Part shown: one piece after another, positions 1 to 64,000 of the stretch
How positions within the stretch are numbered: position 1 is the first letter of the stretch
Layout of the letters: every line of letters begins with the position of its first letter
Translations under genes and position numbers: made by a program
The notes under the pieces: generated by a model
The model's input: only the letters and a program-made list of their open reading frames with translations
Database searches by the model: none
What the model was told of the DNA's origin: nothing
Origin: Thermodesulfovibrio sp. 3907-1M
GTDB lineage: Bacteria > Nitrospirota > Thermodesulfovibrionia > Thermodesulfovibrionales > Thermodesulfovibrionaceae
Length of the DNA: 64,000 nucleotides
Direction: 5' to 3'
Assembly (NCBI RefSeq): GCF_040450955.1
Contig: NZ_CP144373.1
Location: 972,486-1,036,485 of the forward strand

Positions 1-662
1 CTGTGAAGGTCTATCTCTGAAGCAACTCCCACTTCATATCTTTTTTTAATTAATTCATAGCTTTCTTCCTGAGTTTTGAGGGTTTGTTTTGCAAGATTAA
101 GATTTTCTTTATCTGTTGCATATGTATAATAGGCAATAGCAACTGCTGAAATAAGAGAAAGTCTCACAGCTCTGTATGTGGCTTCCTGTGCAAGGTATTG
201 CTCTAAAGCCATCTCCTTTAGACTCTGAAGTCTTCCAAAAAAATCAATCTCCCATGATGTGATTCCGAAAGTAACACTATACTGAGATAATGTTTCTGCT
301 TTTCCTGTGTTTGACAGTTCTACTGGAACTCTCTGCCTTAATCCAGAACCAGTTGTATCAACTGCTGGAATAAGCTCTGCTCTTTGAATTCCGTAGTATG
401 CTCTTGCTCTCTCAACATTTAATGCTGCAAGCCTCAGGTCGCGATTATTTGAGAGGGCTTTTTTAACAATCTCCTGCAGTTTTTCATCTACGAGAAAATC
501 ATTCCATTTAAGGATTGTAGATTTTTCCGATAACTTAAGGCTTTCGTAAGCTTCTCCCTTAGGCCATTCCTTTGGAATAGGAACTTCAGGTCTTTTATAC
601 TCAGGTATCATCGTGCATGATGTAAGCAGTAAAAGCATTATAGGAATAATGAGATTTTTCAT
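1..662 (-). CDS. Outer-membrane efflux factor, TolC/NodT type lipoprotein (partial)
   Basis: The N-terminal part of an outer-membrane channel protein of RND efflux systems; the gene runs off the left edge of the window. The protein starts MKNLIIPIML and has a lipobox ending LLLTSC (Cys16), so it should be acylated and anchored in the outer membrane. The next stretch (YKRPEVPIPKEW) and the later helical repeats are typical of NodT/OprM-type factors. Its ATG overlaps the stop of the pump gene (ATGA), so it is the fourth gene of the tetR-adaptor-pump operon. About 220 codons are visible. The family call rests on the N-terminus and context. Confidence 0.88.
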   Translation of the reverse strand, partial: MKNLIIPIMLLLLTSCTMIPEYKRPEVPIPKEWPKGEAYESLKLSEKSTILKWNDFLVDEKLQEIVKKALSNNRDLRLAALNVERARAYYGIQRAELIPAVDTTGSGLRQRVPVELSNTGKAETLSQYSVTFGITSWEIDFFGRLQSLKEMALEQYLAQEATYRAVRLSLISAVAIAYYTYATDKENLNLAKQTLKTQEESYELIKKRYEVGVASEIDLH

Positions 663-3600
663 TTTACTTCCCTGACTTTAAAAATTTTCAAAATCAACAC
701 AAAAAACAGTGGAACAAACAGAATGTTAATAAATGTTCCTGCAATAACTCCGCCTTCAATGGCAACGCCGATTGCGTTCATTGCTCCAGAGCCAGCTCCC
801 TTTGAAATGGCAAGAGGAAGAACTCCGAAGAAAAGCGCCAGGGAAGTCATAATAACAGGTCTGTATCTTATTCTTGCAGCCTCAACTGTTGCCTTATGAA
901 GCTCTACACCCTGCCTTATTCTGTCTCTTGCAAACTGAATAATAAGTATTGCATTTTTTGACGAAAGTCCCATTGTAACAAGAAATCCTATCTGGAAGTA
1001 AACATCATTATTAAGACCCATCAACCATGTTGCCAGAGCTGCACCAAATATACCAAAAGGAAGAAGTATAAGATTTGTAATCGGAATTGTCCATGACTCA
1101 TAAAGTGCTGCGAGACAGAGGAATATAACAAAAACAGAGAATGCATAAAGAATCGGAGCCTGCCCTGTTGCAAGCTTTTCTTGATAACTGAGACCTGTCC
1201 ATGAATATCCTATTCCTTTACCAAGCTTTGATATAATTTCCTCGATTGCTTTCATTGCATCACCAGAGCTGTATCCTTTCGCAGGCTCTCCCCAGATGTT
1301 TATTGAAGGAAAGGCATTGTAACGCTCAAGCCTTGGTGAGCCATAAATCCATCTACCTTGGGCAACTGATGAAAATGGGACCATCTTGCCTTCATTGTTT
1401 CTTACATAAAGCCTGTTCATGTCCTCAGGAAGCATTCTGTATGGTATGTCTGCCTGAACAAAAACCCTTTTTACTCTACCTCCTTTTATGAAGTCATTTA
1501 CATAGGCGCTTCCAAAAGCTGCTGAAATTGTATTATTAATTGATGTAATTGGAACTCCAAGTGCACCTGCTTTTTCCCAGTCCACATCAACTTTGTATTC
1601 TGGTATGTCATCCATTCCATTTGGTCTTACATTTTTAAGTCTTGGATCCTGACTTGCCATATAAAGAAGTTTATTTCTTGCTTCCATAAGCTTTTGATGT
1701 CCAAGCCCTCCCATGTCCATAAGCTGAAGGTCAAAGCCTGTTGCATTTCCAAGTTCAATAATTGATGGAGGAGGAAAAACAAATATCATGGCTTTTTTAT
1801 TTGGAAGAAAGTATCTCATTGCCCTTTCCTGAATTGCCTTAACTCTTAATTCTGCTCTGTCCCTTAAATGCCAGTCTTTTAGCTTTATAAATGCCATTCC
1901 ATTTGACTGAGTTCTTCCAGCAAAGCTAATTCCAGAGACCGTCATTACAGTATCCACAGCGTCTTTTTCTTTTGTTAAAAAATAATTCTGGACTTCTTTT
2001 AAGACTTCCTCTGTCTGTTCAAGTGTAGAGCCTGATGGAAGCATTACCTGAGCAAGAAGAATTCCCTGATCTTCGTCTGGAAGATAGGCTGTTGGAAGCT
2101 TCATTAAAATAAAGCCCAATGCTGCAACGATTATCACATAAATCAAAATGTAAAGGGGAAGTTTTCTGAAGGAGTTTTCAACAGCCTTTGTGTAGAGATG
2201 CCTTGATTTAAAAAATATGCTGTAAAACTTCTCATAAATCAGGTTAAACCAGTGAAGAATTCCCTCTTTTGCCTCTGAAGCTTTATGAGGTCTCAGGAAC
2301 ATTACACATAAAACAGGAGCAAGGCTTAAAGCAACAAAGACTGAAAGTAGCATGGCAGAAATTATTGTTACTGCAAACTGTCTGTAAATAATGCCTGTTG
2401 AACCCTTAAAAAATGCCATCGGAGCAAATACTGCAGATAGAACAACTCCAATTCCGATGAGAGCTGATGTAATCTGCTCCATTGATTTTATTACAGCCTC
2501 TTTTACAGAAAGACCCTCTTCCCTCATTATTCTTTCCACATTTTCAACAACAACAATGGCATCGTCAACTAAAAGCCCTATGGCAAGAACCATTGCAAAC
2601 ATTGTAAGCATATTTATTGAGTAGCCAGCAATTCCAAGGACAGCAAATGTGCCAAGTAAAACAACAGGAACAGTGATTGTGGGAATAAAAGTTGCACGAA
2701 GGCTGCCCATAAATAACCACATTATGAAGAAGACAAGAATTATTGCTTCAACAAGAGTCTTTACAACTTCATTTATTGCAACCTTTGTAAAAGGAGTTGT
2801 GTCATAGGGATAAACAACCTTTACACCTGATGGAAAGTGTCTGCTGAGCTCATCCATTTTATCTTTAACTTTTTTTGCCACATCAAGTGCATTTGCTCCG
2901 GGAAGAGGTCTTATTGCAAGTGCTGCAGCAGGCTTTCCCTGATAGTAGGCATTTATATCATAGTAGTCTGTTCCAAGCTCAACCCTTGCCACATCCTTTA
3001 TTTTTACAGATGAGCCATCAGGATTTACTCTTACAGGAATTGAGCCAAACTCTTCTGGTTCTTTAAGCATGCTCTGAACAATTATAGGTGCATTTAGCCT
3101 CTGACCTGGCTTTGCTGGTGCACCACCAAGCTGTCCACCAGATACTTCTACATTGTAGCTTTTTATTGCAGCTATTACATCATCAAATGTTAATCCGTAA
3201 CTTACAAGCTTGTGGGGTTCAACCCATATGCGCATTGCATAGGGAAAACCAAAAACTTCTACCTCTCCAACTCCTTGTATTCTTGCAAGAACCTTCTGAA
3301 GAGTTGACTGCATGTAGTCTCTTAAATCATTTGCGTCAAGACGACCATCTTCTGAAATCAGAGCAACTACCATGAGATAGTTTTTTGTTGCTTTACCAAC
3401 AGATATTCCTGTTCTCTGAACAGCCTCAGGTAGACTTGGCATGGCAAGTTGAAGCTTGTTCTGAACCTTTGCCCATGCAAGGTCAGGGTCAGTTCCAGGT
3501 TCAAATGTAAGCTCAATGCGGGAGCTGCCAGATGAGTCACTGTATGCAGACATGTAAATCATCCTGTCAAGTCCTGTCATCTTCTCTTCAATAATCTGGG

Positions 3601-3787
3601 TAACACTGTTTTCCACTGTCTCCGCAGAAGCACCAGGATAAAATGCCTGAATGTAAATTGAAGGAGGAGCAAGTGACGGATACTGCGCAACAGGAAGGCT
3701 ATAAATGGAGAGCAATCCTGCTCCCATTATAACAATGGCAATAACCCATGCAAAAACCGGTCTATCAAGAAAAAATCTGTATAGCAT
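659..3787 (-). CDS. RND multidrug efflux pump, inner-membrane subunit (AcrB/MexB type)
   Basis: A 1042-residue HAE1-type RND transporter that uses proton influx to expel hydrophobic drugs or other amphiphiles through a tripartite envelope complex. It begins with the family signature MLYRFFLDRPVFAWV. The relay Asp pair lies in GLLVDDAIVVVENV (about residue 405), and the TM10 Lys in GLSSKNAILI. Two large periplasmic loops (NGMAFIKLKDW, PPPSIIELGNATGF) match AcrB. The length is normal for the family. The start directly abuts the adaptor stop, and the stop overlaps the outer-membrane factor start. The substrate cannot be read from sequence. Confidence 0.96.
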   Translation of the reverse strand: MLYRFFLDRPVFAWVIAIVIMGAGLLSIYSLPVAQYPSLAPPSIYIQAFYPGASAETVENSVTQIIEEKMTGLDRMIYMSAYSDSSGSSRIELTFEPGTDPDLAWAKVQNKLQLAMPSLPEAVQRTGISVGKATKNYLMVVALISEDGRLDANDLRDYMQSTLQKVLARIQGVGEVEVFGFPYAMRIWVEPHKLVSYGLTFDDVIAAIKSYNVEVSGGQLGGAPAKPGQRLNAPIIVQSMLKEPEEFGSIPVRVNPDGSSVKIKDVARVELGTDYYDINAYYQGKPAAALAIRPLPGANALDVAKKVKDKMDELSRHFPSGVKVVYPYDTTPFTKVAINEVVKTLVEAIILVFFIMWLFMGSLRATFIPTITVPVVLLGTFAVLGIAGYSINMLTMFAMVLAIGLLVDDAIVVVENVERIMREEGLSVKEAVIKSMEQITSALIGIGVVLSAVFAPMAFFKGSTGIIYRQFAVTIISAMLLSVFVALSLAPVLCVMFLRPHKASEAKEGILHWFNLIYEKFYSIFFKSRHLYTKAVENSFRKLPLYILIYVIIVAALGFILMKLPTAYLPDEDQGILLAQVMLPSGSTLEQTEEVLKEVQNYFLTKEKDAVDTVMTVSGISFAGRTQSNGMAFIKLKDWHLRDRAELRVKAIQERAMRYFLPNKKAMIFVFPPPSIIELGNATGFDLQLMDMGGLGHQKLMEARNKLLYMASQDPRLKNVRPNGMDDIPEYKVDVDWEKAGALGVPITSINNTISAAFGSAYVNDFIKGGRVKRVFVQADIPYRMLPEDMNRLYVRNNEGKMVPFSSVAQGRWIYGSPRLERYNAFPSINIWGEPAKGYSSGDAMKAIEEIISKLGKGIGYSWTGLSYQEKLATGQAPILYAFSVFVIFLCLAALYESWTIPITNLILLPFGIFGAALATWLMGLNNDVYFQIGFLVTMGLSSKNAILIIQFARDRIRQGVELHKATVEAARIRYRPVIMTSLALFFGVLPLAISKGAGSGAMNAIGVAIEGGVIAGTFINILFVPLFFVLILKIFKVREVK

Positions 3788-4914
3788 TACTTGTTTCCAT
3801 AAGGAACGGCTTTTACAGGCATTCCTGGCATAATTTTCTGAACTCCTTCAACTATAACCTGCTCTCCCTCTGAAACTCCCTCTGAGACAAGCCATTTATC
3901 CTCTATAGCGCGGTCAACCTTAACTGGTCTTATCTGAACCTTGTTTTCTTTATCAACGATATAAACAAAAGGATTTCCTTTTGGATCACGAAACACTGCC
4001 TGCTGAGGAATAAGAATTGCATGCCTGTTTATTCCCTCTTTAACTATTGCTCTAACAAACATTCCCGGTAAAAGCACTCCCTTTGGATTTGGAACTATAA
4101 CCCTTAAAATTACAGAACCAGTTGTTGGATCAACAGTTACATCCTTAAACTGAAGTGTCCCTTCCACTGGATAGACTGTTCCATCTTCAAGAATTATTTT
4201 TACCTTATTCTGCTCTTTACCAGCATATTTAAGCCTTCCCTGTTCAAGTCTTTTTTCAAGCTCTCTTAATTCCTTTGTTGAATAAGGTATGTCAACATAA
4301 ATTGGGTCAAGCTGCTGAATTCGTGTAAGCTCCATTTGCTGATAGGCTGTGACAAGAGCACCTTCGGTTACATTTGATTTACCAATTCTACCTGAAATTG
4401 GCGCTGTTATTTTCGTATATCCAAGATTAATCTGAGCATTCCTTACCTGTGCCTTTAATGCCTCAATCTCTGAGAGAGTCTGCTCATACTGAGCTTTTAC
4501 ATCATCAAACTCCTGCTTACTTATTGCATTTACCTTTATAAGCTCCTGATATCTGTCATATCTTGCTTTTACTGATTGAAGGGTTGCCTCAGCTCTTTTT
4601 AATGCTGCCAAAGCATTGTCATAGGCTGCTTTATACGGTGCTGGATCAATCTGATAAAGGAGGTCTCCTGCTTTTACATTGCTTCCTTCTGTGAAATATC
4701 TTTTAAGAATTATTCCGCTTACCTGTGGTCTTATCTCAGCTATCCTGTAAGGATTGGTTCTTCCGGGAAGCTCTGTTGTAAGAAGAACTTTCTCGGCTTG
4801 AACAGTTATTACTGATACTTCAGGAGTTTGGGCTGGAGGCTGTTTTTTACCGCATGATGTAAGAATAAAAAACATGACAGATAAAATGAAAATGGGTTTA
4901 AACTTAGCAATCAT
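3787..4914 (-). CDS. RND efflux periplasmic adaptor (AcrA/MexA family lipoprotein)
   Basis: A 375-residue membrane-fusion protein that bridges the pump and the outer-membrane channel. The signal ends in a lipobox (FILTSC, Cys21), so it is probably lipid-anchored. The order is a beta-barrel strand, a lipoyl half (GSNVKAGDLLYQIDPAPYKAAYD), a long coiled-coil hairpin (about residues 80-165), the second lipoyl half (LGYTKITAPISGRIGKSNVTEGALV), then barrel and membrane-proximal domains. This is the standard AcrA layout at a normal length. The start overlaps the tetR stop by 4 bp, so the two are co-transcribed. Confidence 0.95.
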   Translation of the reverse strand: MIAKFKPIFILSVMFFILTSCGKKQPPAQTPEVSVITVQAEKVLLTTELPGRTNPYRIAEIRPQVSGIILKRYFTEGSNVKAGDLLYQIDPAPYKAAYDNALAALKRAEATLQSVKARYDRYQELIKVNAISKQEFDDVKAQYEQTLSEIEALKAQVRNAQINLGYTKITAPISGRIGKSNVTEGALVTAYQQMELTRIQQLDPIYVDIPYSTKELRELEKRLEQGRLKYAGKEQNKVKIILEDGTVYPVEGTLQFKDVTVDPTTGSVILRVIVPNPKGVLLPGMFVRAIVKEGINRHAILIPQQAVFRDPKGNPFVYIVDKENKVQIRPVKVDRAIEDKWLVSEGVSEGEQVIVEGVQKIMPGMPVKAVPYGNK

Positions 4915-5492
4915 AAATTGCTCCTTTTCAATAAGCCTTTTAATAGGACATCAATGCAGACTTCTGGCTTAAAAAGATTTTCAGGCTCAACAACAACTGA
5001 AAGAACATAACCTCCTATGATATTCATGAGTAGTTTTGCTACTTCTTCAGGCTCACATTTGTTAAATTCATGAGATTCAATGCCTCTGGAAATTATCTCT
5101 TTAAGTATCTCTCTTTCTTTTTTAAAAAACTCCCTTTTTACTTCAATTCCAAATGTAAATCCCTGTTGCTTTGCATGAATGATGATAAGCTCCCTGTTTT
5201 CCTTTGCAAATTCCAGTGCTTTTGTGAAATATTCCTTTAATGCCTGAGAAGGACTCTGAATCTCTTTAAGGGGTAACAAGACTTTGCTGTAAAATTCATT
5301 TAGCTTTTCTTTTATTAAATGAAGTGATAGTTCTTCCTTGTTTTTGAAATAAAGATAAAGCCCTCCCACGCTTATTCCTGCTTCTTTTGCAATCATTCTC
5401 ATTGTTGTGCCATTGAAACCACTCTGAGAAAATAACTTCACAGCAGCATCTACTATTCTCTTCCTTGATTCATGTCCTGAACGCCTGTTCAT
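4911..5492 (-). CDS. TetR/AcrR family repressor of the efflux operon
   Basis: A 193-residue one-component regulator. An N-terminal helix-turn-helix (about residues 10-57: RKRIVDAAVKLFSQSGFNGT, then MRMIAKEAGISVGGLYLYF) is followed by a variable ligand-binding domain that cannot be assigned a ligand. It is the first gene of the efflux operon, so autoregulation is expected. A 14-bp palindrome touches the start codon and the deduced transcription start, which supports repression in cis. Confidence 0.93.
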   Translation of the reverse strand: MNRRSGHESRKRIVDAAVKLFSQSGFNGTTMRMIAKEAGISVGGLYLYFKNKEELSLHLIKEKLNEFYSKVLLPLKEIQSPSQALKEYFTKALEFAKENRELIIIHAKQQGFTFGIEVKREFFKKEREILKEIISRGIESHEFNKCEPEEVAKLLMNIIGGYVLSVVVEPENLFKPEVCIDVLLKGLLKRSNL

Positions 5493-5493
5493 G

Positions 5494-5536
5494 TGAACTA
5501 ATGTTCAGTTTATAAAAGATTAAAGAAATTTGTCAA
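5494..5536 (-). promoter_or_regulatory. Promoter and TetR operator of the efflux operon
   Basis: On the minus strand a consensus TTGACA (5536-5531) and TATAAA (5514-5509) stand 16 bp apart. Just downstream is the palindrome TGAAC-attA-GTTCA (5507-5494), covering the expected start of transcription and ending one base before the tetR ATG. The 5' leader would be only about 10 bases. A perfect palindrome on the start site is a typical autorepression operator; binding by this repressor is inferred. Confidence 0.72.
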
Positions 5537-5599
5537 GAGGTATTTATTTTTCCTTCAAAAAAGCTGTAGGAGTAAAAAATTTTAGCCCCTACTTTTTTC

Positions 5600-5702
5600 T
5601 GTCATTCCCCCTTTCACTTGTCATTCCGAGCTTGCCCATACTTTGTCATTCCGAGCTTGCCCATACTTTGTCATTCCGAGCGTTAGCGAGGAATCTCCTC
5701 TT
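5600..5702. repeat. Dispersed GTCATTCCGAG repeats, two tandem 30-bp units plus a half element
   Basis: The unit GTCATTCCGAGCTTGCCCAT followed by ACTTT occurs twice in tandem, then GTCATTCCGAGCG runs into TTAGCGAGGAATCTCCTC. The same modules recur near 37.6, 47.1-47.4 and 57.4-57.6 kb, always between genes. They resemble non-autonomous MITE-like or REP-like elements. No coding function is visible. Confidence 0.8.
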
Positions 5703-5711
5703 TTATTGATG

Positions 5712-5720
5712 TGTTATAAT
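5712..5720 (+). promoter_or_regulatory. Extended -10 promoter of truA (probably leaderless)
   Basis: TGtTATAAT ends 8 bases before the truA ATG, so transcription should start at or next to the initiation codon and leave no room for a Shine-Dalgarno site. No good -35 box is seen; the upstream DNA is the dispersed repeat. Confidence 0.6.
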
Positions 5721-5728
5721 TCTAAATT

Positions 5729-6493
5729 ATGGTTAATCTCAAAATGACCATTCAATATGATGGCACTAATTATTCTGGCTGGCAGAGGCAGAAAAAAGGC
5801 TATTCTATTCAGGCATTAATTGAACAGGCTCTTTCAAAGATATGTAAAACAGAAATAAAGATTCGTGGAGCTGGCAGAACTGATGCAGGAGTTCATGCTC
5901 TTGGACAGGTTGCAAGCTTTAAATGGCAGATTAAAATGCCTTTAAACAACCTTAAAAAAGCTTTAAATTCTTTGTTGCCAGAAGATATAAGAGTAGTTGA
6001 GATTGAGGAGGTAGATGCTGAGTTTCATCCTCAGTATGCAGTAAAAAGAAAATCTTATGTTTACTACTTGTGCATTGATGAAGAATGTTCCTGTTTCATT
6101 CAAAGATATGTATGGCATTATCCAAGAAAGCTTAATTTATCTTTAATGGAAGAATCCTTATCTTTGTTTAAAGGAACCAGAGATTTTACAGCTTTTTCAG
6201 GCAGTACTGAGGTAAAAAATAAAATAAGAACTGTTTATGATTTTACCATGGAGAGGCTTGACAGGCTCTGTTTCATGGACATGAACATGATTGGTAATTT
6301 TATCAAATTTAGGATAGAAGCAGACGGATTTTTAAGATACATGGTTAGAAACATTGTTGGATGCATTGTGGAATTGGGAAGAGAGAAGCTCAGTGTTGAA
6401 TCAATCTGTGAAGCTTTTAATAGCGGGAAGAGACCTTCTCCAATGCAGACAGCCCCTTCCCGTGGACTTTTTTTAGAGAAAATATACTACTGA
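5729..6493 (+). CDS. truA: tRNA pseudouridine(38-40) synthase
   Basis: A 254-residue TruA that isomerises uridines 38-40 in the anticodon arm of tRNAs. The catalytic motif RGAGRTDAGVHALGQ contains the nucleophile Asp52. Other family landmarks are YDGTNYSGWQRQ at the N-terminus, and FLRYMVRNIVG and PAPSRGL-like PSPMQTAPSRGLFL near the C-terminus. Length is normal. The stop overlaps the end of the convergent dksA-like gene by 7 bp. Confidence 0.97.
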   Translation: MVNLKMTIQYDGTNYSGWQRQKKGYSIQALIEQALSKICKTEIKIRGAGRTDAGVHALGQVASFKWQIKMPLNNLKKALNSLLPEDIRVVEIEEVDAEFHPQYAVKRKSYVYYLCIDEECSCFIQRYVWHYPRKLNLSLMEESLSLFKGTRDFTAFSGSTEVKNKIRTVYDFTMERLDRLCFMDMNMIGNFIKFRIEADGFLRYMVRNIVGCIVELGREKLSVESICEAFNSGKRPSPMQTAPSRGLFLEKIYY

Positions 6494-6879
6494 CCTTCCT
6501 CGCCTTCAAATTTCTCTATCATCTCAATCTTTTCCTGACAGTCTCTGCAGTATATGGCAAATGGAAGAATCTTAAGCCTTTCCTCAGGAATTTCATCGCC
6601 ACACATCTCACATATTCCATATGTGCCTTCCTCAAGTTTTCTTAGAGCTTCTTCAATTTTTTTTAAGATGTCTCTGTGCGTGCTTAACTGTTTTAAGCTT
6701 ATGTCCTCTGAAAGGTCAATCACACTTAAATCAGCATCATCCATCACTGCTTCAACAATCTGTCTCTTTTCTCCTGTTTGAAACTTCTTCATCTCTTCAC
6801 GAGCTTCCCGAAGAATCTGCTCTTTCATTTTATTGAGCATCTTTTTTAATCTATCTTTTCTTTCCTGATCTATTTTCAT
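6487..6879 (-). CDS. DksA/TraR-type zinc-finger protein
   Basis: A 130-residue protein with a helical coiled-coil N-terminus and a C-terminal four-Cys zinc finger (YGICEMCGDEI...YCRDCQ). DksA-family proteins bind the RNA polymerase secondary channel and tune rRNA and stress promoters, often with ppGpp. The coiled-coil tip carries Asp residues (DDADLSVIDLSED), but I cannot prove it is a DksA orthologue rather than a shorter paralogue. It is the last gene of the rpsB-tsf-pyrH-frr run, with its start right after the frr stop. Confidence 0.87.
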   Translation of the reverse strand: MKIDQERKDRLKKMLNKMKEQILREAREEMKKFQTGEKRQIVEAVMDDADLSVIDLSEDISLKQLSTHRDILKKIEEALRKLEEGTYGICEMCGDEIPEERLKILPFAIYCRDCQEKIEMIEKFEGEEGQ

Positions 6880-8747
<1,868 letters not shown>

Positions 8748-8759
8748 TTTTCTCCTCCT

Positions 8760-9545
8760 TTACTGTTCAATGTATTCATCCATTGATTTTTGATACTCCT
8801 CTTCCTGAAGTATCTTTTCTTTTATTGCTGCCTTTTCAGCTTCTTCCTCAAGGCGTTTCATGAAAATCTCTCTGCCTTCAAGCACTGCATCAGCCATCTT
8901 TGATGTAATCAGCTTTATTGCTCTTATTGCATCATCATTCCCTGGAATAACATAATCAACGAGATCAGGATCACAATTTGTATCAACTATGGCAACTATA
9001 GGAATTCCAAGTTTTATTGCTTCCTCAACAGCTATTTTTTCTTTTTTTATGTCCACAATATAAATTGCCTTTGGGAGCTCCATCATATCTTTAATTCCAA
9101 TTAAGTTTATTTCAAGCTTTTGTCTCTCTTTTTCTAATTTTGAAATCTCCTTTTTTGTATGTAAATAAAGTGTTCCGTCTTCTTTCATCTGCTCAATTCT
9201 CTGCCATTTTTCAACGCTTTTTCTCACTGTGGAAAAGTTGGTAAGCATTCCTCCAAGCCAGCGATGATTTACATAAAAAACTCCTGCTCTCCTGGCTTCC
9301 TCCTGAATTGCTTCCTGTGCCTGCTTTTTTGTGCCCACAAACAGAATGCTTCCTCCTTCAGCTGAAACGGTTTTTAAAAATTCATAAGCCTCTTCAATGC
9401 CTTTTACAGTCTTCTGCAGGTCAATAATGTGAATTCCGTTTCTCTCTGCAAAGATGTACTTTTTCATTTTTGGATTCCATCTTTTAACCTGATGTCCAAA
9501 GTGAGCGCCTGCTTCAAGAAGCTCTTTCATTGTAATTACTGACAT
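8760..9545 (-). CDS. rpsB: 30S ribosomal protein S2
   Basis: A 261-residue S2 protein ([53 protein letters not shown]). First gene of the rpsB-tsf-pyrH-frr operon. The ATG follows AGGAGGTTTTT. The upstream leader folds into a stacked helix with a GNRA loop, annotated separately, and may mediate autoregulation. Confidence 0.97.
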
Positions 9546-9572
9546 AAAAACCTCCTCAAATGGTTTTACCTC

Positions 9573-9647
9573 CGCCCTTTCTCCTTAACCCTTTCGGGGA
9601 CCATCGGAGAAGTTTTAGGGCGTGTGTTTTAAAGAGTCAAAGACTCT
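9573..9647 (-). promoter_or_regulatory. Structured rpsB 5' leader (candidate S2-type regulatory RNA)
   Basis: On the minus strand, CGCCCT (9622-9617) pairs with AGGGCG (9578-9573). Inside it, TTCTCC (9611-9606) pairs with GGAGAA (9584-9579). The tip is CCC-GAAA-GGG (9598-9589), a GNRA tetraloop, and unpaired GATGG and TTAA strands form an internal loop. A second hairpin, AGAGTC-TTT-GACTCT, lies just upstream (9647-9633). The structure ends about 25 bases before the rpsB start and includes a GGAGG. Autoregulatory S2 leaders are known in other bacteria, but homology here is untested. Confidence 0.5.
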
Positions 9648-9676
9648 ACATTAAGTTTAAAATTTATCATATTTTT

Positions 9677-10918
9677 TCAGTTTGTTTCAATTACCTCTAT
9701 TGTATCCCTTAATTTCTTGGCTTTAAATAAAACTTTATCAACTTCTTTGAAAAAATCTTTATAGTCCTTGTAAAATTTAAAATTCTCACCCCTTCCAATG
9801 CAGCCCACAGCACCACTGGTACTGACAGAGGCTTTTTTATATCTATTTTTAAATTCTTCTTTTACTCTTTCAGCAAATTTTTTAGCTCCATCCAGGGAAG
9901 CTCCTATTAGAATACATCCAAATTCGTCTCCTCCAATTCTGGCAATAATATCTTCTTTTCTTTTCACAGTTTTTAAAATCGTTGCAAAAAGCTTTATAAG
10001 CCTGTCTCCTTCAGGGTGCCCAAACATGTCATTGACTTTTTTCAAACTGTCAAGATCAAAAAGAATTAAACAGAAGCTATTTCCATATCTTAAAGACCTT
10101 GCATACTCTTCCTCAAGTCTCTGGAAAAAGAATCTTCTATTGTGTATTCCTGTAAGAGAGTCTGTTATGGAGGCTTTGTAAAGCTTCTTATTTATTTTCT
10201 GTAACTCTGCTGTTTTCCTGTTGACTTCTTTTTGTAGCTGCTCGTTAAATTTTAAATTTTCATTGTACAGTTTGAAAAGTGTTATCACTGCAGAGAAAAG
10301 TTGCACCATTGAAACAAGAAAGAAGATGCATGCTTCATCAAAAGCATTGGCTTCAGGATGGGAAAAGTTAATCACACCGATTATTTTGTTTTGGAATTTT
10401 ACAGGGACGGATAAAACTGATCCTATAGGAAGTGTGGAAAGTTTTGGATCAAATCTTTCGTCTTTTTTTACATCAGGAGCGTAAATAAAACTACCATCTC
10501 TGAAAGCCGCGCCTGCCAGAGTATTCTCAATATTGAATATTTTCTTTTTGAAATCTTTCAGTTTAATTTTACCTGAGGCAACTTTTAAAACAAGCAGATT
10601 CAGTTCAGGATGTTTTTCCATAAAGGATATATTTTCAACAGGAAGCAGTTTTATAAACTCATCAAAACAGTACGATATGAAGCTGTAGATCTCTTTGTCA
10701 TTGTAAATTCTGTCAAGAATCCGATTAATAGAAGATATAACCCTTACAGAAAACTCTGTACTGCAGGCAAACTCTTCGGTCAGTTCAAGGAGAGATTCTT
10801 CTATAAATGAATGTTTTTTAATGTGTTCTAAAATAATTTGTTTTAGCTCTTCATCACTGTAGCTATCCAGATTTTTAAGTTTAAAAAGACTTCCGAGATC
10901 TAATAAGAATTCTCTCAT
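9677..10918 (-). CDS. GAF-GGDEF diguanylate cyclase
   Basis: A 413-residue soluble sensor cyclase. An N-terminal helical region leads into a GAF-like domain (about residues 80-215), a short coiled coil, and a GGDEF domain. The active site IARIGGDEFG is intact, and the RxxD inhibitory site (RKED) sits five residues before it, so synthesis of c-di-GMP with product inhibition is expected. The start overlaps the HDOD gene stop (ATGA), making a two-gene signalling unit. Confidence 0.93.
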   Translation of the reverse strand: MREFLLDLGSLFKLKNLDSYSDEELKQIILEHIKKHSFIEESLLELTEEFACSTEFSVRVISSINRILDRIYNDKEIYSFISYCFDEFIKLLPVENISFMEKHPELNLLVLKVASGKIKLKDFKKKIFNIENTLAGAAFRDGSFIYAPDVKKDERFDPKLSTLPIGSVLSVPVKFQNKIIGVINFSHPEANAFDEACIFFLVSMVQLFSAVITLFKLYNENLKFNEQLQKEVNRKTAELQKINKKLYKASITDSLTGIHNRRFFFQRLEEEYARSLRYGNSFCLILFDLDSLKKVNDMFGHPEGDRLIKLFATILKTVKRKEDIIARIGGDEFGCILIGASLDGAKKFAERVKEEFKNRYKKASVSTSGAVGCIGRGENFKFYKDYKDFFKEVDKVLFKAKKLRDTIEVIETN

Positions 10919-11757
10919 AAGTTTTCCACATCCTTGACAATTTCTTTTAATTCAAGAATTAACTCCTCTGGTTCTGGAAGGTTTAAAATTTTATAAACCC
11001 TTTCCTTGTAGAATTCAGACTCCTTCTTAACTTGAAATGGGTAGTAACCAAGCTGTTCAGCAATAAAATTGGAGAGTTGAACAATAGCAACGGTTTTTGC
11101 ATATTTTAATGATTTCTGAGGAAAGTCGTGATGATAGAGAATCACCTCCAGGACTATCTCTGGCAGTCCCCAAAACTCAGCAATCCACTTTCCTATTTCT
11201 GAATGAGTTGTTCCAATAATTTTTTCTTCTGCTTCTTTAAGAGAATCTACTTGTCTGAAAGCTTCCTCTATTTTCTGAAACTGTTCATAAAAAGCATAAT
11301 GAAGAGCAAAGAGTCCAATATCATGAAGAACACCGGCTGTGAAATTATCTTCTGAAGGCTCATTCAAAAATTTTTCTGAAATAACCTGAGATACTATGCC
11401 TGTAGCAATAGAATGCTTAAAAAGCTCTTTATAACTTTTTTCTTTTTCAGGAGATGACTTAAAAAGGCTGAATATGGATATACTTAAAGCAATATTTTTC
11501 AAAGCTTTAAATCCTATTTTAAGAAGAGCGTCTTTAACAGTTGTAATAGGTTTATACATTCCAAGATAAACTATATTGGCAACACCTAAAACCTTTGACA
11601 TAATTGGTGGGTCTCTTTCAATAATGCTGACAAGTTCATCAAGATGCGTTAGTTGTCTTGATGTTAAATTAAGTATTTTTTCTGCAGTATAGGAAAGCGT
11701 AGGAAGTTTTTTAAGTTTCTGAATATCAATTCTTATGTCATAACCTGTCGAGTTCAT
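10915..11757 (-). CDS. HDOD domain signalling protein
   Basis: A 280-residue HDOD protein: an N-terminal helical domain (KLKKLPTLSYTAEKILNLTS, DELVSIIERDPPIMSKVLGV) and an HD-related fold with LHDIGLFALHYAF and ILYHHDFPQKS. HDOD proteins usually lack full phosphohydrolase residues and act as scaffolds in c-di-GMP, motility or stress signalling. It is translationally coupled to the downstream diguanylate cyclase, suggesting that it regulates or recruits it. Confidence 0.9.
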   Translation of the reverse strand: MNSTGYDIRIDIQKLKKLPTLSYTAEKILNLTSRQLTHLDELVSIIERDPPIMSKVLGVANIVYLGMYKPITTVKDALLKIGFKALKNIALSISIFSLFKSSPEKEKSYKELFKHSIATGIVSQVISEKFLNEPSEDNFTAGVLHDIGLFALHYAFYEQFQKIEEAFRQVDSLKEAEEKIIGTTHSEIGKWIAEFWGLPEIVLEVILYHHDFPQKSLKYAKTVAIVQLSNFIAEQLGYYPFQVKKESEFYKERVYKILNLPEPEELILELKEIVKDVENL

Positions 11758-11766
11758 TGTTCTTGC

Positions 11767-11795
11767 TTGCTTAAAATTATTCTAAATAATACAAT
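11767..11795 (+). promoter_or_regulatory. Promoter of the SemiSWEET gene (leaderless)
   Basis: TTGCTT (11767-11772) and TACAAT (11790-11795) are 17 bp apart. The -10 box ends 7 bases before the ATG, so the transcript should begin at the start codon. Confidence 0.55.
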
Positions 11796-11802
11796 ATAAA
11801 TT

Positions 11803-12069
11803 ATGGAGTTTTCAATCAATTTAAATAACATTATTGGAATTGTAGCAGGAATAATAACAACAGGTGCTCTTGTTCCGCAGGCATTGAAAATTTATAAAAC
11901 AAAATCCGCCAGAGATGTCTCCCTTACGATGTTTATTTTTTTGGCAATAGGAATCACTCTCTGGTTTTTCTATGGAGTTTTGATTAAAGAATTACCTGTA
12001 ATTTTAGCAAACTTTGTTTCTTTAATTTTAATTTTTTCAATTATTTTTATGAAAATCCGCTATGGTTAA
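11803..12069 (+). CDS. SemiSWEET sugar transporter (PQ-loop)
   Basis: An 88-residue, three-helix membrane protein of the SemiSWEET family, whose homodimers carry sugars by facilitated diffusion. The PQ motif (GALVPQALKIYKTKSARDVS) lies in helix 1, followed by two more hydrophobic helices (FIFLAIGITLWFFYG and the C-terminal one). Length is typical. The substrate is unknown. It stands alone, diverging from the HDOD gene and converging on aroF with a 4-bp overlap. Confidence 0.9.
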   Translation: MEFSINLNNIIGIVAGIITTGALVPQALKIYKTKSARDVSLTMFIFLAIGITLWFFYGVLIKELPVILANFVSLILIFSIIFMKIRYG

Positions 12070-13079
12070 ATCTTTTCTACAACCGATGTAAAAAGCTTCA
12101 GATTTTCAACTAATCTGCCAAAAGAGCTGAAATTCAAAGATTGTGGTCCGTCAGAAAAGGCTTTTTCAGGCTGTGGATGAACCTCAATCATCAATCCATC
12201 TGCTCCTGCAGCAACAGCAGCATAAGCCATTGAAGGAACATATTTTGCATAACCTGTTGCATGGCTTGGATCAACTATTACAGGAAGATGCGTCTCTTCT
12301 TTAAGCACTGCTATAGCTGAAAGATCAAGAGTGTTTCTTGTGGCAGTTTCAAAGGTTCTGATTCCTCGCTCGCATAAAATAACATTTCTGTTACCTTCGC
12401 TCAGAATATATTCAGCACTCATAAGCCATTCTTTGATGGTCATTGACATTCCTCTTTTAAGTATTACGGGTTTCTGAACCTGTCCCACTCTTTTTAAAAG
12501 TTCAAAATTCTGAGCATTTCTCGTTCCAATCTGGAGAATGTCTGCATATTCGCAGACAAGGTCAACATGTTCAGGATTAACAACTTCTGTTACCACAGGC
12601 ATTCTGGCGATCTCTCCTGCTTTTTTGAGTAATTCAAGCCCTTCCTTGCCGAGTCCCTGAAAGGAATATGGAGAGGTTCTTGGCTTGTAAGCACCTCCTC
12701 TTAAAATATGAGCACCCATTAATTTTACAGTCTTTGCAGTGTTAATAATCTGCGCTTCATTTTCAACAGCACAGGGACCAGCGATTATAACAACTTCTTT
12801 GCCTCCAATTGACACATCTCCCACTTTGATAACAGTTTTTTCCTTTTTTACTTCCTTTGAGGCAAGCTTGTAGGGTTTAAGAATCGGTATAACAGCCTCT
12901 ACTCCATCAAGACTCTCAAGGCTCTGAAGTATAAATTTGCCCCTTTCATCTCCAACAGCTCCAATTACATTTCTTGTGGTGCCGTAGATCACATGGGGTT
13001 TGTAGCCAAGTTCTTCAATTTTGGATATTACCTCTTTAAGCTGTTCCTCTGTGGCTTCTGGTTTCATTACGATTACCAT
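12066..13079 (-). CDS. aroF: DAHP synthase (3-deoxy-7-phosphoheptulonate synthase), type I-beta with N-terminal regulatory domain
   Basis: A 337-residue enzyme condensing phosphoenolpyruvate and erythrose-4-phosphate, the entry to the shikimate pathway. Residues 1-70 form a ferredoxin-like domain ([18 protein letters not shown]) like the Tyr/Phe-sensing domain of the Thermotoga enzyme. The barrel follows with [32 protein letters not shown] and VDPSHATG. The gene is preceded by a leader peptide rich in Phe, Tyr and Trp and by a terminator/antiterminator, so both enzyme inhibition and attenuation by aromatic amino acids are expected. Confidence 0.95.
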
Positions 13080-13106
13080 TTTTTAAACCTCCATTAAAGT
13101 TTTTAA

Positions 13107-13157
13107 ATAAAAAAGACAGACAGAACAGGGGCTTCCTCTGCCCCTGACCTGTCTGCC
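13107..13157 (-). terminator. Attenuator terminator before aroF
   Basis: On the minus strand, CAGGGGC pairs with GCCCCTG around the loop AGAGGAA. The stem is extended below a T-T mismatch and a G-T pair by AGACAG/CTGTCT, and TTTTTTATTT follows. The 5' arm overlaps region 3 (13148-13138), which can instead pair with region 2, so this is a conditional terminator. Confidence 0.88.
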
Positions 13158-13193
13158 TTGAATTTTTCTGCCAGACTAAAATGTCAGAGGCAG
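13138..13193 (-). promoter_or_regulatory. Antiterminator (2:3) and protector (1:2) pairing of the aroF attenuator
   Basis: Region 2, CTGCCTCTGAC (13193-13183), begins two bases after the leader stop codon. It can pair with region 3, GTCAGGGGCAG (13148-13138), over 11 positions with a single G-U, which would open the terminator. Region 2 can instead fold on itself with the following bases (CTGCC...GAC-loop-GTC-t-GGCAG, 13193-13168), which releases region 3 to form the terminator. This is the logic of amino-acid biosynthesis attenuators, with ribosome position on the leader deciding the fold. Confidence 0.85.
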
Positions 13194-13194
13194 A

Positions 13195-13242
13195 TTAGTT
13201 AAAGTAAAAGCCAAACCAGAAATAATAGATTTTCTCTGCCAT
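13195..13242 (-). CDS. Aromatic leader peptide of aroF
   Basis: A 15-codon reading frame, MAEKIYYFWFGFYFN, with AAAGGAG 6-7 bases before its ATG. Eight of 15 residues are Phe, Tyr or Trp (Y-Y-F-W-F-G-F-Y-F in a run of nine). Such codons would stall a ribosome when charged tRNA-Phe, -Tyr or -Trp is scarce, freeing the antiterminator. Too short for routine gene calling. The peptide itself probably has no function. Its composition suggests a response to all three aromatic amino acids, fitting a single DAHP synthase. Confidence 0.9.
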   Translation of the reverse strand: MAEKIYYFWFGFYFN

Positions 13243-13265
13243 TCAAGCTCTCCTTTAACTCCTTA

Positions 13266-13339
13266 TCGGGGTGAGAGGATTTGAACCTCCGACACCACGG
13301 TCCCGAACCGTGCGCGCTACCAGACTGCGCTACACCCCG
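13266..13339 (-). tRNA. tRNA-Pro (anticodon CGG)
   Basis: A complete cloverleaf: acceptor CGGGGTG pairs with CACCCCG, the anticodon stem-loop is CACGG-TTCGGGA-CCGTG, and the T arm is GGAGG-TTCAAAT-CCTCT. CCA is not encoded. The 3' end lies only 23 bp from the start of the aroF leader peptide, with a Shine-Dalgarno site in between and no room for a promoter, so the tRNA is probably processed from the aroF transcript. A TGtTATAAT extended -10 (13355-13347) stands 7 bp upstream. Confidence 0.95.
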
Positions 13340-13346
13340 TTTTAAT

Positions 13347-13355
13347 ATTATAACA
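13347..13355 (-). promoter_or_regulatory. Extended -10 promoter for tRNA-Pro and the aroF leader
   Basis: TGtTATAAT on the minus strand ends 7 bp before the tRNA 5' end and overlaps the last codons of pgeF. No strong -35 is seen. It is the only good promoter-like sequence close upstream of the tRNA-leader-aroF unit. Confidence 0.55.
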
Positions 13356-14007
13356 TTCCTATGACTCCGTATTGTCTTGCTGCCTTTTTACCATGAAATC
13401 TGTACGAAGCATATTCATTGTTTTTACAATATGTGCAGTCCTCTGAAATCCAGATGTTTTCTTTTTTTACTCCTGCTGAAATAGCCTGAAGAAGGTTTGC
13501 TATTCCGATATCAACATGTTTTTTGCCATTTACTCTTAAAATATATTCTTTTTCAGGAATTTCTTTTCTTAATTCTTCAATGACTTCCTGCCCTACCTCA
13601 TAACAACATCCTTTAATGTATGGTCCAAAAGCAATCAATAGATTTTTTGGCTCACATCCGCAAATTTCCTTCATTTTGAAGATTGTTTTTTTTAAAATTC
13701 CCTTTGCTGTTCCACGCCATCCAGCATGAACTGTTCCAATTACTTTTTTTTCTGGATCAAATATTAGCGCTGCCAGACAATCTGCTGTTTTTACGCCTAT
13801 AAAAAGATTTTTTTGATCTGTAATCACTGCGTCTGCTATGGATGGCTCAGCGTAAGAATTCAAAATTGCTATAGAATCTGTATGTCTTTGAATAGGAAGA
13901 TAAAGCTTAAATGGAAGCGAATCTTTAAAATCTTCAAATTTTTCTATCCTTTTTGTAAAAAATGCTTCAATCTGTAGTCCTTTAAATATTTCTGGATAAA
14001 TGAGCAT
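13348..14007 (-). CDS. pgeF: Peptidoglycan editing factor / multicopper polyphenol oxidase family (YfiH)
   Basis: A 219-residue protein of the YfiH/laccase-domain family; members hydrolyse wrongly incorporated amino acids from peptidoglycan precursors or act on purine nucleosides. Conserved metal-binding His and Cys residues are seen (PIQRHTDSIAIL, KTADCLAAL, GTVHAGWRGTAKGI, GPYIKGCCYEVGQEV). I place the start at ATG 14007 because TATAAT lies 6 bases upstream (14019-14014); the longer frame from 14022 would include this -10 box. The message is probably leaderless. Confidence 0.9.
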   Translation of the reverse strand: MLIYPEIFKGLQIEAFFTKRIEKFEDFKDSLPFKLYLPIQRHTDSIAILNSYAEPSIADAVITDQKNLFIGVKTADCLAALIFDPEKKVIGTVHAGWRGTAKGILKKTIFKMKEICGCEPKNLLIAFGPYIKGCCYEVGQEVIEELRKEIPEKEYILRVNGKKHVDIGIANLLQAISAGVKKENIWISEDCTYCKNNEYASYRFHGKKAARQYGVIGML

Positions 14008-14074
14008 TGTTTTATTATACATTCAGAACAAAAGCATGTTCCATTTTTTAAGAATTTTTTGAGATAATTAATTA

Positions 14075-15283
14075 ATGGGCTATGCAACAAAAATAAAAAA
14101 GATCAACGAAAAACAGCTAATTAAAATCCCTGTTGAGGAATTAAAAATCAACAGAGCTTTACCATTTGATGTCTACATCCGTGACTCAGGAATAGATAAA
14201 AAAATTTTCAACAAAGCAACGATTCTTTCAAACAGTTTTCTTGAAGTATTAAAAGAAAAAGGAATAAGTCATGTTTATGTTGAAGAGTCTGATCTGGATA
14301 CTTATAAATCAAGAGCATTGCCAGAATCAGTTTTAGACTCCCCTGTAGCTTTTAAAAATTATTCTTTTTTTAAAGAAAATTTCTATCAAATTGACAGAAA
14401 TCTTTTAATCCCGGGTGTTGAAGTTGAGTTTTCTATTTATCAATTAAAAGATTTTAACTTCAAAAAAATCGTTGAAGCATCACCGGAAAAGCCATCCATG
14501 ATTTATGGGGATACAATTCCTGAGGAAGGAGATATTTTAATTGAAAAAAAGGATTTGCCTTTATTTAGAGAATACCTTGAATTTCTGAGTAAAAGAGTTG
14601 AAGAAAAAGAGCTGATAATTAAAGAATCCGCCAAAGTATTAATAAATGAGCTTTTAAATGAACCAAGAAGCGGAGAAAAGATAAAAAAGGCAGGCGAAGT
14701 TGTCGCTAATATTATAGAAACAATTCTTGATGAGCCTGATTCAATTTATAGTCTTTTAAGTTTAAAGGGTTATGATTACTATACCTACACTCACTCAGTT
14801 AATGTGGGAGTTTTATCTACTGGGCTGGGGATACAGATAGGACTTGACAGGGATGCTTTGTTTAAACTTGGAATGGGTGCAATTTTACATGATTTAGGAA
14901 AAAGTCAGATTCCTCATGAAATACTTAATAAACAGGGAAAACTTAATGATACAGAATACAATATTATAAAACAGCATGTTTTGTTCGGTTATGAACTTCT
15001 TGAAAATCAGAAAGAGTTTCCTAAGGAATCTCTCACAGCAGTGCTTCAGCATCATGAAAAGCTTTCTGGAAGAGGATATCCTTTTGGTTTGAAGGAAGAA
15101 GAAATAAAGCTTTTTGGAAGAATTACAGCAATTGCAGACTGTTATGATGCTTTAACAACCCGAAGACCATACAAGCCTCCGCTAACTCCCTATTTTGCTC
15201 TTTCCATAATTGTTAAAGAAAAAGGAGATTATAACCCTGAGCTTTTAAAAACTTTTATAAAGATGCTTGGAAAGATAAAATGA
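14075..15283 (+). CDS. HD-GYP domain c-di-GMP phosphodiesterase
   Basis: A 402-residue cytoplasmic protein. The N-terminal ~190 residues resemble the DUF3391-type region often found before HD-GYP domains. The catalytic half has the HD pair in GAILHDLGKSQIPHEIL, then HHEKLSGRGYPFGL (GYP motif) and ADCYDALTTRRPYK, all intact for hydrolysis of c-di-GMP to GMP. A GATAAT box ends 6 bases before the ATG, suggesting a leaderless message. The stop overlaps the rarA start by 4 bp. Confidence 0.93.
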   Translation: MGYATKIKKINEKQLIKIPVEELKINRALPFDVYIRDSGIDKKIFNKATILSNSFLEVLKEKGISHVYVEESDLDTYKSRALPESVLDSPVAFKNYSFFKENFYQIDRNLLIPGVEVEFSIYQLKDFNFKKIVEASPEKPSMIYGDTIPEEGDILIEKKDLPLFREYLEFLSKRVEEKELIIKESAKVLINELLNEPRSGEKIKKAGEVVANIIETILDEPDSIYSLLSLKGYDYYTYTHSVNVGVLSTGLGIQIGLDRDALFKLGMGAILHDLGKSQIPHEILNKQGKLNDTEYNIIKQHVLFGYELLENQKEFPKESLTAVLQHHEKLSGRGYPFGLKEEEIKLFGRITAIADCYDALTTRRPYKPPLTPYFALSIIVKEKGDYNPELLKTFIKMLGKIK

Positions 15284-16524
15284 CTGATTTATTTGATAAA
15301 CTCTCAGAGCCCTTAAAAAAAGAGCCTCTTGCTTACAGAATGACTCCGAGAAATCTTGATGAGTATGTGGGACAGAGTCATATTATTTCTAAGGGAAAGC
15401 TTCTCAGGAGAGCAATTGATTCAGACAGAATAACCTCGCTTATTTTATATGGACCTCCAGGAACAGGCAAAACAGCTCTTGCAAGAATTATTGCAAATAA
15501 GACAAAGGCTCATTTTGAGTGGCTTAATGCAACAACCCTGAATATTGAAGAGATAAGAAAGCAGATTTTTGCAGCAAAACAAAGGCTCAGTAAAGGGGAA
15601 AAGACAATTCTTTTTATAGATGAAATTCACAGACTTAATAGAGTTTCTCAGGATGCCCTGCTTCCAGATATTGAAGAAGGAAACATAATCCTTATTGGAG
15701 CAACAACGGAGAATCCATTTTTTTATCTTAACTCTGCTTTAGTTTCCCGAAGCCATGTATTTGAACTAAAGCCTTTAACTGAAGAAGAGATTATAACTAT
15801 TCTTAAAAGAGCTTTGATTGATAAAGAGCGTGGATTTGGAGATTTAAAAATTGAGATTACTGATGAAGCAATGTCTCATATTGCAAAGTCTTCAGATGGA
15901 GATGCAAGAAAGGCACTTTCTGCCATTGAAATTGCTGTATTAACCACAGAACCTGATGAAGATGGTGTTATAAGAATTGATATCAGAATTGCCGAAGAAA
16001 GTATTCAGAAAAAGCACATTGTCTATGACAGGGCAGGAGATCAACACTACGATACAGCCTCAGCTTTTATTAAAAGTATGCGAGGAAGTGATCCTGATGC
16101 AACAGTTTACTGGCTTGCAAAGATGATTTATGCAGGAGAGGATCCCCGTTTTATTGCTCGCAGAATAGTGATTGCAGCAAGTGAGGATGTGGGAAATGCT
16201 GATCCAATGGCTCTGGTTGTTGCCACATCAGCAGCTCAGGCAGTTGAATTTGTAGGAATGCCAGAGGCGAGAATAATTCTTGCTCAGGCTGCCATTTATG
16301 TTGCCCTTGCGCCAAAAAGTAATGCCTGTTACATGGCAATAGAAGAAGCCTTAAAAGATATTGAGAGAGGGCACACCCTTCAAGTTCCAGAGCATCTGAA
16401 AGATACTCACTACAAGGGAGCTAAAAGGCTTGGTCATGGAAAGGGTTATAAATATCCCCATGATTATGGTGGCTATGTGCAGCAGCACTATCTTCCTGAG
16501 AAGAAAAAGTATTATAAGCCTTAG
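15280..16524 (+). CDS. rarA: Replication-associated recombination protein A (AAA+ ATPase)
   Basis: A 414-residue clamp-loader-like ATPase (RarA/MgsA) acting at stalled forks. It shows Walker A YGPPGTGKTALA, Walker B LFIDEIHRL, sensor I GATTENPFF, and the C-terminal MgsA domain (SFIKSMRGSDPDATVYWLAKM, YKYPHDYGGYVQQHYLP). Length is normal. The ATG overlaps the HD-GYP gene stop, and the end overlaps queE by 4 bp tail to tail. Confidence 0.95.
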   Translation: MTDLFDKLSEPLKKEPLAYRMTPRNLDEYVGQSHIISKGKLLRRAIDSDRITSLILYGPPGTGKTALARIIANKTKAHFEWLNATTLNIEEIRKQIFAAKQRLSKGEKTILFIDEIHRLNRVSQDALLPDIEEGNIILIGATTENPFFYLNSALVSRSHVFELKPLTEEEIITILKRALIDKERGFGDLKIEITDEAMSHIAKSSDGDARKALSAIEIAVLTTEPDEDGVIRIDIRIAEESIQKKHIVYDRAGDQHYDTASAFIKSMRGSDPDATVYWLAKMIYAGEDPRFIARRIVIAASEDVGNADPMALVVATSAAQAVEFVGMPEARIILAQAAIYVALAPKSNACYMAIEEALKDIERGHTLQVPEHLKDTHYKGAKRLGHGKGYKYPHDYGGYVQQHYLPEKKKYYKP

Positions 16525-17147
16525 AATCCTCTTTTGTCACCAAAAATATATTTATGAATTTGAAGATTCAGCCTTACTGAAAGCCCGTCATTAATTATCC
16601 ACTCAGCAAGCTCTTTAGGATTTAGAATTCCACAGGCAGGAGAAAAAAGAATCTCTTTAGCTTTTATTCTATGGGTTTTTATAAAATTCTTTGCCCATTC
16701 ATAGTCTTGTCTGTCAGTTAAAACAAATTTAACTTCATCAGTTTTTTTTAAAAAATTCAAATTTTCAAGAAAGTTTCTCTCACTCATTCCACTTCCAGGA
16801 GTTTTTATGTCCATGATTATTTTTACCTGAGGATTAACTTTTTCCAGAGATACAGAGCCATTTGTCTCAAGAAGCACAATATGAGTTTTTACAAGCTCAT
16901 TCATAAGTTCGTAAACTTCCTCCTGCAAAAGGGGCTCTCCTCCTGTAATCTCAACATATTTAAATGGGAAGGAATGAATTTTTTTTAAAACTTCATCAAT
17001 TGAACGCTCCTCACCTTCATAATAGGCATATTTTGTATCACAGTAGGTGCATCTAAGGTTACATCCTGTAAGTCTTAAAAAAATCATAGGTATTCCTGCG
17101 AGAGAGCTTTCTCCTTGAATGCTTGCAAAGATTTCGCAGACTTTCAT
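16521..17147 (-). CDS. queE: 7-carboxy-7-deazaguanine synthase (radical SAM)
   Basis: A 208-residue radical SAM enzyme of queuosine/7-deazapurine biosynthesis that converts 6-carboxytetrahydropterin to 7-carboxy-7-deazaguanine. Motifs are the N-terminal IFASIQGESSLAGIPMIFLR, the cluster Cys triad in GCNLRCTYCDT (CxxxCxxC), and VEITGGEPLLQ. Slightly under typical length. Other queuosine genes are not in the window. The start overlaps the end of the upstream membrane hydrolase gene by 4 bp. Confidence 0.93.
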   Translation of the reverse strand: MKVCEIFASIQGESSLAGIPMIFLRLTGCNLRCTYCDTKYAYYEGEERSIDEVLKKIHSFPFKYVEITGGEPLLQEEVYELMNELVKTHIVLLETNGSVSLEKVNPQVKIIMDIKTPGSGMSERNFLENLNFLKKTDEVKFVLTDRQDYEWAKNFIKTHRIKAKEILFSPACGILNPKELAEWIINDGLSVRLNLQIHKYIFGDKRGF

Positions 17148-18046
17148 ATCTTTAAAGTAGCATTTATTATTTTATAACCCTGCGGGGTTTCCTTTAGCCA
17201 TACTTTTGCAGTAAATCTATCATTAGGTAAAAATCCATAGGAAAGCTCTTTCCAGATCACCACAGTTACATCGCCTTCATGTCTCAGTTGAGCTATAGGA
17301 TGTTTTGCAAAGGAAAGCAAAGCTTTTACTGCTTCAGCTTCTTTTGATTTTATAATGGCAGGGTCATTTTTAATTCTGTATTTTTCATCAACACAAACTC
17401 GCTTTGTAAAAAGGTCAACAAATCCAGTTATGTATTCATCTGAATGCCTTGTCACAAACCACCATCTTAAAAAATCATTGGGGAGAGGATAAACCCTGTA
17501 TTGATGTGCTTCAATGTTTTGTTTAAGAAAAGCTCTTGCCTCTGCTTTAAGATATGCCTTTGTTGCAATGTATAAAGCAATAAAAACAATTGAAAAAATA
17601 TATAAAAATTTTGCATGCTTCTTAAACTTTATTGACAGAACCACCACTGTCAAAAGAGGCAGTAAAACATAAGGGTCAACTATAAATGTTAAAGAAAGAC
17701 TGTATGAGTTCCAGTCAAAGGGAGAAAGAATCTTTGTTCCGTATTGATTTGTAAGGTCAAGAAAAAGATGAACTGCATAGGCTATGAATGCAGAGGCATA
17801 GGCTTTTAAGAAACCTAATTTTTTGCGAAAAATTATCCCTGGTAAAAGAGGAAACAAAAACAATGCTCCAATTCCATGAGTAATTCCTCTGTGATACATA
17901 AGAAAAAGCTCTCTACTGTGAAACCTTAAAATAATGTCAATATCAGGCAGGATGGATGCAACAAGAATAATTGCAAAAATGGTTTTGTTTTTAGTTATTG
18001 TCTTACCAACTACAAATCCAGAAAGGGTATGGGTAACGGGATCCAT
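17144..18046 (-). CDS. YdjM-type membrane-bound metal-dependent hydrolase
   Basis: A 300-residue integral membrane protein of the YdjM/DUF457 family. The N-terminus MDPVTHTLSGFVVGK and the following LPDIDIILRF, YHRGITHGIGALFLFPLLPG, and HLFLDLTNQYGTKILSPFDW carry the conserved His and Asp residues thought to bind a metal. About five membrane helices are visible. Substrate unknown. A TACAAT box (18057-18052) ends 5 bases before the ATG, so the transcript should be leaderless. Confidence 0.85.
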   Translation of the reverse strand: MDPVTHTLSGFVVGKTITKNKTIFAIILVASILPDIDIILRFHSRELFLMYHRGITHGIGALFLFPLLPGIIFRKKLGFLKAYASAFIAYAVHLFLDLTNQYGTKILSPFDWNSYSLSLTFIVDPYVLLPLLTVVVLSIKFKKHAKFLYIFSIVFIALYIATKAYLKAEARAFLKQNIEAHQYRVYPLPNDFLRWWFVTRHSDEYITGFVDLFTKRVCVDEKYRIKNDPAIIKSKEAEAVKALLSFAKHPIAQLRHEGDVTVVIWKELSYGFLPNDRFTAKVWLKETPQGYKIINATLKI

Positions 18047-18095
18047 AAAAAATTGTAACAGAAATTAAATAAATAAAAGAAGTTTTGTTTTGTGC

Positions 18096-18124
18096 TTGAC
18101 ATTTGAAGAAAATTTATGTATTAT
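18096..18124 (+). promoter_or_regulatory. Sigma-70 type promoter of atpBE
   Basis: Perfect TTGACA (18096-18101) and TATTAT (18119-18124), 17 bp apart, about 25 bp before the AAAGGAGG ribosome site of atpB. Confidence 0.8.
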
Positions 18125-18156
18125 AACTTAATCAAAAATGAGAAAGGAGGCATAAA

Positions 18157-18834
18157 GTGGAAGCACCAACCTTTTTAGGAATGTTGTTACCCTCAATCCC
18201 ACCGTATGTTAGTTATTCCTGGTTAGCAATTATATTTCTTATCATTGTTTCTTTAATTGTCAGAGGAAAGTTATCTTTAATTCCCTCGGGAATTCAGAAT
18301 GTTATGGAAGTTATTCTGGAATTTTTATCAAGTCAGGCACGAGATGCAGTTGGGAGTAAGTATGCGAAAACTTTTATTCCCCTTCTTGGAACTTTATTTC
18401 TTTACATTCTTACCTGCAACCTATTTGGACTTATTCCAGGTTTTGAATCTCCTACAGGAAACCTCAATACAAATGCCTCAATGGCTGTTCCAGTATTTTT
18501 AATCTACCAGTTTTATGGTTTTAAAGTTCATGGAATAAGATATCTTGAGCATTTTTTAGGTCCTATAAGAAGCATTTATGCAATTCCTTTTATGGCTTTT
18601 ATGTTTATTGTAGAATGGATCAGCCATCTCGCAAGACCTATTACACTTTCTGTCCGACTTTTCGGTAACATGATGAGTAAACATCTCTTATTAATGGTTC
18701 TTGGAGTTTTAACACCTTTGCTTGTTCCTACTCTTGTTTTAATTTTAGGAACTGCAGTTAGCTTTATTCAGGCATATATATTTATGATACTTACAGCAGC
18801 CTATATTGGCGGTGCTGTAGAAGAGCATCATTAA
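18157..18834 (+). CDS. atpB: F1Fo ATP synthase subunit a
   Basis: A 225-residue membrane subunit forming the proton half-channels next to the c-ring. The essential Arg is R167 in RPITLSVRLFGNMMS. Five or six hydrophobic helices are visible, ending in FIFMILTAAYIGGAV-like sequence. It starts with GTG 8 bases after AAAGGAGG. Only atpB and atpE are here; the b, delta and F1 genes must lie elsewhere, a split seen in several bacterial phyla. Confidence 0.95.
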   Translation: MEAPTFLGMLLPSIPPYVSYSWLAIIFLIIVSLIVRGKLSLIPSGIQNVMEVILEFLSSQARDAVGSKYAKTFIPLLGTLFLYILTCNLFGLIPGFESPTGNLNTNASMAVPVFLIYQFYGFKVHGIRYLEHFLGPIRSIYAIPFMAFMFIVEWISHLARPITLSVRLFGNMMSKHLLLMVLGVLTPLLVPTLVLILGTAVSFIQAYIFMILTAAYIGGAVEEHH

Positions 18835-18854
18835 AAAGAAAGGAGGTGTGAGGA

Positions 18855-19190
18855 ATGAAAAAAGTTTTGGTAGCATTAGTACTTTTTAGCTTAATTCTTT
18901 TTGCAGGGACGGTATTTGCTGCAGAAGCTACTGCAGATGCTGCTAAGTTAAATTACTATGGTTTTGCCAGCCTTGGAGCATTGGTTGGAATTGGTCTTGC
19001 AGCAGCTGGTGGAGGAATTGGAATGGGTCATGGATTGAGAGGAATAATGGAAGGCTCTGCGAGAAATCCTGGAGTGGCAGGTAAACTTCTTACCACTTTC
19101 ATCATTGGATTGGCATTGATTGAAACTCTCGTTATTTACACACTTGTCATAGTTCTTATAACTTACTATGCAAATCCTTTTGTAAAGTAA
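18855..19190 (+). CDS. atpE: F1Fo ATP synthase subunit c with N-terminal signal-like extension
   Basis: A 111-residue c subunit, longer than the usual 75-90. Residues 1-22 look like a cleavable signal peptide (MKKVLVALVL...GTVFA, cleavage near Ala22/Ala23). The mature hairpin has the glycine-rich helix 1 (GLAAAGGGIGMGHGLRG), the polar loop SARNPG, and helix 2 with ion-binding Glu90 (LALIETLVIY). Met occupies the place where Na+-type c subunits carry a conserved Gln, so proton coupling is more likely. RBS AAAGGAGGTG. A strong terminator follows. Confidence 0.93.
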   Translation: MKKVLVALVLFSLILFAGTVFAAEATADAAKLNYYGFASLGALVGIGLAAAGGGIGMGHGLRGIMEGSARNPGVAGKLLTTFIIGLALIETLVIYTLVIVLITYYANPFVK

Positions 19191-19210
19191 TTTTTCTTTC
19201 ATTTTTTCAA

Positions 19211-19246
19211 AGAAGGAGGAGCATTTGCTTCTCCTTCTTTATTTTT
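19211..19246 (+). terminator. Intrinsic terminator after atpE
   Basis: AGAAGGAGGAGC pairs with GCTTCTCCTTCT (12 bp including one G-T) around an ATTT loop, followed by TTATTTTT. Confidence 0.88.
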
Positions 19247-21344
19247 GAGCTTAGTGGTGAAAGGAAAAAGTTTATTAAAAAATATGGTTATTCTTTCAAT
19301 TCTTTCCTTTCTTATTTCCTCCTTCATTTTTCTGTTAGACATCTTGAAACCCTTTGAATTTAAAGTTTATGATTTACTTTCAAACTACTTAACCCCTTCT
19401 AAAAAATCTGACAGTATTTGCCTTATTTATGTGGATCAATTAAGCATTGATGAACTAAGCAAACAAAAAATAACATGGCCCTGGCCAAGACAGATTTATG
19501 CTCCTGTTATTGAGTATCTTTCAGAGGCTGATGCTGTTTTCCTTGATATACTTTTTACTGAGAACTCCTCTTATGGTGTTGAAGATGACAAAATTCTTGC
19601 ACAGGCAATCAGGAAAGCAGGTAATGTTTATCTGCCTGTTGTTTTATCAAAAGAAAAAAGAAATTTTGATGAAAAATATGTGAAGAAAATAGCCTATCAA
19701 GATCTGATACCATTAAAAAATGAATACAACTCTGTAATCTTTCCGATAGAAGAGTTCAAAAACTCTGCTAAGGGGTTTGGAAATGTAAGCATTCTTCCTG
19801 ATGAAGACGGAATTTACAGGAGAATGCCTCTATTTTTTAAGGTTAAAGACTATGTAATTCCTGGTTTTGTGATGAGTTACTTTATTCAAAAAAGTAGCAT
19901 TTCTGTTAAAAATAAAGAGATTTCAATAGACAATATGGTTATTCCTCTGAATGATGGAAATTTAGTTTTAAAGTTTTCAAGCGATAAAAAACCTTTTTAT
20001 GTTTTCTCATTTGTAGAGCTTCTTAATGCATCAGTCTCAGAAAATCAAAACTCAAAAATTAAAAAGGATTTTTTTAAAGGAAAGACCGTTTTTATTGGGC
20101 TTACAGCTGCAGGGCTTTTTGATCTCAAGCCTACACCTCTGTCTTCAAAAACACCCGGTGTATTTATTCATGCCACAGCTTTTGAAAATCTGGTTAATAA
20201 GGATTTTATTAAAATCATTCCCAGATTTTATATTTTTGTTCTGATTTTTTTTATATCCCTGATAATTCCCTATGCTTTCATGAAACAGCATTCCATGAAA
20301 ATAAATCTTACAGTTTTTTTATGTGTAGCAGTATTTTTATTTTCAGTTAGCATAATTTTATTCAGATTTTCCTTATATCTACAGCTTTTACCATCCTTTG
20401 TATGCCTCTTGTCAAGCTCAATAATCACGCTTTTTTATAGCTATGCTACAGAGGGAAGAGAAAAAAGCTTTATAAAAAAAACTTTTACCCAGTACATGGA
20501 TAAAAAAATTGTTAATTATTTGCTTGAACATCCTGAAACCATAATACCAGGTGGACAGAAAAAAACTGTTACTGTATTTTTTGCAGACATAGCAGGCTTT
20601 ACTTCTATATCAGAAAGACTATCACCAGAAGACACAGCAATGATGCTTCATAAAGTGCTTAATTCATTAACCTCAGTGGTTATTAAACATGGAGGAGTGG
20701 TGGACAAATATATTGGCGATTGTATTATGGCTTTCTGGGGAGCACCTTTAAAAACCGAGTTAGATGAGATTAATGCCTGCAGAGCTGCTTTAGAGTGCAT
20801 TGAATCTCTCCGTGAGCTAAATAAAGAGTTTTCAGAAAAAAGTTTCCCACAAATTAAAATCAGAATAGGAATCCATACAGGAGATGCAATCGTAGGTAAT
20901 ATAGGTAGTGATAGACTTTTTAACTATACTGTAGTTGGAGACACAGTAAACATAGCATCAAGACTTGAGGGAGTAAACAAGTTTTTTAAAACAAATATTG
21001 TAATCAGTGAGGAGACATACTTAAAAACATCAGATATTTTTCTTGCAAGGCAACTTGGAGTGATAACAGTTAAAGGAAGGGCTAAACCGATAGGCATATT
21101 TGAAATTTTAGGCGAAAGAAGAAATTCAAGCCCTGAAAAAATACTACTTGTTGAAAACTATAATACCGGATATTTACTTTTCAGACAACAAAGATGGGAT
21201 GAAGCAAAGGAAGTTTTTCTTTCTCTTGTAAAAGATTTTCCTGAAGATTTTCCATCAAGGTTTTATTTAAACAGAATAGAAGAAATTGCCGATGCTCAAC
21301 AGTTGACAAAAGATTGGTTTATTATTAAAATTGAAGAAAAATGA
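19245..21344 (+). CDS. CHASE2-domain class III adenylate/guanylate cyclase
   Basis: A ~699-residue membrane-bound cyclase. One N-terminal membrane segment is followed by an extracytoplasmic CHASE2 sensor domain (about residues 45-330, SICLIYVDQLSIDEL...WPRQIYAPVIEYL), three closely spaced membrane helices, and a catalytic domain (from about residue 440: TVFFADIAGFTSI, VDKYIGDCIMAFWGAP, YTVVGDTVNIASRLE) retaining both metal-binding Asp residues. The start is uncertain: TTG 19245 lies in the atpE terminator, and GTG 19254 or 19257 are alternatives. It leads a run with an SH3 protein and an M48 protease. Confidence 0.9.
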   Translation: MSLVVKGKSLLKNMVILSILSFLISSFIFLLDILKPFEFKVYDLLSNYLTPSKKSDSICLIYVDQLSIDELSKQKITWPWPRQIYAPVIEYLSEADAVFLDILFTENSSYGVEDDKILAQAIRKAGNVYLPVVLSKEKRNFDEKYVKKIAYQDLIPLKNEYNSVIFPIEEFKNSAKGFGNVSILPDEDGIYRRMPLFFKVKDYVIPGFVMSYFIQKSSISVKNKEISIDNMVIPLNDGNLVLKFSSDKKPFYVFSFVELLNASVSENQNSKIKKDFFKGKTVFIGLTAAGLFDLKPTPLSSKTPGVFIHATAFENLVNKDFIKIIPRFYIFVLIFFISLIIPYAFMKQHSMKINLTVFLCVAVFLFSVSIILFRFSLYLQLLPSFVCLLSSSIITLFYSYATEGREKSFIKKTFTQYMDKKIVNYLLEHPETIIPGGQKKTVTVFFADIAGFTSISERLSPEDTAMMLHKVLNSLTSVVIKHGGVVDKYIGDCIMAFWGAPLKTELDEINACRAALECIESLRELNKEFSEKSFPQIKIRIGIHTGDAIVGNIGSDRLFNYTVVGDTVNIASRLEGVNKFFKTNIVISEETYLKTSDIFLARQLGVITVKGRAKPIGIFEILGERRNSSPEKILLVENYNTGYLLFRQQRWDEAKEVFLSLVKDFPEDFPSRFYLNRIEEIADAQQLTKDWFIIKIEEK

Positions 21345-21808
21345 AGTCAAGAATAGTATTCAATGTGGCTGCTTTATTCTTTCTGTTTACTACCCTGTCA
21401 TGGGCTGAAACAATTACTGTTATCACAAAGGAAAATGCAATAAGGGAGTCTCCAAAATTTTTTGCACCTGTAAAAGCCTATGTAAGATATGGAGATATAC
21501 TCAATGTAATCGGGAGACAAAAGGACTGGTACAGGGTTAAGTTTAAAAATATATCAGGATACATACATAAAACCGCAGTTGAAAAAAGAACTGTTACGAG
21601 TTATGAAACTTATACTACTTCCACAACTCCTTCAGAGGGCGAGATAACTCTTGCTGGAAAAGGCTTTAATCCTCAGGTTGAAAGGCAATACAGAAGCAAT
21701 CATCCGAAGATGCCCTATGACCTTGTTGATAGAATTGAAAAATACAGCATTCCTGAAAGGGAAATAATATCTTTCATAAAAAACGGAGGACTCTCAGAAC
21801 CACAATGA
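21341..21808 (+). CDS. Secreted bacterial SH3-domain protein
   Basis: A 155-residue exported protein. The signal peptide (cleavage near TLSWA-E) is followed by one bacterial SH3 domain (about residues 24-82: ITVITKENAIRESP, VRYGDILNVIGRQKDWYRVK, SGYIHKTAV) that may bind peptidoglycan, then an uncharacterised tail (LAGKGFNPQVERQYR). The stop overlaps the M48 peptidase start, and the start overlaps the cyclase stop, so the three genes are co-translated. Exact function unknown. Confidence 0.82.
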   Translation: MKSRIVFNVAALFFLFTTLSWAETITVITKENAIRESPKFFAPVKAYVRYGDILNVIGRQKDWYRVKFKNISGYIHKTAVEKRTVTSYETYTTSTTPSEGEITLAGKGFNPQVERQYRSNHPKMPYDLVDRIEKYSIPEREIISFIKNGGLSEPQ

Positions 21809-22659
21809 AGAAGTTTATCATTGTATTAGTTTTACTGTTTTGCCTGTGTTCATGTCAGAATGTTGATATAAATAAAGTTCTGGATATGACATTTACCACT
21901 ATTCAGGCAACTGAAAAAGCAGCAAGACCCATATCTGATGAAGAAGAATACTATGTGGGAAGAGCTGTTGCAGCAAGACTTTTACAGTCCTATCCCCTTT
22001 ATGAGAATCTGGAACTAACGAGATATATAAATTTAATCGGCAAGACAATCGCCTTGCATTCTGAAAAGCCTTTTACATATGGAGGTTATCACTTTGCAGT
22101 ATTAAACAGTAACGAAATAAATGCTTTTGCCTGCCCAGGAGGCATAATATTGATTACAGAAGGAATGATTAAGCTTGCACAGAATGAAGATGAGCTTGCT
22201 GCAATACTTGCACATGAAATTGCCCATATAAATCATCGTGATGGAATAAACTCAATTAAACAGGCAAGATGGACAGAGGCACTCACAATTATTGGCACAA
22301 AAGCAGCAAGACAGTTTGGTTCTGAAGAACTGGTAAGGCTTGTAAATATCTTTGAAGGCTCAGTGGACGATATAGTTAAAACTCTTGTTGTAAATGGTTA
22401 TAGCAGAACACAGGAGTATTCAGCAGATGAAGCTGCTTTGCTATATCTTTCAAAAGCAGGATATGATCCTCATGCATTAATGAATGTTCTTGAGAGATTG
22501 AAACAATACACTACCGCCTATGGAACAGGGATTTTCAAAACACATCCGCAACCTGATGATAGAATAAATAATCTCAAAGATAAACTTACTTCAGTGAGTG
22601 TAGATTTAAATCTCTTTAAGAAAAGAACACAGAGATTCAGATCTTTTGTAAAAAACTGA
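21805..22659 (+). CDS. M48 family metallopeptidase lipoprotein
   Basis: A 284-residue periplasmic zinc protease. The N-terminus has a lipobox-like end (LLFCLCSC, probable lipoprotein). The active site ILAHEIAHINHRDG has HExxH, and the third ligand Glu is expected in YSRTQEYSADEAALLYL. Similar E. coli proteins (LoiP, BepA, YcaL) take part in outer-membrane protein quality control. Length fits the short M48B/C group without TPRs. Third gene of the cyclase-SH3-protease run. Confidence 0.9.
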   Translation: MKKFIIVLVLLFCLCSCQNVDINKVLDMTFTTIQATEKAARPISDEEEYYVGRAVAARLLQSYPLYENLELTRYINLIGKTIALHSEKPFTYGGYHFAVLNSNEINAFACPGGIILITEGMIKLAQNEDELAAILAHEIAHINHRDGINSIKQARWTEALTIIGTKAARQFGSEELVRLVNIFEGSVDDIVKTLVVNGYSRTQEYSADEAALLYLSKAGYDPHALMNVLERLKQYTTAYGTGIFKTHPQPDDRINNLKDKLTSVSVDLNLFKKRTQRFRSFVKN

Positions 22660-22668
22660 AATTGTAAA

Positions 22669-23343
22669 TTAGTTATATGGTGGAAGGCTTATTATTTTTG
22701 AATTTTCTCCATGATTGAGAATTTCTACCATAGCAGTCAAAGACTTTAAATGAAAAATATCAAATGCTTCAGGATTTTTTAATTCGCCTGTATTGAACGC
22801 TGACAGGAAAATCAATGACTTGTATATTTTTTTTGAAGTTTTCATAGAAACAGGATTCACCAGGGTTTGTTCAAAAAATCTTTCACTTATCTTTTTAACT
22901 CTCTTGTTAATGCTCATTATTTGAAGCCAGTAAAATCTGTCAACTATTCTATCTGCTTTTATTTCAAAAATAATATGTTGAAAGGAATTCAATTCTCTGA
23001 TCTCATCGTGAAGCACTGCATCTGCTGCTAAGTGAGTTAAAAATCCGTAGGCAAAAGATTTTTCTTCAGGTGTCTTTGCCCTGTTTAAAAGCATAAAACC
23101 TGTTTTCCACGAATGGGGATTTTTTTCCTGAGGCAGATATTTTTTGCCAATTACTGTGTCAGGAATAATGTTGCCATAAATAAAATAATCTTTATAAAGT
23201 TTTATAATTGTTAAAACCTCTGCAGTCACCAATCCTGAAAGAGAAAGTATCTGCCCTGAAAGATAAGTATGAGTAAGCGGTCCCCATGCATAGGAAGGCT
23301 CAGGTAAAAATATAAAAATAATAATTAAAAAAAGCCATCTCAT
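22669..23343 (-). CDS. Zinc-dependent phospholipase C-like exported protein
   Basis: A 224-residue protein with a signal peptide ending EPSYA-W. The first mature residues WGPLTHTYLSGQIL, with a Trp at the mature N-terminus and a His soon after, match the zinc phospholipase C/S1-P1 nuclease fold; later ligands are plausible in NPHSWKTGFMLL and FLTHLAADAVLHDEI. Its substrate is not known and it may not be a phospholipase. The start overlaps the pth stop by 4 bp. Confidence 0.78.
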   Translation of the reverse strand: MRWLFLIIIFIFLPEPSYAWGPLTHTYLSGQILSLSGLVTAEVLTIIKLYKDYFIYGNIIPDTVIGKKYLPQEKNPHSWKTGFMLLNRAKTPEEKSFAYGFLTHLAADAVLHDEIRELNSFQHIIFEIKADRIVDRFYWLQIMSINKRVKKISERFFEQTLVNPVSMKTSKKIYKSLIFLSAFNTGELKNPEAFDIFHLKSLTAMVEILNHGENSKIISLPPYN

Positions 23344-23909
23344 CTGTCAGCCTGATGGTAAATATTCATTGCTTTATTAACACCTTCAGTAATTATAGCA
23401 ATAATTGAGTCTGCTGCTAAAGCAATTCTCTCCTTTAGTATTGCCGTTTCTTCTTTTTTAAAAGGACTCAGAACATAATCCGATGTATCCTGATCAGGGT
23501 CTTTACTTATTCCCAGTTTTACTCTAATAAAATCTTTTGTTCCAATGTTTTCAATGATTGATTGCACTCCTCTATGTCCTCCTGACGAACCATTCCTTTT
23601 TATTTTTATTTTGCCTAAGGGTAGATCAACATCATCATGGACAACAATCAGGGAAGAAGGAAGAGACTGTAAAACTTTTTCATCTACCAGCTTTTTTACA
23701 GCTCTTCCACTTAAATTCATGTAGGTTAGTGGTTTTACAATTGCTATATCTTTATCGTTAATCTTTGTCTCTGCTATTAAGTAATCATTTTTTTCTTTAA
23801 ACTTTACACTAAGCTTTCTGGCAAGTTCATCAACTATCATAAAACCCACATTGTGTCGTGTATTTGCATATTTTCTTCCAGGATTTCCCAGTCCAACAAT
23901 TATAATCAT
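23340..23909 (-). CDS. pth: Peptidyl-tRNA hydrolase
   Basis: A 189-residue Pth that releases tRNA from stalled peptidyl-tRNA. Conserved GLGNPGRKYANTRHNVGFMIVD includes the catalytic His. KPLTYMNLSGRAV, VVHDDVDLPLGKIKIK and SSGGHRGVQSI are all present. It follows rplY by a few bases in the prs-rplY-pth order common in bacteria. Confidence 0.97.
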   Translation of the reverse strand: MIIIVGLGNPGRKYANTRHNVGFMIVDELARKLSVKFKEKNDYLIAETKINDKDIAIVKPLTYMNLSGRAVKKLVDEKVLQSLPSSLIVVHDDVDLPLGKIKIKRNGSSGGHRGVQSIIENIGTKDFIRVKLGISKDPDQDTSDYVLSPFKKEETAILKERIALAADSIIAIITEGVNKAMNIYHQADR

Positions 23910-23914
23910 TCAAT

Positions 23915-24559
23915 TTATTTTTCTTCCTCTTCTTCAGCTTTCTTGCCCTTCTTTATAACTTCAGGTTCAGGTGTTTCTTCTACAGGCGCAGCTGCTTCTA
24001 TTTCTTCCTCTTCTAATGTAATTGTAGCAATAACTTCATCTGGATCTGAAATAACTTTTATTCCCTCTTCAAACTTGATATCTCTAACATGTATTGCATC
24101 CCATACTTTTAAGTTAGAGACATCAACTTCAATATGACCTGGTATCTTCTCAGGAATTGCCTCAATTTCAATTTCTGAAATTCCGTGTTGAAGCACACCT
24201 TTGTCCTGTTTAACTCCTATTGGTTCACCAACAAGAACAACAGGAACAGTAACTCTGATTTTCTCAGTGGCACTTACTTCCAAAAAATCAACATGTAAAA
24301 GTTTTCCACTAACTGGATCAATCTGATAGTCCTGAAGTATTGCCTGTTTTTCTTCTCCATTCAGTTTAAGAGTAACGAATAATTTTTCTCTTGTGGCAAT
24401 GTTCATAAATGGAAGAATCTCTTTTGCCCTTATCTGGACAGGAACAGAATACCCTCCTTTATAAACAACGCAGGGAATTATACCTTTATTCCTTAACTGT
24501 CTTGCTACTCCCTTTCCTGTCCTTTCTCTTTTTTCTGCATTTAGAACAAATCTTTCCAT
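23915..24559 (-). CDS. rplY: 50S ribosomal protein L25 / general stress protein Ctc
   Basis: A 214-residue long-form L25 (Ctc type) that binds 5S rRNA. The L25 domain covers about residues 1-95 (RTGKGVARQLRNKGIIPCVVYKGG, HVDFLEVS), followed by the C-terminal beta domain (VPVVLVGEPIGVKQDKGVLQH, VISDPDEVIATI) and an acidic low-complexity tail. Lies between prs and pth. Confidence 0.94.
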   Translation of the reverse strand: MERFVLNAEKRERTGKGVARQLRNKGIIPCVVYKGGYSVPVQIRAKEILPFMNIATREKLFVTLKLNGEEKQAILQDYQIDPVSGKLLHVDFLEVSATEKIRVTVPVVLVGEPIGVKQDKGVLQHGISEIEIEAIPEKIPGHIEVDVSNLKVWDAIHVRDIKFEEGIKVISDPDEVIATITLEEEEIEAAAPVEETPEPEVIKKGKKAEEEEEK

Positions 24560-24570
24560 ACTATTCCTCC

Positions 24571-25515
24571 TTACACAAATAGTGAACTTATAGAAGTTTC
24601 TTCATGTATTCTTTTTATCGCTTCACCTAAAAGATGAGCAACAGTGAGAACTTTTATTTTTGAGCACTTATCTTTTTTGTCATGAACAGGAATTGTGTCT
24701 GTAACTATAACTTCTTCAAGCACTGAATTATTAAGTCTCTCAATTGCAGCACCTGAAAGCACTGCATGAGTGCATGCAGCAAAGACTCTTTTTGCACCTT
24801 TTTCTTTTAATGCTTCCGCAGCCTGAACCAATGTTCCACCTGTATCAATCATATCATCAATTATTAAAGCATCTTTATCTTTTACATCTCCTATTACATG
24901 CATTACCTTTGAGACATTTGGAGCATCACGCCTTTTGTCTATTATTGCCAGAGGTGCGTTAATCTTTTTAGCAAAGGCTCTTGCTCTTTCTGTTCCACCT
25001 GCATCAGGTGAGACAACAATGATATTGTTTAGAAGATTGTTTTTCTTTAAATAATCAAGGATTACAGGCGTAGCTAAAAGATGATCCACAGGAATATCAA
25101 AAAATCCCTGAATCTGACCAGCGTGTAAATCAATGGATAAAACTCTGCTTGCTCCAGCAACTGTAATAAGGTTTGCAACAAGTTTTGCTGATATGGGAAC
25201 TCTTGGCTGAGCTTTTCTGTCCTGTCTTGCGTAGCCGTAATATGGAATAACCGCTGTAATTCTTCCAGCAGAAGCTCTTTTTAATGCATCAATCATTAAA
25301 AGTAGCTCCATGATGTTGTGATTTACAGGTGTGCAGGTGGACTGAATAACAAAGGCATCAGAACCCCTCACATTTTCCTTGATTTGAACCATTATTTCAC
25401 CATCACTGAAAGTGCTAACAATGGTTTCAGTTAAAGGAATTTGTAAATAATCACTAACCTTTTTAGCAAGTTCAGGATTTGCATTTCCAGTTATTAACTT
25501 AATACCATCAGGCAT
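24571..25515 (-). CDS. prs: Ribose-phosphate pyrophosphokinase
   Basis: A 314-residue PRPP synthase making the activated ribose used for nucleotides, His and Trp. Motifs are [54 protein letters not shown] and the PRPP loop [10 protein letters not shown]. An AAGGAGACGGG ribosome site precedes the ATG. A short hairpin CCCTC-AGAGA-GAGGG lies between it and the upstream tRNA-Gln. Confidence 0.97.
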
Positions 25516-25561
25516 TCCCGTCTCCTTAAAATAAAATTACCCTCTCTCTGAGGGCTTTTTA

Positions 25562-25633
25562 CTGGGGAGGCAGGATTCGAACCTGCGAATGGCGGATCCA
25601 AAATCCGCTGCCTTGCCGCTTGGCGACTCCCCA
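25562..25633 (-). tRNA. tRNA-Gln (anticodon TTG)
   Basis: A full cloverleaf: acceptor TGGGGAG/CTCCCCA with discriminator G, the anticodon arm GCGGA-TTTTGGA-TCCGC, and the T arm GCAGG-TTCGAAT-CCTGC. No encoded CCA. It begins 4 bp after the ispE stop codon on the same strand, so it is probably processed from the ispE-prs transcript. Confidence 0.95.
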
Positions 25634-25637
25634 AAAG

Positions 25638-26483
25638 TCAACAAAGGGTCTGCACCACTTTACACCAGTATCCTTCAAAACTTTTCAATGCTTTTTTAGC
25701 ATCAGCCTCATTGTTAAACACTCCAAACACTGTAGAGCCGCTTCCGCTCATCAGAGCTTTTTTAGCGCCAGCTTCAATCAATTTTCTTTTAATTTTTTCT
25801 ATCTCAGGATACTTTCCTAAAACAGTATTTTCAAGATCATTCCACAACTGAAAACTATTAATATCGCCACTACAGAGTAGATTATACAACTGCCAAATAT
25901 TATTATTTATTTTTTCGTATTCTGTTGTCAATTGAGTTTCCAGATTTAAAGATTCATAAGCCCACTTTGTAGAAATGCTGAAATCTGGCTTAACCAGTAA
26001 AAGCGTGTAAGATTTTTGAATTTTTAAAGGTTTAACTATATCACCAATTCCTTCCACAATACATACTGGAAGATAAAAGAAAAAAGGAATATCACTGCCA
26101 ATTGAGCTTCCTATCTCATGGAGTGTTTTTATGTCCAGATTGAGCTGCCACAGTTCATTTAAAGCTTTAAGAGTAACAGCTGCGTCAGAACTGCCTCCAC
26201 CAAGACCTGCACCTATCGGGATTTCCTTTTTTAGAATAACATGAACACCTTTTTTTATTTCAGTGTATTCCCGTAATGCCTGAATTGCCTTGTATACAAG
26301 ATTATTTTCCTTTTTTAATGGCAGGTTTGTTTCAATTTCTATTTTTTCCGAAGATTTAAAAATCAGGGTATCATGCAGATCTATGGCATGCATTAATGTA
26401 ATAATGTCATGGTAACCATCCTGCCTTTTTCTTAAAACTGAAAGCGACCAGTTTATTTTAGCAAATGCTTTAAAGGTAAGCAT
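25638..26483 (-). CDS. ispE: 4-diphosphocytidyl-2-C-methyl-D-erythritol kinase
   Basis: A 281-residue GHMP kinase of the MEP isoprenoid pathway. Motifs are KINWSLSVLRKRQDGYHDI at the N-terminus, the ATP loop PIGAGLGGGSSDAAVTL and LMSGSGSTVFGVF near the end. The start directly abuts the stop of the TPR gene upstream, so they are co-transcribed. Terminal-helix length is normal. Confidence 0.95.
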   Translation of the reverse strand: MLTFKAFAKINWSLSVLRKRQDGYHDIITLMHAIDLHDTLIFKSSEKIEIETNLPLKKENNLVYKAIQALREYTEIKKGVHVILKKEIPIGAGLGGGSSDAAVTLKALNELWQLNLDIKTLHEIGSSIGSDIPFFFYLPVCIVEGIGDIVKPLKIQKSYTLLLVKPDFSISTKWAYESLNLETQLTTEYEKINNNIWQLYNLLCSGDINSFQLWNDLENTVLGKYPEIEKIKRKLIEAGAKKALMSGSGSTVFGVFNNEADAKKALKSFEGYWCKVVQTLC

Positions 26484-28141
26484 TATTTAATTAAAAGCTG
26501 AATTTCTTTTATCTTTTTTTCTACTCTTTCTTTTAAACCTTCTTCTTTTTCATTATGTTTTAATGCTTCCTGCCAACTCTGAAGAGCTTCTTTAAAATCT
26601 CCGAGTTCTTTATAAACATCTCCAAGGTGTTCAAGAATTACTGGGTCATCTTTTACATATTTTATTGCTTCAAGAAGATACTTTAAAGCATTTTTATTGT
26701 CTCCAAGTTTGAAGTAAACCCATCCAAGACTGTCAAGATAGTATCCATTGTTGGGTTTCAGTTTTACTGCTTTTTCTATCATTGATAGAGACTCTTTCAG
26801 ATTAATGCCTCTTTCAGCATAGCTGTATCCAAGATAATTAAGAGCTTCGGCATGCTCTGGATTAAAAGAAATAACCTTTTTCATAAATTTTTCTGTTTCC
26901 TCAAATCTACCAAGTTTGTCAAAAACAACCCCTGCAGTAAAGTTCACATCAACATTATCAGGAAATTTACTGAGCGCTTCTTCAATATAATGTCTTGCTT
27001 TTTGATAATCCTTTAAATCCATAGCAGTTTCTGTGGCATAAATATAAATTTCCGGCACATTATCTGCAAACCGAAGAGTTTCATCATAAATATTTAAGGC
27101 TTCTTTAAGATTTTTCTGTTTTAAATAAACTGTAGCAAGATTTAAAAAGGCATTTATCTGCCTTGGATTGATTGAAATAATTCTTTTCAGTATCTTTTCA
27201 GCCTCTGATAGTTTTCCTGTTTCAATGTAAACTAAGGAAAGATAATACATAAGATTCAGATCATCTGGATGTTTTTTCAGGAGATACTCAAGCTCTTCCT
27301 GAGCTTTCTCATACTGTTTTGTCTGCAAGTAAAGAATAGCAAGCTTTTCATGGATCTGCTCTGCCTCTGATTTTTGTTCTTTCAGTGTTTCAAGTTCTTT
27401 TATTGCTTCTCCGTATGATTTCCGGGAAAGATACAGATTTATCAAGCGTTCTCTTGCAAAAAGATTTTCAGGATTAAGTTCTAATGCTTTTTTGAAATAT
27501 TTCTCAGCTTCTTTAAAGTTTCCTGAAATCTCCTCAACTGCTCCTAAATTTGTATATGCAGGCTCATAATCAGGATTAAGCTGAAGAATCGCTCTAAAAG
27601 TCTCCCGGGCTGATTGAAAATCCTTTTTTTCAATATAAATTACTCCAAGAAAGTGTAAAGCCATCGTGTTGTCAGGGTCTTCTTTCAGTATTTTTTTAAA
27701 GGTTTCAATAGCTTTATCGTACTTCTGGGAGATAAGATATAAATTCCCGATTTTTGAAAGCATTTCAATCCTGTTTGGCGATTGACTTAGAATCTTTTCA
27801 TATACTCCAATAGCTTCATTAACTTTTTTTTCCTTTACATAGATGGAAGCAAGAACCTGTAAAGCCTTTGTGTTTTCAGGGTCTTCCTTTAATACTTCAT
27901 TGATGTAGTTTTTTGCTGTTTCCAGTTCGTCAATCTTTAGATATGAATCAGCTAAAAGTACTTTAAGAAGTTTTGATAATGGGTCTTCTTTTAATGCTTC
28001 TTTGTAAAAGTCAATTGCTTTATTTAAGTCTCCGTTTATGCTGGCATAATATCCAGCCATGAAATTAAAATAAACTTCTCCATTTGCTGGGATGGAAATA
28101 AAAAGAAAAAAAATAAAAATTAGAAATAAAACATATCGCAT
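26483..28141 (-). CDS. Exported tetratricopeptide-repeat protein
   Basis: A 552-residue protein with a hydrophobic N-terminal signal (FLIFIFFLFISIPANG) followed by about 14 TPR units filling the rest, with consensus pieces such as GNFKEAEKYFKKALELNPEN. TPR arrays mediate protein-protein contacts; similar proteins serve in outer-membrane, pilus or exopolysaccharide assembly, but no specific role can be read here. A CATAAT box lies 5 bases before the ATG, so the message may be leaderless. It sits just after the smORF terminator. Confidence 0.87.
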   Translation of the reverse strand: MRYVLFLIFIFFLFISIPANGEVYFNFMAGYYASINGDLNKAIDFYKEALKEDPLSKLLKVLLADSYLKIDELETAKNYINEVLKEDPENTKALQVLASIYVKEKKVNEAIGVYEKILSQSPNRIEMLSKIGNLYLISQKYDKAIETFKKILKEDPDNTMALHFLGVIYIEKKDFQSARETFRAILQLNPDYEPAYTNLGAVEEISGNFKEAEKYFKKALELNPENLFARERLINLYLSRKSYGEAIKELETLKEQKSEAEQIHEKLAILYLQTKQYEKAQEELEYLLKKHPDDLNLMYYLSLVYIETGKLSEAEKILKRIISINPRQINAFLNLATVYLKQKNLKEALNIYDETLRFADNVPEIYIYATETAMDLKDYQKARHYIEEALSKFPDNVDVNFTAGVVFDKLGRFEETEKFMKKVISFNPEHAEALNYLGYSYAERGINLKESLSMIEKAVKLKPNNGYYLDSLGWVYFKLGDNKNALKYLLEAIKYVKDDPVILEHLGDVYKELGDFKEALQSWQEALKHNEKEEGLKERVEKKIKEIQLLIK

Positions 28142-28169
28142 AAAATATTATGGCATACTCTGAAGCAAT

Positions 28170-28202
28170 AAAAAAAGGGGGAGACTTTCTCCCCCTTTTT
28201 TT
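28170..28202 (-). terminator. Strong intrinsic terminator after the Cys-rich small ORF
   Basis: GGGGGAGA pairs with TCTCCCCC around a three-base loop and is flanked by an A-run and a T-run of seven on either side, so it can work in both directions. On the minus strand it follows the small ORF stop by a few bases. Confidence 0.9.
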
Positions 28203-28206
28203 AAAC

Positions 28207-28266
28207 TTAGCAGGAACCTTTGCATTTACAGGTAGGCATTGCCTTTCCTGAAACTTTCTTAATCAT
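28207..28266 (-). CDS. 19-residue Cys-rich peptide gene (novel small ORF)
   Basis: A short frame, MIKKVSGKAMPTCKCKGSC, starts 5 bases after a strong GGGAGGTG ribosome site and ends just before a powerful terminator, the outline of a real gene. It has a basic N-half and ends in CKCKGSC with three Cys in seven residues, suggesting metal or cluster binding, disulfide/thioether formation, or a modified peptide. The Shine-Dalgarno site overlaps the last of three tandem hairpins. The gene upstream encodes a DUF2148 ferredoxin-like protein. I do not recognise the peptide family. Confidence 0.68.
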   Translation of the reverse strand: MIKKVSGKAMPTCKCKGSC

Positions 28267-28275
28267 CTTGGCACC

Positions 28276-28334
28276 TCCCTTTCATAGGGATTTTAAACCT
28301 CTTCATGAGGTTTTTTAGAGCTTCATGCTCTAAA
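28276..28334 (-). promoter_or_regulatory. Three tandem hairpins with identical ATGAA loops before the small ORF
   Basis: In transcript order on the minus strand: TTTAGAGC-ATGAA-GCTCTAAA (28334-28314), AAACCTC-ATGAA-GAGGTTT (28313-28295) and TCCCT-ATGAA-AGGGA (28290-28276). Stems differ in sequence but each closes the same five-base loop. The 3' arm of the last hairpin holds the AGGGA of the ribosome-binding site AGGGAGGTG. This looks like a repeated recognition element that could control translation of the 19-residue peptide. Symmetry means DNA binding is also possible. Confidence 0.7.
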
Positions 28335-28348
28335 TTAATTATACCATT

Positions 28349-28891
28349 TTATACAGGCTTTCTATCAAAGAAAATATTTTTCCCCTTTATGCTTAACGGG
28401 ATACCGAGTATAATCTGTGCCTCCATAACTCCAAGTTTTTTTGCGGCAACACCCACAGAATACATTACCCTGTTGTCAACTCCCAATTCTTTGGCAACTG
28501 AAACAAGTGAGCCTATTGCAATACCAAGATCAATTGCCCTGATTGTGCATACAGGTCCTGAATATTCAACCTCATATGTCTTTTGCTTAAGGATTGAACT
28601 GCAGTCATAACCACAGGCACCGCAGTTTACTCCAGCAGGTTTTTTAAAGTTCAGCCCAACAAGAATTAATCCTTCAGCATCCCTTACATTCTGAGCATCT
28701 CTTTTGAAAAATTTATGAGTTTCTTTCTCTCCAAGCAGTTCCATCTCTCTGGCAATCGCTTCCTTTTCTTCCTGAGTAACAATTCCTGTAACAATCTCAT
28801 CATCTCCCTTTGCTTTAGGTGCTGTTCTTGCTGAAATTAGCATTATTTTTGCTACAGCTTCCACTGCTTCTTTTTCTGGATTAAGTTTCAT
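28349..28891 (-). CDS. DUF2148 ferredoxin-domain protein
   Basis: A 180-residue protein of a family found mostly in anaerobes and methanogens and described only as having a ferredoxin-like domain. A Cys cluster GVNCGACGYDCSSI (about residues 90-103) could bind an iron-sulfur centre, and two more Cys lie further along (GPVCTIRA). Glycine- and alanine-rich stretches (GIAIGSLVSVAKELGVDNRVMYSVGVAAKKLG) resemble nitroreductase-like surroundings. Function unknown. The hairpin trio and Cys-rich small ORF lie directly downstream on the same strand. Confidence 0.85.
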   Translation of the reverse strand: MKLNPEKEAVEAVAKIMLISARTAPKAKGDDEIVTGIVTQEEKEAIAREMELLGEKETHKFFKRDAQNVRDAEGLILVGLNFKKPAGVNCGACGYDCSSILKQKTYEVEYSGPVCTIRAIDLGIAIGSLVSVAKELGVDNRVMYSVGVAAKKLGVMEAQIILGIPLSIKGKNIFFDRKPV

Positions 28892-28951
28892 TGTAATACC
28901 TCCTTCAAGTTAATGTTGATTAAATATTTTATCATACAGTTAAAATAAAAG

Positions 28952-31699
28952 ATGCTCATGAGCAAAGTGGAGGATTATCTCATAATTAAGGGAGCAAGAC
29001 AGAATAATCTGCAGAACATAGAGTTAACCATACCTCACAATAAATTAACTGTAATTACAGGAATTTCAGGTTCTGGCAAATCATCTCTTGCCTTTGACAC
29101 AATCTATGCTGAGGGTCAGTGGCGATTTATTGAATGCATGTCAAGTTATGCAAGAGTTTTTATAGAAAAACTTCCAAGACCGGATGTTGATTTAATTGAC
29201 AATCTAAGACCCTCTATAGCTCTTGAGCAGAGGAATCCTGTTAAAGGCTCAAGAGCAACTGTTGGAACTCATACTGAAATTTACGATTATTTGAGAATAA
29301 TCTTTTCCAAAATAGCAATTCCCATATGCCCAGAATGTAGAAGAGAAATAAAAGCATGGAGCCCTTCAAAGATCGTTCAGGAACTCTTAGAAAACTACTC
29401 TGGCAAAAGAGCATTTATAATATTTGAAAGTGAAGAATCCGTGGAAAAACTTATTCAACTTGGTTTTTCAAGAGTTTTCACATATGAAAATAGTAATCCA
29501 GTGGTAAAAGAGCTTTCAGAATTTCATGAAAAATTGAAAAAGGTGATTGTTGACAGGCTGCGCATTTCAGATATTTCAAGACTTAATGATTCAGTGGAAA
29601 TAGCTTGCAAGATGGGGAATGTTAAAGTTTACATTGCCCCAGACAATATATTGCTTAGTTTCCCCTCTGAGGCAGTATGCCCTCAATGCGGTATAAAAGC
29701 TCCAGAAACCTCTCCGCTTCTTTTTTCCTTCAATCATCCACATGGTGCCTGTGCTGAATGCAAAGGATTTGGTTACGTACTCAAATATGATGAAAGCTTT
29801 ATTATTCCTGACAAAGAGCTTTCACTTTCTGAAGGAGCTATTGAAATATGGGAAAGACCATCACTAAGATGGTGGAAACAGCAGCTTATCAAAGGAGCAA
29901 AGCTTTCAGGAATTAATGTAAATATTCCCTACAGAGCTTTACCAGATGTGCACAAAAATCTTATTTTTACAGGGAATCAGTATTTCTACGGAGTTAATGA
30001 TTTTCTTGAGGAACTTGAAAGAAAAAGATACAAGGTTCATGTAAGAGTTTTTCTCTCAAGAATTAGAAAGCCTTCTTTGTGTCCAGTCTGTAAAGGAAAG
30101 CGATTAAAGGAAGAAGCATTGATGTTTAAGATAGATGGAGTTGACATCGGTGATTTAAACTTTATGTCTGTAAAGGAGCTTAAAAAATGGATTCAATCAC
30201 TTAAACTTTCTAATGAACAGGCAAAGATCGCAGAAGAACCTTTAAAACAGATTTCTGAAAAGCTTGATTTTCTTGAAAGAGTTGGGCTCAGTTATTTAAC
30301 TCTTGACAGGCAGATTAAAACTCTTTCTGGGGGAGAGTACCAGAGACTTAATATATCAAATCAGCTTTCCAATAAGCTTACAGCAACGCTTTATGTTCTT
30401 GATGAACCAACTGTAGGACTTCATCCAAGAGACACTGATAGAATTATTAAAGTTATGAAAGAGCTTACAGATTATGGAAATACAGTAATAGTTGTGGAAC
30501 ATGACAGAGATGTAATAAAACAAGCAGACTGGATAGTAGAACTCGGTCCAGGAGGTGGTAGTTCTGGTGGCAAAGTAGTTTACTCTGGAAAAATGAAGAA
30601 TTTTTTAAAAATGAATACACCAACTGCCAATTATCTTAAAGAAAATAGTGAGCATTGGATTAGCAAATTTCCCAGGCTTTACAAAGAATTCATCACTTTA
30701 AAAAATGCACGGGGTCATAATCTCAAAAACATCACAGTTCATTTTCCACTGAATGCTCTTACAGTGGTAACAGGAGTTTCAGGCTCAGGAAAAAGCTCTC
30801 TTGTTGTTGATACCCTTTATAAAGCAATAGCAAATAAGCTCGGTCTTGACAATGAAGAGCCCCTTTCATTTGATAGTATTGAAGGAATAAAAAATATTAA
30901 AACAATAAAACTCATTGATCAATCTCCCATTGGAAAAACACCAAAATCAATGCCAGTTACATATCTCGGGCTTTACAGCAAAATTCGTGACATATTTGCC
31001 TCTCAAAGAGATGCCAGAGTAAGAGGACTGTCCTCTGGTGCCTTTTCTGTAAACAGTGCAGAAGGTCAATGCCCAACCTGCAAAGGTGAAGGATTCATAA
31101 GAGTTCAGATGTATTTTTTTGAAGATTTATTTTTACCATGCGAGGAATGCGGAGGGAAAAGATTTAAAAAAGAAGTGCTGGAAGTAAAATACAGAGACAA
31201 AAACATCCATGAAGTTTTATCAATGAGCTTTGATGAAGCCTATGAATTTTTTTGTGATGATGTTACATTAAGAGAAAAAATAAATATTGTGAGACAACTC
31301 GGTCTTGGTTATCTGAGATTAGGACAGCCTGCTACAACTCTTTCAGGTGGTGAGGCACAGAGAATTAAAATCTGTGAAGAAATTCTTAATTCAATCACAT
31401 CAAGAAAGTCCAGCCTTAAAGGTTTTATTTACATTCTTGATGAGCCAACCGTTGGACTTCATTATGAAGATATAAAGAAGTTTCTCCACATCGTGAAAAG
31501 ACTCATTGATAAATCAGCTACAGTAATTATAATTGAACACAATCTTCAAGTAATAGCAGAGGCTCACTGGATAGTTGATCTTGGACCTGAAGGCGGAGAC
31601 GAAGGAGGTTACCTCATCTATGAAGGTAACCTCCATGATTTCCTTAAAGTCAAAAACTCCTACACTGCAAAATATTTAAGAGAACACTTAAAATCTTAA
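28952..31699 (+). CDS. UvrA-family excinuclease ABC subunit A (possibly a paralogue)
   Basis: A 915-residue protein with two ABC modules. Walker A loops are [14 protein letters not shown] and [14 protein letters not shown], signature motifs LSGGEYQRL and LSGGEAQRI, and zinc-type Cys pairs CPECRRE, CPQCG...CAECKG, CPVCKGK and CPTCKGEG...CEECGGKR. UvrA locates bulky DNA lesions for UvrB/UvrC. The stretch [20 protein letters not shown] diverges from the usual TPEAKARGYKPGRFSFN form, so this may be a second UvrA. A TTAAAAT box ends 5 bases before the ATG. Confidence 0.9.
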
Positions 31700-32815
31700 G
31701 AAGGCACCGATACCACCATATTCAATAAGTCTCTGTCTGTCTTTTTCATCCTTTACAACCTCAACAAGGGCAGATTGCTCAATTGCCATTTCTGTAGCCT
31801 TTTCCAGTAAGTTATCAGATTTCATTACGCAGTCACCACATTCCATACAGCATTCAACAGGCTGAGTTGTTGCAAAACCGCAGTTTTCACATACAAAACC
31901 TTCTACTTCATAATCCTTAGCTATAACAAGTTTCATCACTCTTCTTTCTCTTAAATATTTCAGAGTATCATCAATTCCAGTGACAGAGTTGTCATTTTTC
32001 AATGCCCTTGTAATAAGCTCGGAAACTGTCTCTTTTTCCTTAGATTTTTCATATTCTTCAATGATTGGAAGCACTTTTTTCAAAACTTCTTCCTTTGAAG
32101 CATGTTTTTCAATGTTTGCCCTTCCTACTATTTTTAGTTTCACTTCATCAGGAATCATATTCATCAAATGGGAAATTGCTTCATCAGGACCTGCAACAAT
32201 AAGTCTTCTAATCTCTTTGTCTTTAAGAAAATCTCCGAACTTATCCACAACATCCTTAAGATGTATTTTTACATGGTAATCAATGTGTCTTTCATATCTC
32301 TTCTCTGCCAATGCAAACCATCCACCTTTCTTATGCTTACCAGGAACATCTTCATGTTCAATCACGCCATACTCTTCAATGTCTCCAAGAAAAACTAAAA
32401 AAACTCTTGCTGTGCGTTTGTCAACAAGAACAACGCCATATTTCTGATAATTATCAAGTAAATCAAAAAGCAGGCTTGTGTAAGGAGTTCTATCAACTAT
32501 TAAATCCTCTTTAAGCTCCACATTTAAATCATACCTTACCCAAAGCTCTTTTTTACTGCAGCTATAAATAACAAGAGACTTTTTAAAAGATTCTCTTTCG
32601 CTCTGAAGAAAACTCTCTATTTTTTCTATGTCTTCTTTGACAGAGCTCTGAGTTTTTTCTGGTAAAGCTTTTACAAGATTTTTAAATTTTGACAGATAAG
32701 CCTGTTTTTTTCTCTCCTGTGGAGAAACATTAAGAAAAAGACTTACAACAAAGGCATCTTCAAATCTGAACTTTTCAAGTCTTTCTAAATCCTTTCTCTC
32801 AAACATTTTCAGCAC
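31688..32815 (-). CDS. Bacterial eRF1-like protein (baeRF / Vms1-like)
   Basis: A 375-residue protein resembling archaeo-eukaryotic release-factor domains 2 and 3. The middle domain holds KHKKGGWFALAEKRYERHIDYHVK, where GGW-A stands in the position of the GGQ loop of eRF1 and the Vms1/Ankzf1 peptidyl-tRNA hydrolases. The C-terminus has a small zinc-type knuckle FVCENCGFATTQPVECCMECGDC. A role in ribosome rescue is inferred from the fold only. The end overlaps uvrA by 12 bp tail to tail, and the start overlaps the AI-2E gene by 17 bp. Confidence 0.78.
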   Translation of the reverse strand: MLKMFERKDLERLEKFRFEDAFVVSLFLNVSPQERKKQAYLSKFKNLVKALPEKTQSSVKEDIEKIESFLQSERESFKKSLVIYSCSKKELWVRYDLNVELKEDLIVDRTPYTSLLFDLLDNYQKYGVVLVDKRTARVFLVFLGDIEEYGVIEHEDVPGKHKKGGWFALAEKRYERHIDYHVKIHLKDVVDKFGDFLKDKEIRRLIVAGPDEAISHLMNMIPDEVKLKIVGRANIEKHASKEEVLKKVLPIIEEYEKSKEKETVSELITRALKNDNSVTGIDDTLKYLRERRVMKLVIAKDYEVEGFVCENCGFATTQPVECCMECGDCVMKSDNLLEKATEMAIEQSALVEVVKDEKDRQRLIEYGGIGAFLRF

Positions 32816-33872
32816 CTCCTATAAAGTTCTTTAAAATCTCCAGAAGGGAAACAAAAAGGCTAAAAACAAGCGGTCCAATTATAAATCCAATAAGTCCAAA
32901 AACCTTGATACCACCAAGAACAGAGAGAAATATAAAAATAAGTGGTAATCTTACTCTGCCTTTTATTATTACAGGTTTCAAAACATTATCAATTGAGCTT
33001 ATTACCAGTGCTCCAACAACTACAAGAATTAATCCTTTTAAAATATAACCCTTAAGCAGCAAATAAACAGAAGCAGGACCCCATACAGCAAAAGCTCCCA
33101 GCACAGGGATAAAAGATGCTACAGCAGTCGCAAATCCCCACAGCGTTGCTGAAGGAATATCGAGAAGATAAAAGGTTATTCCAATAATTGTGCCCTGAAG
33201 CATTGCTATAAGAATACCTCCATAAAAGGTAGTATAAATTATGTTTTTTATCTGTTTTCTTATGGTGACTTTATCTGTCTCAGCAAAGGGTAAAAACTCG
33301 CCAATTTTTTTTACAAAACTTTCTCCATCCTTTAAAAAGAAAAAGGCAATAAAAAAAGTTAAGATAAGATTGATAAACAGAGTTACAATATCACCAAATC
33401 CGTGTGCAATTCTTAAGGCTCCTTCTTTCATTAAATTTCCGATTTCATTTTTAATTAAATTCTCCATAGATGAGACATCTCCTGCAGTAATAAAACTGAG
33501 TTTTTCAACTATTTTTGCCAGCATAGGATTTGTTGTTATATTATTTACAAGTTCTGGAAGATTTACTTTTTTTATAAGCTCTCCTGCTTCAACTATTATC
33601 TGATAGGATATAAAAACAAAAGGAAAAAGAAAGAGGAGTATTATGAGCAGAATTGTTACAAATGCTGACAATCCTTGATATTTTAAAAATTTTTTTACAA
33701 AATCAAAAACAGGATGAAATACAAGGGCAATAACTGTAGCCCAGCCAAGGGAAGCAAAAAAAGACTTAAGTATCTGAAAATTAAGATAACCAAGAATACC
33801 GATAAAAAACAATAAAATCCAGATATAAAAGCTTCTTTCAAGAGAGAGTCTGTATTTTTTTGAAGGGCTCAT
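32799..33872 (-). CDS. AI-2E family transporter (PerM/UPF0118)
   Basis: A 357-residue polytopic membrane protein with 7-8 helices and the family's large soluble loop (about residues 85-150) and late motif (GFATAVASFIPVLGAFAVWGP, LRLPLIFIFLSVLGGI-like). Members export autoinducer-2, sodium or other small solutes; none can be chosen here. The end overlaps the baeRF gene start, so the two are coupled. Confidence 0.9.
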   Translation of the reverse strand: MSPSKKYRLSLERSFYIWILLFFIGILGYLNFQILKSFFASLGWATVIALVFHPVFDFVKKFLKYQGLSAFVTILLIILLFLFPFVFISYQIIVEAGELIKKVNLPELVNNITTNPMLAKIVEKLSFITAGDVSSMENLIKNEIGNLMKEGALRIAHGFGDIVTLFINLILTFFIAFFFLKDGESFVKKIGEFLPFAETDKVTIRKQIKNIIYTTFYGGILIAMLQGTIIGITFYLLDIPSATLWGFATAVASFIPVLGAFAVWGPASVYLLLKGYILKGLILVVVGALVISSIDNVLKPVIIKGRVRLPLIFIFLSVLGGIKVFGLIGFIIGPLVFSLFVSLLEILKNFIGGAENV

Positions 33873-33876
33873 ATTT

Positions 33877-34518
33877 TTATTTTATCTTTTTTGAAAAACT
33901 CTGCCAAATCTTCCATGAAGCTTCAGATGAATCTCTTTCTGGATGCCACTGAACTCCTACAAAAAAAGGATGCCCCTTAAGATAGATTCCTTCAATAACT
34001 TTATCTTTTGCAATGCAGAATATCTCAAGACCTTTACCAGGAGTTTTAACTGCCTGATGGTGTGCGCTATTTACTTTATAAATGCCTTTTTTCAATAAAA
34101 AATCATCAATTACCTGAATTTCATGACCGCCTTCTGTATGATTTATATCAGTTTCAATATTCTGCCAGAGATTTCCTCCTAAAAAAACATTCATAAGCTG
34201 CATTCCATAGCATATTCCCAGAACAGGTTTTTTAGTCTGAATAAATATCTTAAGAAGCTTCATCTCTGCCATAACCCTCTCATCAGGAACAAGACTTTTA
34301 CAGGCAGTATTTTTTTCTCCATAAAATTCTGGATTTATATCTCCACCACCAGATATTATGAGTCCTGAAATTTTATCAATACTGTCAATTACTTTTTCTG
34401 TCATATCAGGTGAGATTATTAATGGAGTAAGTCCGACTCTGACAATGCTCTGTATGTAATCCCTGTTTAAGTAAATCTTTTTTTCATCAATGCTACATGT
34501 GACTCCAACAACTTTCAT
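33877..34518 (-). CDS. Class I glutamine amidotransferase-like gamma-glutamyl hydrolase (PuuD-like, peptidase C26)
   Basis: A 213-residue hydrolase with the nucleophile Cys in VLGICYGMQLMNVFLGG and catalytic His-Glu in VQWHPERD. SGGGDINPEFY matches the PuuD/gamma-glutamyl-GABA hydrolase group. It probably cleaves a gamma-glutamyl amide. It overlaps the upstream D-aminoacylase by 4 bp, suggesting a shared role in amino-acid or peptidoglycan-fragment salvage. Confidence 0.88.
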   Translation of the reverse strand: MKVVGVTCSIDEKKIYLNRDYIQSIVRVGLTPLIISPDMTEKVIDSIDKISGLIISGGGDINPEFYGEKNTACKSLVPDERVMAEMKLLKIFIQTKKPVLGICYGMQLMNVFLGGNLWQNIETDINHTEGGHEIQVIDDFLLKKGIYKVNSAHHQAVKTPGKGLEIFCIAKDKVIEGIYLKGHPFFVGVQWHPERDSSEASWKIWQSFSKKIK

Positions 34519-36068
34519 AAAAGAACTCTTCCACTTCTTTTTCCTGTTAAAGAACCTTCAATTACAGCAACTTCTCCATTTACAATTACATATTTGATCC
34601 CCTTTGAAATATTAAAAGGATCTTCAAAGGTGGCTCTGTCTTCAATCTCAGCAGGATCAAAAATAACAATATCTGCAAAGTAGCCTTCCTTTATAGCCCC
34701 TCTTTTTTCTATTCTGAAAGTTTTTGCTGGCAGGAAACTAATTTTTCTTATTGCCTCTTCAAGGCTTAATATCTTTTTATCAAAAATATATCTTTTTATA
34801 AATCTTGGAAAACTCCCAAAACCTCTTGGATGAGGTTTTCCCTGTCTTGTAATCCCCTTTGAGCTTCTTGCAGAGCTGTCAGTTCCTATCATAACATAGG
34901 GTCTGGAAAGAATTTTTTCAAGATTTTCCTCGCTCATTCCAAAGTATATTGCTCCCACCTGAAGATTGGAGCGAATCAGTAAATCGCATATAAACTGAGA
35001 AGCATTTTCAATATCTACAAGCTCTCCCAACCTCCTGCCCTCCAGAGCTCTGTCACCATCAAAGGCAACATCAGAAATTAAAAGACTGTTTAGAAATTCC
35101 ACTCCCCGCTGTTTAAGATATTTTTTGATTTGATGCCTTACATTTTTATTTTTCAGTCTCTGCATGATCTCATCCCGGCTTCCTTCAATTATCCATGAGG
35201 GCAGAAAAGCATCAAGGTCTGTTTGTGAAGCGATGTATGGGTATCTATCTGCAGTTACTCTTACTCCCTGATTTTGTGCCTTCTCTATAATCTCAAAAAC
35301 TGAGCTGAGCTTCCACCAGTTTTCTTTACCTGATGTCTTTAGATGAGATATATGAACCGGAATTCCAGCTTTCATCCCGATTAAAATTGCTTCTTCTACT
35401 GCACTAAGAAGCCTTTCGCCTTCACTTCTCATATGGGTGGCATAAATTCCTTTAAAGGGTTTTAAGGTTTTTGCAAGTTCAATGAGTTCTTCTGTGTCAG
35501 CAAAAATTCCTGGTGGATATATTAATCCTGTTGAAAGACCTTTAACTCCCATAACAAGATGGGATTTCAGAATTTTTTTCATCTTATTTATCTCTTTTTT
35601 CTGTGCTTTTAAATTTTTGTAGCCAATTACATAACCACGAATATTACCGTGTCCGCATAAAGTGACAAAATTAATTGAAGGACATGCTTTTTTCAATAAA
35701 TCAATGTACTGCTGAAACTCATTCCATGGTTTTAGCCCGAGCTGATTTATTTCCGAAAGCCTCCTTTCAAAAACTTCACCAAACATTGGAAATCCTGATA
35801 CTCCGCAGTTGCCATTTATTTCTGTTGTGATTCCCTGCGTTATTTTTCCTTCAGCAGATGGTTCTGCAAGAATTGTGAAGTCAGAATGGGAGTGGGTATC
35901 AATAAAACCTGGTGAAAGAATTAACTCTTTTGCTTTTATAATTCTCCTGGCAGAGTACTTTTCTTTACCGATGTAAACTATTCTGTCCTTTTTTATTCCT
36001 ATGTTAGCTTCAAAGGCAGGACTGCCAACTCCATTAACTATCAAAGCTTTTTCTATGAATAAATCCAT
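34515..36068 (-). CDS. N-acyl-D-amino-acid deacylase (D-aminoacylase)
   Basis: A 517-residue amidohydrolase. The metal site begins with LSPGFIDTHSHSDFTIL (HxH), continues with GHGNIRGYVIG, IYATHMRSEG and VHISHLKTSGKENWW, and MIGTDSSARSS gives the late Asp. NGNCGVSGFP matches D-aminoacylases, which remove acyl groups from N-acyl-D-amino acids. The start abuts amiC, so an exported amidase, a D-amino-acid deacylase and a gamma-glutamyl hydrolase form one run, plausibly for cell-wall fragment turnover. Confidence 0.9.
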   Translation of the reverse strand: MDLFIEKALIVNGVGSPAFEANIGIKKDRIVYIGKEKYSARRIIKAKELILSPGFIDTHSHSDFTILAEPSAEGKITQGITTEINGNCGVSGFPMFGEVFERRLSEINQLGLKPWNEFQQYIDLLKKACPSINFVTLCGHGNIRGYVIGYKNLKAQKKEINKMKKILKSHLVMGVKGLSTGLIYPPGIFADTEELIELAKTLKPFKGIYATHMRSEGERLLSAVEEAILIGMKAGIPVHISHLKTSGKENWWKLSSVFEIIEKAQNQGVRVTADRYPYIASQTDLDAFLPSWIIEGSRDEIMQRLKNKNVRHQIKKYLKQRGVEFLNSLLISDVAFDGDRALEGRRLGELVDIENASQFICDLLIRSNLQVGAIYFGMSEENLEKILSRPYVMIGTDSSARSSKGITRQGKPHPRGFGSFPRFIKRYIFDKKILSLEEAIRKISFLPAKTFRIEKRGAIKEGYFADIVIFDPAEIEDRATFEDPFNISKGIKYVIVNGEVAVIEGSLTGKRSGRVLL

Positions 36069-37274
36069 TTAAATTGCCTTTTTTCGCTTTTGACCATTTA
36101 GTTTAGTTTTTGATGAATTGTGCTTTGTGTATTTTACCTTTTTAATCTGCTCTTTATGCATAAAGTAGTTCTTTATTCCTTCCACAATTGACTGAGCTAT
36201 CTGCATTCTGTATGAGTCACTGCTCAGAAGTTTTTCTTCTTCTGGATTGCTGATATAAGATACTTCAAGAAGACAGGAAGGCATCTGAGCTCCCACAAGC
36301 ACATAAAAAAGAGCTCCTTTTACTCCGTTGTCATGCCTTAAAAAGGCAGACTTTAAACTTTCAGTTAGTGAATTATGAACATATCCTGCAAGCCGAACAG
36401 AACTGTCCCTTTTTGCTTCTCTTTCAAGAGAAGCCAGCATAAATCCAAGTTCACCTTTTAACTGCTTCATTTTTTTAATTGAAATAGCGTTTTCTCTTGC
36501 TGCCACTCTTATTGCTTCTTCGTCATCGGTCCAGTTGAGAATATATGTTTCTATTCCCCGAGCATAAGAATTGGGAGAGGCATTTGCGTGAATGGAAATA
36601 AAAAGATCAGCCTGAAGTCTGTTTGCAATCTCTGTTCTTTCATTGAGTGGTATAAAAATGTCTCTGTCTCTTGTAAGGATTACTTCAAAGGAGGGATCAC
36701 TTTTCAAGAGTTCTTTAACTTTCAGAGCAATATCAAGCGTAACATCTTTCTCCTTCAATCCTGAAGGTCCAATTGCACCAGGATCCTTACCTCCATGCCC
36801 GGGGTCAATAACAATTTTTCGCTTCAGTGTGGTTTTTGCTTCCCTATCATCAGATTTTATTGATGATTTATTGCTTCCCTTTGGATATATATCAATCACC
36901 ATTCTGAAAGGATCTTCCAGCTGAATGATTTTAAACTCATAATCAGCTCTTTTAAGGTCAAAAACAACTCTTACTGTATTGGCATCAAACTGCCCTGTGC
37001 GAATTTTGCTTACGACAGGGCTATTTACTGAATACTCTTTTTTTAACTCTTTACTAAGTGAGGCATTTTTTATATCAAAGAAAAGTCTCTCAGGATTTTT
37101 AAGCTCACCCTTTACAAACTCAGAAATTCCTGTGGTTTCAATTACTACCCTTAATCTTTCAGAAAGCTCATAAAATCTTATATCTTTAACTTGAATCTTT
37201 TCCTGTGCAGAAGCAGAAAAAGCAGTGAGCGTTAAAAAAACAAAAATGGATAGAACTATGAAAAATCTCAACAT
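36069..37274 (-). CDS. amiC: N-acetylmuramoyl-L-alanine amidase (AMIN + Amidase_3)
   Basis: A 401-residue exported cell-wall hydrolase. A signal peptide (LTLTAFSASA) is followed by an AMIN targeting domain (about residues 25-130), a linker, and a zinc amidase domain (IVIDPGHGGKDPGAIGPSGLKEKDVTLDIALK; DLFISIHANA; LEVSYISNPEEEKLL). It cuts the amide between MurNAc and stem peptides, typically at the septum. The basic tail (KHNSSKTKLNGQKRKKAI) is unusual. It starts 5 bp after the nifU-like stop. Confidence 0.93.
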   Translation of the reverse strand: MLRFFIVLSIFVFLTLTAFSASAQEKIQVKDIRFYELSERLRVVIETTGISEFVKGELKNPERLFFDIKNASLSKELKKEYSVNSPVVSKIRTGQFDANTVRVVFDLKRADYEFKIIQLEDPFRMVIDIYPKGSNKSSIKSDDREAKTTLKRKIVIDPGHGGKDPGAIGPSGLKEKDVTLDIALKVKELLKSDPSFEVILTRDRDIFIPLNERTEIANRLQADLFISIHANASPNSYARGIETYILNWTDDEEAIRVAARENAISIKKMKQLKGELGFMLASLEREAKRDSSVRLAGYVHNSLTESLKSAFLRHDNGVKGALFYVLVGAQMPSCLLEVSYISNPEEEKLLSSDSYRMQIAQSIVEGIKNYFMHKEQIKKVKYTKHNSSKTKLNGQKRKKAI

Positions 37275-37278
37275 TCCA

Positions 37279-37503
37279 TTAAACAGCTACAACTTCTTTA
37301 ACCTCTGGAATCTCACTTTTAAGAGTCTTTTCAACCCAGTTTTTAAGAGTAAGTGTTGCCATTGGACATGTTCCGCATGCTCCTTTTAACTTTACGTAAA
37401 TTACGTCATCTTTAATATCAACAAGATCAATGTTGCCTCCGTCTGCCATAAGCCCGACTCTGATTTTGCCAAGAACTTGCTCAACCTTTCCTCTGTCAAT
37501 CAT
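37279..37503 (-). CDS. NifU C-terminal-like iron-sulfur scaffold protein
   Basis: A 74-residue stand-alone Nfu domain. The CxxC motif lies in KGACGTCPMATLTLKNWVEK. Such proteins carry Fe-S clusters to apo-proteins. I start it at ATG 37503, preceded by AGGAGG; the frame stays open upstream but that part (to 37707) is dispersed-repeat DNA and gives an implausible N-terminus. Confidence 0.92.
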   Translation of the reverse strand: MIDRGKVEQVLGKIRVGLMADGGNIDLVDIKDDVIYVKLKGACGTCPMATLTLKNWVEKTLKSEIPEVKEVVAV

Positions 37504-37594
37504 AAAAAACCTCCTCTGTTTTTTCTGTTCCAAAGCTTGCAAACTCTTGAAAATCAAAAATTTGCAAGCCTGCTTAAGTTTCAATTCCCTCCAA

Positions 37595-37735
37595 ACTAAG
37601 GAGGAGATTCCTCGCCTTCGGCTCGGAATGACAACTCTTTTTTTGTCATTGTGAGCCCGACAAAGTCGGGCGTGACAATCCCCTCTTTTTTTAGTAAAGA
37701 GGAACACTTGCTTCGCCTCGGGATGACAAAGTAAA
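37595..37735. repeat. Dispersed repeat cluster before the nifU-like gene
   Basis: Contains GAGATTCCTCGCCTTCGGCT followed by CGGAATGAC, then TGTCATTGTGAGCCCGAC and a reverse module ending TCGGGATGACAAAG. These are the same building blocks as near 5.6, 47.2 and 57.5 kb, here in inverted order. They open a spurious 5' extension of the nifU-like reading frame. The rest of the gap (37504-38036) holds the flagellin promoter and leader. Confidence 0.75.
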
Positions 37736-37904
37736 GCTTCATTATTGAACAGCCTCTGTTTTTTTTATTAATTATACATTATTTGTAAAATATTTTCTCA
37801 ACTGTGCATTGAAGTTATGGTCAAAGACCTCACACAGCGATTGAGGCATCTTTCAGGCAGTTGCCCTATGAATGATTTGAAATTCAAACTTCAAAAACTA
37901 ATGT

Positions 37905-37931
37905 TAAACTTTTTCAAAAATTCACCGATAT
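37905..37931 (+). promoter_or_regulatory. Sigma-28 (FliA) promoter of fliC
   Basis: TAAACTTT (37905-37912), an 11-bp spacer and ACCGATAT (37924-37931) match the sigma-28 consensus TAAAGTTT-N11-GCCGATAA closely. It lies about 105 bp before the flagellin ATG, so transcription of the flagellin operon by the late flagellar sigma factor is expected. Confidence 0.85.
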
Positions 37932-37950
37932 ATAAAATCAAAACAGCAGA

Positions 37951-38030
37951 GTGGAAAGGAGGTGAAGTAGAAAACTCACTCTGTCCTGTCTGGACGCAGG
38001 AGGCGTCCTTAAAACTAAACATGGAGGTTT
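37951..38030 (+). promoter_or_regulatory. Flagellin mRNA leader with GGA hairpin (candidate CsrA sites)
   Basis: The leader holds GGACGC-AGGAG-GCGTCC (37992-38008), a 6-bp stem showing GGA in its loop. A further GGA is part of the fliC ribosome site (ATGGAGGTTT, 38021-38030), and the TGGAAAGGAGGTG run near 37952-37964 holds two more. CsrA binds GGA in loops, and in Bacillus it represses flagellin through one upstream site and one over the Shine-Dalgarno. The same arrangement is inferred here; csrA and fliW are not in the window. Confidence 0.55.
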
Positions 38031-38036
38031 AAAAAC

Positions 38037-39599
38037 ATGGCATTAAGAATTAACTTCAATGCAGAAGCAACAGTAACACACACAGCCCTTTTACAGAACG
38101 AAAGGGCAATGAACAAGTCCCTTTTAAGAATCTCCACAGGTCAGAGAATCTTAAGCGCAGCTGACGATGCAGCAGGTCTGTTTATTGCAGACCAGCTTGC
38201 AACAGTTGGCGCAGCACTGGATCAGGGTAATCGCAATATTCAGACTGGTATAAGTGCACTTCAGATTGCAGAAGCAAATGTAGGCCAGATTGTTGACAAG
38301 CTTCAGACAATCTACACGAAGGCACAGTCTGCTGCAAATGACATCAACGATCCGAACGCTCGTGCAGCACTTCAGAGTGATATTAGAAATCTCGTTGATG
38401 CTATTCAAAAAATAGCCACAGATACAGAGTACAACGGAATCAAACTTCTTGATGGAACATTTGCAAACAAGGTTATTCATTATGGACCAAGAGCAGACCA
38501 GACAATTACAACAAGCATTACAAATGTAAAAGCCTCAAACATCGGTGCATATGTAGTTCAGGGAAGTGGTCAGGTTACATCAAGTGCTACAACAGCCTAC
38601 GCAAGCTTGATCACGGGAAACTGGCAGTATGATGCATCTGCTGATACAGTGACTGTAGCTGGTGTAAGTCTTACAGGTTCGTCATATCTTAGCTATACTG
38701 GTGCAGTTGATGCAAAGGCAATAGCAAATGCAATAAACAATAACTCTACATTACAGGCAGCAGGAATTTCTGCAAGAGCAACAAATACCTCTACAGCAAG
38801 CACACAATTCAGCAATATTCAGGCAGGAACAAACCAGTCTGCTACTATACGATTTTATGTAGGCAGTAATACTAATTCTGCAAGTGCAATTGCTGTTACA
38901 GTAAATTCTGGAGAAACTCTTACTCTTGATCAGCTTGTCTCTCAGATAAACACACAGGCTTCAACCCTGGGTCTTAATATAACAGCTTCCAACTCAGGAA
39001 ATAAGCTTGTCCTTACAACAACTGGAGAAACAATAGGAGTAGAGGTTATATCAACAGCTACTGGTTCTGCTACTGCAGGACCTTCTGTTGATCTTTCCAC
39101 GCTTCTTCAGGGTGCCTCAGGAACAGTAGCTTACAGTGGAACAGCAGCTGGCTCAACTACAGGCTCTGCTGTTAGAGTTGGTAATCTGACAATTGCTGGA
39201 ACAGATGCATATAACTACAATTTCACCGGTATAAGCACTGCTACTGCAGGACTCGGAGTTGCAGCTACAGGTAATGGAAGCTTCTATAATCTCAACAGTA
39301 TTGATGTAACAACCAATTCTGGAGCTGAGCTTGCAATTGATATTGCAAATACTGCAATTAAAAAGGTTGACAGAGTCCGTACCCAGATTGGTTCTGTGAT
39401 CAACAATCTCCAGGCAATATGGGATGGACAGAAAACATCCTACGATAACACAAAGGAAGCTGAAAATGTCATCCGTAACACAGACTTTGCAGCTGAGATG
39501 AGCACATTTACAACAATGCAGATAAGAATGCAGGCAGGTATAGCAATGCTTGCTCAGGCAAATGCTCTGCCTCAGCTTGTGCTTCAGCTTCTGAGATAA
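38037..39599 (+). CDS. fliC: Flagellin
   Basis: A 520-residue filament protein. The conserved N-terminal D0/D1 part (INFNAEATVTHTALLQNERA, LRISTGQRILSAADDAAGLF, NRNIQTGISALQIAEANVGQ) and C-terminal D1/D0 part (RTQIGSVINNLQAI, AENVIRNTDFAAEMSTFTTM, LAQANALPQLVLQLL) flank a Ser/Thr/Ala-rich variable centre (about 165-415). It has its own sigma-28 promoter, a long leader and an AGGT-type ribosome site, and is followed by a terminator before flaG. Confidence 0.97.
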   Translation: MALRINFNAEATVTHTALLQNERAMNKSLLRISTGQRILSAADDAAGLFIADQLATVGAALDQGNRNIQTGISALQIAEANVGQIVDKLQTIYTKAQSAANDINDPNARAALQSDIRNLVDAIQKIATDTEYNGIKLLDGTFANKVIHYGPRADQTITTSITNVKASNIGAYVVQGSGQVTSSATTAYASLITGNWQYDASADTVTVAGVSLTGSSYLSYTGAVDAKAIANAINNNSTLQAAGISARATNTSTASTQFSNIQAGTNQSATIRFYVGSNTNSASAIAVTVNSGETLTLDQLVSQINTQASTLGLNITASNSGNKLVLTTTGETIGVEVISTATGSATAGPSVDLSTLLQGASGTVAYSGTAAGSTTGSAVRVGNLTIAGTDAYNYNFTGISTATAGLGVAATGNGSFYNLNSIDVTTNSGAELAIDIANTAIKKVDRVRTQIGSVINNLQAIWDGQKTSYDNTKEAENVIRNTDFAAEMSTFTTMQIRMQAGIAMLAQANALPQLVLQLLR

Positions 39600-39609
39600 T
39601 ATCTGAGAG

Positions 39610-39644
39610 AGAGGGGGGGATTATATCCCCCTCTTTAATTTTTT
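39610..39644 (+). terminator. Terminator between fliC and flaG
   Basis: AGAGGGGG pairs with CCCCCTCT around a short AT-rich loop and is followed by TTAATTTTTTT. It probably ends most flagellin transcripts and lets a fraction continue into flaG-fliD-fliS, giving high filament protein relative to chaperone and cap. Confidence 0.85.
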
Positions 39645-39659
39645 TAAGGGGAGTCAGAT

Positions 39660-40070
39660 ATGAGGGTGGATGGAATAGAAAAAGACAATATAATAATAAA
39701 TCCCTATAGACAGACAGAAGCAGACATTATGAATTTGCAGAATCCTCTACACATCCAGGCAAATATAAATCTCCAGACAAATATAAACAGAGCTAACAAC
39801 CAGAATGCTATTGACCAGAGTCAGAACACACAGAAAGTAACAATATCGCAGGAAGAATTAAACAAAATGATGGACGAAATCAGGCATAAATTCAGTATGC
39901 TTGAAAAGTATTTACAGATAGACATAGACCAGCAACTTCAGATGCCAATTTCAAAGATTATTGATATGAGAACAGAGGAAGTGATCCGTCAGATTCCACC
40001 CGAATGGATTGTGGAGATTTTAAAAAGAATGGAAGAATTAAGAGGAGTATTTTACTCCAGGGAGGTATAA
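39660..40070 (+). CDS. flaG: FlaG family flagellar protein
   Basis: A 136-residue protein with the FlaG domain in its C-terminal half (EELNKMMDEIRHKFSMLEKYLQIDIDQ, MPISKIIDMRTEEVIRQIPPEWIVEIL), close to the family pattern VKVIDKETGEVIRQIPPE. FlaG influences filament length. The N-terminal half is Asn/Gln-rich and variable. It directly abuts fliD. Confidence 0.9.
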   Translation: MRVDGIEKDNIIINPYRQTEADIMNLQNPLHIQANINLQTNINRANNQNAIDQSQNTQKVTISQEELNKMMDEIRHKFSMLEKYLQIDIDQQLQMPISKIIDMRTEEVIRQIPPEWIVEILKRMEELRGVFYSREV

Positions 40071-41399
40071 ATGGCTGATTTATACATTTCAGGACTTACA
40101 GGAACACTTGATACAGGAGCAATAATTGACAAGCTCATGCAGATAAAGCAGCAGCCTATAACAGAGCTTACTCAGAAAAAAGCATTGTTTCAGGCAAAGG
40201 CATCAAGCCTTACTAATCTTTATGGTGCACTCAATGATATACAGAGTTTTCTCAGCAGTCTTAACATAGACAGCATCTTTAATACAAAAAAAGCAACTAC
40301 CTCAGATACAACGGTTCTGGAAGCAACAGCCACATCAGACACTCCAGACCTTACAATGAATATAACAGTAAATAAGCTTGCTCAGACAGAAATGAGAAAC
40401 ACCACGCTTGGTTTAAGCTCCCTGACCAGCACATTTTCCTCATCAGGAACATTAACACTTAAATACTGGACTGATAACTCAAACTATGTAACATACAGTA
40501 TAAATTACTCTGCAGGGCAAACGCTTCAGGATCTCGTAAACAGTATAAATTCAGCTCAAAACGACATCAAAGCCTCAGTTTACTATACTGGAACAGACTA
40601 TAGGCTATTACTCACAGAAGCAAATCCTGCAAACTCAACAAAGGAAACAAATACAGCCACTTCTTCCTATGTTATTGAAGCAACTGGGCTTCCTTCAGAG
40701 CTTGGTAGCCTTGACAGTCCGATTCAAAACGCACAGAATGCATCAATAACCATAGGAAGCTCAACAACTCCTGTAACAAGCCCAACAAATACATTTACAG
40801 GACTGCTTACAGGACTTAATGTTACAGTAAAAAAGACAGGTTCTGCCACATTAACAGTAAGTGAAGACTACTCACAGGTAAGCAGCACTCTTAATAGCTT
40901 TGCAAATTATTATAATTCAGTTATATCTCTTGTAAACTCAATGACTGCTAAAGGTGCGCAGTTTCAGGGCGACAGTGCAATTATAACAATCAAAACAGGA
41001 TTTTCAAGGCTACTTGATCCTCTTATCAGTGCTGGTTTAATAAATTACTCTGACAAAGATGGAACAATTTCGATAAACAGCGATGCAGTTCAATCTTTGC
41101 AATCATCAGATCCTGATAAGTTAAAAAACATTATGAACACAATAAAAAACTCATTCAGCACTTCACTTACTGGATGGGCTTCTGCCATAAAAACATATGA
41201 AGCTCAGGAAGAATCCCAAATTAATTCAATTGATGACAAAATATCCAGCATGCAGGAGTATCTTGCAAAATACGAAGAGAGACTTAGGCAGGAGTATGCC
41301 CAGCTTGAATCATTTGTATACCAGATGAATCAAATAAATACAAAACTTCAGGACTTTATGACAACACTTTCAGAAATGACAAAGGGAGGTAGTAAATGA
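40071..41399 (+). CDS. fliD: Flagellar hook-associated protein 2 (filament cap)
   Basis: A 442-residue cap protein. The N-terminal FliD domain (ISGLTGTLDTGAIIDKLMQI, QPITELTQKKALFQAKASSL) and C-terminal FliD domain (YYNSVISLVNSMTAKG, coiled-coil EYLAKYEERLRQEYAQLESF) flank a variable middle. It caps the growing filament and helps flagellin fold. It overlaps fliS by 4 bp. Confidence 0.95.
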   Translation: MADLYISGLTGTLDTGAIIDKLMQIKQQPITELTQKKALFQAKASSLTNLYGALNDIQSFLSSLNIDSIFNTKKATTSDTTVLEATATSDTPDLTMNITVNKLAQTEMRNTTLGLSSLTSTFSSSGTLTLKYWTDNSNYVTYSINYSAGQTLQDLVNSINSAQNDIKASVYYTGTDYRLLLTEANPANSTKETNTATSSYVIEATGLPSELGSLDSPIQNAQNASITIGSSTTPVTSPTNTFTGLLTGLNVTVKKTGSATLTVSEDYSQVSSTLNSFANYYNSVISLVNSMTAKGAQFQGDSAIITIKTGFSRLLDPLISAGLINYSDKDGTISINSDAVQSLQSSDPDKLKNIMNTIKNSFSTSLTGWASAIKTYEAQEESQINSIDDKISSMQEYLAKYEERLRQEYAQLESFVYQMNQINTKLQDFMTTLSEMTKGGSK

Positions 41400-41821
41400 A
41401 CTATGTAGATGCCTATTTACAGAGCAGAGTTATGGGAGCAGATGCTCTTGAGCTTATAACAATGCTTTATGAAAGAACAATTGTTTCCCTCAATATTGCA
41501 AAGGATTCAATAATTAAAGGGATTGATGACCCAGAACTCGTAAAGAAAAAGGCTACTGAACTGAACAGAGCAACTGATATAATGTATTATCTCAATGATA
41601 TTCTTGACAGACAGCGGGGTGGAGAAATTGCTGAAAAATTAAGTATAATTTATACAACAATAGCAGGAGAGCTTGTAAGGGCAAACTTATTTAACGATGT
41701 TGAGACAATCTCAAAATGCATAGAAATTTTAGAGAATCTCAAGGCAGCATGGGAAGATGTAAAAAAACAGTTAAAGGAATCAACGTATGAAAAAGAAAAA
41801 CTCTGTGCAACAGCCTTCTAA
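41396..41821 (+). CDS. fliS: Flagellin export chaperone
   Basis: A 141-residue FliS. Family features are MNYVDAYLQSRVMGADALELITMLYERTIVSLNIAKDSI and YYLNDILDRQRGGEIAEKLSIIYTTIAGELVRANLF. It binds the flagellin C-terminus in the cytoplasm and prevents early polymerisation. Operon position after fliD is standard. Confidence 0.94.
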   Translation: MNYVDAYLQSRVMGADALELITMLYERTIVSLNIAKDSIIKGIDDPELVKKKATELNRATDIMYYLNDILDRQRGGEIAEKLSIIYTTIAGELVRANLFNDVETISKCIEILENLKAAWEDVKKQLKESTYEKEKLCATAF

Positions 41822-42053
41822 GGTAAGGAATCTCCTCATTAAGGCTCAGATTGCCCTTGAGGAGAATCGCTATGAAGAAGCTCTCTCAATTGTTAAAGAG
41901 ATCAATGCTGAGGATATGAAAACCTTGCCTTTTGAAGAACTGCAAGCAATTGACAGGGTTTTGGCTTATCTAAATGAGCTTTCTGAGGAAAAGAGAAGAA
42001 ATCTAGCTGATGAACTGAAAAAAATTCAGGCAGGAAAAGAATATCTCAGTTAA
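41787..42053 (+). CDS. Small helical protein at the end of the flagellar operon
   Basis: An 88-residue, highly charged all-helical protein whose start lies inside fliS (35-bp overlap). The middle (LLIKAQIALEENRYEEALSIVKEINAED) looks like one TPR-like hairpin. Its place matches the FliT-like cap chaperone slot after fliS, but no FliT signature is clear, so the role is inferred from position only. It may be a flagellar regulator or a second chaperone. Confidence 0.7.
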   Translation: MKKKNSVQQPSKVRNLLIKAQIALEENRYEEALSIVKEINAEDMKTLPFEELQAIDRVLAYLNELSEEKRRNLADELKKIQAGKEYLS

Positions 42054-42064
42054 AGGTAATACAT

Positions 42065-42256
42065 TTATGCTCTATCACAGGAGCGTCTTGATATAAGCTC
42101 CCATGTTTCTTCATCAATTTCTTCAAGATATTCAGAGACTTTAAATTCTGCTCCGCACTCACTACAGCAGAGCACGATCCTGCTTCAGTAAAAAAATATC
42201 AAAATGGTGCTTTTGCAGTATTTACATTTAGCATTTTTCAAAATTCTTTTTCGCAC
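42065..42256 (-). CDS. Dual-CXXC small selenoprotein (in-frame TGA read as selenocysteine, inferred)
   Basis: A 63-codon frame from GTG 42256 (GAGGT six bases upstream) to TAA 42067-42065 is open except for one TGA at codon 24 (42187-42185). It reads ..KCKYCKSTILIFFY-U-SRIV, then LCCSECGAEFKVSEYLEEID and EETWELISRR. Two CxxC pairs flank the TGA; from memory, related small proteins carry Cys or selenocysteine at this place. Starting 11 bases after the TGA, GCTCTGC can pair with GCGGAGC around a 10-base GT-containing loop, like a bacterial SECIS. Alternatives are a nonsense-broken gene or a shorter peptide. It diverges from DUF763. Confidence 0.7.
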
Positions 42257-42306
42257 CGTAACCTCTGATTTGAAGTTTTTAATTGTTTTATATTTTATAA
42301 TAAATT

Positions 42307-43383
42307 ATGCAGAAAACAGGAATAGCAAATCTGCCTCTTCACAGTGGAAAAGCACCCTACTGGCTATTTAAAAGAATGGTTGCTCTTTCAAGAGCAATAG
42401 TTGAGCTAATGATAATAGAGCTTGGGAGAGAAGAACTCCTGAGAAGACTTTCTGATCCTTACTGGTTTCAATGTCTTGGCTGTGTTCTTGGATTTGACTG
42501 GCACAGTAGCGGTGTGACCACCACCGTTACAGGAGCACTGAAGGAAGCATTAAGAGGAGTTGAACATGAATTTGGATTATTTATTGCAGGAGGTAAAGCA
42601 AAGAAAGCCTTACAGGCTCCACAGGAAATAATAAACTATGCTGAATACTCTGGCTTTGCTCCGCAGCCATTTATATATGCAAGTAGACTTTCAGCAAAAG
42701 TTGACAATGTGGCAGTTCAGGATGGATTCAATCTTTATCATCATACAATAGTTTTTACTGCAGAAGGGCACTGGTGCGTTATTCAGCAGGGAATGAATGA
42801 AACCCTCCAGACAGCAAGAAGATATCACTGGCTCAGTTTTACTCTTAAAAGTTTTGTTGAAGAACCCCATGAGGCAGTCTGTTGTGATGTAAAAATACCA
42901 GCATTAAATTTTACTGCAAAGGAAGCAGCAGATTTAAGAAAAGCAGCAACTATACTTTCCTGCGAAAATCCTGAAAAAATTATTAAAGAGATGAAGAAAA
43001 TTAGAGAACTCAGCCTTCCAGAAAGGCATATGGTGAGTTTATCTGATATAAATCCTGAAAATTTTTACAAAATCTTTCTTCAGACCTATGAAAAACAGCC
43101 ATCAAACTTTGAATCTCTTCTTGAGATAAAAGGAGTGGGAGCAAAAACTTTAAGAGCTCTCGCACTTACCTGTGAGCTTTTGTATGGAACTCCTTTGAGC
43201 TTTAAAGATCCAGCCCGTTTTAGTTTTGCCCATGGAGGAAAGGACAGAACTCCTTATCCTGTGGACAGAACCCTTTATGATAGAACGATTGAGATTTTAA
43301 AAAAAGCAATTGAAGAAGCAAAAGTAGAAAGAAGTGAAAAGCTCGCAGCATTAAGAAGATTGGTAAAAATTACACAAGTATAA
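42307..43383 (+). CDS. DUF763 domain protein
   Basis: A 358-residue protein of a family shared by archaea and thermophilic bacteria. The N-terminus GIANLPLHSGKAPYWLFKRMVALSRAI and QCLGCVLGFDWHSSGVTTTV are its signature. A helix-hairpin-helix motif (LLEIKGVGAKTLRALALTCELLYG, about 280-303) suggests DNA binding, so a role in DNA repair or processing is plausible but unproven. A TATAAT box ends 5 bases before the ATG, so the message is probably leaderless. The end overlaps proB by 14 bp tail to tail. Confidence 0.88.
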   Translation: MQKTGIANLPLHSGKAPYWLFKRMVALSRAIVELMIIELGREELLRRLSDPYWFQCLGCVLGFDWHSSGVTTTVTGALKEALRGVEHEFGLFIAGGKAKKALQAPQEIINYAEYSGFAPQPFIYASRLSAKVDNVAVQDGFNLYHHTIVFTAEGHWCVIQQGMNETLQTARRYHWLSFTLKSFVEEPHEAVCCDVKIPALNFTAKEAADLRKAATILSCENPEKIIKEMKKIRELSLPERHMVSLSDINPENFYKIFLQTYEKQPSNFESLLEIKGVGAKTLRALALTCELLYGTPLSFKDPARFSFAHGGKDRTPYPVDRTLYDRTIEILKKAIEEAKVERSEKLAALRRLVKITQV

Positions 43384-44467
43384 CAAGATTGTCCCTGTGA
43401 ATTACTTCATCTGCGTATTTATATCCAAGAATTTTCTCAATCTCTGAGGATTTTTTCCCTTTTATCAGTTTTATTTCACAGGACGAGTAGTTAACCAGTC
43501 CCTTTGCAATTTTCTCACCCTTTTCATCTATGCAGTAAACTGCATCTCCCACATCAAAATCTCCTTCCACCTTTTTAATTCCCGACGGAAGAAGACTTTT
43601 CCCATCTTTAAGCAAAGCTTTTACAGCACCTTCATCAATGTAAAGATTTCCTTTAGACCTTGTTGCATAGGCGATCCATCCTTTTCTTGAAGTAACCTTT
43701 TCCTTCACAGGCTCAAAGAATGTGCCCACCTGTTTTCCCTCAATCACTGCTTTAATATTTCCATATTTTCTGCCACTTACAATATGAACAGGGATTCCAA
43801 AGGAAGTTGCTTTTTTGGCAGCAATAACCTTTGAATACATTCCTCCAGTTCCATATCCCGTGCTTGTTGGTTTTGCTATTTCAGTAAGCTCTTTTGAGAA
43901 TTCTTTTACATGTTTTATTAATCTGGCATCAGAGTCTTTTTTTGGATCTGAAGTGTATAGTCCTGGAACATCTGATAGAATTATTAAATGATTTGCTTCA
44001 ACAAGCCCTGCAACAAGAGCTGCAAGCTGATCATTATCACCAAATTTTATTTCATCGGTTGCTACTGTATCATTCTCATTAATTATTGGAATTATACCCA
44101 TCTCAAGAAGCGTGAGAATCGTATTCTTTGCATTTACATAGCGAGTCCTGTCGCTCAGGTCATCTCTTGTAAGAAGAATCTGAGCTATGTGTTTTTTAAA
44201 TTTTAAGAAATACTTTTCATACATCCACATCAAAAGAGGCTGTCCAACTGCAGCAGTTGCCTGTTTTTTCCGTATTTCTCTGGGTTTTGTTTTAAGTCCA
44301 AGCTTTTTAAGCCCTGATGCAATGGCACCAGATGAAACAATTACGATTTCTACTAATTTATTATGGAGTTCTGCTACCTCCCTTGCAAGACAAAAAATTC
44401 TTCTTTGATTAATGCATCCTGCTTTGTCAGTTAAAAGATTGCTTCCTACTTTTACAACAATTCTCAT
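43370..44467 (-). CDS. proB: Glutamate 5-kinase
   Basis: A 365-residue enzyme for the first step of proline synthesis. The amino-acid-kinase domain ([69 protein letters not shown]) is followed by a C-terminal PUA domain ([23 protein letters not shown]). The start overlaps the obg stop by 4 bp. Confidence 0.95.
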
Positions 44468-45489
44468 CTTTTCAACCTTTCTGAAAGATACTTAAGAAGG
44501 TTGTCAATTCCTTCTTTTTTTACAGCACTTACAGGAAAAAAATCAATTCCTTTTTTCTCACAGTACTCTTTAAGCCTGTCAAATCTTTCTGCCTTATATG
44601 CAATATCAATCTTTGTCCCAACCACTGCAAAGGGTTTTTTTGTAAGAGCAGGGTTGTAGAGTTCAAGTTCTTTCTGAATTTTTTCAAAATCTTCCACTGG
44701 ATCAGACTCTAAGAAATCTGATACATCAACAAGATGTAAAAGTAGAGAAGTTCTTTCCACATGTCTTAAGAATTGATGCCCCAGTCCTGCACCTTGATGA
44801 GCACCTTCTATCAGTCCTGGAATATCAGCAACAACAAAGCTCTGATATTCACCATACTTTACAACTCCAAGAACTGGATTAAGAGTTGTGAAAGGATAAT
44901 CGGCAATTTTGGGACGAGCAGAGCTTATGACAGAAATTAATGTTGATTTCCCAGCATTTGGAAGTCCGATGAGTCCCACATCTGCGAGAAGTTTGAGCTC
45001 AAGAATTATCCATCTTTCCTCCCCTTTTTCACCTGGCTGAGCATATCTTGGAGCCTGATTTGTAGGAGTTGCAAAATGGGCATTGCCAAATCCTCCTCTG
45101 CCACCTTTTGCCACAACTACCTGTTTGCCTTCCTCGTCCAGGTCAGCAATTATCTCTTCTGTTTCAGCATCTTTTACAACTGTTCCAACAGGCACTTTTA
45201 TTATCAAGTCTTCTCCGTCTCTGCCTTTCATATTACTGCCTTTACCGTGTTGTCCCTTTTGTGCCTTGTATGTTTTTTTATATTTATGATCAAGAAGTGT
45301 ATGGAGTTCACAGGAAGCCTGAATTATTACATCTCCTCCTTTGCCACCATCTCCGCCATCAGGTCCTCCTCTTGGAACATACTTTTCTCTCCGGAAGCTA
45401 ATACAACCTCTTCCACCATCACCGGCTTTCACATAGATTTTTACATAGTCAACAAATTGCATAGGATTGAAGAGGGTGGCATTAGCCAC
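44464..45489 (-). CDS. obg: GTPase Obg/CgtA
   Basis: A GTPase for 50S assembly and stringent signalling. The glycine-rich Obg fold ([33 protein letters not shown] split over residues 18-50) is followed by a G domain ([33 protein letters not shown]). The longest frame starts at GTG 45489 (341 aa), but this codon lies in a GC hairpin (45474-45491). ATG 45462 ([17 protein letters not shown]) matches the usual Obg N-terminus better, though without a clear ribosome site. Genes run rplU-rpmA-obg-proB, a common order. Confidence 0.93.
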
Positions 45490-45498
45490 CCCAGAGTT

Positions 45499-45768
45499 TT
45501 ATTGGGCAGGTTCTGTGACAGGATAAACGCTTACTTTCAGTCTTTGCCTGTCTTTTCTTTCAAATTTAACAACTCCATCAATCAATGCAAAAAGAGTATA
45601 ATCAGAGCCTACACCTACATTAGCTCCGGGATGAAACTTCGTTCCTCTTTGACGAACGAGGATATTTCCAGCTTTTACAAACTGGCCACCAAATCTTTTT
45701 ACACCAAGTCTTTTAGCCTGACTATCTCTTCCATTTCTTGAGCTTCCAACACCTTTTTTATGTGCCAT
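45499..45768 (-). CDS. rpmA: 50S ribosomal protein L27
   Basis: An 89-residue L27 starting [29 protein letters not shown]. There is no N-terminal propeptide of the Firmicutes type. A perfect hairpin GGGTGGC-taat-GCCACCC follows just after the stop, before or inside the obg start region. Confidence 0.97.
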
Positions 45769-45769
45769 T

Positions 45770-46084
45770 TTATCCTCCTATGATTTCTTTTATCCTTACT
45801 TTAGTATACCATTGTCTGTGACCTTTAAGTCTATGAACAGCCTTTTTTGATGGAGGTCTGTAAACGAGGACCTTTTTATCCTTTGCAGTTTCGATCACCT
45901 GAGCTTTTACTTTCAGTCCTTCAATGTAGGGAGAGCCTATTTTAACTCCTTCATTACCCTGAAAAAGTAACACCCTGTCAAACATTACTTCATTTCCTGG
46001 TTCAACATTAAGTTTTTCAATTTTTAATACATCTCCCACTTTAACCTTAAACTGTTTCCCACCTGTTTCTATAATGGCGTACAT
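45770..46084 (-). CDS. rplU: 50S ribosomal protein L21
   Basis: A 104-residue L21 ([24 protein letters not shown] ... [23 protein letters not shown]). The ATG at 46084 follows GGAGGTG by 6 bases; the upstream GTG in the same frame is part of this ribosome site and is not the start. It lies directly after hisG. Confidence 0.96.
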
Positions 46085-46097
46085 GAAAAACACCTCC

Positions 46098-46976
46098 TCA
46101 TGGAATTACTTTATTCAATGGATACTCAACAAATCCTGAAGCACCTGCCTCTTTAAGCTTTGGTAAAAGCTCTCTCACTCTTTTTTCATTTATTATAACC
46201 TCTACTGCATACCAGTTTTCATCATAAAGCTGGGAAATTGTAGGAGAATGCAGAGAATTAAGCAAGCTGAGTACTTTTTTGAGGGAGTCTTTCGGAACAT
46301 TCATTTTAAGTCCCACTTTTTCTTCAGCCAGTAAAGCACCCTGAAGAAGCATTGCTATATCCTGCATTTTTTTCTTTTTCCATGGGTCTTTCCACGCATT
46401 CTTATTGGCAATAAAACGGGTGGTTGACTCAAGAATTGTTTCAATAACGCGTAATTTATTTGCCTTTAAAGAGGCACCTGTTTCAGTTAAATCAACTATT
46501 GCATCAGCAAGATAAGGAGGCTTGACCTCTGTGGCACCCCATGAAAAGTAAACCTCAGCTTTAATTCCTTTGGATTTTAAGTATCTCTTTGTATATCCCA
46601 CAAGCTCAGTGGCAATTCTTTTATTCTGCAAATCTTCAACAGTTTTTATTGGAGAGTCTTCTGGAACTGCTATAACCCACCGAACTGGTCTGAATCCTTC
46701 TTTTGCGTATCTAAGTTCTGCAACCTCTATTACATCTACATTCTGTTCAAGAATCCAGTCATATCCAGTAAGTCCGCAATCAAGATACCCTTTTTCAACA
46801 TAAACTGGCACTTCCTGAGCCCTGAGAAGCATGGCTGATATTTCCTCATCATCAATTACTGGATAATATGATCTATGGGAAACATGTATGTGGTATCCTG
46901 CTTTTTTAAATAGCTTCAATGTAGTCTCCTGTAGACTTCCTTTTGGCAATCCGAGTTTTAATACTTTCTCTTCCAT
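46098..46976 (-). CDS. hisG: ATP phosphoribosyltransferase, long form (HisG-L)
   Basis: A 292-residue first enzyme of histidine synthesis. The catalytic part has [50 protein letters not shown] and [17 protein letters not shown]. The C-terminal ~75 residues are the His-binding regulatory domain of the long form, so HisZ is not required. No other his genes are near. The ribosome site is GGAGGG. Confidence 0.94.
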
Positions 46977-47013
46977 ATTTTTTAAACCCTCCGAGATAAA
47001 CTTAGAAGTTTTA

Positions 47014-47042
47014 GTTTAAAATTTTTGTAAAAATTCAGTCAA
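47014..47042 (-). promoter_or_regulatory. Promoter of hisG-rplU-rpmA-obg-proB
   Basis: On the minus strand TTGACT (47042-47037) and TTAAAC (47019-47014) are 17 bp apart, followed by a leader of about 35 bases with GGAGGG before the ATG. The -10 is weak. Confidence 0.5.
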
Positions 47043-47059
47043 CTTTTGAAGTCTTTTCT

Positions 47060-47470
47060 CAGATATTCCTCGCACTCTCACAGATTAATCGGGATGACAA
47101 TAAGTAAGTGTCATTCCGAGCCTGCCCATACTTTGTCATTCCGACTTTTTCCTTTGTCATTCCGAGGAGCGTTAGCGACGAGGAATCTCCTTTGTTCTCA
47201 CTATTTCAGAGATTCCTCGGGGTATTGAGCCCCTCGGAATGACAGAATAATATAATACTACCCTCTGAATGACCTTTCAATTTGTCATTCCGACCTTTTT
47301 TGTCATTCCGAGCGTCAGCGAGGAATCCCCCCTTTATAATAGAGATTGCCACGCCTTCAGCTCGCAATGACAGAAAGAGAGGAGACACTGCCTTCGGCTC
47401 GGGACAGGTCCCTCGGAAAGACAGGAAAGAAACTCACGATGACAGGGCAAACATTGCTTCTGTATTTCTG
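47060..47470. repeat. Cluster of GTCATTCCGAG dispersed repeats
   Basis: Most of the 560-bp gap between hisG and tRNA-Met is repeat DNA: several GTCATTCCGAG modules in both orientations, complete inverted pairs such as 47156-47243 (GTCATTCCGAGGAGCG ... CCCCTCGGAATGACAG), GAGGAATC/GATTCCTC arms, and a second variant ending GCTCGCAATGACAG. No gene is visible. Open frames here are translations of repeats. Confidence 0.78.
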
Positions 47471-47497
47471 TCGGCAATTTCAATGCCGCTTAGATGT

Positions 47498-47527
47498 TTG
47501 CCAAAAAAATGATGATTTTGATATATT
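47498..47527 (+). promoter_or_regulatory. Promoter of tRNA-Met
   Basis: TTGCCA (47498-47503) and TATATT (47522-47527) are 18 bp apart and end 10 bp before the tRNA 5' end. Confidence 0.6.
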
Positions 47528-47537
47528 ATTAATGTTC

Positions 47538-47611
47538 GGCGGCGTAGCTCAGCTGGTCAGAGCAGACGGCTCATATCCGTCGTGTCAGGGGTTCGAATCC
47601 CTTCGCCGCCA
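47538..47611 (+). tRNA. tRNA-Met (anticodon CAT)
   Basis: A complete cloverleaf: acceptor GGCGGCG/CGCCGCC with discriminator A, the anticodon arm GACGG-CTCATAT-CCGTC, and the T arm AGGGG-TTCGAAT-CCCTT. No encoded CCA. The paired first acceptor base excludes the usual initiator type. It should be elongator Met, although a CAT anticodon could also be tRNA-Ile2 after lysidine modification. Confidence 0.93.
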
Positions 47612-47615
47612 CTTT

Positions 47616-49751
47616 TTATTTTATTATTGGCTCCATCTGCAGGGCAGGATGTCCGACCTTAGAGAGATAATTAATCAGGCATTCAATGTCTTCGCAAACT
47701 GTCTCATCAGCAATCTTTTGAAAAAGCTCTGGCACACCTTCTTCCTCTGCTCTTTTCTGAAAACTATCCTTTATTCTTTCTTTCAATTCCTTTGGCATCC
47801 ATACAACTCTTCTTATGCCTCCATCGCCTTTTAGAAACTTTCTTGAAGTAATGTAATTAACACCAACTCCCATAAATCCCGGAGTTTGCACTCCTCCACC
47901 AATCATTCCTGCAATTGTGGAAAACTTCATTCCAATAGGGGTCATACCGCTGTATCCACGATTTACAATTAAAACTCCGTTTGCTTCAGGTGTCACTGCA
48001 ACAATGCATTCAAAACATCCGCATGAGGTCATAGGATTTTCCATGATGGAGTAAAGATTTATTGTCTGTATTTCACCTCCAGAGTGTTTCTTCACATACT
48101 CATCAACTCCGCTGTATCTTCCATAGACAGGATCAATCAACTTACCTTTTTCAACAGGCTGATTTCCGCCTGTTGGTTCAATCTCGTAGGATGCCTTTGC
48201 ATCAAGCCATGTGAATGCTCCACATAGCCCAGGACGCTCAGGTGTAATCACACAAACATGTTTTGGCGCAAAGCTCTGACATAGAAGACAGGAGTAAAAC
48301 TCATCAACTTCCTCGTCTGTAAGCCTGGCAAGTCTTAAATCTCTTCGCCTGTATTCCTGCCTTGCCTCCTCTCTCAGAGTTAGAACATCTTTTTCATCCA
48401 CATAAAGTAAAACTTCAACTCTGTCAACAATACTTCTGAATCTTGCCTTTGTCATACTCATTATTATCAAACCAAGGTGCTCAAGTCTGATGCCAGCTTG
48501 TTTTGCTTTTTTGCTTATTCTTATCCAGTTTATATCTCTCTGCCCAATGTGCCAGAGTCCTTCAGCCTCATTTATAAATGTATGAATCTGGCGCTCAATA
48601 ACAGGCTCAAAATCTTTCTGCATCTTTTTACCTGCCACTTTAACAATAATTCCAAGAGGCATTCTTCCACCTTGTTCATAACGGTTCTGCCAGTCTGTGC
48701 CAATTATCTCAACCTTTTCATCTTCAACCTCTGAAGCCTCCATCATTCTAACCCACTCAAAGGCAGGTGTTTTCTGCCCTCCAAACTCTATGAAACTATC
48801 TTCCTTTCTAACTCTTTCACCCTCAAAAGCTGGACCATAGGAAACAGGAATTGGAGGTTTTTCAACAACTATCTTCAAACCTCTTGTTTCAATCGCTTTT
48901 CTGACAATCTTTGAGTGGTCTTTCTCTGAGGTTAAAAGAGGATACTCAGCTATTTCAGGAATTGAAACATCAGGAAGGCTCTGATCAGTTATCACGGGAA
49001 TTGCCAGCACTGCTGCCCCCACTGCCATAGCAACTGCTTTTTCATCAAGACTTCCAAAGGATATGGCAAAGGCATTAATTCTTTTTCTCACATAATCTAT
49101 TATCGCATCTTTATCTCCTGCTGTCTGTCCTCCGAAGATCAAAGATGCCCTTACTGCCCAGTCAATAACAAAAACTGTGTGTTCTATTTTTGTGCCAACA
49201 GCGACTACATAAGCTTCAAAGCCATGTCTTTGTCCTGTTTTTAAAAACTCCTCTGCAACAGCACCAATTAGGAAAGTAAGAATTCTTTTTTCCTGAAGTT
49301 CTTTAATTATTGAAAGAAGTTTATCACTTTCAACTCTGCCAAGCAAAACCGCCACTGCAGGGATTCTACCATCAACAAGCTGAACTCCAAGTGTTCTCTG
49401 AATCGTATCCCCAAGAAATCCATAAAACTCTGAGGATTTATCAATGCCTTTTATGTAATCCACTGCCAGAGCAATCTCAGAAAGATAAAGATAGTTCAAT
49501 GCGAGCGTTATCGCATCATTTGATTGGGTAAGGCTTTCTTTTATTCTTTCAAAAAATTTTTTGAGTTCATTGAGACTGTTGATTTTAACTCCCTCAAGAG
49601 CATAGATAAGGGGAAGTCCATAGGCTGTATCGGGAAACTCAAATAAGAAGTTTTCTGTCTTTTCTGAAAGAGTAGTTTTTAAACTCTCTTCTGTCTCCTT
49701 AAATAAATCTTGCAGTGCCTTTTTTGCTATTTCAATTAATTGTTCTATCAT
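47616..49751 (-). CDS. acsB: Acetyl-CoA synthase (CODH/ACS complex)
   Basis: A ~711-residue bacterial-type acetyl-CoA synthase that joins CO, a methyl group and CoA. A-cluster ligands are seen: four Cys in SCLLCQSFAPKHVCVITPER...LCGAF hold the 4Fe-4S, and CGCFEC supplies the Cys-Gly-Cys that binds nickel. Length matches the full-size Clostridium form. I start it at ATG 49751, which overlaps the acsC stop (ATGA); the longer frame to 49826 lies within acsC. It converges on tRNA-Met. Confidence 0.95.
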   Translation of the reverse strand: MIEQLIEIAKKALQDLFKETEESLKTTLSEKTENFLFEFPDTAYGLPLIYALEGVKINSLNELKKFFERIKESLTQSNDAITLALNYLYLSEIALAVDYIKGIDKSSEFYGFLGDTIQRTLGVQLVDGRIPAVAVLLGRVESDKLLSIIKELQEKRILTFLIGAVAEEFLKTGQRHGFEAYVVAVGTKIEHTVFVIDWAVRASLIFGGQTAGDKDAIIDYVRKRINAFAISFGSLDEKAVAMAVGAAVLAIPVITDQSLPDVSIPEIAEYPLLTSEKDHSKIVRKAIETRGLKIVVEKPPIPVSYGPAFEGERVRKEDSFIEFGGQKTPAFEWVRMMEASEVEDEKVEIIGTDWQNRYEQGGRMPLGIIVKVAGKKMQKDFEPVIERQIHTFINEAEGLWHIGQRDINWIRISKKAKQAGIRLEHLGLIIMSMTKARFRSIVDRVEVLLYVDEKDVLTLREEARQEYRRRDLRLARLTDEEVDEFYSCLLCQSFAPKHVCVITPERPGLCGAFTWLDAKASYEIEPTGGNQPVEKGKLIDPVYGRYSGVDEYVKKHSGGEIQTINLYSIMENPMTSCGCFECIVAVTPEANGVLIVNRGYSGMTPIGMKFSTIAGMIGGGVQTPGFMGVGVNYITSRKFLKGDGGIRRVVWMPKELKERIKDSFQKRAEEEGVPELFQKIADETVCEDIECLINYLSKVGHPALQMEPIIK

Positions 49752-51091
49752 TGCCTGTTCCTTACATAATTTTTCAAAAAAGCTGGAATTCCGCTTGCTT
49801 CTTTTGTCCCTACAACAACCTTCCAACCTGGAAGTTTATCCTCTATGGCAGCTTTAAGCATGGCAACATATCCAGGGATTATGAGTTCCCTATGATTTAG
49901 CTTTTCTTCAATTCCACTTTCCTTTATAAACTGTGCAATTTTGCTTGCAGAAAACTTTCCTGCTGCCCATGCTGTAAGAACGCTCAAGCCATCACAATCC
50001 ATTATGGCAAGCCATGCAGGGACTTTGCTGTTTTCTATCTCGCCCTTTACGAGAAAATAAGTTAATGCAAAGTTGGTGGTAACTATTATTGGACTGTTTT
50101 CATCAGGCTGTCCTACCTTGTATATGTCCTGCTTTACCTGCATCGGGACCTGAGGGTCTGAATAAATGTTTTGTCTTAATGTGAAAAGCACGAGATTTTT
50201 CCATCCTGTGATTTCATTCAGAACAACAATGGATGAATATTTAAGAATTGCTAAAGAAGCAAGAACAGTTTCATAAAAAGGGTCTTTTTCTCTGAGAAGT
50301 GTCAAGACAGGATATCCCAGAGATTTTATTCTCTTTTTCAATGATGCCCGTCTTATTAATGTGTTGTCAGTAAGAAGCTCTATGGCTGTCTGAGGCTCTG
50401 TATCAATCAGTATTTCTTCAAATCCAAGACTCTGAATTTTTTCAACCATTGAAATGACCTTTTCTATTCCCTTTGCTGTAACTGTTAATGGAACATTGTA
50501 TTTCTTTGCTATACTTACCATTTCATCAATGTTTTGTTCACTGGCTCCGTAAAGAATTGGTCTTATGGTTAATAAATCATTTAAAACTAACTCTGCAGAG
50601 TGAGGGTTAAAGGTTCCAAGAATCATGGGTATCTGAGCTTTGTTAATTATTTTTTCAACTGCTTCCTTAAATCTTGAAGGGTCATTGGATTCATCTTCAA
50701 GAAAAACTGCATCAATCTTGAGTATTTCTCCGACTCTCTCTATCTGAGAGTTTACCACTTCCTGCAGTTTTTCGTCTATATTTTTGTCAGTGTCTTTTAT
50801 TTTTAATGCAAGCACTGTAGGATGGAAAAACTTTTTTTCATGCCTGAAAAGACACTGTTCTTCGCCGATTTTTATGGATTTATTTTGAGGTCCAAAGACA
50901 ATTCCCCTTATTGGAGGAGTTGCGGCTTCTTTAAGCTTTGCCTTTACCTCGTCAGATGCCTCAGGACACTGTTCAATGTCTGCCTGACCCTGAGCAACCT
51001 TCATTGCAAAGGCAAGGCATGTGGGAAATCCGCATTTTTTACAGTTTGTCTTTGGAAGAAGCTTAAATATTTCTATTCCTGTAAGTGCCAT
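49748..51091 (-). CDS. acsC: Corrinoid/iron-sulfur protein, large subunit
   Basis: A 447-residue subunit that carries the methyl group on cobalamin to acetyl-CoA synthase. The N-terminal 4Fe-4S motif is LPKTNCKKCGFPTCLAFAMK with a later Cys in IEQCPE. A TIM barrel and a C-terminal corrinoid domain (PAWLAIMDCDGLSVLTAWAAGKF, VIPGYVAMLKAAIEDKLPGW-like) follow. The start is ATG 51091, after AGGAGTTAT, inside the acsD end (29-bp overlap). Confidence 0.95.
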   Translation of the reverse strand: MALTGIEIFKLLPKTNCKKCGFPTCLAFAMKVAQGQADIEQCPEASDEVKAKLKEAATPPIRGIVFGPQNKSIKIGEEQCLFRHEKKFFHPTVLALKIKDTDKNIDEKLQEVVNSQIERVGEILKIDAVFLEDESNDPSRFKEAVEKIINKAQIPMILGTFNPHSAELVLNDLLTIRPILYGASEQNIDEMVSIAKKYNVPLTVTAKGIEKVISMVEKIQSLGFEEILIDTEPQTAIELLTDNTLIRRASLKKRIKSLGYPVLTLLREKDPFYETVLASLAILKYSSIVVLNEITGWKNLVLFTLRQNIYSDPQVPMQVKQDIYKVGQPDENSPIIVTTNFALTYFLVKGEIENSKVPAWLAIMDCDGLSVLTAWAAGKFSASKIAQFIKESGIEEKLNHRELIIPGYVAMLKAAIEDKLPGWKVVVGTKEASGIPAFLKNYVRNRQ

Positions 51092-52022
51092 ATAACTCCT
51101 CAATAAATTTTTTTGTAGTTTTTACTGCCTCTGGATGTCTCATTATCAAAAGCTCTGCTCCTGAAAGCAGAAATGAACAGGCTGTTACAGCCTCCCACAT
51201 AATAGCTCTTTCATGCAAACTCCCCCACTCAGGAATCTCTTCCTCAGTCGCCTGAGTCTCTTTTGTTTTCCATACATAAAAGCCAACATCAGCAACCATT
51301 GGAACACAAAGCATACTGTCTCCCTGAAGAAGTCCTGCAATTCTTATTCTTTCCATCACCGAATAGGTATACTCAAATCCATATCCCAGAGCAGAACACA
51401 TGGGGTCTATGATTATCTTTTCTCTTGGAAATCCTATTTGCGTAATTAAAATATTTAATTGCTTTGCAAGATTTACGTCAAGCTCAGACATGGCAATAAG
51501 ACTATGACCTCCTGCCATTGCAGAGGCAGCAATTGTTTTGTAGTTTCCTTCCTGTGCCTTTCCCACTATACAGTTATATCCCCTTGCAGTATCAGCAACA
51601 ACAGGTAAAACCTCTGCGTCCTTTTCAGTATGATTGCTTCCAAGAATAATCATTGGTAAGTCTATCTCAGAGATAAGCTTTTTTACTGCCTGGGCAGCTT
51701 GTTCAGGTTTGGAATTCTTGCTGTCTGGATGAGTGCTCATAAGTCTTAAAGCAATTGCTTCTGCACCAAGAGACTCACAGAATTTTGCCCATCTTACAGG
51801 GTCTTCCCATACTGAGGAGTAAACCCTGGCAAGTTCTTCAGGATAGTCCTCAGGCACATCATCCTGAATTTCAAAGGCGATCAAAGGTTTATGAGGAAAT
51901 GCTCCTTCAAAAAAATGAAAGGGCAGTGCAGATTCTCCACCAAAAAAAGCTTTTTTTACGCTACCAAAAGTAATTTCAGGAAGTTTTCCTGAGTATGTTT
52001 CTTTCGGGATTGAAAAACTCAT
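51063..52022 (-). CDS. acsD: Corrinoid/iron-sulfur protein, small subunit
   Basis: A 319-residue partner of AcsC with a TIM barrel (PLIAFEIQDDVPEDYPEELARVY, IILGSNHTEKDAEVL, IIDPMCSALGYGFEYTYSVMERIR). It forms the heterodimer that shields cobalamin. It starts 9 bp after acsE and overlaps acsC by 29 bp, so translation is coupled. Confidence 0.95.
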   Translation of the reverse strand: MSFSIPKETYSGKLPEITFGSVKKAFFGGESALPFHFFEGAFPHKPLIAFEIQDDVPEDYPEELARVYSSVWEDPVRWAKFCESLGAEAIALRLMSTHPDSKNSKPEQAAQAVKKLISEIDLPMIILGSNHTEKDAEVLPVVADTARGYNCIVGKAQEGNYKTIAASAMAGGHSLIAMSELDVNLAKQLNILITQIGFPREKIIIDPMCSALGYGFEYTYSVMERIRIAGLLQGDSMLCVPMVADVGFYVWKTKETQATEEEIPEWGSLHERAIMWEAVTACSFLLSGAELLIMRHPEAVKTTKKFIEELYGTYRNRNI

Positions 52023-52031
52023 TTAACACCT

Positions 52032-52814
52032 CTAAATTTCAAGATAAGAGTGTGCATAAAGGGTTTTGCCTGTAATTACATTAACTGTTTTTACTACTTC
52101 AATCACTTCAGAGGGATTTACAATTGCAGCGGAAAGACCCTCATACATGAGAAGGGCTAAAAAATACCTGTTCAGAATCGGTCTTACCTGTCTGGGGCAT
52201 CCATTTGAAAGATTACTGAGTCCCACAATTGTCTTCATAGGTGGATCATTAAGCTCCTGAAAAAGCTTAACAGCACGCAGCACTTCCTTTGCCTGATGTT
52301 GAGATGTTGATATCTGCAAAACCAGTGGATCAAGAAATATATCTTCTAATTCAATCCCGTATTCTGTTGCCTTTTCCATGAGCTGAACAGCTATTTCAAC
52401 CCTTTCTTCGGCATCTCTTGGAAGCCCACCTTTGCCAACAGTAAGTGCTATTATGGGAGCAGCATATTTTGCTGCGAGTTCAAACATTATGAATCTCTCA
52501 GGATCAAGGGATGTTGAATTTATTAAAGGCTTTCCCCATTCATTGTTGTGAATTCTTAATCCTGCCTCCATCGCCTTAGGATTTGTGGTATCAAGAGATA
52601 CTGGAAGTGGCACTGCTTCCTGAATAGTTGTAACCATCCACTCCATAAGAGCCTCTCCATCGTCCTCAGCAGGACCAATGTTTGCCTCTATCATGTGAGC
52701 TCCAGCCTTCCACTGCTCAATAGCAATCTGTTGAATTGGCAGTTTGTCTCTCTTTAAAATTGCTTCACGAACTCTTTTTGAGATAATAGTCAATCTTTCT
52801 CCGATAATCAGCAT
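52032..52814 (-). CDS. acsE: Methyltetrahydrofolate:corrinoid/iron-sulfur protein methyltransferase
   Basis: A ~260-residue pterin-binding TIM barrel that moves the methyl from methyl-THF to the corrinoid protein. Motifs are IGERLTIISKRVREAI, HMIEANIGPAEDDGEALMEWM, PVSLDTTNPKAMEAGLRIH and LSNLSNGCPRQVRPILNRYFL. First gene of acsEDCB. The start ATG 52814 follows GGAGGAGTG. The nickel CO dehydrogenase gene is not in this window. Confidence 0.95.
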   Translation of the reverse strand: MLIIGERLTIISKRVREAILKRDKLPIQQIAIEQWKAGAHMIEANIGPAEDDGEALMEWMVTTIQEAVPLPVSLDTTNPKAMEAGLRIHNNEWGKPLINSTSLDPERFIMFELAAKYAAPIIALTVGKGGLPRDAEERVEIAVQLMEKATEYGIELEDIFLDPLVLQISTSQHQAKEVLRAVKLFQELNDPPMKTIVGLSNLSNGCPRQVRPILNRYFLALLMYEGLSAAIVNPSEVIEVVKTVNVITGKTLYAHSYLEI

Positions 52815-52842
52815 CACTCCTCCAACAAAAGTTTAATAAAAA

Positions 52843-52851
52843 ATTTTAACA
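52843..52851 (-). promoter_or_regulatory. Extended -10 promoter of acsEDCB
   Basis: TGtTAAAAT on the minus strand lies about 30 bp before the acsE ATG, in AT-rich DNA with GGAGGAG as ribosome site. No clear -35 is seen. Confidence 0.45.
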
Positions 52852-52961
52852 CAATTAAACAAAAATTTTTGGAGATTTCGATTTTTCTTGACTTTTTTTT
52901 TTTTTATTATGATTTTATTTAATTTAAAAGACTTAAAAGAAAGCACTCACAGAGTGAGGCT

Positions 52962-53408
52962 ATGTTTTTAATAAATGACAATGATATGAAAAAATTGACT
53001 ATTATAATAATCTCTTTAGTTTTCCTTACAAGTTGTGCAAGTTTTTTACCACAAAGTGGTCCATCTAAACCAGAAATTTATTTATCAGCAGCGGATGTTA
53101 AATCTGAAAGCATTGAACCTTTTTTAACTATTGTGGAGCTAAATCCAAAACAATCAGCTTTACTTGAAACAGAAAATAAAATCAATTTATCAGATTTTAC
53201 TGCCCCAAGATACTCCCCTTGTCTTGGTAAAGGTGATGTTGTAGAGATAATTATACAGGAACAATATCCTCCTGTGCTTTTTTTATCTAAAGAAACATCA
53301 ACATACGTAGTTCCTGCCCAAGTAGTAACAGAAGAAGGTATTAATGTTCCTTATGTGGGGAAGATTCAAGTGGAAGGAAAAACAACTATGCAGGAGACTT
53401 ATAATTAA
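52962..53408 (+). pseudogene. Truncated polysaccharide export lipoprotein (Wza/KpsD-like)
   Basis: The N-terminal ~147 codons of an outer-membrane polysaccharide export protein. The real signal starts at ATG 52986 (MKKLTIIIISLVFLTSCASF, lipobox Cys), or at 52962 where GAGG precedes the ATG. The export domain begins with PCLGKGDVVEIIIQEQYPPVLF and VPAQVVTEEGINVPYVGKI. The frame ends in TMQETYN when the 80-bp direct repeat begins (53394), and no continuation is visible, so about two thirds of the gene is lost. Confidence 0.8.
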
Positions 53409-53473
53409 AATTGTGTAAACTATTATATCAAATTTTTTCAATATGATTTTTTCAACATGTTTAATAATCAGTA
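53394..53473 (+). repeat. 80-bp direct repeat, left copy
   Basis: From GAGACTTATAATTAAAATTG to the final CATGTTTAATAATCAGTA, identical to 56934-57013, both in + orientation, 3540 bp apart. The TTGTGTAAAC core resembles IS256-family ends. A gene is cut at the left edge of each copy. Confidence 0.95.
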
Positions 53474-53488
53474 AAAAAAATTAACATA

Positions 53489-54075
53489 TTATACCTCACT
53501 TATTTTTAATTCTACAATTTTGCTATCTTCATCAATATATTTAAGAGCAAAAAGCTGTCTTAATCTATAACTATTTGCTACTAAATGTGGTACAAGTTTA
53601 TCTAACCATTTATCATGTAAATTAATCATCTGGATAAATAAGTTTATCTCAAGCATCTTAAAGCCTGCAAAATATCCTCCATATTCCATTCTCATATACT
53701 CAAGCCCTGCATTAAGAGATTCAGCAGGATAATCCAAAAAAGCTAAAAGGTTTTTGCTATACTTCTCAAGATATTTACCATAATTTGGATTTACTTTCTT
53801 AACCAGTTCAAGTAATTTCTTGAAAACCTCCTTTCCTTCTTCTAAAGATGTAGCTTGTTTTATTGCTTTCCAGAGACGGTAAATTTCTTGAGTATTTTTA
53901 AGATTAAGTTTATTTTTTTAGTTTCTATAAAACTGAACAAAACAGAACTGGTGATCTGCAAGTGGAAAGAGCTTAGCAATGAGTTTATCAAGTCCAGTGA
54001 AGTGATCAGTGACAAAAATAGTAACTTTACTTAGTCCTCTTGAAATTAGATTTTGAAGAACTTCAGAGCAAAACT
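53489..54075 (-). pseudogene. IS256/Mutator-type transposase remnant (C-terminal part)
   Basis: Minus-strand fragments in two frames: EVLQNLISRGLSKVTIFVTD, HFTGLDKLIAKLFPLADHQF ending FVQFYRN-stop, then after a frame change NLKNTQEIYRLWKAIKQATS and FLDYPAESLNAGLEYM to a stop at 53489. The DDE-core context (RGL..V.. VTD..GL..LI...FP.A..Q) is that of Mutator transposases. At least one frameshift or stop and no N-terminus make it non-functional. It ends 15 bp from the left 80-bp repeat. Confidence 0.75.
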
Positions 54076-54079
54076 TTTT

Positions 54080-54539
54080 TTAACCATTTGCAACCTCCCT
54101 TAAGTTTAATTTTATCTCTATCATAAATTTTTTACACAAAATTTTGCTTAATCCCAGAATAATCTTATGAAAAGCTAACTCTGCAACTAATCTTTCTTGA
54201 AATGTTCTTAAGATTCTTTCAATTCGTCCTCAAGCCTTAAGGAGAGTTAGCATAAATAAAACCTATTCCAAGTTCACATATAGCTCTTTGAAAGTGAGTT
54301 GGTCCTTGTTGAGTATAAGGTTTTCCATCAAGCAACCCTTCGTGAAGGGAACCATCAAGGAAGATGATCTCTCCCTCCTTAGAGGAAGGTGGTCTTCTTT
54401 GTCTTCGCTTATATTTTCTGGTATTTGCAGGTAGCAGTCCTGCTTCCTTAGGTTCAGAGCTAATATATACTAAAAACAAAGGGGTGACATTTAGGTTTTG
54501 CAAAAAAGGAAGACCTCTTTGATTTGCAACAACAAGCAA
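54080..54539 (-). pseudogene. ISNCY/IS1202-like (rve) transposase remnant
   Basis: Frame 54539-54237 gives NTRKYKRRQRRPPSSKEGEI, LDGSLHEGLLDGKPYTQQGP and THFQRAICELGIGFIYANSP before a stop. In another frame RIERILRTFQERLVAELAF continues, the usual next piece (SPqakGRIERlF.T.QdRLV.EL) of an rve-type transposase. The break falls at the expected QAKG. The N-terminus is missing. It abuts the IS256-like remnant. Confidence 0.65.
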
Positions 54540-54582
54540 TTAGAGTCCTTGACTTTTTCTTTTCTTTGCTATATATTATTGT

Positions 54583-55038
54583 GTGATGTTAAACGATGAT
54601 AAACTCTGGCAGGTTAAAAAAGAAGTTACTGAAAGGATGCTGATTCATATTAAGGGTCCCAAAGGAAGAAAAGATAGATATACAATGCTATCAGAAAAAG
54701 CTCTTTTGATTTTAAGGCACTATCTGGAGGAATATCAACCGAAAAAGTGGCTATTTCCAGGGCAGAATAAAAAAAGGTATATTACTGTTAGAACTGTGGA
54801 AAAGATATTTGCCAGTGCCTGCAGAAAAGCTCGTATTCAAAAACCTGTTAAAGTTCATACCCTAAGGCATAGTTTTGCAACGCACCTGTTGGAAAGCGGA
54901 ACAGATTTGAGATATATTCAGGAAATCCTCAGACACAAGAGTAGCAAGACAACAGAGATATACATACATGTAAGCACTACAGATATTGCCGGAATTAGGA
55001 GCCCTTTGGATGGTTTAGATTTAAAGGGGGAAAGATGA
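54583..55038 (+). pseudogene. Truncated tyrosine recombinase (catalytic C-terminus only)
   Basis: A 151-residue frame with the Xer/phage-integrase catalytic end: [60 protein letters not shown] (HxxR, H, Tyr nucleophile) and a tail GIRSPLDGL. The N-terminal DNA-binding domain and the first catalytic Arg region are missing, as full proteins are near 290 residues. It lacks the extra domain of integron integrases, so it is not IntI. Confidence 0.8.
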
Positions 55039-55084
55039 AAAGAAAAGGAAATTTAATGGGAAAAAACTTTAGCCAAAGTATAGT

Positions 55085-55146
55085 ATATGCGAACCTTGTT
55101 CGCATATCTCCCAAATATGGTAGTATATCCGAACCATATTCGGATA
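55085..55146 (+). repeat. Two related palindromes upstream of the nuclease gene
   Basis: ATATGCGAAC-ctt-GTTCGCATAT (55085-55107) and TATCCGAA-ccata-TTCGGATA (55126-55146), each preceded by TAGTATAT, sit 40 bp apart. They could be operator pairs for the downstream gene or recombination-site stem-loops. They lie in the 142-bp gap between the recombinase remnant and the nuclease gene. Confidence 0.7.
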
Positions 55147-55153
55147 CAACAAA

Positions 55154-55163
55154 GTTATCTGCC
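55154..55163 (+). repeat. Left 10-bp inverted repeat of the nuclease cassette (GTTATCTGCC)
   Basis: An exact inverted partner, GGCAGATAAC, lies at 56129-56138, directly after the nuclease gene. The pair encloses only that gene, like the R' and R'' core sites bordering an integron gene cassette. It departs from the GTTRRRY consensus at two bases, so identity is tentative. Confidence 0.5.
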
Positions 55164-55180
55164 ATTTGGAGGAGAAGGAG

Positions 55181-56125
55181 ATGAATGATATAGAAGACAT
55201 AAAAGCTCTTTTGAATCGGATAGCTAAAGCTCTTGAAACAATAGCTGACTATTTAAATGATAAACAAGTGGCAAGAAGCAAAGAAAATAAGGACGCTTTT
55301 GATAGCCTGTCCTCTGTTGAAACTGATAAAAACAAATTTGTGAACGACTTTTCTGAAATAGAAGAGTTTCTAAATTCTAAGAACATTAGAATAAAATCTA
55401 TAAAAGAAGAGGAAGAGTCAGATGAAATTCTTGATAAAATAGCCTTATTTATGGGGGATAGGTATTCTCATATTAAAAACTTATACCAACACATAAAAAG
55501 GGATTTAAATAAAGGAAGAAGCTTTACATTAGATCTAAGAAATCATAAACAAGAAGAAATTGCAAGCATAACTCAGTTGTGCAGCAATCTCCATCAGATT
55601 GCTTTTTTGGAAGAGTACAAATATTATAAATCACCAAAATATACTCTTTATGCTAAAGTTAACAGAATCCCGAAAGCTATTAATTTTTTTACTGGTGGTT
55701 GGTTAGAACGCTATGTAAAATCAGCTGTAATTGAAGCCATAAAATCCATTTCACATCCAATACCAGTTAATTACTCATATTTGAAAAATCCACAAATTAT
55801 ACTACCAAATGGAGATAATTTTGAATTAGATATTATATTCAAGATCGAAGATGAATATTTTTGGTTTGAGGCTAAAACAGGAGATTATCAAAGGTATATT
55901 GATAAATACTCAAAAGTTGCTGAGATATTAAAATTAGATTATGAACACGCTTATATGATTCTAACCGATATAACAGAAGCAGGAGCAAAAGCTTTGTTTA
56001 GTTTGTTTAAAATGAGTGTGATTAGAATCGATGATTTTTATGAAACTTTTAAAGAAGCCATTCAACATTTGAAACCACAACCAGAAGAAGAACTTGGAAG
56101 TGATGAACAAAACAATGAGCTGTAA
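55181..56125 (+). CDS. PD-(D/E)XK nuclease-like protein with coiled-coil N-terminus
   Basis: A 314-residue protein beginning at ATG 55181 after GGAGGAGAAGGAG. Residues 1-30 form a coiled coil, and a middle helical domain (90-175) is of unknown type. The C-terminus has the nuclease core: WLERYV (Glu176), NFELDIIF (Glu215/Asp217), FWFEAKTGDY (Glu230, Lys232). The GGWLE...ELD...EAKTG order resembles the nuclease half of Card1/Can2 (DUF1887) proteins, but the CARF domain is absent. Probably a DNA or RNA nuclease with a defence-type role; inferred from motif only. It is the only intact gene of the island. Confidence 0.62.
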   Translation: MNDIEDIKALLNRIAKALETIADYLNDKQVARSKENKDAFDSLSSVETDKNKFVNDFSEIEEFLNSKNIRIKSIKEEEESDEILDKIALFMGDRYSHIKNLYQHIKRDLNKGRSFTLDLRNHKQEEIASITQLCSNLHQIAFLEEYKYYKSPKYTLYAKVNRIPKAINFFTGGWLERYVKSAVIEAIKSISHPIPVNYSYLKNPQIILPNGDNFELDIIFKIEDEYFWFEAKTGDYQRYIDKYSKVAEILKLDYEHAYMILTDITEAGAKALFSLFKMSVIRIDDFYETFKEAIQHLKPQPEEELGSDEQNNEL

Positions 56126-56128
56126 AAC

Positions 56129-56415
56129 GGCAGATAACAGCAAACATACGACTACGCTTCGCTCAGCGCAAATTCGGTAAAGCCGAACTTCCTATGCCCT
56201 CAAAACGTTGTCCGATTCGGTGCTAATGCACTCGGGCAACAAGCGGGTATCTGGCTCCGCTACGCTCCGCCCAAATGCCTTCGCAAGTTTTATATCAATG
56301 CAATCTATTGGCAATCCGATGAGCGAAGGCACTTCAGATATCCGCCAGCCGTTAAGTGAAATGCCCGCCGTCGTTTTTAAAAGATTTAAAATTTGGATGA
56401 AATTAAGATATAGGG
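56129..56415 (+). other. attC-like folded spacer between the two nuclease genes
   Basis: GC-richer than its surroundings and full of nested inverted repeats: GGCAGATAAC (56129) with the imperfect partner GCGGGTATCTGGC (56243-56255); CTTCGCTC (56157) with GAGCGAAG (56321); TTCGG-taaag-CCGAA (56173); GTTGTCCGA (56207) with TCGGGCAAC (56232); TGCCTTCGC (56276) with GCGAAGGCA (56323); and GCCGTTAAGTG (56350-56360), which contains the consensus core GTTRRRY. This is what integron attC sites look like. No credible gene is present. Confidence 0.5.
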
Positions 56416-56958
56416 ATGAGAAAAATGGATAATAAGACAAAAACAAAGTTAAAAGAAGAGTTCTTGAAACAACTTCAATCGTTTGCCAACGAGTTGGATA
56501 GTTATGTTTCTACGCAGGATGACCAATGGGTAATAAAGTGGTTCATTGATGTTTTCAAGAATATTTATACCATTACTAGCGATACGAAGATAGTTTCCAA
56601 GGTTATAGAAATTCATTTATTCTCCAGATTTCTAGAATTTGCTAATAAGCATGAATACAAAATGATTTTTTCAGATAAGCAAAATTGGTATCCTGATATA
56701 ACATTTATCTCTAAAAAAGATGAGCAACTGAAATTTGCTGTGGATCTGAAGACAACATACATCACAAATTACAAAGAAGGGAAGCCTTATGAATGTAATG
56801 GTTTTACTCTTGGCTCTCAAGGGACATATTTCATTGATAGACAGAGCACTAAGAATATACGGTTTCCTTATAATGAATGTTTGGGGCATTATGTATTGGG
56901 AATTTTGTATGAAAGAAATCATGCTACAAAGATGAGACTTATAATTAAAATTGTGTAA
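56416..56958 (+). pseudogene. EcoRV-like type II restriction endonuclease, C-terminally truncated
   Basis: A 180-codon frame (start ATG 56416 or 56425). NWYPDITFISKKDEQLKFAV runs into DLKTTY, matching the EcoRV core; Asp94, Asp110 and Lys112 correspond to EcoRV Asp74, Asp90 and Lys92. Later, FTLGSQGTYFIDRQSTKNIRF and HYVLGILYER parallel EcoRV FTLGGYTSFIRNNTKNIVY and HWIIGYVYTR. The reading frame enters the 80-bp repeat at codon 174 and stops, losing about 100 residues relative to EcoRV. No cognate methylase is nearby. Probably inactive. Confidence 0.8.
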
Positions 56959-57013
56959 ACTATTATATCAAATTTTTTCAATATGATTTTTTCAACATGT
57001 TTAATAATCAGTA
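56934..57013 (+). repeat. 80-bp direct repeat, right copy
   Basis: Exact copy of 53394-53473. Left of it the EcoRV-like gene is cut. To its right begins an IS256-type transposase N-terminus about 80 bp downstream, so the repeat could be the end of an insertion sequence. Confidence 0.95.
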
Positions 57014-57076
57014 GGAAGTTAAAATAATCTTGTGTCTGTGTATAAAATATATGGTTTTGAAAATAAAATAACCTGA

Positions 57077-57333
57077 ATGAGGAAAAGGGACATGGAAAAC
57101 CACAAGGAACTCTATGAAGCAGCAAAGGAAGAAATATTCAGGCAGGCAGTTGAGAATGTGTTTGGAGATGCTTTAATGGGTGAGCATCCAGGTATAAAAA
57201 GGCTTCTTGAGGAAACGATTAACCAGATAATGAAATCCGAAAGGCAGATATTTCTAAAAAATAGCCCTGGGAACAAGGCCAATGGCTATTACCCTCGCCA
57301 GCTCTCTGAAGGCTCCTTCTGCCTTAACCTTAA
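57077..57333 (+). pseudogene. IS256/Mutator-type transposase N-terminal fragment
   Basis: About 85 codons beginning MRKRDMENHKELYEAAKEEI, then FGDALMGEHPGIKRLLEETI and ANGYYPRQLSEGSFCLNLK, which is the N-terminal region of Mutator transposases (NGYYxRxL...G...L.V). It then runs into palindromic repeats and dispersed-repeat DNA with no catalytic domain. The strand is opposite to the remnant at 53.5-54.1 kb. Confidence 0.72.
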
Positions 57334-57431
57334 GTCCAAAAAGGAATCCCTGACGTCAGGGGCTGATACTCAGTTGCCACCAGGCACCACCGCCCTTAGT
57401 GTCCAAACAGGAATCCCTGACGTCAGGGGCT
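57334..57431 (+). repeat. Two 31-bp palindromic repeats with a 36-bp spacer (CRISPR-like unit)
   Basis: The repeat begins GTCCAAACAGGAATCCCTGA and ends CGTCAGGGGCT (57334-57364 with one mismatch, and 57401-57431), around a unique 36-bp spacer. The core CCCTGACGTCAGGG is a perfect 14-bp palindrome. Repeat and spacer lengths suit a CRISPR, but there are only two regular units and no cas gene. Confidence 0.5.
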
Positions 57432-57436
57432 CTTTG

Positions 57437-57640
57437 TTTGTCATTCCGAGCTTGCCCATACTTTGTCATTCCGAGCTTGCCCATACTTTGTCATTCCGAG
57501 CGAAGCGAGGAATCTCCTTTGTTTTTTTCGGCATTGAAAGACTCAGAGATTCCTCGGGTGGAATGCCACCCTCGGAATGACAACCCTAAGCTGTCATTGC
57601 GAGCCAAAGGCGTGGCAATCTCATTCTTCTTCCATAGGAG
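57437..57640. repeat. GTCATTCCGAG dispersed repeats, including one complete inverted-repeat element
   Basis: Two tandem GTCATTCCGAGCTTGCCCAT units are followed by an element beginning GTCATTCCGAGCGAAGCGAG and closing GATTCCTCGGGTGGAATGCC, ACCCTCGGAATGAC (about 57490-57583). The ends are inverted complements, like a MITE. A second variant (GTCATTGCGAGCC...GGCGTGGCAATCTC) follows. The repeats lie between the second and third copies of the 31-bp palindromic repeat. Confidence 0.8.
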
Positions 57641-57671
57641 AGCATAAACAGTGAAAACTCAATCACCATCA

Positions 57672-57702
57672 GTCCAAACAGGAATCCCTGACGTCAGGGG
57701 CT
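57672..57702 (+). repeat. Third copy of the 31-bp palindromic repeat
   Basis: Identical to 57401-57431 and separated from it by 240 bp that include the inserted dispersed repeats. The remaining DNA from 57703 to 57853 holds no gene and ends in a long inverted repeat. Confidence 0.85.
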
Positions 57703-57819
57703 AAGACCAAGGTCAATCTCAACCATGATGAATGGGGATAGACCTTCAGGGGCAGAAGGATATCTATGGATTTTATGAGTTTTTTGGGCGGTTATAATAG
57801 AATTGTGTCCATTGGGGGT

Positions 57820-57846
57820 CCCCAAAAAGTCTCCGACTTTTTGGGG
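57820..57846 (-). terminator. Perfect 12-bp inverted repeat after rpsT
   Basis: CCCCAAAAAGTC-tcc-GACTTTTTGGGG follows the rpsT stop by a few bases. It has no distal T-run but is a strong stem and the likely transcript end. Confidence 0.65.
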
Positions 57847-57853
57847 AATTTAA

Positions 57854-58162
57854 TTAGCTTGCAGATTCTGAAGGAACTAAAGCACTATTAACTCTTTTCA
57901 TTAATCTTGATATTTTTCTTGATGCTGTATTTTTATGAATTACGCCCTTTGAAGCAGCTTTGCTTATAATTTTGATTGCTTCTTTCAGTAAGGACTGAAT
58001 TGTTTCTTGATTTTTCTGTGCAATTGCTTCCTCAACCTTTTTAATAGAGGTTTTAATTCTTGTTCTCCATGCCTGATTTCTCAGTCTTCTTTTTTCATTC
58101 TGTCTTATTCTTTTTAATACTGATTTACTTCTTTTTTTAATCGTTGATCTCTTGGTTGCCAA
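57854..58162 (-). CDS. rpsT: 30S ribosomal protein S20
   Basis: A 102-residue basic helical protein (MATKRSTIKKRSKSVLKRIRQ ... GVIHKNTASRKISRLMKRVN). It binds 16S rRNA in early assembly. Slightly longer than the usual 87-90 residues at the C-terminus (ALVPSESAS). Monocistronic, with GGAGG-type ribosome site AGGAGGGG. Confidence 0.95.
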   Translation of the reverse strand: MATKRSTIKKRSKSVLKRIRQNEKRRLRNQAWRTRIKTSIKKVEEAIAQKNQETIQSLLKEAIKIISKAASKGVIHKNTASRKISRLMKRVNSALVPSESAS

Positions 58163-58242
58163 ATTCCCCTCCTATATAAGTATTAATTTTTTTAAATTAG
58201 CATAGTTTTCATAATTGTTTCAACATCTGTTAAAATTATTTC

Positions 58243-59049
58243 ATGCTAAAGTTTGGAATATCACCGTGTCCAAATGATACATTTATATTTTTTGGAATAG
58301 TTGAAAAAAAAGTAAACACCCGTGGACTTAATTTTGATTTTGTCATTGAAGATGTGGAAACTTTAAATTCCCTATGCTTTAAAAAAACTCTTGATATTTC
58401 AAAAATTTCAACCCATGCCTTTTATTATCTTCACAAGGATTATGAGTTTCTTTCTTCAGGTGGAGCTTTATCAGAGCATGGTCCTGTAGTAATTACAAAA
58501 GATTTAGAAAAACTTAAGAGACTATCCACTGTTAAAATTGCTCTGCCCGGAAGACTGACAACTGCCTCTGCTCTTATGTGGTTTTACTGGAAGAAATTTT
58601 TTCCTGATAAAAAATATTCAGTAGAGTTTATGCCATTTTATGAGATCATTGATAAAGTAGCTGAGGAAAAAGCAGACATGGGAGTCCTGATTCATGAAGG
58701 AAGATTTATATATTCTTTGAAAGGACTCCATTTAGTTGCCGATCTCGGAGAGTTCTGGAAGAAAGAGACATCCTTACCCATTCCTCTTGGTTGCATCATA
58801 TCCAGAAGATCATTAAACATAAAAGAAATTCTTGAAAAAATCATTAAAGAAAGCATTGAATATGCTTATTCTCATTGGGAAGAAGCTCTTGAATTCGTAA
58901 AAAAATACTCTCAGGAAGTTGATGAAGATGTTATAAAACTTCATATTAAAGCCTATGTAAATGAGTTTACTTTTAACATGGGACAAAAAGGAATACAGGC
59001 AATAAGAGAATTAATAAAAAAAATACAGGAGAGCAGAATATGGTCATAG
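58243..59049 (+). CDS. mqnD: 1,4-dihydroxy-6-naphthoate synthase (futalosine menaquinone pathway)
   Basis: A 268-residue periplasmic-binding-protein-fold enzyme that converts cyclic dehypoxanthine futalosine to dihydroxynaphthoate. The hallmark SPCPNDTFIFF opens the protein, and DISKISTHAFYYL, GPVVIT and MGVLIHEGRF follow. It shows that the organism makes menaquinone by the futalosine route. An extended -10 TGtTAAAAT (58228-58236) ends 6 bases before the ATG, so it is likely leaderless. The end overlaps glgP by 10 bp. Confidence 0.92.
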   Translation: MLKFGISPCPNDTFIFFGIVEKKVNTRGLNFDFVIEDVETLNSLCFKKTLDISKISTHAFYYLHKDYEFLSSGGALSEHGPVVITKDLEKLKRLSTVKIALPGRLTTASALMWFYWKKFFPDKKYSVEFMPFYEIIDKVAEEKADMGVLIHEGRFIYSLKGLHLVADLGEFWKKETSLPIPLGCIISRRSLNIKEILEKIIKESIEYAYSHWEEALEFVKKYSQEVDEDVIKLHIKAYVNEFTFNMGQKGIQAIRELIKKIQESRIWS

Positions 59050-60734
59050 ACGAGTTTACCAGAGAAGCAAGAATTGCTTACTTTTCAATGGAAATTGGAA
59101 TAAAGCCAGAGATGCACACTTATAGCGGTGGACTTGGTATCTTGGCAGGCGATACTTTGAAATCAGCTGCTGACTTAAGAATTCCCATGATTGGCGTTAC
59201 ATTAATTCACAAAATGGGATATTTTAAACAGGAGTTAGATTTCTTTGGAAGGCAGATTGAGCATCCTGACCCATGGGAAATTGAAAAATATCTGACCAAA
59301 CTTGATGTAGTGGTTACAGTAACAATAGAAAATAAGCCAGTTTATGTAACTGCATGGCTTTATGTTATAGAAAGCGGAACAGGGGGCAAAGTCCCTGTGC
59401 TTTTTCTTGATACAGATATTCCGGAAAATGAACCCGAGCATAGAACTCTCACTCATTATCTTTACGGAGGAGACTTAGAGTATCGCCTCAAACAGGAGAT
59501 TGTTCTTGGCATAGGAGGAATAAGAATTCTTAATGAGCTTGGCTTTGAAATTAAAAAATATCACATGAATGAAGGTCATTCAAGCTTCCTTACACTGGAA
59601 CTTCTTCAGAGATTTAAAAGACCCATTGAGGAAGTATGGTCTGATGAACTTGTATGGGATACTGAGAAGGTGAAAGATTTATGCGTTTTTACAACTCATA
59701 CTCCGGTTGCTGCAGGGCATGATAGATTTCCCTATGAAGTTGTTCAAAGAATAATGGGTGAGATAGTTCCACTATGGCTTTTAAAAAAGCTTGCTGGAGA
59801 TGGGATGCTAAATATGACTTTGCTTGGATTCAATCTAAGCGAGTTTATAAACGGAGTTTCCAAAAAACATGAAGAGGTCTCAGAGAAGATGTTTCCCGGT
59901 TATGAGATCCATGCAATAACTAATGGAGTCCACTCTTACACATGGGTATCAGAGCCATTTAAAAGACTTTATAATAAATACCTTCCAGGATGGGCAAATG
60001 AACCTGAAATATTTGTAAGAGCCTGGAGAATTCCAGAGGAAGAACTCTGGGATGCCCATATGCAGGCAAAAAAACATCTAATTGACTATGTAAATAGGCT
60101 CACAGGCGCAAATTTAAACTATGACACCTTTACAATAGGATTTGCAAGAAGAGCAACGCCGTATAAAAGAGCAGACTTATTGATTTCAGATCCTCATAGA
60201 CTTGCAATGATTGCAGAGGGAAGAATTCAGATTATATATGCTGGCAAAGCTCATCCAAGAGATGAGGGTGGGAAAAAGCTTATTCAGAGAATTTTTGAAG
60301 TAAAAGAGAGAATAAAAGATAAAGTTAAAATAGTTTATCTGCCAAACTATGATATGGAAATGGCAATGAAACTTGTTGCAGGAGTTGATATATGGCTTAA
60401 CAATCCTCAAAAGCCCTATGAAGCATCAGGAACATCGGGAATGAAAGCAGCACACAATGGTGTTCCCAATTTAAGTGTTCTTGACGGATGGTGGATTGAA
60501 GGATGGATTGAAGGTTATACTGGCTGGGCTATTGGCAGTCTTGAGGAAAGTTCAGACCCTAAAAGAGATGCAGAAGATTTATACTACAAACTTTCAAATG
60601 AAATTTTACCTTTATTTTACGAAAACAGACATATCTGGATAAAAATAATGAAGAACGCAATAGCTTTGAATGCTTATTATTTCAATACTCACAGAATGGT
60701 TAGATTTTATGTGACTGAAGCTTATATAAGGTAA
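59040..60734 (+). CDS. glgP: Alpha-glucan (glycogen/maltodextrin) phosphorylase, short thermophile type
   Basis: A 564-residue GT35 phosphorylase releasing glucose-1-phosphate. AYFSMEIGIKPEMHTYSGGLGILAGDTLKSAADL is split over residues 13-46, followed by MNEGHSSFLTLE, VCTTHTPVAAGHDRF-like CVFTTHTPVAAGHD, GFARRATPYKRADL and EASGTSGMKAAHNGVPNLSVLDGWW with the PLP-phosphate loop. It is of the shorter archaeal/thermophile form lacking part of the N-terminus. Translationally coupled to mqnD, although no metabolic link is obvious. Confidence 0.92.
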   Translation: MVIDEFTREARIAYFSMEIGIKPEMHTYSGGLGILAGDTLKSAADLRIPMIGVTLIHKMGYFKQELDFFGRQIEHPDPWEIEKYLTKLDVVVTVTIENKPVYVTAWLYVIESGTGGKVPVLFLDTDIPENEPEHRTLTHYLYGGDLEYRLKQEIVLGIGGIRILNELGFEIKKYHMNEGHSSFLTLELLQRFKRPIEEVWSDELVWDTEKVKDLCVFTTHTPVAAGHDRFPYEVVQRIMGEIVPLWLLKKLAGDGMLNMTLLGFNLSEFINGVSKKHEEVSEKMFPGYEIHAITNGVHSYTWVSEPFKRLYNKYLPGWANEPEIFVRAWRIPEEELWDAHMQAKKHLIDYVNRLTGANLNYDTFTIGFARRATPYKRADLLISDPHRLAMIAEGRIQIIYAGKAHPRDEGGKKLIQRIFEVKERIKDKVKIVYLPNYDMEMAMKLVAGVDIWLNNPQKPYEASGTSGMKAAHNGVPNLSVLDGWWIEGWIEGYTGWAIGSLEESSDPKRDAEDLYYKLSNEILPLFYENRHIWIKIMKNAIALNAYYFNTHRMVRFYVTEAYIR

Positions 60735-61462
60735 TACCAATTAAGAAGCCTTTGACCAAAAAACAGACATATCAATGCACCAAGGGAAAGAAAAGGTCCA
60801 AAGGGAATCTTTCTATTTCCTGTCTTTTTCAAGATTACAATACCAACTATCGAGCCTGCAAGGCTTCCAATAAAAATTGTAAGCAATGCTGATTTCCATC
60901 CAAGAAATGCTCCCACTGCAGCATTGAGTTTCACGTCTCCTCCACCCATCCCTCCTTTACTTATAATAGAGACGATTAAAAGACTTCCTCCCCCAACAAA
61001 TACACCAAGAAGAGAATCTTTAATGCCCTGAGCTAAGTATGATGAGTTGTTGGGCAAAAAAGATAGGATAAAACCTAAAAAAATCAAAGGAATTGAAATC
61101 TGGTCAGGAATAATTTGAAAATCAAAGTCAATAAAGGAGATAACTATAAGGCTTGAGATAAAAATTAAAACAAAAGGCAAAAGCGGAAAAGCAAAATTTA
61201 TATACGCTAAAACATAAAGAATGCCATTCAATAATTCAACAACTGGATATCTTAAAGAAATTTTTGCTCCACAGTATGCACATTTACCCTTGAGGAGAAA
61301 AAAACTTAAAACAGGAATATTATGCCACGGTTTAATTGAATTACCACAGGAAGGGCAGCATGATGCAGGTTTAATTATTGATAATTTTCTTGGTATTCTA
61401 TAGATACACACATTAAGAAAAGAGCCTACAACGAGACCAACAATAAATATCAGAATTTCCAC
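60722..61462 (-). CDS. pilD: Type IV prepilin peptidase / leader peptidase
   Basis: A 246-residue membrane aspartyl protease that cleaves and N-methylates type IV pilins and pseudopilins. The N-terminal methylase part has the CPSCGNSIKPWHNIP and CAYCGAKISLRYPVVELL zinc pairs; catalytic Asp residues lie in SFIDFDFQIIPDQ and KGGMGGGDVKL. About seven membrane helices. It overlaps the upstream helical protein gene by 13 bp. Confidence 0.93.
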   Translation of the reverse strand: MEILIFIVGLVVGSFLNVCIYRIPRKLSIIKPASCCPSCGNSIKPWHNIPVLSFFLLKGKCAYCGAKISLRYPVVELLNGILYVLAYINFAFPLLPFVLIFISSLIVISFIDFDFQIIPDQISIPLIFLGFILSFLPNNSSYLAQGIKDSLLGVFVGGGSLLIVSIISKGGMGGGDVKLNAAVGAFLGWKSALLTIFIGSLAGSIVGIVILKKTGNRKIPFGPFLSLGALICLFFGQRLLNWYYLI

Positions 61463-61770
61463 CTGCTGAGGTCCTCAAGCTCGCTTAATTTTTTCTTTTT
61501 ATCCTCTATCTGAGCTTCAATTTCTCTTATCTGTCTCACTAAACTTGATATTTTTTCATTTTCTTTTAAATTAAAATCACTACCCCACAAATTATATACT
61601 TCTTTGCCGATAGAATTAAGAAAGGCATCTCTCTTTATTTTCAGTCTATTTATCTCGCTAATAAGTTTTAAAACATTAAGTTCAATCTTTACTCTTTCAG
61701 AAAAAACTTCTGCCCAGAACTTAAATGTTTTAACTCCCTGTAAAAAATCTCTTTTAATTATTTCAAGCAT
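61450..61770 (-). CDS. Hypothetical helical/coiled-coil protein
   Basis: A 106-residue charged helical protein. LKLISEINRLKIKRDAFLNSIGKEVYNLWG and SSLVRQIREIEAQIEDKKKKLSELEDL form two coiled-coil arms. No signal peptide, no known domain. It lies between the TatD/radical SAM fusion and pilD on the same strand, 3 bp after the former and overlapping the latter, so an operon is likely. Confidence 0.7.
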   Translation of the reverse strand: MLEIIKRDFLQGVKTFKFWAEVFSERVKIELNVLKLISEINRLKIKRDAFLNSIGKEVYNLWGSDFNLKENEKISSLVRQIREIEAQIEDKKKKLSELEDLSRWKF

Positions 61771-61772
61771 TT

Positions 61773-63122
61773 TTATCCAACCTGATCAAGATGCCTTATT
61801 TTAAACCTAACACCTAAGGAATTTGCAATCTCTTCACATTTTTTAATATCAACTTCTTTAACATCAACAACTGTTACCTGCACATCTGGAACAAATTCTT
61901 TAGCCTCTTTTATAAATTCAATGACAGCATCATAAGCATCAGGATTTGAAGGATTACATATTTTGTTATAAGTTTCTCTATCCTGTGCATTGAGGCTTAT
62001 GGAAATTGAATCAATAAGTCCTGCAAGTTCTGGAAGAATTCTTCTTTCGTGAATTAAATTACCCTGTCCATTTGTATTTATTCTTACTCTGCCACCATGC
62101 TCTTTTATCCATTTTGCAACTTCTTTAATAAGAGAGAGTCTCAAAAATGGCTCACCGTATCCACAAAAAACGATTTCTTTATAATCCTTCGGGTCTCCTA
62201 TCGCTTCAATTAGTTCATTTGCTGAAGGCTCTTTTTCAAGCCTTAGATTGTGTCCTTTTACATAGTCAGTATGAAATCTTACGCAAAATCTGCATACATT
62301 TGTGCACCTGTTTGTTATGTTTAGATAAAGAGTATCTCTGATTTTGTATGCGATTTCGCCTCTTGGAAGCTCTCCAATGTGAAAAAGTTTGTTCACATTT
62401 ACAGTTGTTATTCTGTCAATGTCTTCAATAGTTACTCCTCTTAATTCTGACAGAGCCTTTGCTGTGTAAAATAAAAAAGCAGGTTCATTTCTTTTTCCAC
62501 GCATTGGTTCAGGAGCAAGATAGGGTGCATCTGTCTCAATCATTAAGTAATCATCAGGAACAAACTGAGCAACCTCTTTAATCTTTTTTGCATTTTTAAA
62601 TGTAACAACTCCAGAGATTGATATGTAAAATCCCATTTCAATGGTTTTTTTTGCCTGAGAAAGACTGCCACTGAAACAATGCATAACTGCTTTGCTAATG
62701 CCTACCTCTTTCAAAATTTTTACAGTATCATCAAAGGCTTCTCTTGAATGGATGATTACAGGTAGTCCAACATCCTTTGCAACTTCAAGCTGACGAGCAA
62801 ATGCAGACATTTGAATCTCTTTTGGGGAATGCTCATAGTGATAATCAAGACCTATCTCTCCTATGGCAATAACCTTAGGATGTCTGCTCAGTTCAAAGAT
62901 ATTTTTTAAAATTTTGTCATCAAGCTCCTTTGCATCATGGGGATGAATTCCCACTGCTGCATAAACCATAGGATACTGCTCTGAAATTTTTACAGCCTCA
63001 TTAAGGCTTTCCACATCAGAGGCAACAGTGATAATTGTATGAACACCTGCATCATAGGCACGACGGATTATATCCGGCAGTTGTTCTTTGAACATCTCAA
63101 GATGGCAGTGGCTGTCAATCAT
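61773..63122 (-). CDS. TatD family DNase fused to a radical SAM domain
   Basis: A 449-residue fusion. Residues 1-255 are a TatD metal-dependent nuclease (MIDSHCHLEMF, VGIHPHDAKELD, IGEIGLDYHYEHSPKE, IHSREAFDD, MHCFSGSL, IETDAPYLAPEP). Residues ~265-449 are a radical SAM domain (LYLNITNRCTNVCRFCVRF with CxxxCxxC; FCGYGEPFLRL; ISLNAQDRETYNKI). Radical SAM proteins next to tatD are known as separate genes; here they are one frame. It overlaps apgM by 4 bp. Confidence 0.92.
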   Translation of the reverse strand: MIDSHCHLEMFKEQLPDIIRRAYDAGVHTIITVASDVESLNEAVKISEQYPMVYAAVGIHPHDAKELDDKILKNIFELSRHPKVIAIGEIGLDYHYEHSPKEIQMSAFARQLEVAKDVGLPVIIHSREAFDDTVKILKEVGISKAVMHCFSGSLSQAKKTIEMGFYISISGVVTFKNAKKIKEVAQFVPDDYLMIETDAPYLAPEPMRGKRNEPAFLFYTAKALSELRGVTIEDIDRITTVNVNKLFHIGELPRGEIAYKIRDTLYLNITNRCTNVCRFCVRFHTDYVKGHNLRLEKEPSANELIEAIGDPKDYKEIVFCGYGEPFLRLSLIKEVAKWIKEHGGRVRINTNGQGNLIHERRILPELAGLIDSISISLNAQDRETYNKICNPSNPDAYDAVIEFIKEAKEFVPDVQVTVVDVKEVDIKKCEEIANSLGVRFKIRHLDQVG

Positions 63123-64000
63123 GCTCCGAACTTCTTCAACCTCAAAGTATTTGCAAGAACCAGAGGCATAATTGCCGTAGCTGGAATTATTCCAAGCTCA
63201 CCTTTAAGACATTCTCTTTCTGTAAATGCGTTCACCAATCCTCCAAAAACATAGGGAGAGTTTATCAACAAAGGAACAGGATGCCAGCTATGAGCTTTAA
63301 GCAGACTTGGGGTGCTGTGATCCCCTGTAATAACCAGTGTATCAGGATTTAGTGAGATGATCTCAGGCAGAAAACTATCAAACTCTTCAATTTTCTTTAC
63401 TTTACCCTCAAAGTTTCCGTCTTCACCGAAGGAATCAACTTTTTTAATGTGAACAAAAAGAAAGTCGTAATCTTTATAAACTTTTTTTAATAATTCCACC
63501 TCTTCCTTAATGTCACCTTCTACAGGGATTGTTTCCATTCCGAGAAGTCTTGTAATTCCGCGATACATGGGATATACTGCTATGGAGCATGCTTTAAGTC
63601 CGTATTTTTCTTCAAAAGTAGGAATATGAGGCAGAGCAGAAAAACCTCTCAACAAAACATAGTTTGCCCTTTCTTCATTTTTTAGGAATTCTTCTGCCTT
63701 TTCAATAAATTTCTTCGCAACCTCTGCCACTTTTCTTGATTCTTCATTTAAAGGCACTGGTTCTGCCGGTGGTTTTCCCTCCTTCTGTGGATCCGTATCC
63801 GTAACCACTGCTTCTTTTTCAGTTATATTTTCTGGAAAACGCAATACAAGACAAAATCTGTGTTCCTTGCCTGGTTTTAAAATAATCTTTACTCCATCAA
63901 TTTCTTTTATCTGATTTGATAGTCTCTCAGTGAGTTCTACATTTTTCTCTGTGGGAATTCTCCCTGCTCTTCTATCGATAATTATGCCATTTTTAATAGT
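63119..64000 (-). CDS. apgM: Cofactor-independent phosphoglycerate mutase, archaeal type (partial)
   Basis: The C-terminal ~293 codons of an ApgM-type 2,3-bisphosphoglycerate-independent phosphoglycerate mutase; the frame stays open to the right edge. IIIDRRAGRIPTEKN and LKPGKEHRFCLVLR in the edge portion, then LRGFSALPHIPTFEEKYGLKACSIAVYPMYRG, FVHIKKVDSFGEDGN and LVITGDHSTPSLLKAHSWHPVPLLI (metal-binding Asp/His) are typical. The apparent start at 63844 is an internal TTG, so it is not the true start. Confidence 0.92.
   Translation of the reverse strand, partial: TIKNGIIIDRRAGRIPTEKNVELTERLSNQIKEIDGVKIILKPGKEHRFCLVLRFPENITEKEAVVTDTDPQKEGKPPAEPVPLNEESRKVAEVAKKFIEKAEEFLKNEERANYVLLRGFSALPHIPTFEEKYGLKACSIAVYPMYRGITRLLGMETIPVEGDIKEEVELLKKVYKDYDFLFVHIKKVDSFGEDGNFEGKVKKIEEFDSFLPEIISLNPDTLVITGDHSTPSLLKAHSWHPVPLLINSPYVFGGLVNAFTERECLKGELGIIPATAIMPLVLANTLRLKKFGA

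Follow-up and report, generated by a model that had tools for sequence, protein, structure and literature searches.

The DAHP synthase gene (aroF) in the 64,000-nucleotide stretch of Thermodesulfovibrio sp. 3907-1M that we analysed (hereafter the window) appears to be preceded by a ribosome-mediated transcription attenuator, which would control a stand-alone copy of the enzyme and be read through from the promoter of a tRNA-Pro gene. We give this reading, which is built on sequence comparison and folding, a probability of roughly 85%. Among the genomes compared, the leader peptide, both hairpins and their spacing are conserved, and the tRNA is separable from them; it most likely lends the attenuator a promoter only. 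Switches of this kind are classical, and attenuation of a DAHP synthase is already known from the aroR-aroF system of C. glutamicum. Of the arrangement that a preliminary description of this DNA had called unusual, the upstream tRNA is indeed so, if dispensable, and the attenuation of DAHP synthase is not.

Along the minus strand of the window, pgeF (14022-13348) is followed, in this order, by an extended -10 element, tRNA-Pro, the leader ORF, the terminator and the DAHP synthase gene (12066-13079). The encoded enzyme is of type I-beta with an N-terminal ferredoxin-like domain, as assigned by NCBIfam (PRK08673, 520 bits; TIGR01361, 416 bits) and Pfam (PF00793 and PF18152). The genome is a single contig of 1.94 Mb and holds a second DAHP synthase, 57% identical to the first, which lies elsewhere in a pheA-aminotransferase-aroF-tyrA cluster. 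No leader was found at this second gene, which has only ~40 bp ahead of a divergent neighbour. As the second gene keeps company with pheA, the aminotransferase and tyrA and lacks a leader, the leader-controlled copy can be taken as the stand-alone isozyme. Inspection by eye upstream of trpE likewise showed no leader, and a covariance model of the element matched the aroF site alone in this genome. Rfam searches at gathering and relaxed thresholds returned neither a known attenuator nor a T-box in the region, and the window element did not match the T-box family (RF00230) or its core motif.

The leader ORF encodes MAEKIYYFWFGFYFN in 15 codons (13195-13242, minus strand, with the stop codon at 13197-13195). 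Directly visible ahead of its ATG is a Shine-Dalgarno region, TTAAAGGAGA (13250-13259, minus strand), which contains AAAGGAG. The leader is, as previously noted, rich in aromatic codons, with four Phe, three Tyr and one Trp. By aromatic content it ranks second among the 2083 ORFs of 10-30 codons called mechanically in the window, and six 64-kb first-order Markov sequences contained no ORF that was equally short and aromatic. With a rank of 2 in 2083, composition by itself is moderately unusual and suggestive only; it is conservation that makes the leader convincing. The same leader is found in all 13 species of the genus that have the orthologous DAHP synthase gene, with a G+A-rich site before the ATG in every one of them (13/13). 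Immediately 5' of the stop codon it takes the form Y-F-W-F-G/S-F-Y-F, with variations. Codons -2 and -4 encode Phe without exception; codon -3 is Tyr in 12 species and Phe in one. At several of the Phe and Tyr codons, TTT/TTC and TAT/TAC have been exchanged with the residue retained, so that the comparison of related leaders proposed in the preliminary description upholds the peptide in all 13 species.

The antiterminator 5' arm, TCTGCCTCTGAC (13183-13194), starts right behind the leader stop codon, and its 3' arm, GTCAGGGGCAGA (13137-13148), overlaps the 5' arm and loop of an intrinsic terminator (13109-13159; all on the minus strand). This terminator is a hairpin of -33 kcal/mol followed by a U run (U6). 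Two-sided (compensatory) changes occur in 6 of its 18 pairs, a level matched by 2 of 500 shuffles, and 93% of the cells in the 13-species alignment are paired, a figure lowered by the misaligned, divergent L007, compared with 42-51% for slid partners. The antiterminator duplex has a predicted stability of -23.3 kcal/mol, which none of 5000 spacer shuffles reached, and 97% of its cells are paired across the 13 species. Its pairs are nearly invariant and changes in them are one-sided only; as variation within any sequence is one-sided, this amounts to conservation without covariation inside the genus. The antiterminator had been described with 11 positions and is present with 12, one of them a G-U pair.

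The overlap of the arms also bears out, in silico, the earlier statement that the antiterminator excludes a strong terminator, and the protector hairpin described with them is present. In the minimum free energy fold the protector arm GGCAGA (13167-13172, minus strand) pairs with TCTGCC (13194-13189); in the relatives the protector is mostly tight, in the form CTGCC-TCT-GGCAG. Folded alone it reaches -11.2 kcal/mol at 37 °C. At 65 °C the terminator (-18.0 kcal/mol) and antiterminator (-13.7 kcal/mol) stay stable and the protector is weak, at -3.7 kcal/mol. As the protector is less stable than the antiterminator, above all at 65 °C, a simple folding model would have an untranslated leader antiterminate too; the protector hairpin may act kinetically. 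The covariance model recovers the element in 13 of the 16 genomes of the genus, always adjoining aroF, and its weaker second matches correspond to the opposite strand of the hairpin. Two species (L003 and L008) have an extra ~110 nt between the attenuator and aroF; this segment contains TCTGAGC as an inverted motif and may be a small repeat element.

To model the effect of translation, the transcript up to the antiterminator end was folded in all 13 species with a ribosome of 12-nt downstream footprint placed on successive codons. In every species (13/13) the antiterminator probability was 0.9-1.0 with the ribosome at codons up to -3; it fell to ~0.7 at -2 and 0.35-0.40 at -1, and with the ribosome on the stop codon it did not exceed 0.10. 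We therefore propose the following sequence of events. RNA polymerase would start at or just upstream of the tRNA and run on into the leader, and the CCA-less tRNA would be excised from the transcript and processed at its 3' end. With charged tRNA-Phe and tRNA-Tyr in good supply, the ribosome would reach the stop codon and cover the adjacent TCTGCC; the antiterminator would then be blocked, the terminator would fold and aroF would remain untranscribed. When Phe or Tyr (or perhaps Trp, where its codon is kept) runs short, the ribosome would stall a few codons earlier, allowing TCTGCCTCTGAC to pair with GTCAGGGGCAGA, which would block the terminator and let aroF be made. To this scheme the tRNA would contribute a promoter and a 5' end rather than any of the sensing logic.

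Sensing of all three aromatic amino acids, as first suggested, overstates the case, with Phe invariant at two codons and Trp at codon -7 retained in 10 of the 13 species and replaced by Cys or Tyr in three. A switch that answers Trp, Tyr and Phe equally is thus doubtful: the window leader does carry codons for each of them, and the footprint geometry makes each aromatic codon a permissive stall site, but the three species with Cys or Tyr in place of Trp speak against it, as does the C. glutamicum aroR-aroF attenuator, whose Phe-Tyr-Phe leader is reported to respond to Phe and not to Tyr (Neshat et al. 2014, as described in PMC11802643 and PMC4046766). That attenuator resembles ours in placing a short aromatic leader before a DAHP synthase, with stalling at aromatic codons. 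It differs in belonging to another phylum and in its shorter aromatic run, and its descriptions in these two sources mention neither Trp nor an upstream tRNA. The Thermodesulfovibrio leader, unlike that of aroR-aroF as so described, has a Shine-Dalgarno site; the two are compared here by description.

The tRNA-Pro gene (anticodon CGG; 13266-13339, minus strand) was called by ARAGORN and by Rfam (RF00005, 63.8 bits). Its CCA is not encoded, the 3' end reading CACCCCG-A and then TAAGG. An extended -10 element, TGTTATAAT (13347-13355, minus strand), can be seen directly 7 nt ahead of the tRNA, overlapping the pgeF stop codon; no -35 is recognisable, and transcription is expected to start at about 13340. 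A two-hexamer scan of the region found no minus-strand promoter and missed this extended -10. The sole good promoter previously placed before the tRNA is therefore correct in position and less so in quality. In most species of the genus a TATAAT lies shortly upstream of the tRNA, and in most it coincides with the pgeF stop codon. At two loci (L001 and L008) that stop codon has moved, yet a separate TATAAT still stands a few bases ahead of the tRNA; its retention speaks for genuine selection on the promoter.

As had been stated, 23 nt separate the tRNA from the leader ATG (13242-13240); this gap measures 15-23 nt in 12 of the 13 species, counting L002, in which the tRNA body is masked and the 3' end visible. 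Such a gap is too short for a promoter plus a Shine-Dalgarno site, making read-through from the tRNA promoter the simple reading, and tRNA and leader are likely to share a transcript in these 12 species. As the tRNA lacks an encoded CCA, its 3' processing would have to fall near the leader ribosome-binding site. Attenuation cannot change the supply of this tRNA, which lies upstream of the terminator.

Three sets of genomes indicate that the tRNA and the attenuator can be parted. In one species (G001) tRNA-Pro and the leader are ~12.8 kb apart, with the attenuator intact; the intervening region (L114 1-13600) holds a helicase, a methyltransferase and other defence-type genes, as named from their translations, and beside the leader no copy of the 3' end of the tRNA could be seen. 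In two others (G007 and G010, the latter 99% complete and a single contig) leader, attenuator and aroF are absent, with pgeF, the tRNA and SemiSWEET still in order, and on a pgeF tree the two cases fall out as separate changes within the genus. The promoter still stands directly ahead of the tRNA in G007. G010 has a repeat-like insert between pgeF and tRNA-Pro (L153 150-390), so that the sequence upstream of its tRNA is different. Finally, three genomes of sister families (G042, G045 and G055) have an orthologous DAHP synthase with a related leader, and their tRNA lies on another contig.

The split in G001, the losses in G007 and G010 and the sister-family leaders without the tRNA leave the single control unit of the preliminary description unsupported: a common transcript is likely (12/13), and membership of the tRNA in the unit is not borne out, tRNA and attenuator being separable in both directions. 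It is accordingly quite unlikely that the switch has the tRNA as a working part, such that leader translation, and through it attenuation, needs transcription or 3' processing of tRNA-Pro. The tight spacing of 15-23 nt, conserved in 12 of 13 species, and the CCA-less end that would require processing near the ribosome-binding site would suit this idea, but a leader and attenuator ~12.8 kb from the tRNA, two separate losses that spare it, and leaders in G042, G045 and G055 with the tRNA on other contigs all run against it. Only slightly less unlikely is it that the tRNA serves as a removable 5' cap; the leader would then gain its 5' end only by tRNA cleavage, and ribosome loading, and through it attenuation, would be coupled to tRNA-Pro 3' processing.

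It is very improbable that the hairpin is a plain premature or tRNA-unit terminator free of translation-dependent control, with the aromatic ORF incidental. Although the hairpin sits behind the tRNA and would end that unit, and chance aromatic ORFs arise in T-rich DNA, the terminator is lost together with the leader and aroF whereas the tRNA stays, and homologous leaders occur without the tRNA; moreover, the peptide is kept through synonymous changes and the antiterminator is present in all species. The attenuator with a borrowed promoter thus remains our preferred reading.

Leaders homologous to this one stand ahead of the orthologous gene in other families of the order (L091-L093), in which, by eye, GTCTGCC can still pair with GGGTAGAC, GGGGCAGAC and GGGCGGAC despite a changed 3' arm. 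By eye, too, TTGAC- and TA-rich promoter elements lie close to the leader ATG in G042, G045 and G055. At L092 (1260-1421), L093 (2577-2714), L091 (2574-2727), L094 and L097, TTGAC-type elements end within ~10 nt of the leader ATG. With promoter elements so near the ATG, the leader mRNA of the sister families is probably leaderless; actinobacteria are known to have leader-peptide ORFs of the leaderless type (PMC8079986). The leader at L094 is rich in Trp (LLFWRFTWWLC). A CCG Pro codon in sister-family leaders prompted the idea that the tRNA might help to decode the leader; this was rejected, that position being the stop codon in the genus.

Our search of the literature turned up no account of this attenuator for Thermodesulfovibrio, and the main text of PMC2965389 does not name DAHP synthase. 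With these findings, control by leader-peptide attenuation at the entry step of aromatic biosynthesis would reach into the Thermodesulfovibrio order. They also supply natural experiments, in which the tRNA was split off, the cassette was lost twice and sister families probably use a leaderless mRNA; together these suggest that the sensing part is separable from a borrowed promoter.

Parallels exist in E. coli. The pheL-pheA and pheST attenuators combine a short Phe-rich leader with a mutually exclusive antiterminator and terminator, as here, but they have other targets and are dominated by Phe, and no Rfam attenuator family matches the region. The thrU-tyrU-glyT-thrT-tufB operon carries structural tRNAs and an mRNA on one promoter, as tRNA-Pro and the leader transcript would. 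We know of no tRNA-mRNA operon of this type with a leader-peptide attenuator between tRNA and gene.

In Bacillota, T-box leaders precede DAHP synthase homologues (L010 2676-2942, L016 2694-2933, L021 1784-2030 and L037 2680-2944), putting the same gene family under the control of tRNA charging. A T-box differs in that uncharged tRNA is read directly, without a leader peptide, and the window has none. With leader ORFs in gut Clostridia as well, this gene family is a good case for the rewiring of a control point between RNA mechanisms. The gut Clostridia loci (L042, L043, L047 and L050) have a conserved aromatic leader ORF of another sequence, such as MKNFNGKNYFSFYFYAYFYQK, ~100-230 nt upstream; between it and the DAHP synthase gene lies a GC-rich hairpin that resembles a terminator.

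Follow-up and report, generated by a model that had tools for sequence, protein, structure and literature searches.

A minus-strand mini-gene at 28343–28170 of the window—the whole 64,000-nucleotide stretch of Thermodesulfovibrio sp. 3907-1M DNA analyzed here—probably represents the precursor gene of a two-gene RiPP-like system: an independently transcribed unit whose 19-residue peptide would be modified by a radical SAM/SPASM maturase dedicated to it. The peptide is so small that gene finders easily overlook it, yet it is retained together with the enzyme across the phylum, sulfate reducers included, and it most likely marks an undescribed peptide-modification system.

An independent mini-gene on the minus strand

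All elements of the unit lie on the minus strand and follow one another as a TATAAT box, three AUGAA-loop hairpins, a ribosome site, a 19-codon frame, and a strong terminator. The promoter −10 box, TATAAT (28338–28343), was recognized by sequence and is kept ahead of the leader in relatives; a weak −35 candidate, TTGATA (28368–28363), was likewise found by sequence, and in other families the −35 element reads TTTACA. Hairpin 1 (HP1; TTTAGAGC-ATGAA-GCTCTAAA, 28314–28334), with an 8-bp stem evident from folding and from compensatory changes, is expected to sit close to the 5′ end of the transcript. It is followed by hairpin 2 (HP2; AAACCTC-ATGAA-GAGGTTT, 7-bp stem, 28295–28313) and hairpin 3 (HP3; TCCCT-ATGAA-AGGGA, 5-bp stem, 28276–28290), both identified by folding and genus conservation and both presenting the same AUGAA loop as HP1. 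The 3′ arm of HP3 overlaps the Shine-Dalgarno sequence, AGGGAGGTG (28272–28280, recognized by sequence), which precedes the 19-codon open reading frame MIKKVSGKAMPTCKCKGSC (28207–28266); this predicted precursor peptide is identified by its orthologues and by codon-level conservation. The unit closes with a Rho-independent terminator (28195–28170, from sequence; an 8-bp GC-rich stem and a T run) that is palindromic and can act in both directions.

A previous sequence-only reading of this DNA had described three tandem hairpins with different stems and a common ATGAA loop, a third stem holding part of the ribosome site, and a strong terminator 3′ of a 19-codon frame, and every one of these elements is indeed present. 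The frame and hairpins it described also recur in related genomes: the frame is found in all 16 genus genomes, as are the hairpins, except that HP1 has been lost in one genome.

A conserved, translated peptide

A covariance model built from seven genus copies, and searched in genus and class genomes, recovered the unit in 16/16 Thermodesulfovibrio genomes and relatives with weaker scores in 128 of 230 class genomes, nearly always as a single copy. Two copies in one genome were observed at L101/L244 (G163:C26, ~1.5 kb apart) and in G165. Among the 117 distinct units collected for comparison, the consensus peptide is M(T/K/V)I(K/R)KVSKKxAxTCKCK(G/S)SC-stop, in which a lysine-rich N-terminal half, MxIKKVSKK, is followed by the conserved C-terminus TCKCK(G/S)SC with its three conserved cysteines in CxCxxxC spacing. 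The search pattern prescribed all residues from the first cysteine onward, and these are not counted as evidence of coding selection. Outside the search motif, the position 16 residues from the end is lysine in 114/117 units, encoded by AAG in 75 and AAA in 39, and the position 15 residues from the end is mostly valine, with all four codons used. Since residues are kept while codons vary, selection acts on a protein, and at the level of sequence comparison the 19-codon frame is a real translated peptide.

An exact-pattern scan for TCKCK(G/S)SC-stop across 84,980 species returned 105 places, and among the 80 of these that were listed, all but three are labeled Nitrospirota or unclassified bacteria. 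Of the three outliers, which carry other phylum labels, two are chance frames lying within other coding sequence; the third (L204) is a real peptide, on a MAG labeled Wolfebacteria, and is probably a product of binning contamination. Other classes of the phylum keep the enzyme–peptide pair, with peptide variants such as TCKCKESC, VCKCKSSC, and MIIKKVTKRTAGTCKCKESC alongside the enzyme. The system is thus probably a housekeeping one, essentially confined to Nitrospirota.

A radical SAM/SPASM enzyme as the partner

The majority of other families have, immediately upstream of the peptide, a gene for a radical SAM/SPASM protein of ~377 residues. In 76 of the 112 distinct units, the stop codon of this gene falls between −162 and +4 bases relative to the start of the peptide. 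Fifteen of the 36 non-adjacent units are those of Thermodesulfovibrio, where enzyme and peptide are unlinked, such that 76/97 units outside the genus are adjacent. The peptide promoter often lies inside the 3′ end of the enzyme gene, an arrangement that we infer would allow the peptide to be made in excess over the enzyme. In the window's own genome, a full-length orthologue of the enzyme (46% identity) is encoded 145 kb away, at G000:C1:855599-856768 (L160:5600-6769, plus strand). Across several species of the genus, the enzyme gene was seen beside metallo-beta-lactamase-fold-like and cysteine desulfurase-like genes, as named by eye.

Co-occurrence points the same way as adjacency. The enzyme is present in 120 of 230 class genomes; 114 genomes have both genes, 14 the peptide only, 6 the enzyme only, and 96 neither (Fisher p 4e-41, kinship ignored), making presence or absence concordant in 210/230. 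Ten of the 14 peptide-only genomes are <90% complete, while G028 (99% complete) and G136 (100%) carry the peptide with no close enzyme homologue. On the other side of the ledger, the enzyme-only genome G053 does have a peptide, which the covariance model missed, and in G031, G098, G100, and G181 the enzyme is present with no peptide seen near it. By adjacency outside the genus (76/97) and by co-occurrence over the class, the enzyme has a genetically linked short candidate precursor with a conserved core, as characterizes RiPP systems. The sequence-only reading was right in seeing a real peptide behind a selected RNA, but the partner is this radical SAM/SPASM enzyme and not the DUF2148 protein encoded next door.

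The enzyme itself carries two features of RiPP maturases, a radical SAM motif together with SPASM auxiliary-cluster cysteines. Across 45 diverse members, the CX3CX2C radical SAM motif (C95/C99/C102) is invariant, as are the cysteines of a SPASM-like CX10GX4C..CX1CX5CX3C..C arrangement (C292, C308, C340, C342, C348, C352, and C370). In the first member, CX1C stands where CX2C is the usual SPASM spacing. Pfam Radical_SAM matches with an E-value of 3e-22, and in profile comparison the closest solved enzymes include SkfB (the best, E 2e-23), CteB, and PqqE, all of them peptide maturases; the match is confined to the radical SAM core. None of the curated NCBIfam equivalog cut-offs is reached, the best scores being 96 vs 650 bits for WgkB and 95 vs 400 for ScmE. 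The N-terminal ~80 residues form a conserved domain without a clear match to RRE/PqqD profiles, at a position that is occupied in many maturases by an RRE (PMC8326336).

How might such a pair operate? The N-terminal KKVSKK half of the peptide would act as a recognition leader bound by the enzyme, while the C-terminal TCKCK(G/S)SC would be the core, with its Cys, Thr, and Ser residues as the sites of modification. By analogy with sactipeptide and ranthipeptide maturases, Cys-based thioether links would be the likeliest chemistry. A leader of 9–12 residues is short for a RiPP, and this counts against the RiPP reading. The product would not be an antibiotic but would serve a basic function, as a cofactor or in handling redox or metals: a housekeeping role is suggested by the occurrence of about one copy per genome and by phylum-wide retention, and the same facts, together with the lack of any protease or exporter gene that constantly accompanies the pair, suggest a modified peptide for use inside the cell. 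A fuller version of this proposal, which we advance only tentatively, is of a phylum-wide Nitrospirota housekeeping peptide cofactor of ~20 residues, whose CKCKxSC end would be cross-linked by its dedicated radical SAM/SPASM enzyme, and whose expression, in part of the lineages, would be adjusted by a factor recognizing a fixed AUGAA loop on freely varying stems. The gene pair is small enough for testing in E. coli.

A structured leader selected as RNA

With a folding energy of −23.5 kcal/mol, the leader reaches a z of −4.4 and is equaled by 1 of 200 shuffles; for the whole unit, z is −6.1. HP1–HP3 are the sole ATGAA-pentaloop hairpins of at least 5 pairs on either strand of the 64 kb window. 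For comparison across families, 55 distinct sequences were chosen by loop and position (A[TC]GAA, 26–60 bases before the start) and not by stem, so that the loop is AUGAA or ACGAA in all of them by choice of sample. In these HP1-type hairpins, all seven flanking pairs have changed on both sides, pairing cells amount to 84% vs 53% in shuffled sequences, and the covariation score of 0.76 vs 0.21 in shuffles is reached by no shuffle, with slid controls far lower. The closing pair is C-G in 45/55. The ribosome-site hairpin, the 3′ arm of which is fixed by the Shine-Dalgarno sequence, showed no covariation across families and pairing no better than shuffled. The earlier statement that stems vary under a constant loop accordingly holds for the HP1 type, where changes are compensatory across families, and does not hold for the ribosome-site hairpin.

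Judged by these substitution patterns, the AUGAA hairpins form a 5′ leader whose structure is selected as RNA. Among the 117 distinct leaders, 57 have no such hairpin and yet retain the peptide, most of them from other lineages; the structured leader is therefore limited to certain lineages and lies outside the core of the system. Putative hairpin-driven regulation is plausible, likely through mRNA stability or 5′ end protection, or through a loop-reading factor that would tune translation. An upstream AUG decoy or uORF was rejected, given that conservation is lacking in the frame that the loop AUG would open and that in several cases the loop has no AUG. Because its loop is fixed and its stems covary, the leader is also a clean handle in searches for a possible undescribed RNA-binding regulator.

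A related element was observed in the genus in the leader of a porin-like gene (G000:C1:1661583-1661660, minus strand, L302; also L294, L295, L298–L301, L304, and L305). Its order is a hairpin AAGCC-A(U/C)GAA-GGCUU, a second hairpin GCUC-AGAA-GAGC, and a strand pairing with the first hairpin and ending in a T run. In about ten genus genomes, the ANGAA hairpin overlaps the terminator, and whether the loop has U or C, the terminator arm changes to match. From this arrangement the porin leader looks like an attenuator in which the ANGAA hairpin would exclude the terminator, and it hints at a common reader of the A(U/C)GAA loop.

Weighing other explanations

The conserved CxCxxxC spacing of the three cysteines would also suit an unmodified micro-peptide, binding metal or a redox group through a CxC..C ligand set and linked to the radical SAM enzyme for some other reason, and some copies do lie away from the enzyme. 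We consider this unlikely in the face of a gene pair that is concordant in 210/230 genomes and adjacent in 76/97 units outside the genus, and of the fact that ribosomal peptides are the substrates of many SPASM enzymes (PMC8326336). The RNA might instead be the product in its own right, an sRNA-like transcript whose AUGAA hairpins titrate an RNA-binding protein following CsrB-like logic, with the peptide secondary. Such a role would fit covarying hairpins with a fixed loop, three of them in tandem in the genus, as well as the similar A(U/C)GAA hairpin of the attenuator-like porin leader and a weak, sub-threshold CsrC match, but 57/117 distinct units keep the peptide without a hairpin, the loops read AUGAA where CsrA sites are defined by GGA, and families f10 and f13 carry hairpins without CsrA. 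Together these points leave the RNA-product reading quite improbable.

An attenuation leader peptide, in which the Cys codons would sense Cys-tRNA and the terminator at 28195–28170 would control the downstream TPR gene, takes up the three Cys codons, the terminator, and the same-strand gene ~30 bp further on. The genes downstream, however, vary between families, with copies standing before unrelated genes; the minimum-energy fold contains no competing antiterminator; and the N-terminal half is kept at the residue level while codon choice is free. With neither a conserved downstream gene nor a competing structure, we reject Cys attenuation as very improbable.

Relation to known systems

The preferred reading, a short precursor matured by a radical SAM/SPASM enzyme, invites comparison with several described systems. 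SCIFF or ranthipeptide pairs of the CteA–CteB type share the short Cys-rich precursor, a radical SAM/SPASM maturase, and a wide distribution within a single bacterial class, a pattern that speaks against an antimicrobial function (PMC8326336). The SCIFF precursor, however, holds six cysteines in ~45 residues, in contrast to three in the 19–21 residues found here, the alignment with CteB (5wgg) is confined to the radical SAM core, and no SCIFF maturase model appears among the best NCBIfam matches of the enzyme. Among sactipeptide maturases (SkfB, AlbA), SkfB is the solved structure that the enzyme profile matches best (E 2e-23), but the match is limited to the radical SAM core, scores fall far below the curated SkfB and AlbA cut-offs, and no bacteriocin-type gene cluster is seen here. 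The PQQ and mycofactocin systems resemble this one in their tiny precursor, radical SAM/SPASM enzyme, and housekeeping-like retention, whereas the present enzyme lies below the mycofactocin cut-off, its N-terminal domain has no PqqD-like match, and the core is Cys-based.

On the RNA side, the CsrA-binding hairpins of CsrB/CsrC and RsmZ offer a parallel in that several small hairpins share one fixed loop and one of them covers the ribosome site. The loop here is ANGAA as opposed to ANGGA—AUGAA or ACGAA, without GGA—and CsrA was rejected as the hairpin ligand, being absent from several hairpin-bearing lineages, among them the f10 and f13 genomes. Rfam found only tRNAs in the window, and its matches to the unit all fell below the gathering score. 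In the open-access literature, we found no paper that describes the peptide, has the motif in such a setting, or ties Thermodesulfovibrio to RiPPs; the sequence-only reading had matched the unit to no described system, and nor have we. On sequence grounds, we rate it as an unnamed radical SAM/SPASM–peptide pair, restricted to the phylum and apparently housekeeping, that has an unusually short precursor and an RNA leader outside Rfam.

Neighboring genes

The TPR protein encoded downstream (26483–28141, minus strand) is a conserved neighbor but probably stands outside the system. The gene order peptide-TPR-ispE-prs is common to the genus and to family f12, where locus L079 reads rSAM-peptide-TPR-ispE-prs. 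Between terminator and TPR gene (28141–28170, minus strand) just CATAAT-ATTTT-ATG is left, conserved in the genus, and the TPR mRNA may be leaderless. Upstream, the DUF2148 gene (28349–28891, minus strand), after which the unit had previously been placed, is an incidental neighbor: it lies directly upstream of the peptide in only 7/16 genus genomes and in none of the other families examined, and was on that account dismissed as a functional partner. In family f2 (L118, L128, L169, L237, and L260), the peptide lies 3′ of an HD-GYP-like gene; the interval between the two holds nothing resembling a promoter box, and they may be co-transcribed. Flavodiiron-like, rubrerythrin-like, and Fur-like genes, named by eye from sequence starts, lie near the f10 loci and give a hint, though only that, of redox stress.

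Follow-up and report, generated by a model that had tools for sequence, protein, structure and literature searches.

A UGA-containing gene of the NF041197 family in Thermodesulfovibrio predicted to encode a small selenoprotein with two CxxC motifs

Introduction

The closest described relatives of the gene analyzed here belong to NCBIfam family NF041197 ('CxxC_Se_CxxC', dual CXXC motif small (seleno)protein), which a 2026 review places twice among the known prokaryotic selenoproteins, as OS_HP3 and as hypothetical protein DW (PMC13188914). The review credits OS_HP3 to a 2007 study of Olavius symbionts and DW to deep-Sep in 2025 (PMC13188914). The two names appear to be a double entry in the literature of a single family, with SMF39960.1 serving as the OS_HP3 example in 2022 and as the DW example in 2026 (PMC9312934, PMC13188914). 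Because NF041197 is already in the review, the family counts as known, though it is still classed as hypothetical, and we found no functional context proposed for it in the literature searched. The same review gives a model of the bacterial selenocysteine insertion element (bSECIS), with a stem of 4-16 bp, a minimum free energy (MFE) of at most -7.5 kcal/mol, an apical loop of 3-9 nt, a distance of 16-37 nt from UGA to loop, and G in the first two loop positions (PMC13188914).

The DNA studied here is a stretch of 64,000 nucleotides, the window, from the 1.94-Mb single-contig genome of Thermodesulfovibrio sp. 3907-1M. It holds a gene of the kind that an ordinary gene caller would drop, and on comparative sequence evidence we put the probability that this is a functional selenoprotein gene of NF041197, with UGA decoded as selenocysteine (Sec), at about 96%. 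Like the rest of the family, it has a Sec or Cys position flanked by two CxxC motifs, and a C-terminal R-x-[SP]-[CS]-[DN]-R. Thermodesulfovibrio members differ in a basic N-terminal extension (VRKRILKNAK), in carrying Y-U-[SRT] where the family usually has G-U-[RK], and in a longer, register-shifted SECIS stem.

Results

A 63-residue frame with one in-frame TGA

The gene occupies positions 42065..42256 on the minus strand, as delimited by translation with TGA read as U, by hmmscan, and by comparison with congeneric homologues. Re-reading the sequence reproduced what the initial annotation had described, namely a 63-codon minus-strand frame with GAGGT ahead of a GTG start and a single TGA at codon 24. 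The Shine-Dalgarno-like GAGGT (42261..42265) lies 4 nt ahead of the GTG (42254..42256), and the frame closes with TAA (42065-42067). The congeners compared have GTG, ATG, or TTG at the equivalent codon, preceded at the equivalent position by a GGAGG-like or weaker ribosome site. With the TGA (42185..42187) read as U, the product is VRKRILKNAKCKYCKSTILIFFYUSRIVLCCSECGAEFKVSEYLEEIDEETWELISRRSCDRA. The first CxxC, CKYC at residues 11-14 (42215..42226, minus strand), and the second, CSEC at residues 31-34 (42155..42166, minus strand), are predicted metal knuckles 1 and 2. In 31 homologues C11, C14, residue 24, C31, and C34 are invariant when U is shown as C.

Frames interrupted by one TGA are commonplace: the window has 31 comparable cases, and 20 random windows generated by a Markov-1 model have 35-54 apiece. 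The window has a single CxxC-U-CxxC arrangement, and none of the random windows has one. TGA serves elsewhere as an ordinary stop, in 17 of 45 long frames; the code is thus the standard one.

The family that the initial annotation had pointed to, with Cys or Sec between two CxxC motifs, proved to be NF041197; hmmscan gives 48 bits (curated cut-off 40 bits, Sec at codon 24 scored as Cys), residues 11-62 aligning with positions 1-52 of the 53 in the model. All 31 members of the homologue alignment match this model. A Pfam search with the selenoprotein gave no family above cut-off, and no homologues were found in viral contigs or plasmids.

UGA is nearly fixed in the class and is replaced only by Cys in the homologues read

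The family is carried by much of the bacterial class. In a survey of 246 Nitrospirota genomes it was present in 88, with one in-frame TGA in 83 and none in 5; another two genomes, which matched only weakly and in part, were not counted. Homologues were present in every Thermodesulfovibrio genome examined, and 28 of 30 relatives matched at E <= 0.1, the 27 strong matches comprising 26 TGA forms and one TGA-free form. All six TGA-free forms that were read, including one congener outside the survey, have Cys exactly at the UGA column (L032/L086, L040/L128, L042/L087, L046/L127, L125, and L126), which is the alignment that the initial annotation had proposed as support for Sec. Purifying selection acts on the protein both before and after the TGA, and the downstream half is conserved as well. 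One congener has a second, weaker partial match with an in-frame TGA (G010:C1:1672641-1672763; 41% identity over residues 9-49), possibly a paralogue or a decaying copy.

Constraint at the RNA level on the hairpin downstream of the UGA

A hairpin at 42149..42174 (minus strand), identified by MFE, synonymous constraint, and consensus fold, begins 10 nt past the UGA and has an 8-bp stem (UGCUCUGC/GCGGAGCA; 42174-42167 paired with 42156-42149) closed by a 10-nt loop, UGUAGUGAGU. The initial annotation had given a 7-bp stem with a 10-base loop at an offset of 11; the hairpin and its loop stand, and the stem is in fact 8 bp at 10 nt, removal of the outer pair returning the values first stated. The second CxxC is encoded by the loop and the beginning of the 3' arm.

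The MFE of this hairpin in a 51-nt segment is -15.3 kcal/mol, compared with -8.2 +/- 2.7 for synonymous recodings, and lies below about 99% of them. Among 14 congeneric Sec forms, pairs with the same residue use an identical codon 91% of the time over codons 28-37, a stretch that extends only a few bases past the 8-bp hairpin; the figure is 61% ahead of the TGA, 36% for codons 25-27, and 49% beyond codon 37. The hairpin was also recovered in the consensus fold of these 14 congeners, within which pairs change on one side only, from U-G to C-G and to U-A. The genus offers a natural Sec/Cys comparison: its Cys form uses other synonymous codons at the hairpin and has no such hairpin.

Outside the genus the element takes the form GCUGCA-NGKNN-UGCGGC, with 22 nt from UGA to loop. 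Across the order, 96.5% of the cells of this 6-bp hairpin are paired, compared with at most 57% in slid registers, and two of its six pairs have changed on both sides, a covariation score reached by none of 500 shuffles. The energy test is variable outside the genus, where some members are not below their synonymous recodings. On this comparative evidence the hairpin is under selection as RNA.

The window hairpin fits the published bSECIS model in its stem (8 bp), energy (-15.3 kcal/mol), distance to the loop (18 nt), and loop sequence, which begins U-G-U; its 10-nt loop, in the MFE register, is slightly longer than the 3-9 nt modeled. When the stem is paired in the register used elsewhere in the order, the loop shrinks to 5 nt (GUGAG), and two of the pairs are G-U. 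Both registers have a G as the first or second loop base, with U or G next to it on the 3' side, and the order-wide loop carries G and then G or U, as expected of bSECIS elements. The genus seems to use a longer stem that is register-shifted relative to the rest of the order. An Rfam search of the hairpin region returned no match.

These results also bear on whether the TGA marks decay or a sequencing error, an old Cys codon having mutated in a gene now being lost. TGT or TGC becomes TGA in a single step, and Cys forms do exist. Yet all 14 Thermodesulfovibrio Sec forms compared carry the TGA, as do 83 of the 88 phylum members, and selection still maintains the protein beyond it and the synonymous sites of the hairpin. 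Conservation on this scale refutes the pseudogene reading, to which we assign only a vanishing probability.

The genome encodes the machinery for Sec

All of the genes that the initial annotation had named for a search, selA, selB, selC, and selD, are present in the window genome: selA, selB (396 bits, cut-off 242), a tRNA-Sec with a UCA anticodon, and selD (C1:1257371-1258291; L145:794-1915), whose own frame is likewise interrupted by a TGA, within an N-terminal AGUAAKI stretch. Read through this TGA, the selD frame runs on past another TGA close to its end, and this later codon is probably where translation really stops.

Across the phylum, selA was found in 79 of the 83 genomes with a TGA form but in only 24 of 158 genomes without the family (Fisher p 2e-36, not corrected for phylogeny). 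Among genomes with a Cys form, three (G195, G247, and G249) have neither selA nor a selB above cut-off, the incomplete G006 has no selB, and two (G174 and G241) keep both genes. Neither gene was found in three assemblies with a TGA form (G067, G151, and G221); these are fragmented, so that loss of the Sec machinery and an assembly gap are both possible. A fourth TGA-form genome, G215, lacks selA and has selB.

The open frame does not by itself identify the inserted residue, and the UGA could in principle be read as another amino acid, such as Trp, or be passed by general stop readthrough. Against this, the homologous forms that were read have Cys and never Trp, TGA is a normal stop in the genome, the sel machinery is present and co-distributed with the family, and a SECIS-like hairpin follows the UGA; we therefore regard decoding other than as Sec as very improbable. 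A UGA that in the homologues read is either kept or replaced by Cys, conservation of both halves of the protein, a constrained hairpin, and the presence of SelA, SelB, SelD, and tRNA-Sec together make decoding of the UGA as Sec all but certain, as far as sequence goes. The computational checks proposed in the initial annotation all came out positive, and none of the observations that it had named as counting against Sec (a genome devoid of sel genes, homologues ending ahead of the TGA or carrying unrelated residues there, and an unconserved downstream half) was found.

Discussion

A predicted zinc ribbon with Sec in the hairpin turn

An AlphaFold2 model built with the 31 homologues (pLDDT 83) has strands at residues 2-10, 17-22, and 27-31, followed by two helices (40-43 and 49-56); residue 24 falls in the turn that joins the second and third strands. 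Foldseek matches were weak (all E > 0.1) and mostly zinc ribbons or zinc fingers, and a sequence search of solved structures likewise returned only weak zinc-finger or zinc-ribbon matches. The model shares the order CxxC, beta-hairpin, CxxC with zinc-ribbon domains such as Elf1, small RNA-polymerase subunits, and the TFIIB/eIF2-beta zinc domains, and differs from them in having Sec or Cys in the hairpin turn; no sequence or fold match to these domains was significant. The protein is probably zinc-ribbon-like and, with no signal peptide or membrane segment seen by eye, probably cytosolic. We propose that its two CxxC knuckles together would form a site for one metal ion, probably Zn, and that Sec, placed by the predicted secondary structure in the hairpin turn and away from the metal, may act as an exposed nucleophile.

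As the initial annotation suggested, such a protein could have a redox or a metal-handling role. The role that we tentatively rank as most likely is as the small partner of a larger protein, in selenol/thiol redox chemistry or ligand transfer. It might instead be a small chaperone or scavenger of a metal or metalloid (Zn, Hg, Se, or As), an option we consider possible but doubtful. Six Cys and one Sec within 63 residues, two CxxC motifs, and a weak resemblance to HypA's metal-chaperone ribbon all speak for metal handling; the recurrent neighbors of the gene, on the other hand, include no recognized metal transporter or resistance gene.

Recurrent neighbors and a candidate partner

Within 1.5 kb downstream, 21 of 61 distinct loci carry a gene for a YacP-type NYN RNase (PF05991), as in L075, where it lies about 170-705 bases past the gene, and in L108, L110, L112, and L114. 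A divergently transcribed gene for an undescribed Cys-rich protein of about 175 residues lies within 1.5 kb in 16 of the 61 loci (for example L086:7390-7932 and L083:7390-7923, both minus strand), and a gene for a PF03692 (YkgJ) protein directly downstream in 10. In several congeners, including a Cys form, the Cys-rich gene adjoins the selenoprotein gene; in the window genome it is elsewhere (C1:1305262-1305786) and not adjacent.

The Cys-rich protein carries C-X2-C-X3-CC invariantly, followed by further Cys residues and an RCNW(Y/H/F)xC stretch, in the overall pattern CX2CX3CC...C...GC...RP.RCNW.FC. It was found in 65 of the 88 genomes with the selenoprotein family, and not in the other 23, compared with 8 of the 158 without it, and the odds ratio for co-occurrence is 9 within selA-positive genomes. 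It resembles PF03692 (YkgJ) in a Cys cluster ending in CC followed by further conserved Cys and, by eye, its CX2CX3CC recalls the CX4CX3CC of FliB, which binds [4Fe-4S] (PMC8598068), with a different spacing. Given this motif and the lack of any credible Pfam or NCBIfam match, we do not claim membership in PF03692 or FliB for the Cys-rich protein; a fold search with it gave no PDB match.

The recurrence of the Cys-rich and YacP-type NYN neighbors suggests a functional module, and it gives a testable hypothesis for a selenoprotein family still classed as hypothetical. If the selenoprotein is a redox or ligand-transfer partner, the best candidate for the larger protein would be the divergently encoded Cys-rich protein found beside its gene in many relatives. 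One speculative extension, which we hold with low confidence, is that the selenoprotein and the Cys-rich protein, joined in some lineages by a YkgJ-type protein and a YacP NYN RNase, form a selenium-dependent module of Nitrospirota in which the Sec zinc ribbon would service an Fe-S-like or metal center of the Cys-rich protein.

The NYN neighbor also raises the idea of an RNA- or ribosome-associated factor working with the RNase. YacP/Rae1 is a ribosome-dependent mRNase, zinc ribbons are often nucleic-acid binders, and the NYN gene lies downstream in the 21 loci noted above. The link is nonetheless lost at the window locus and in many relatives, and we consider an RNA role unlikely.

Two locations of the gene are seen within Thermodesulfovibrio (L102-L115; window 41787-42256), one beside fliS/fliD-like flagellar genes, as in the window genome and several others, and one between the Cys-rich and NYN genes. 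The selenoprotein gene has thus moved. The flagellar operon next door was considered as a clue to function and set aside, since other congeners carry the gene between the Cys-rich and NYN genes. At 41787-42053 on the plus strand, the flagellar cluster of the window closes with a gene for an 88-residue protein that has no Pfam family above cut-off and is conserved in Thermodesulfovibrio.
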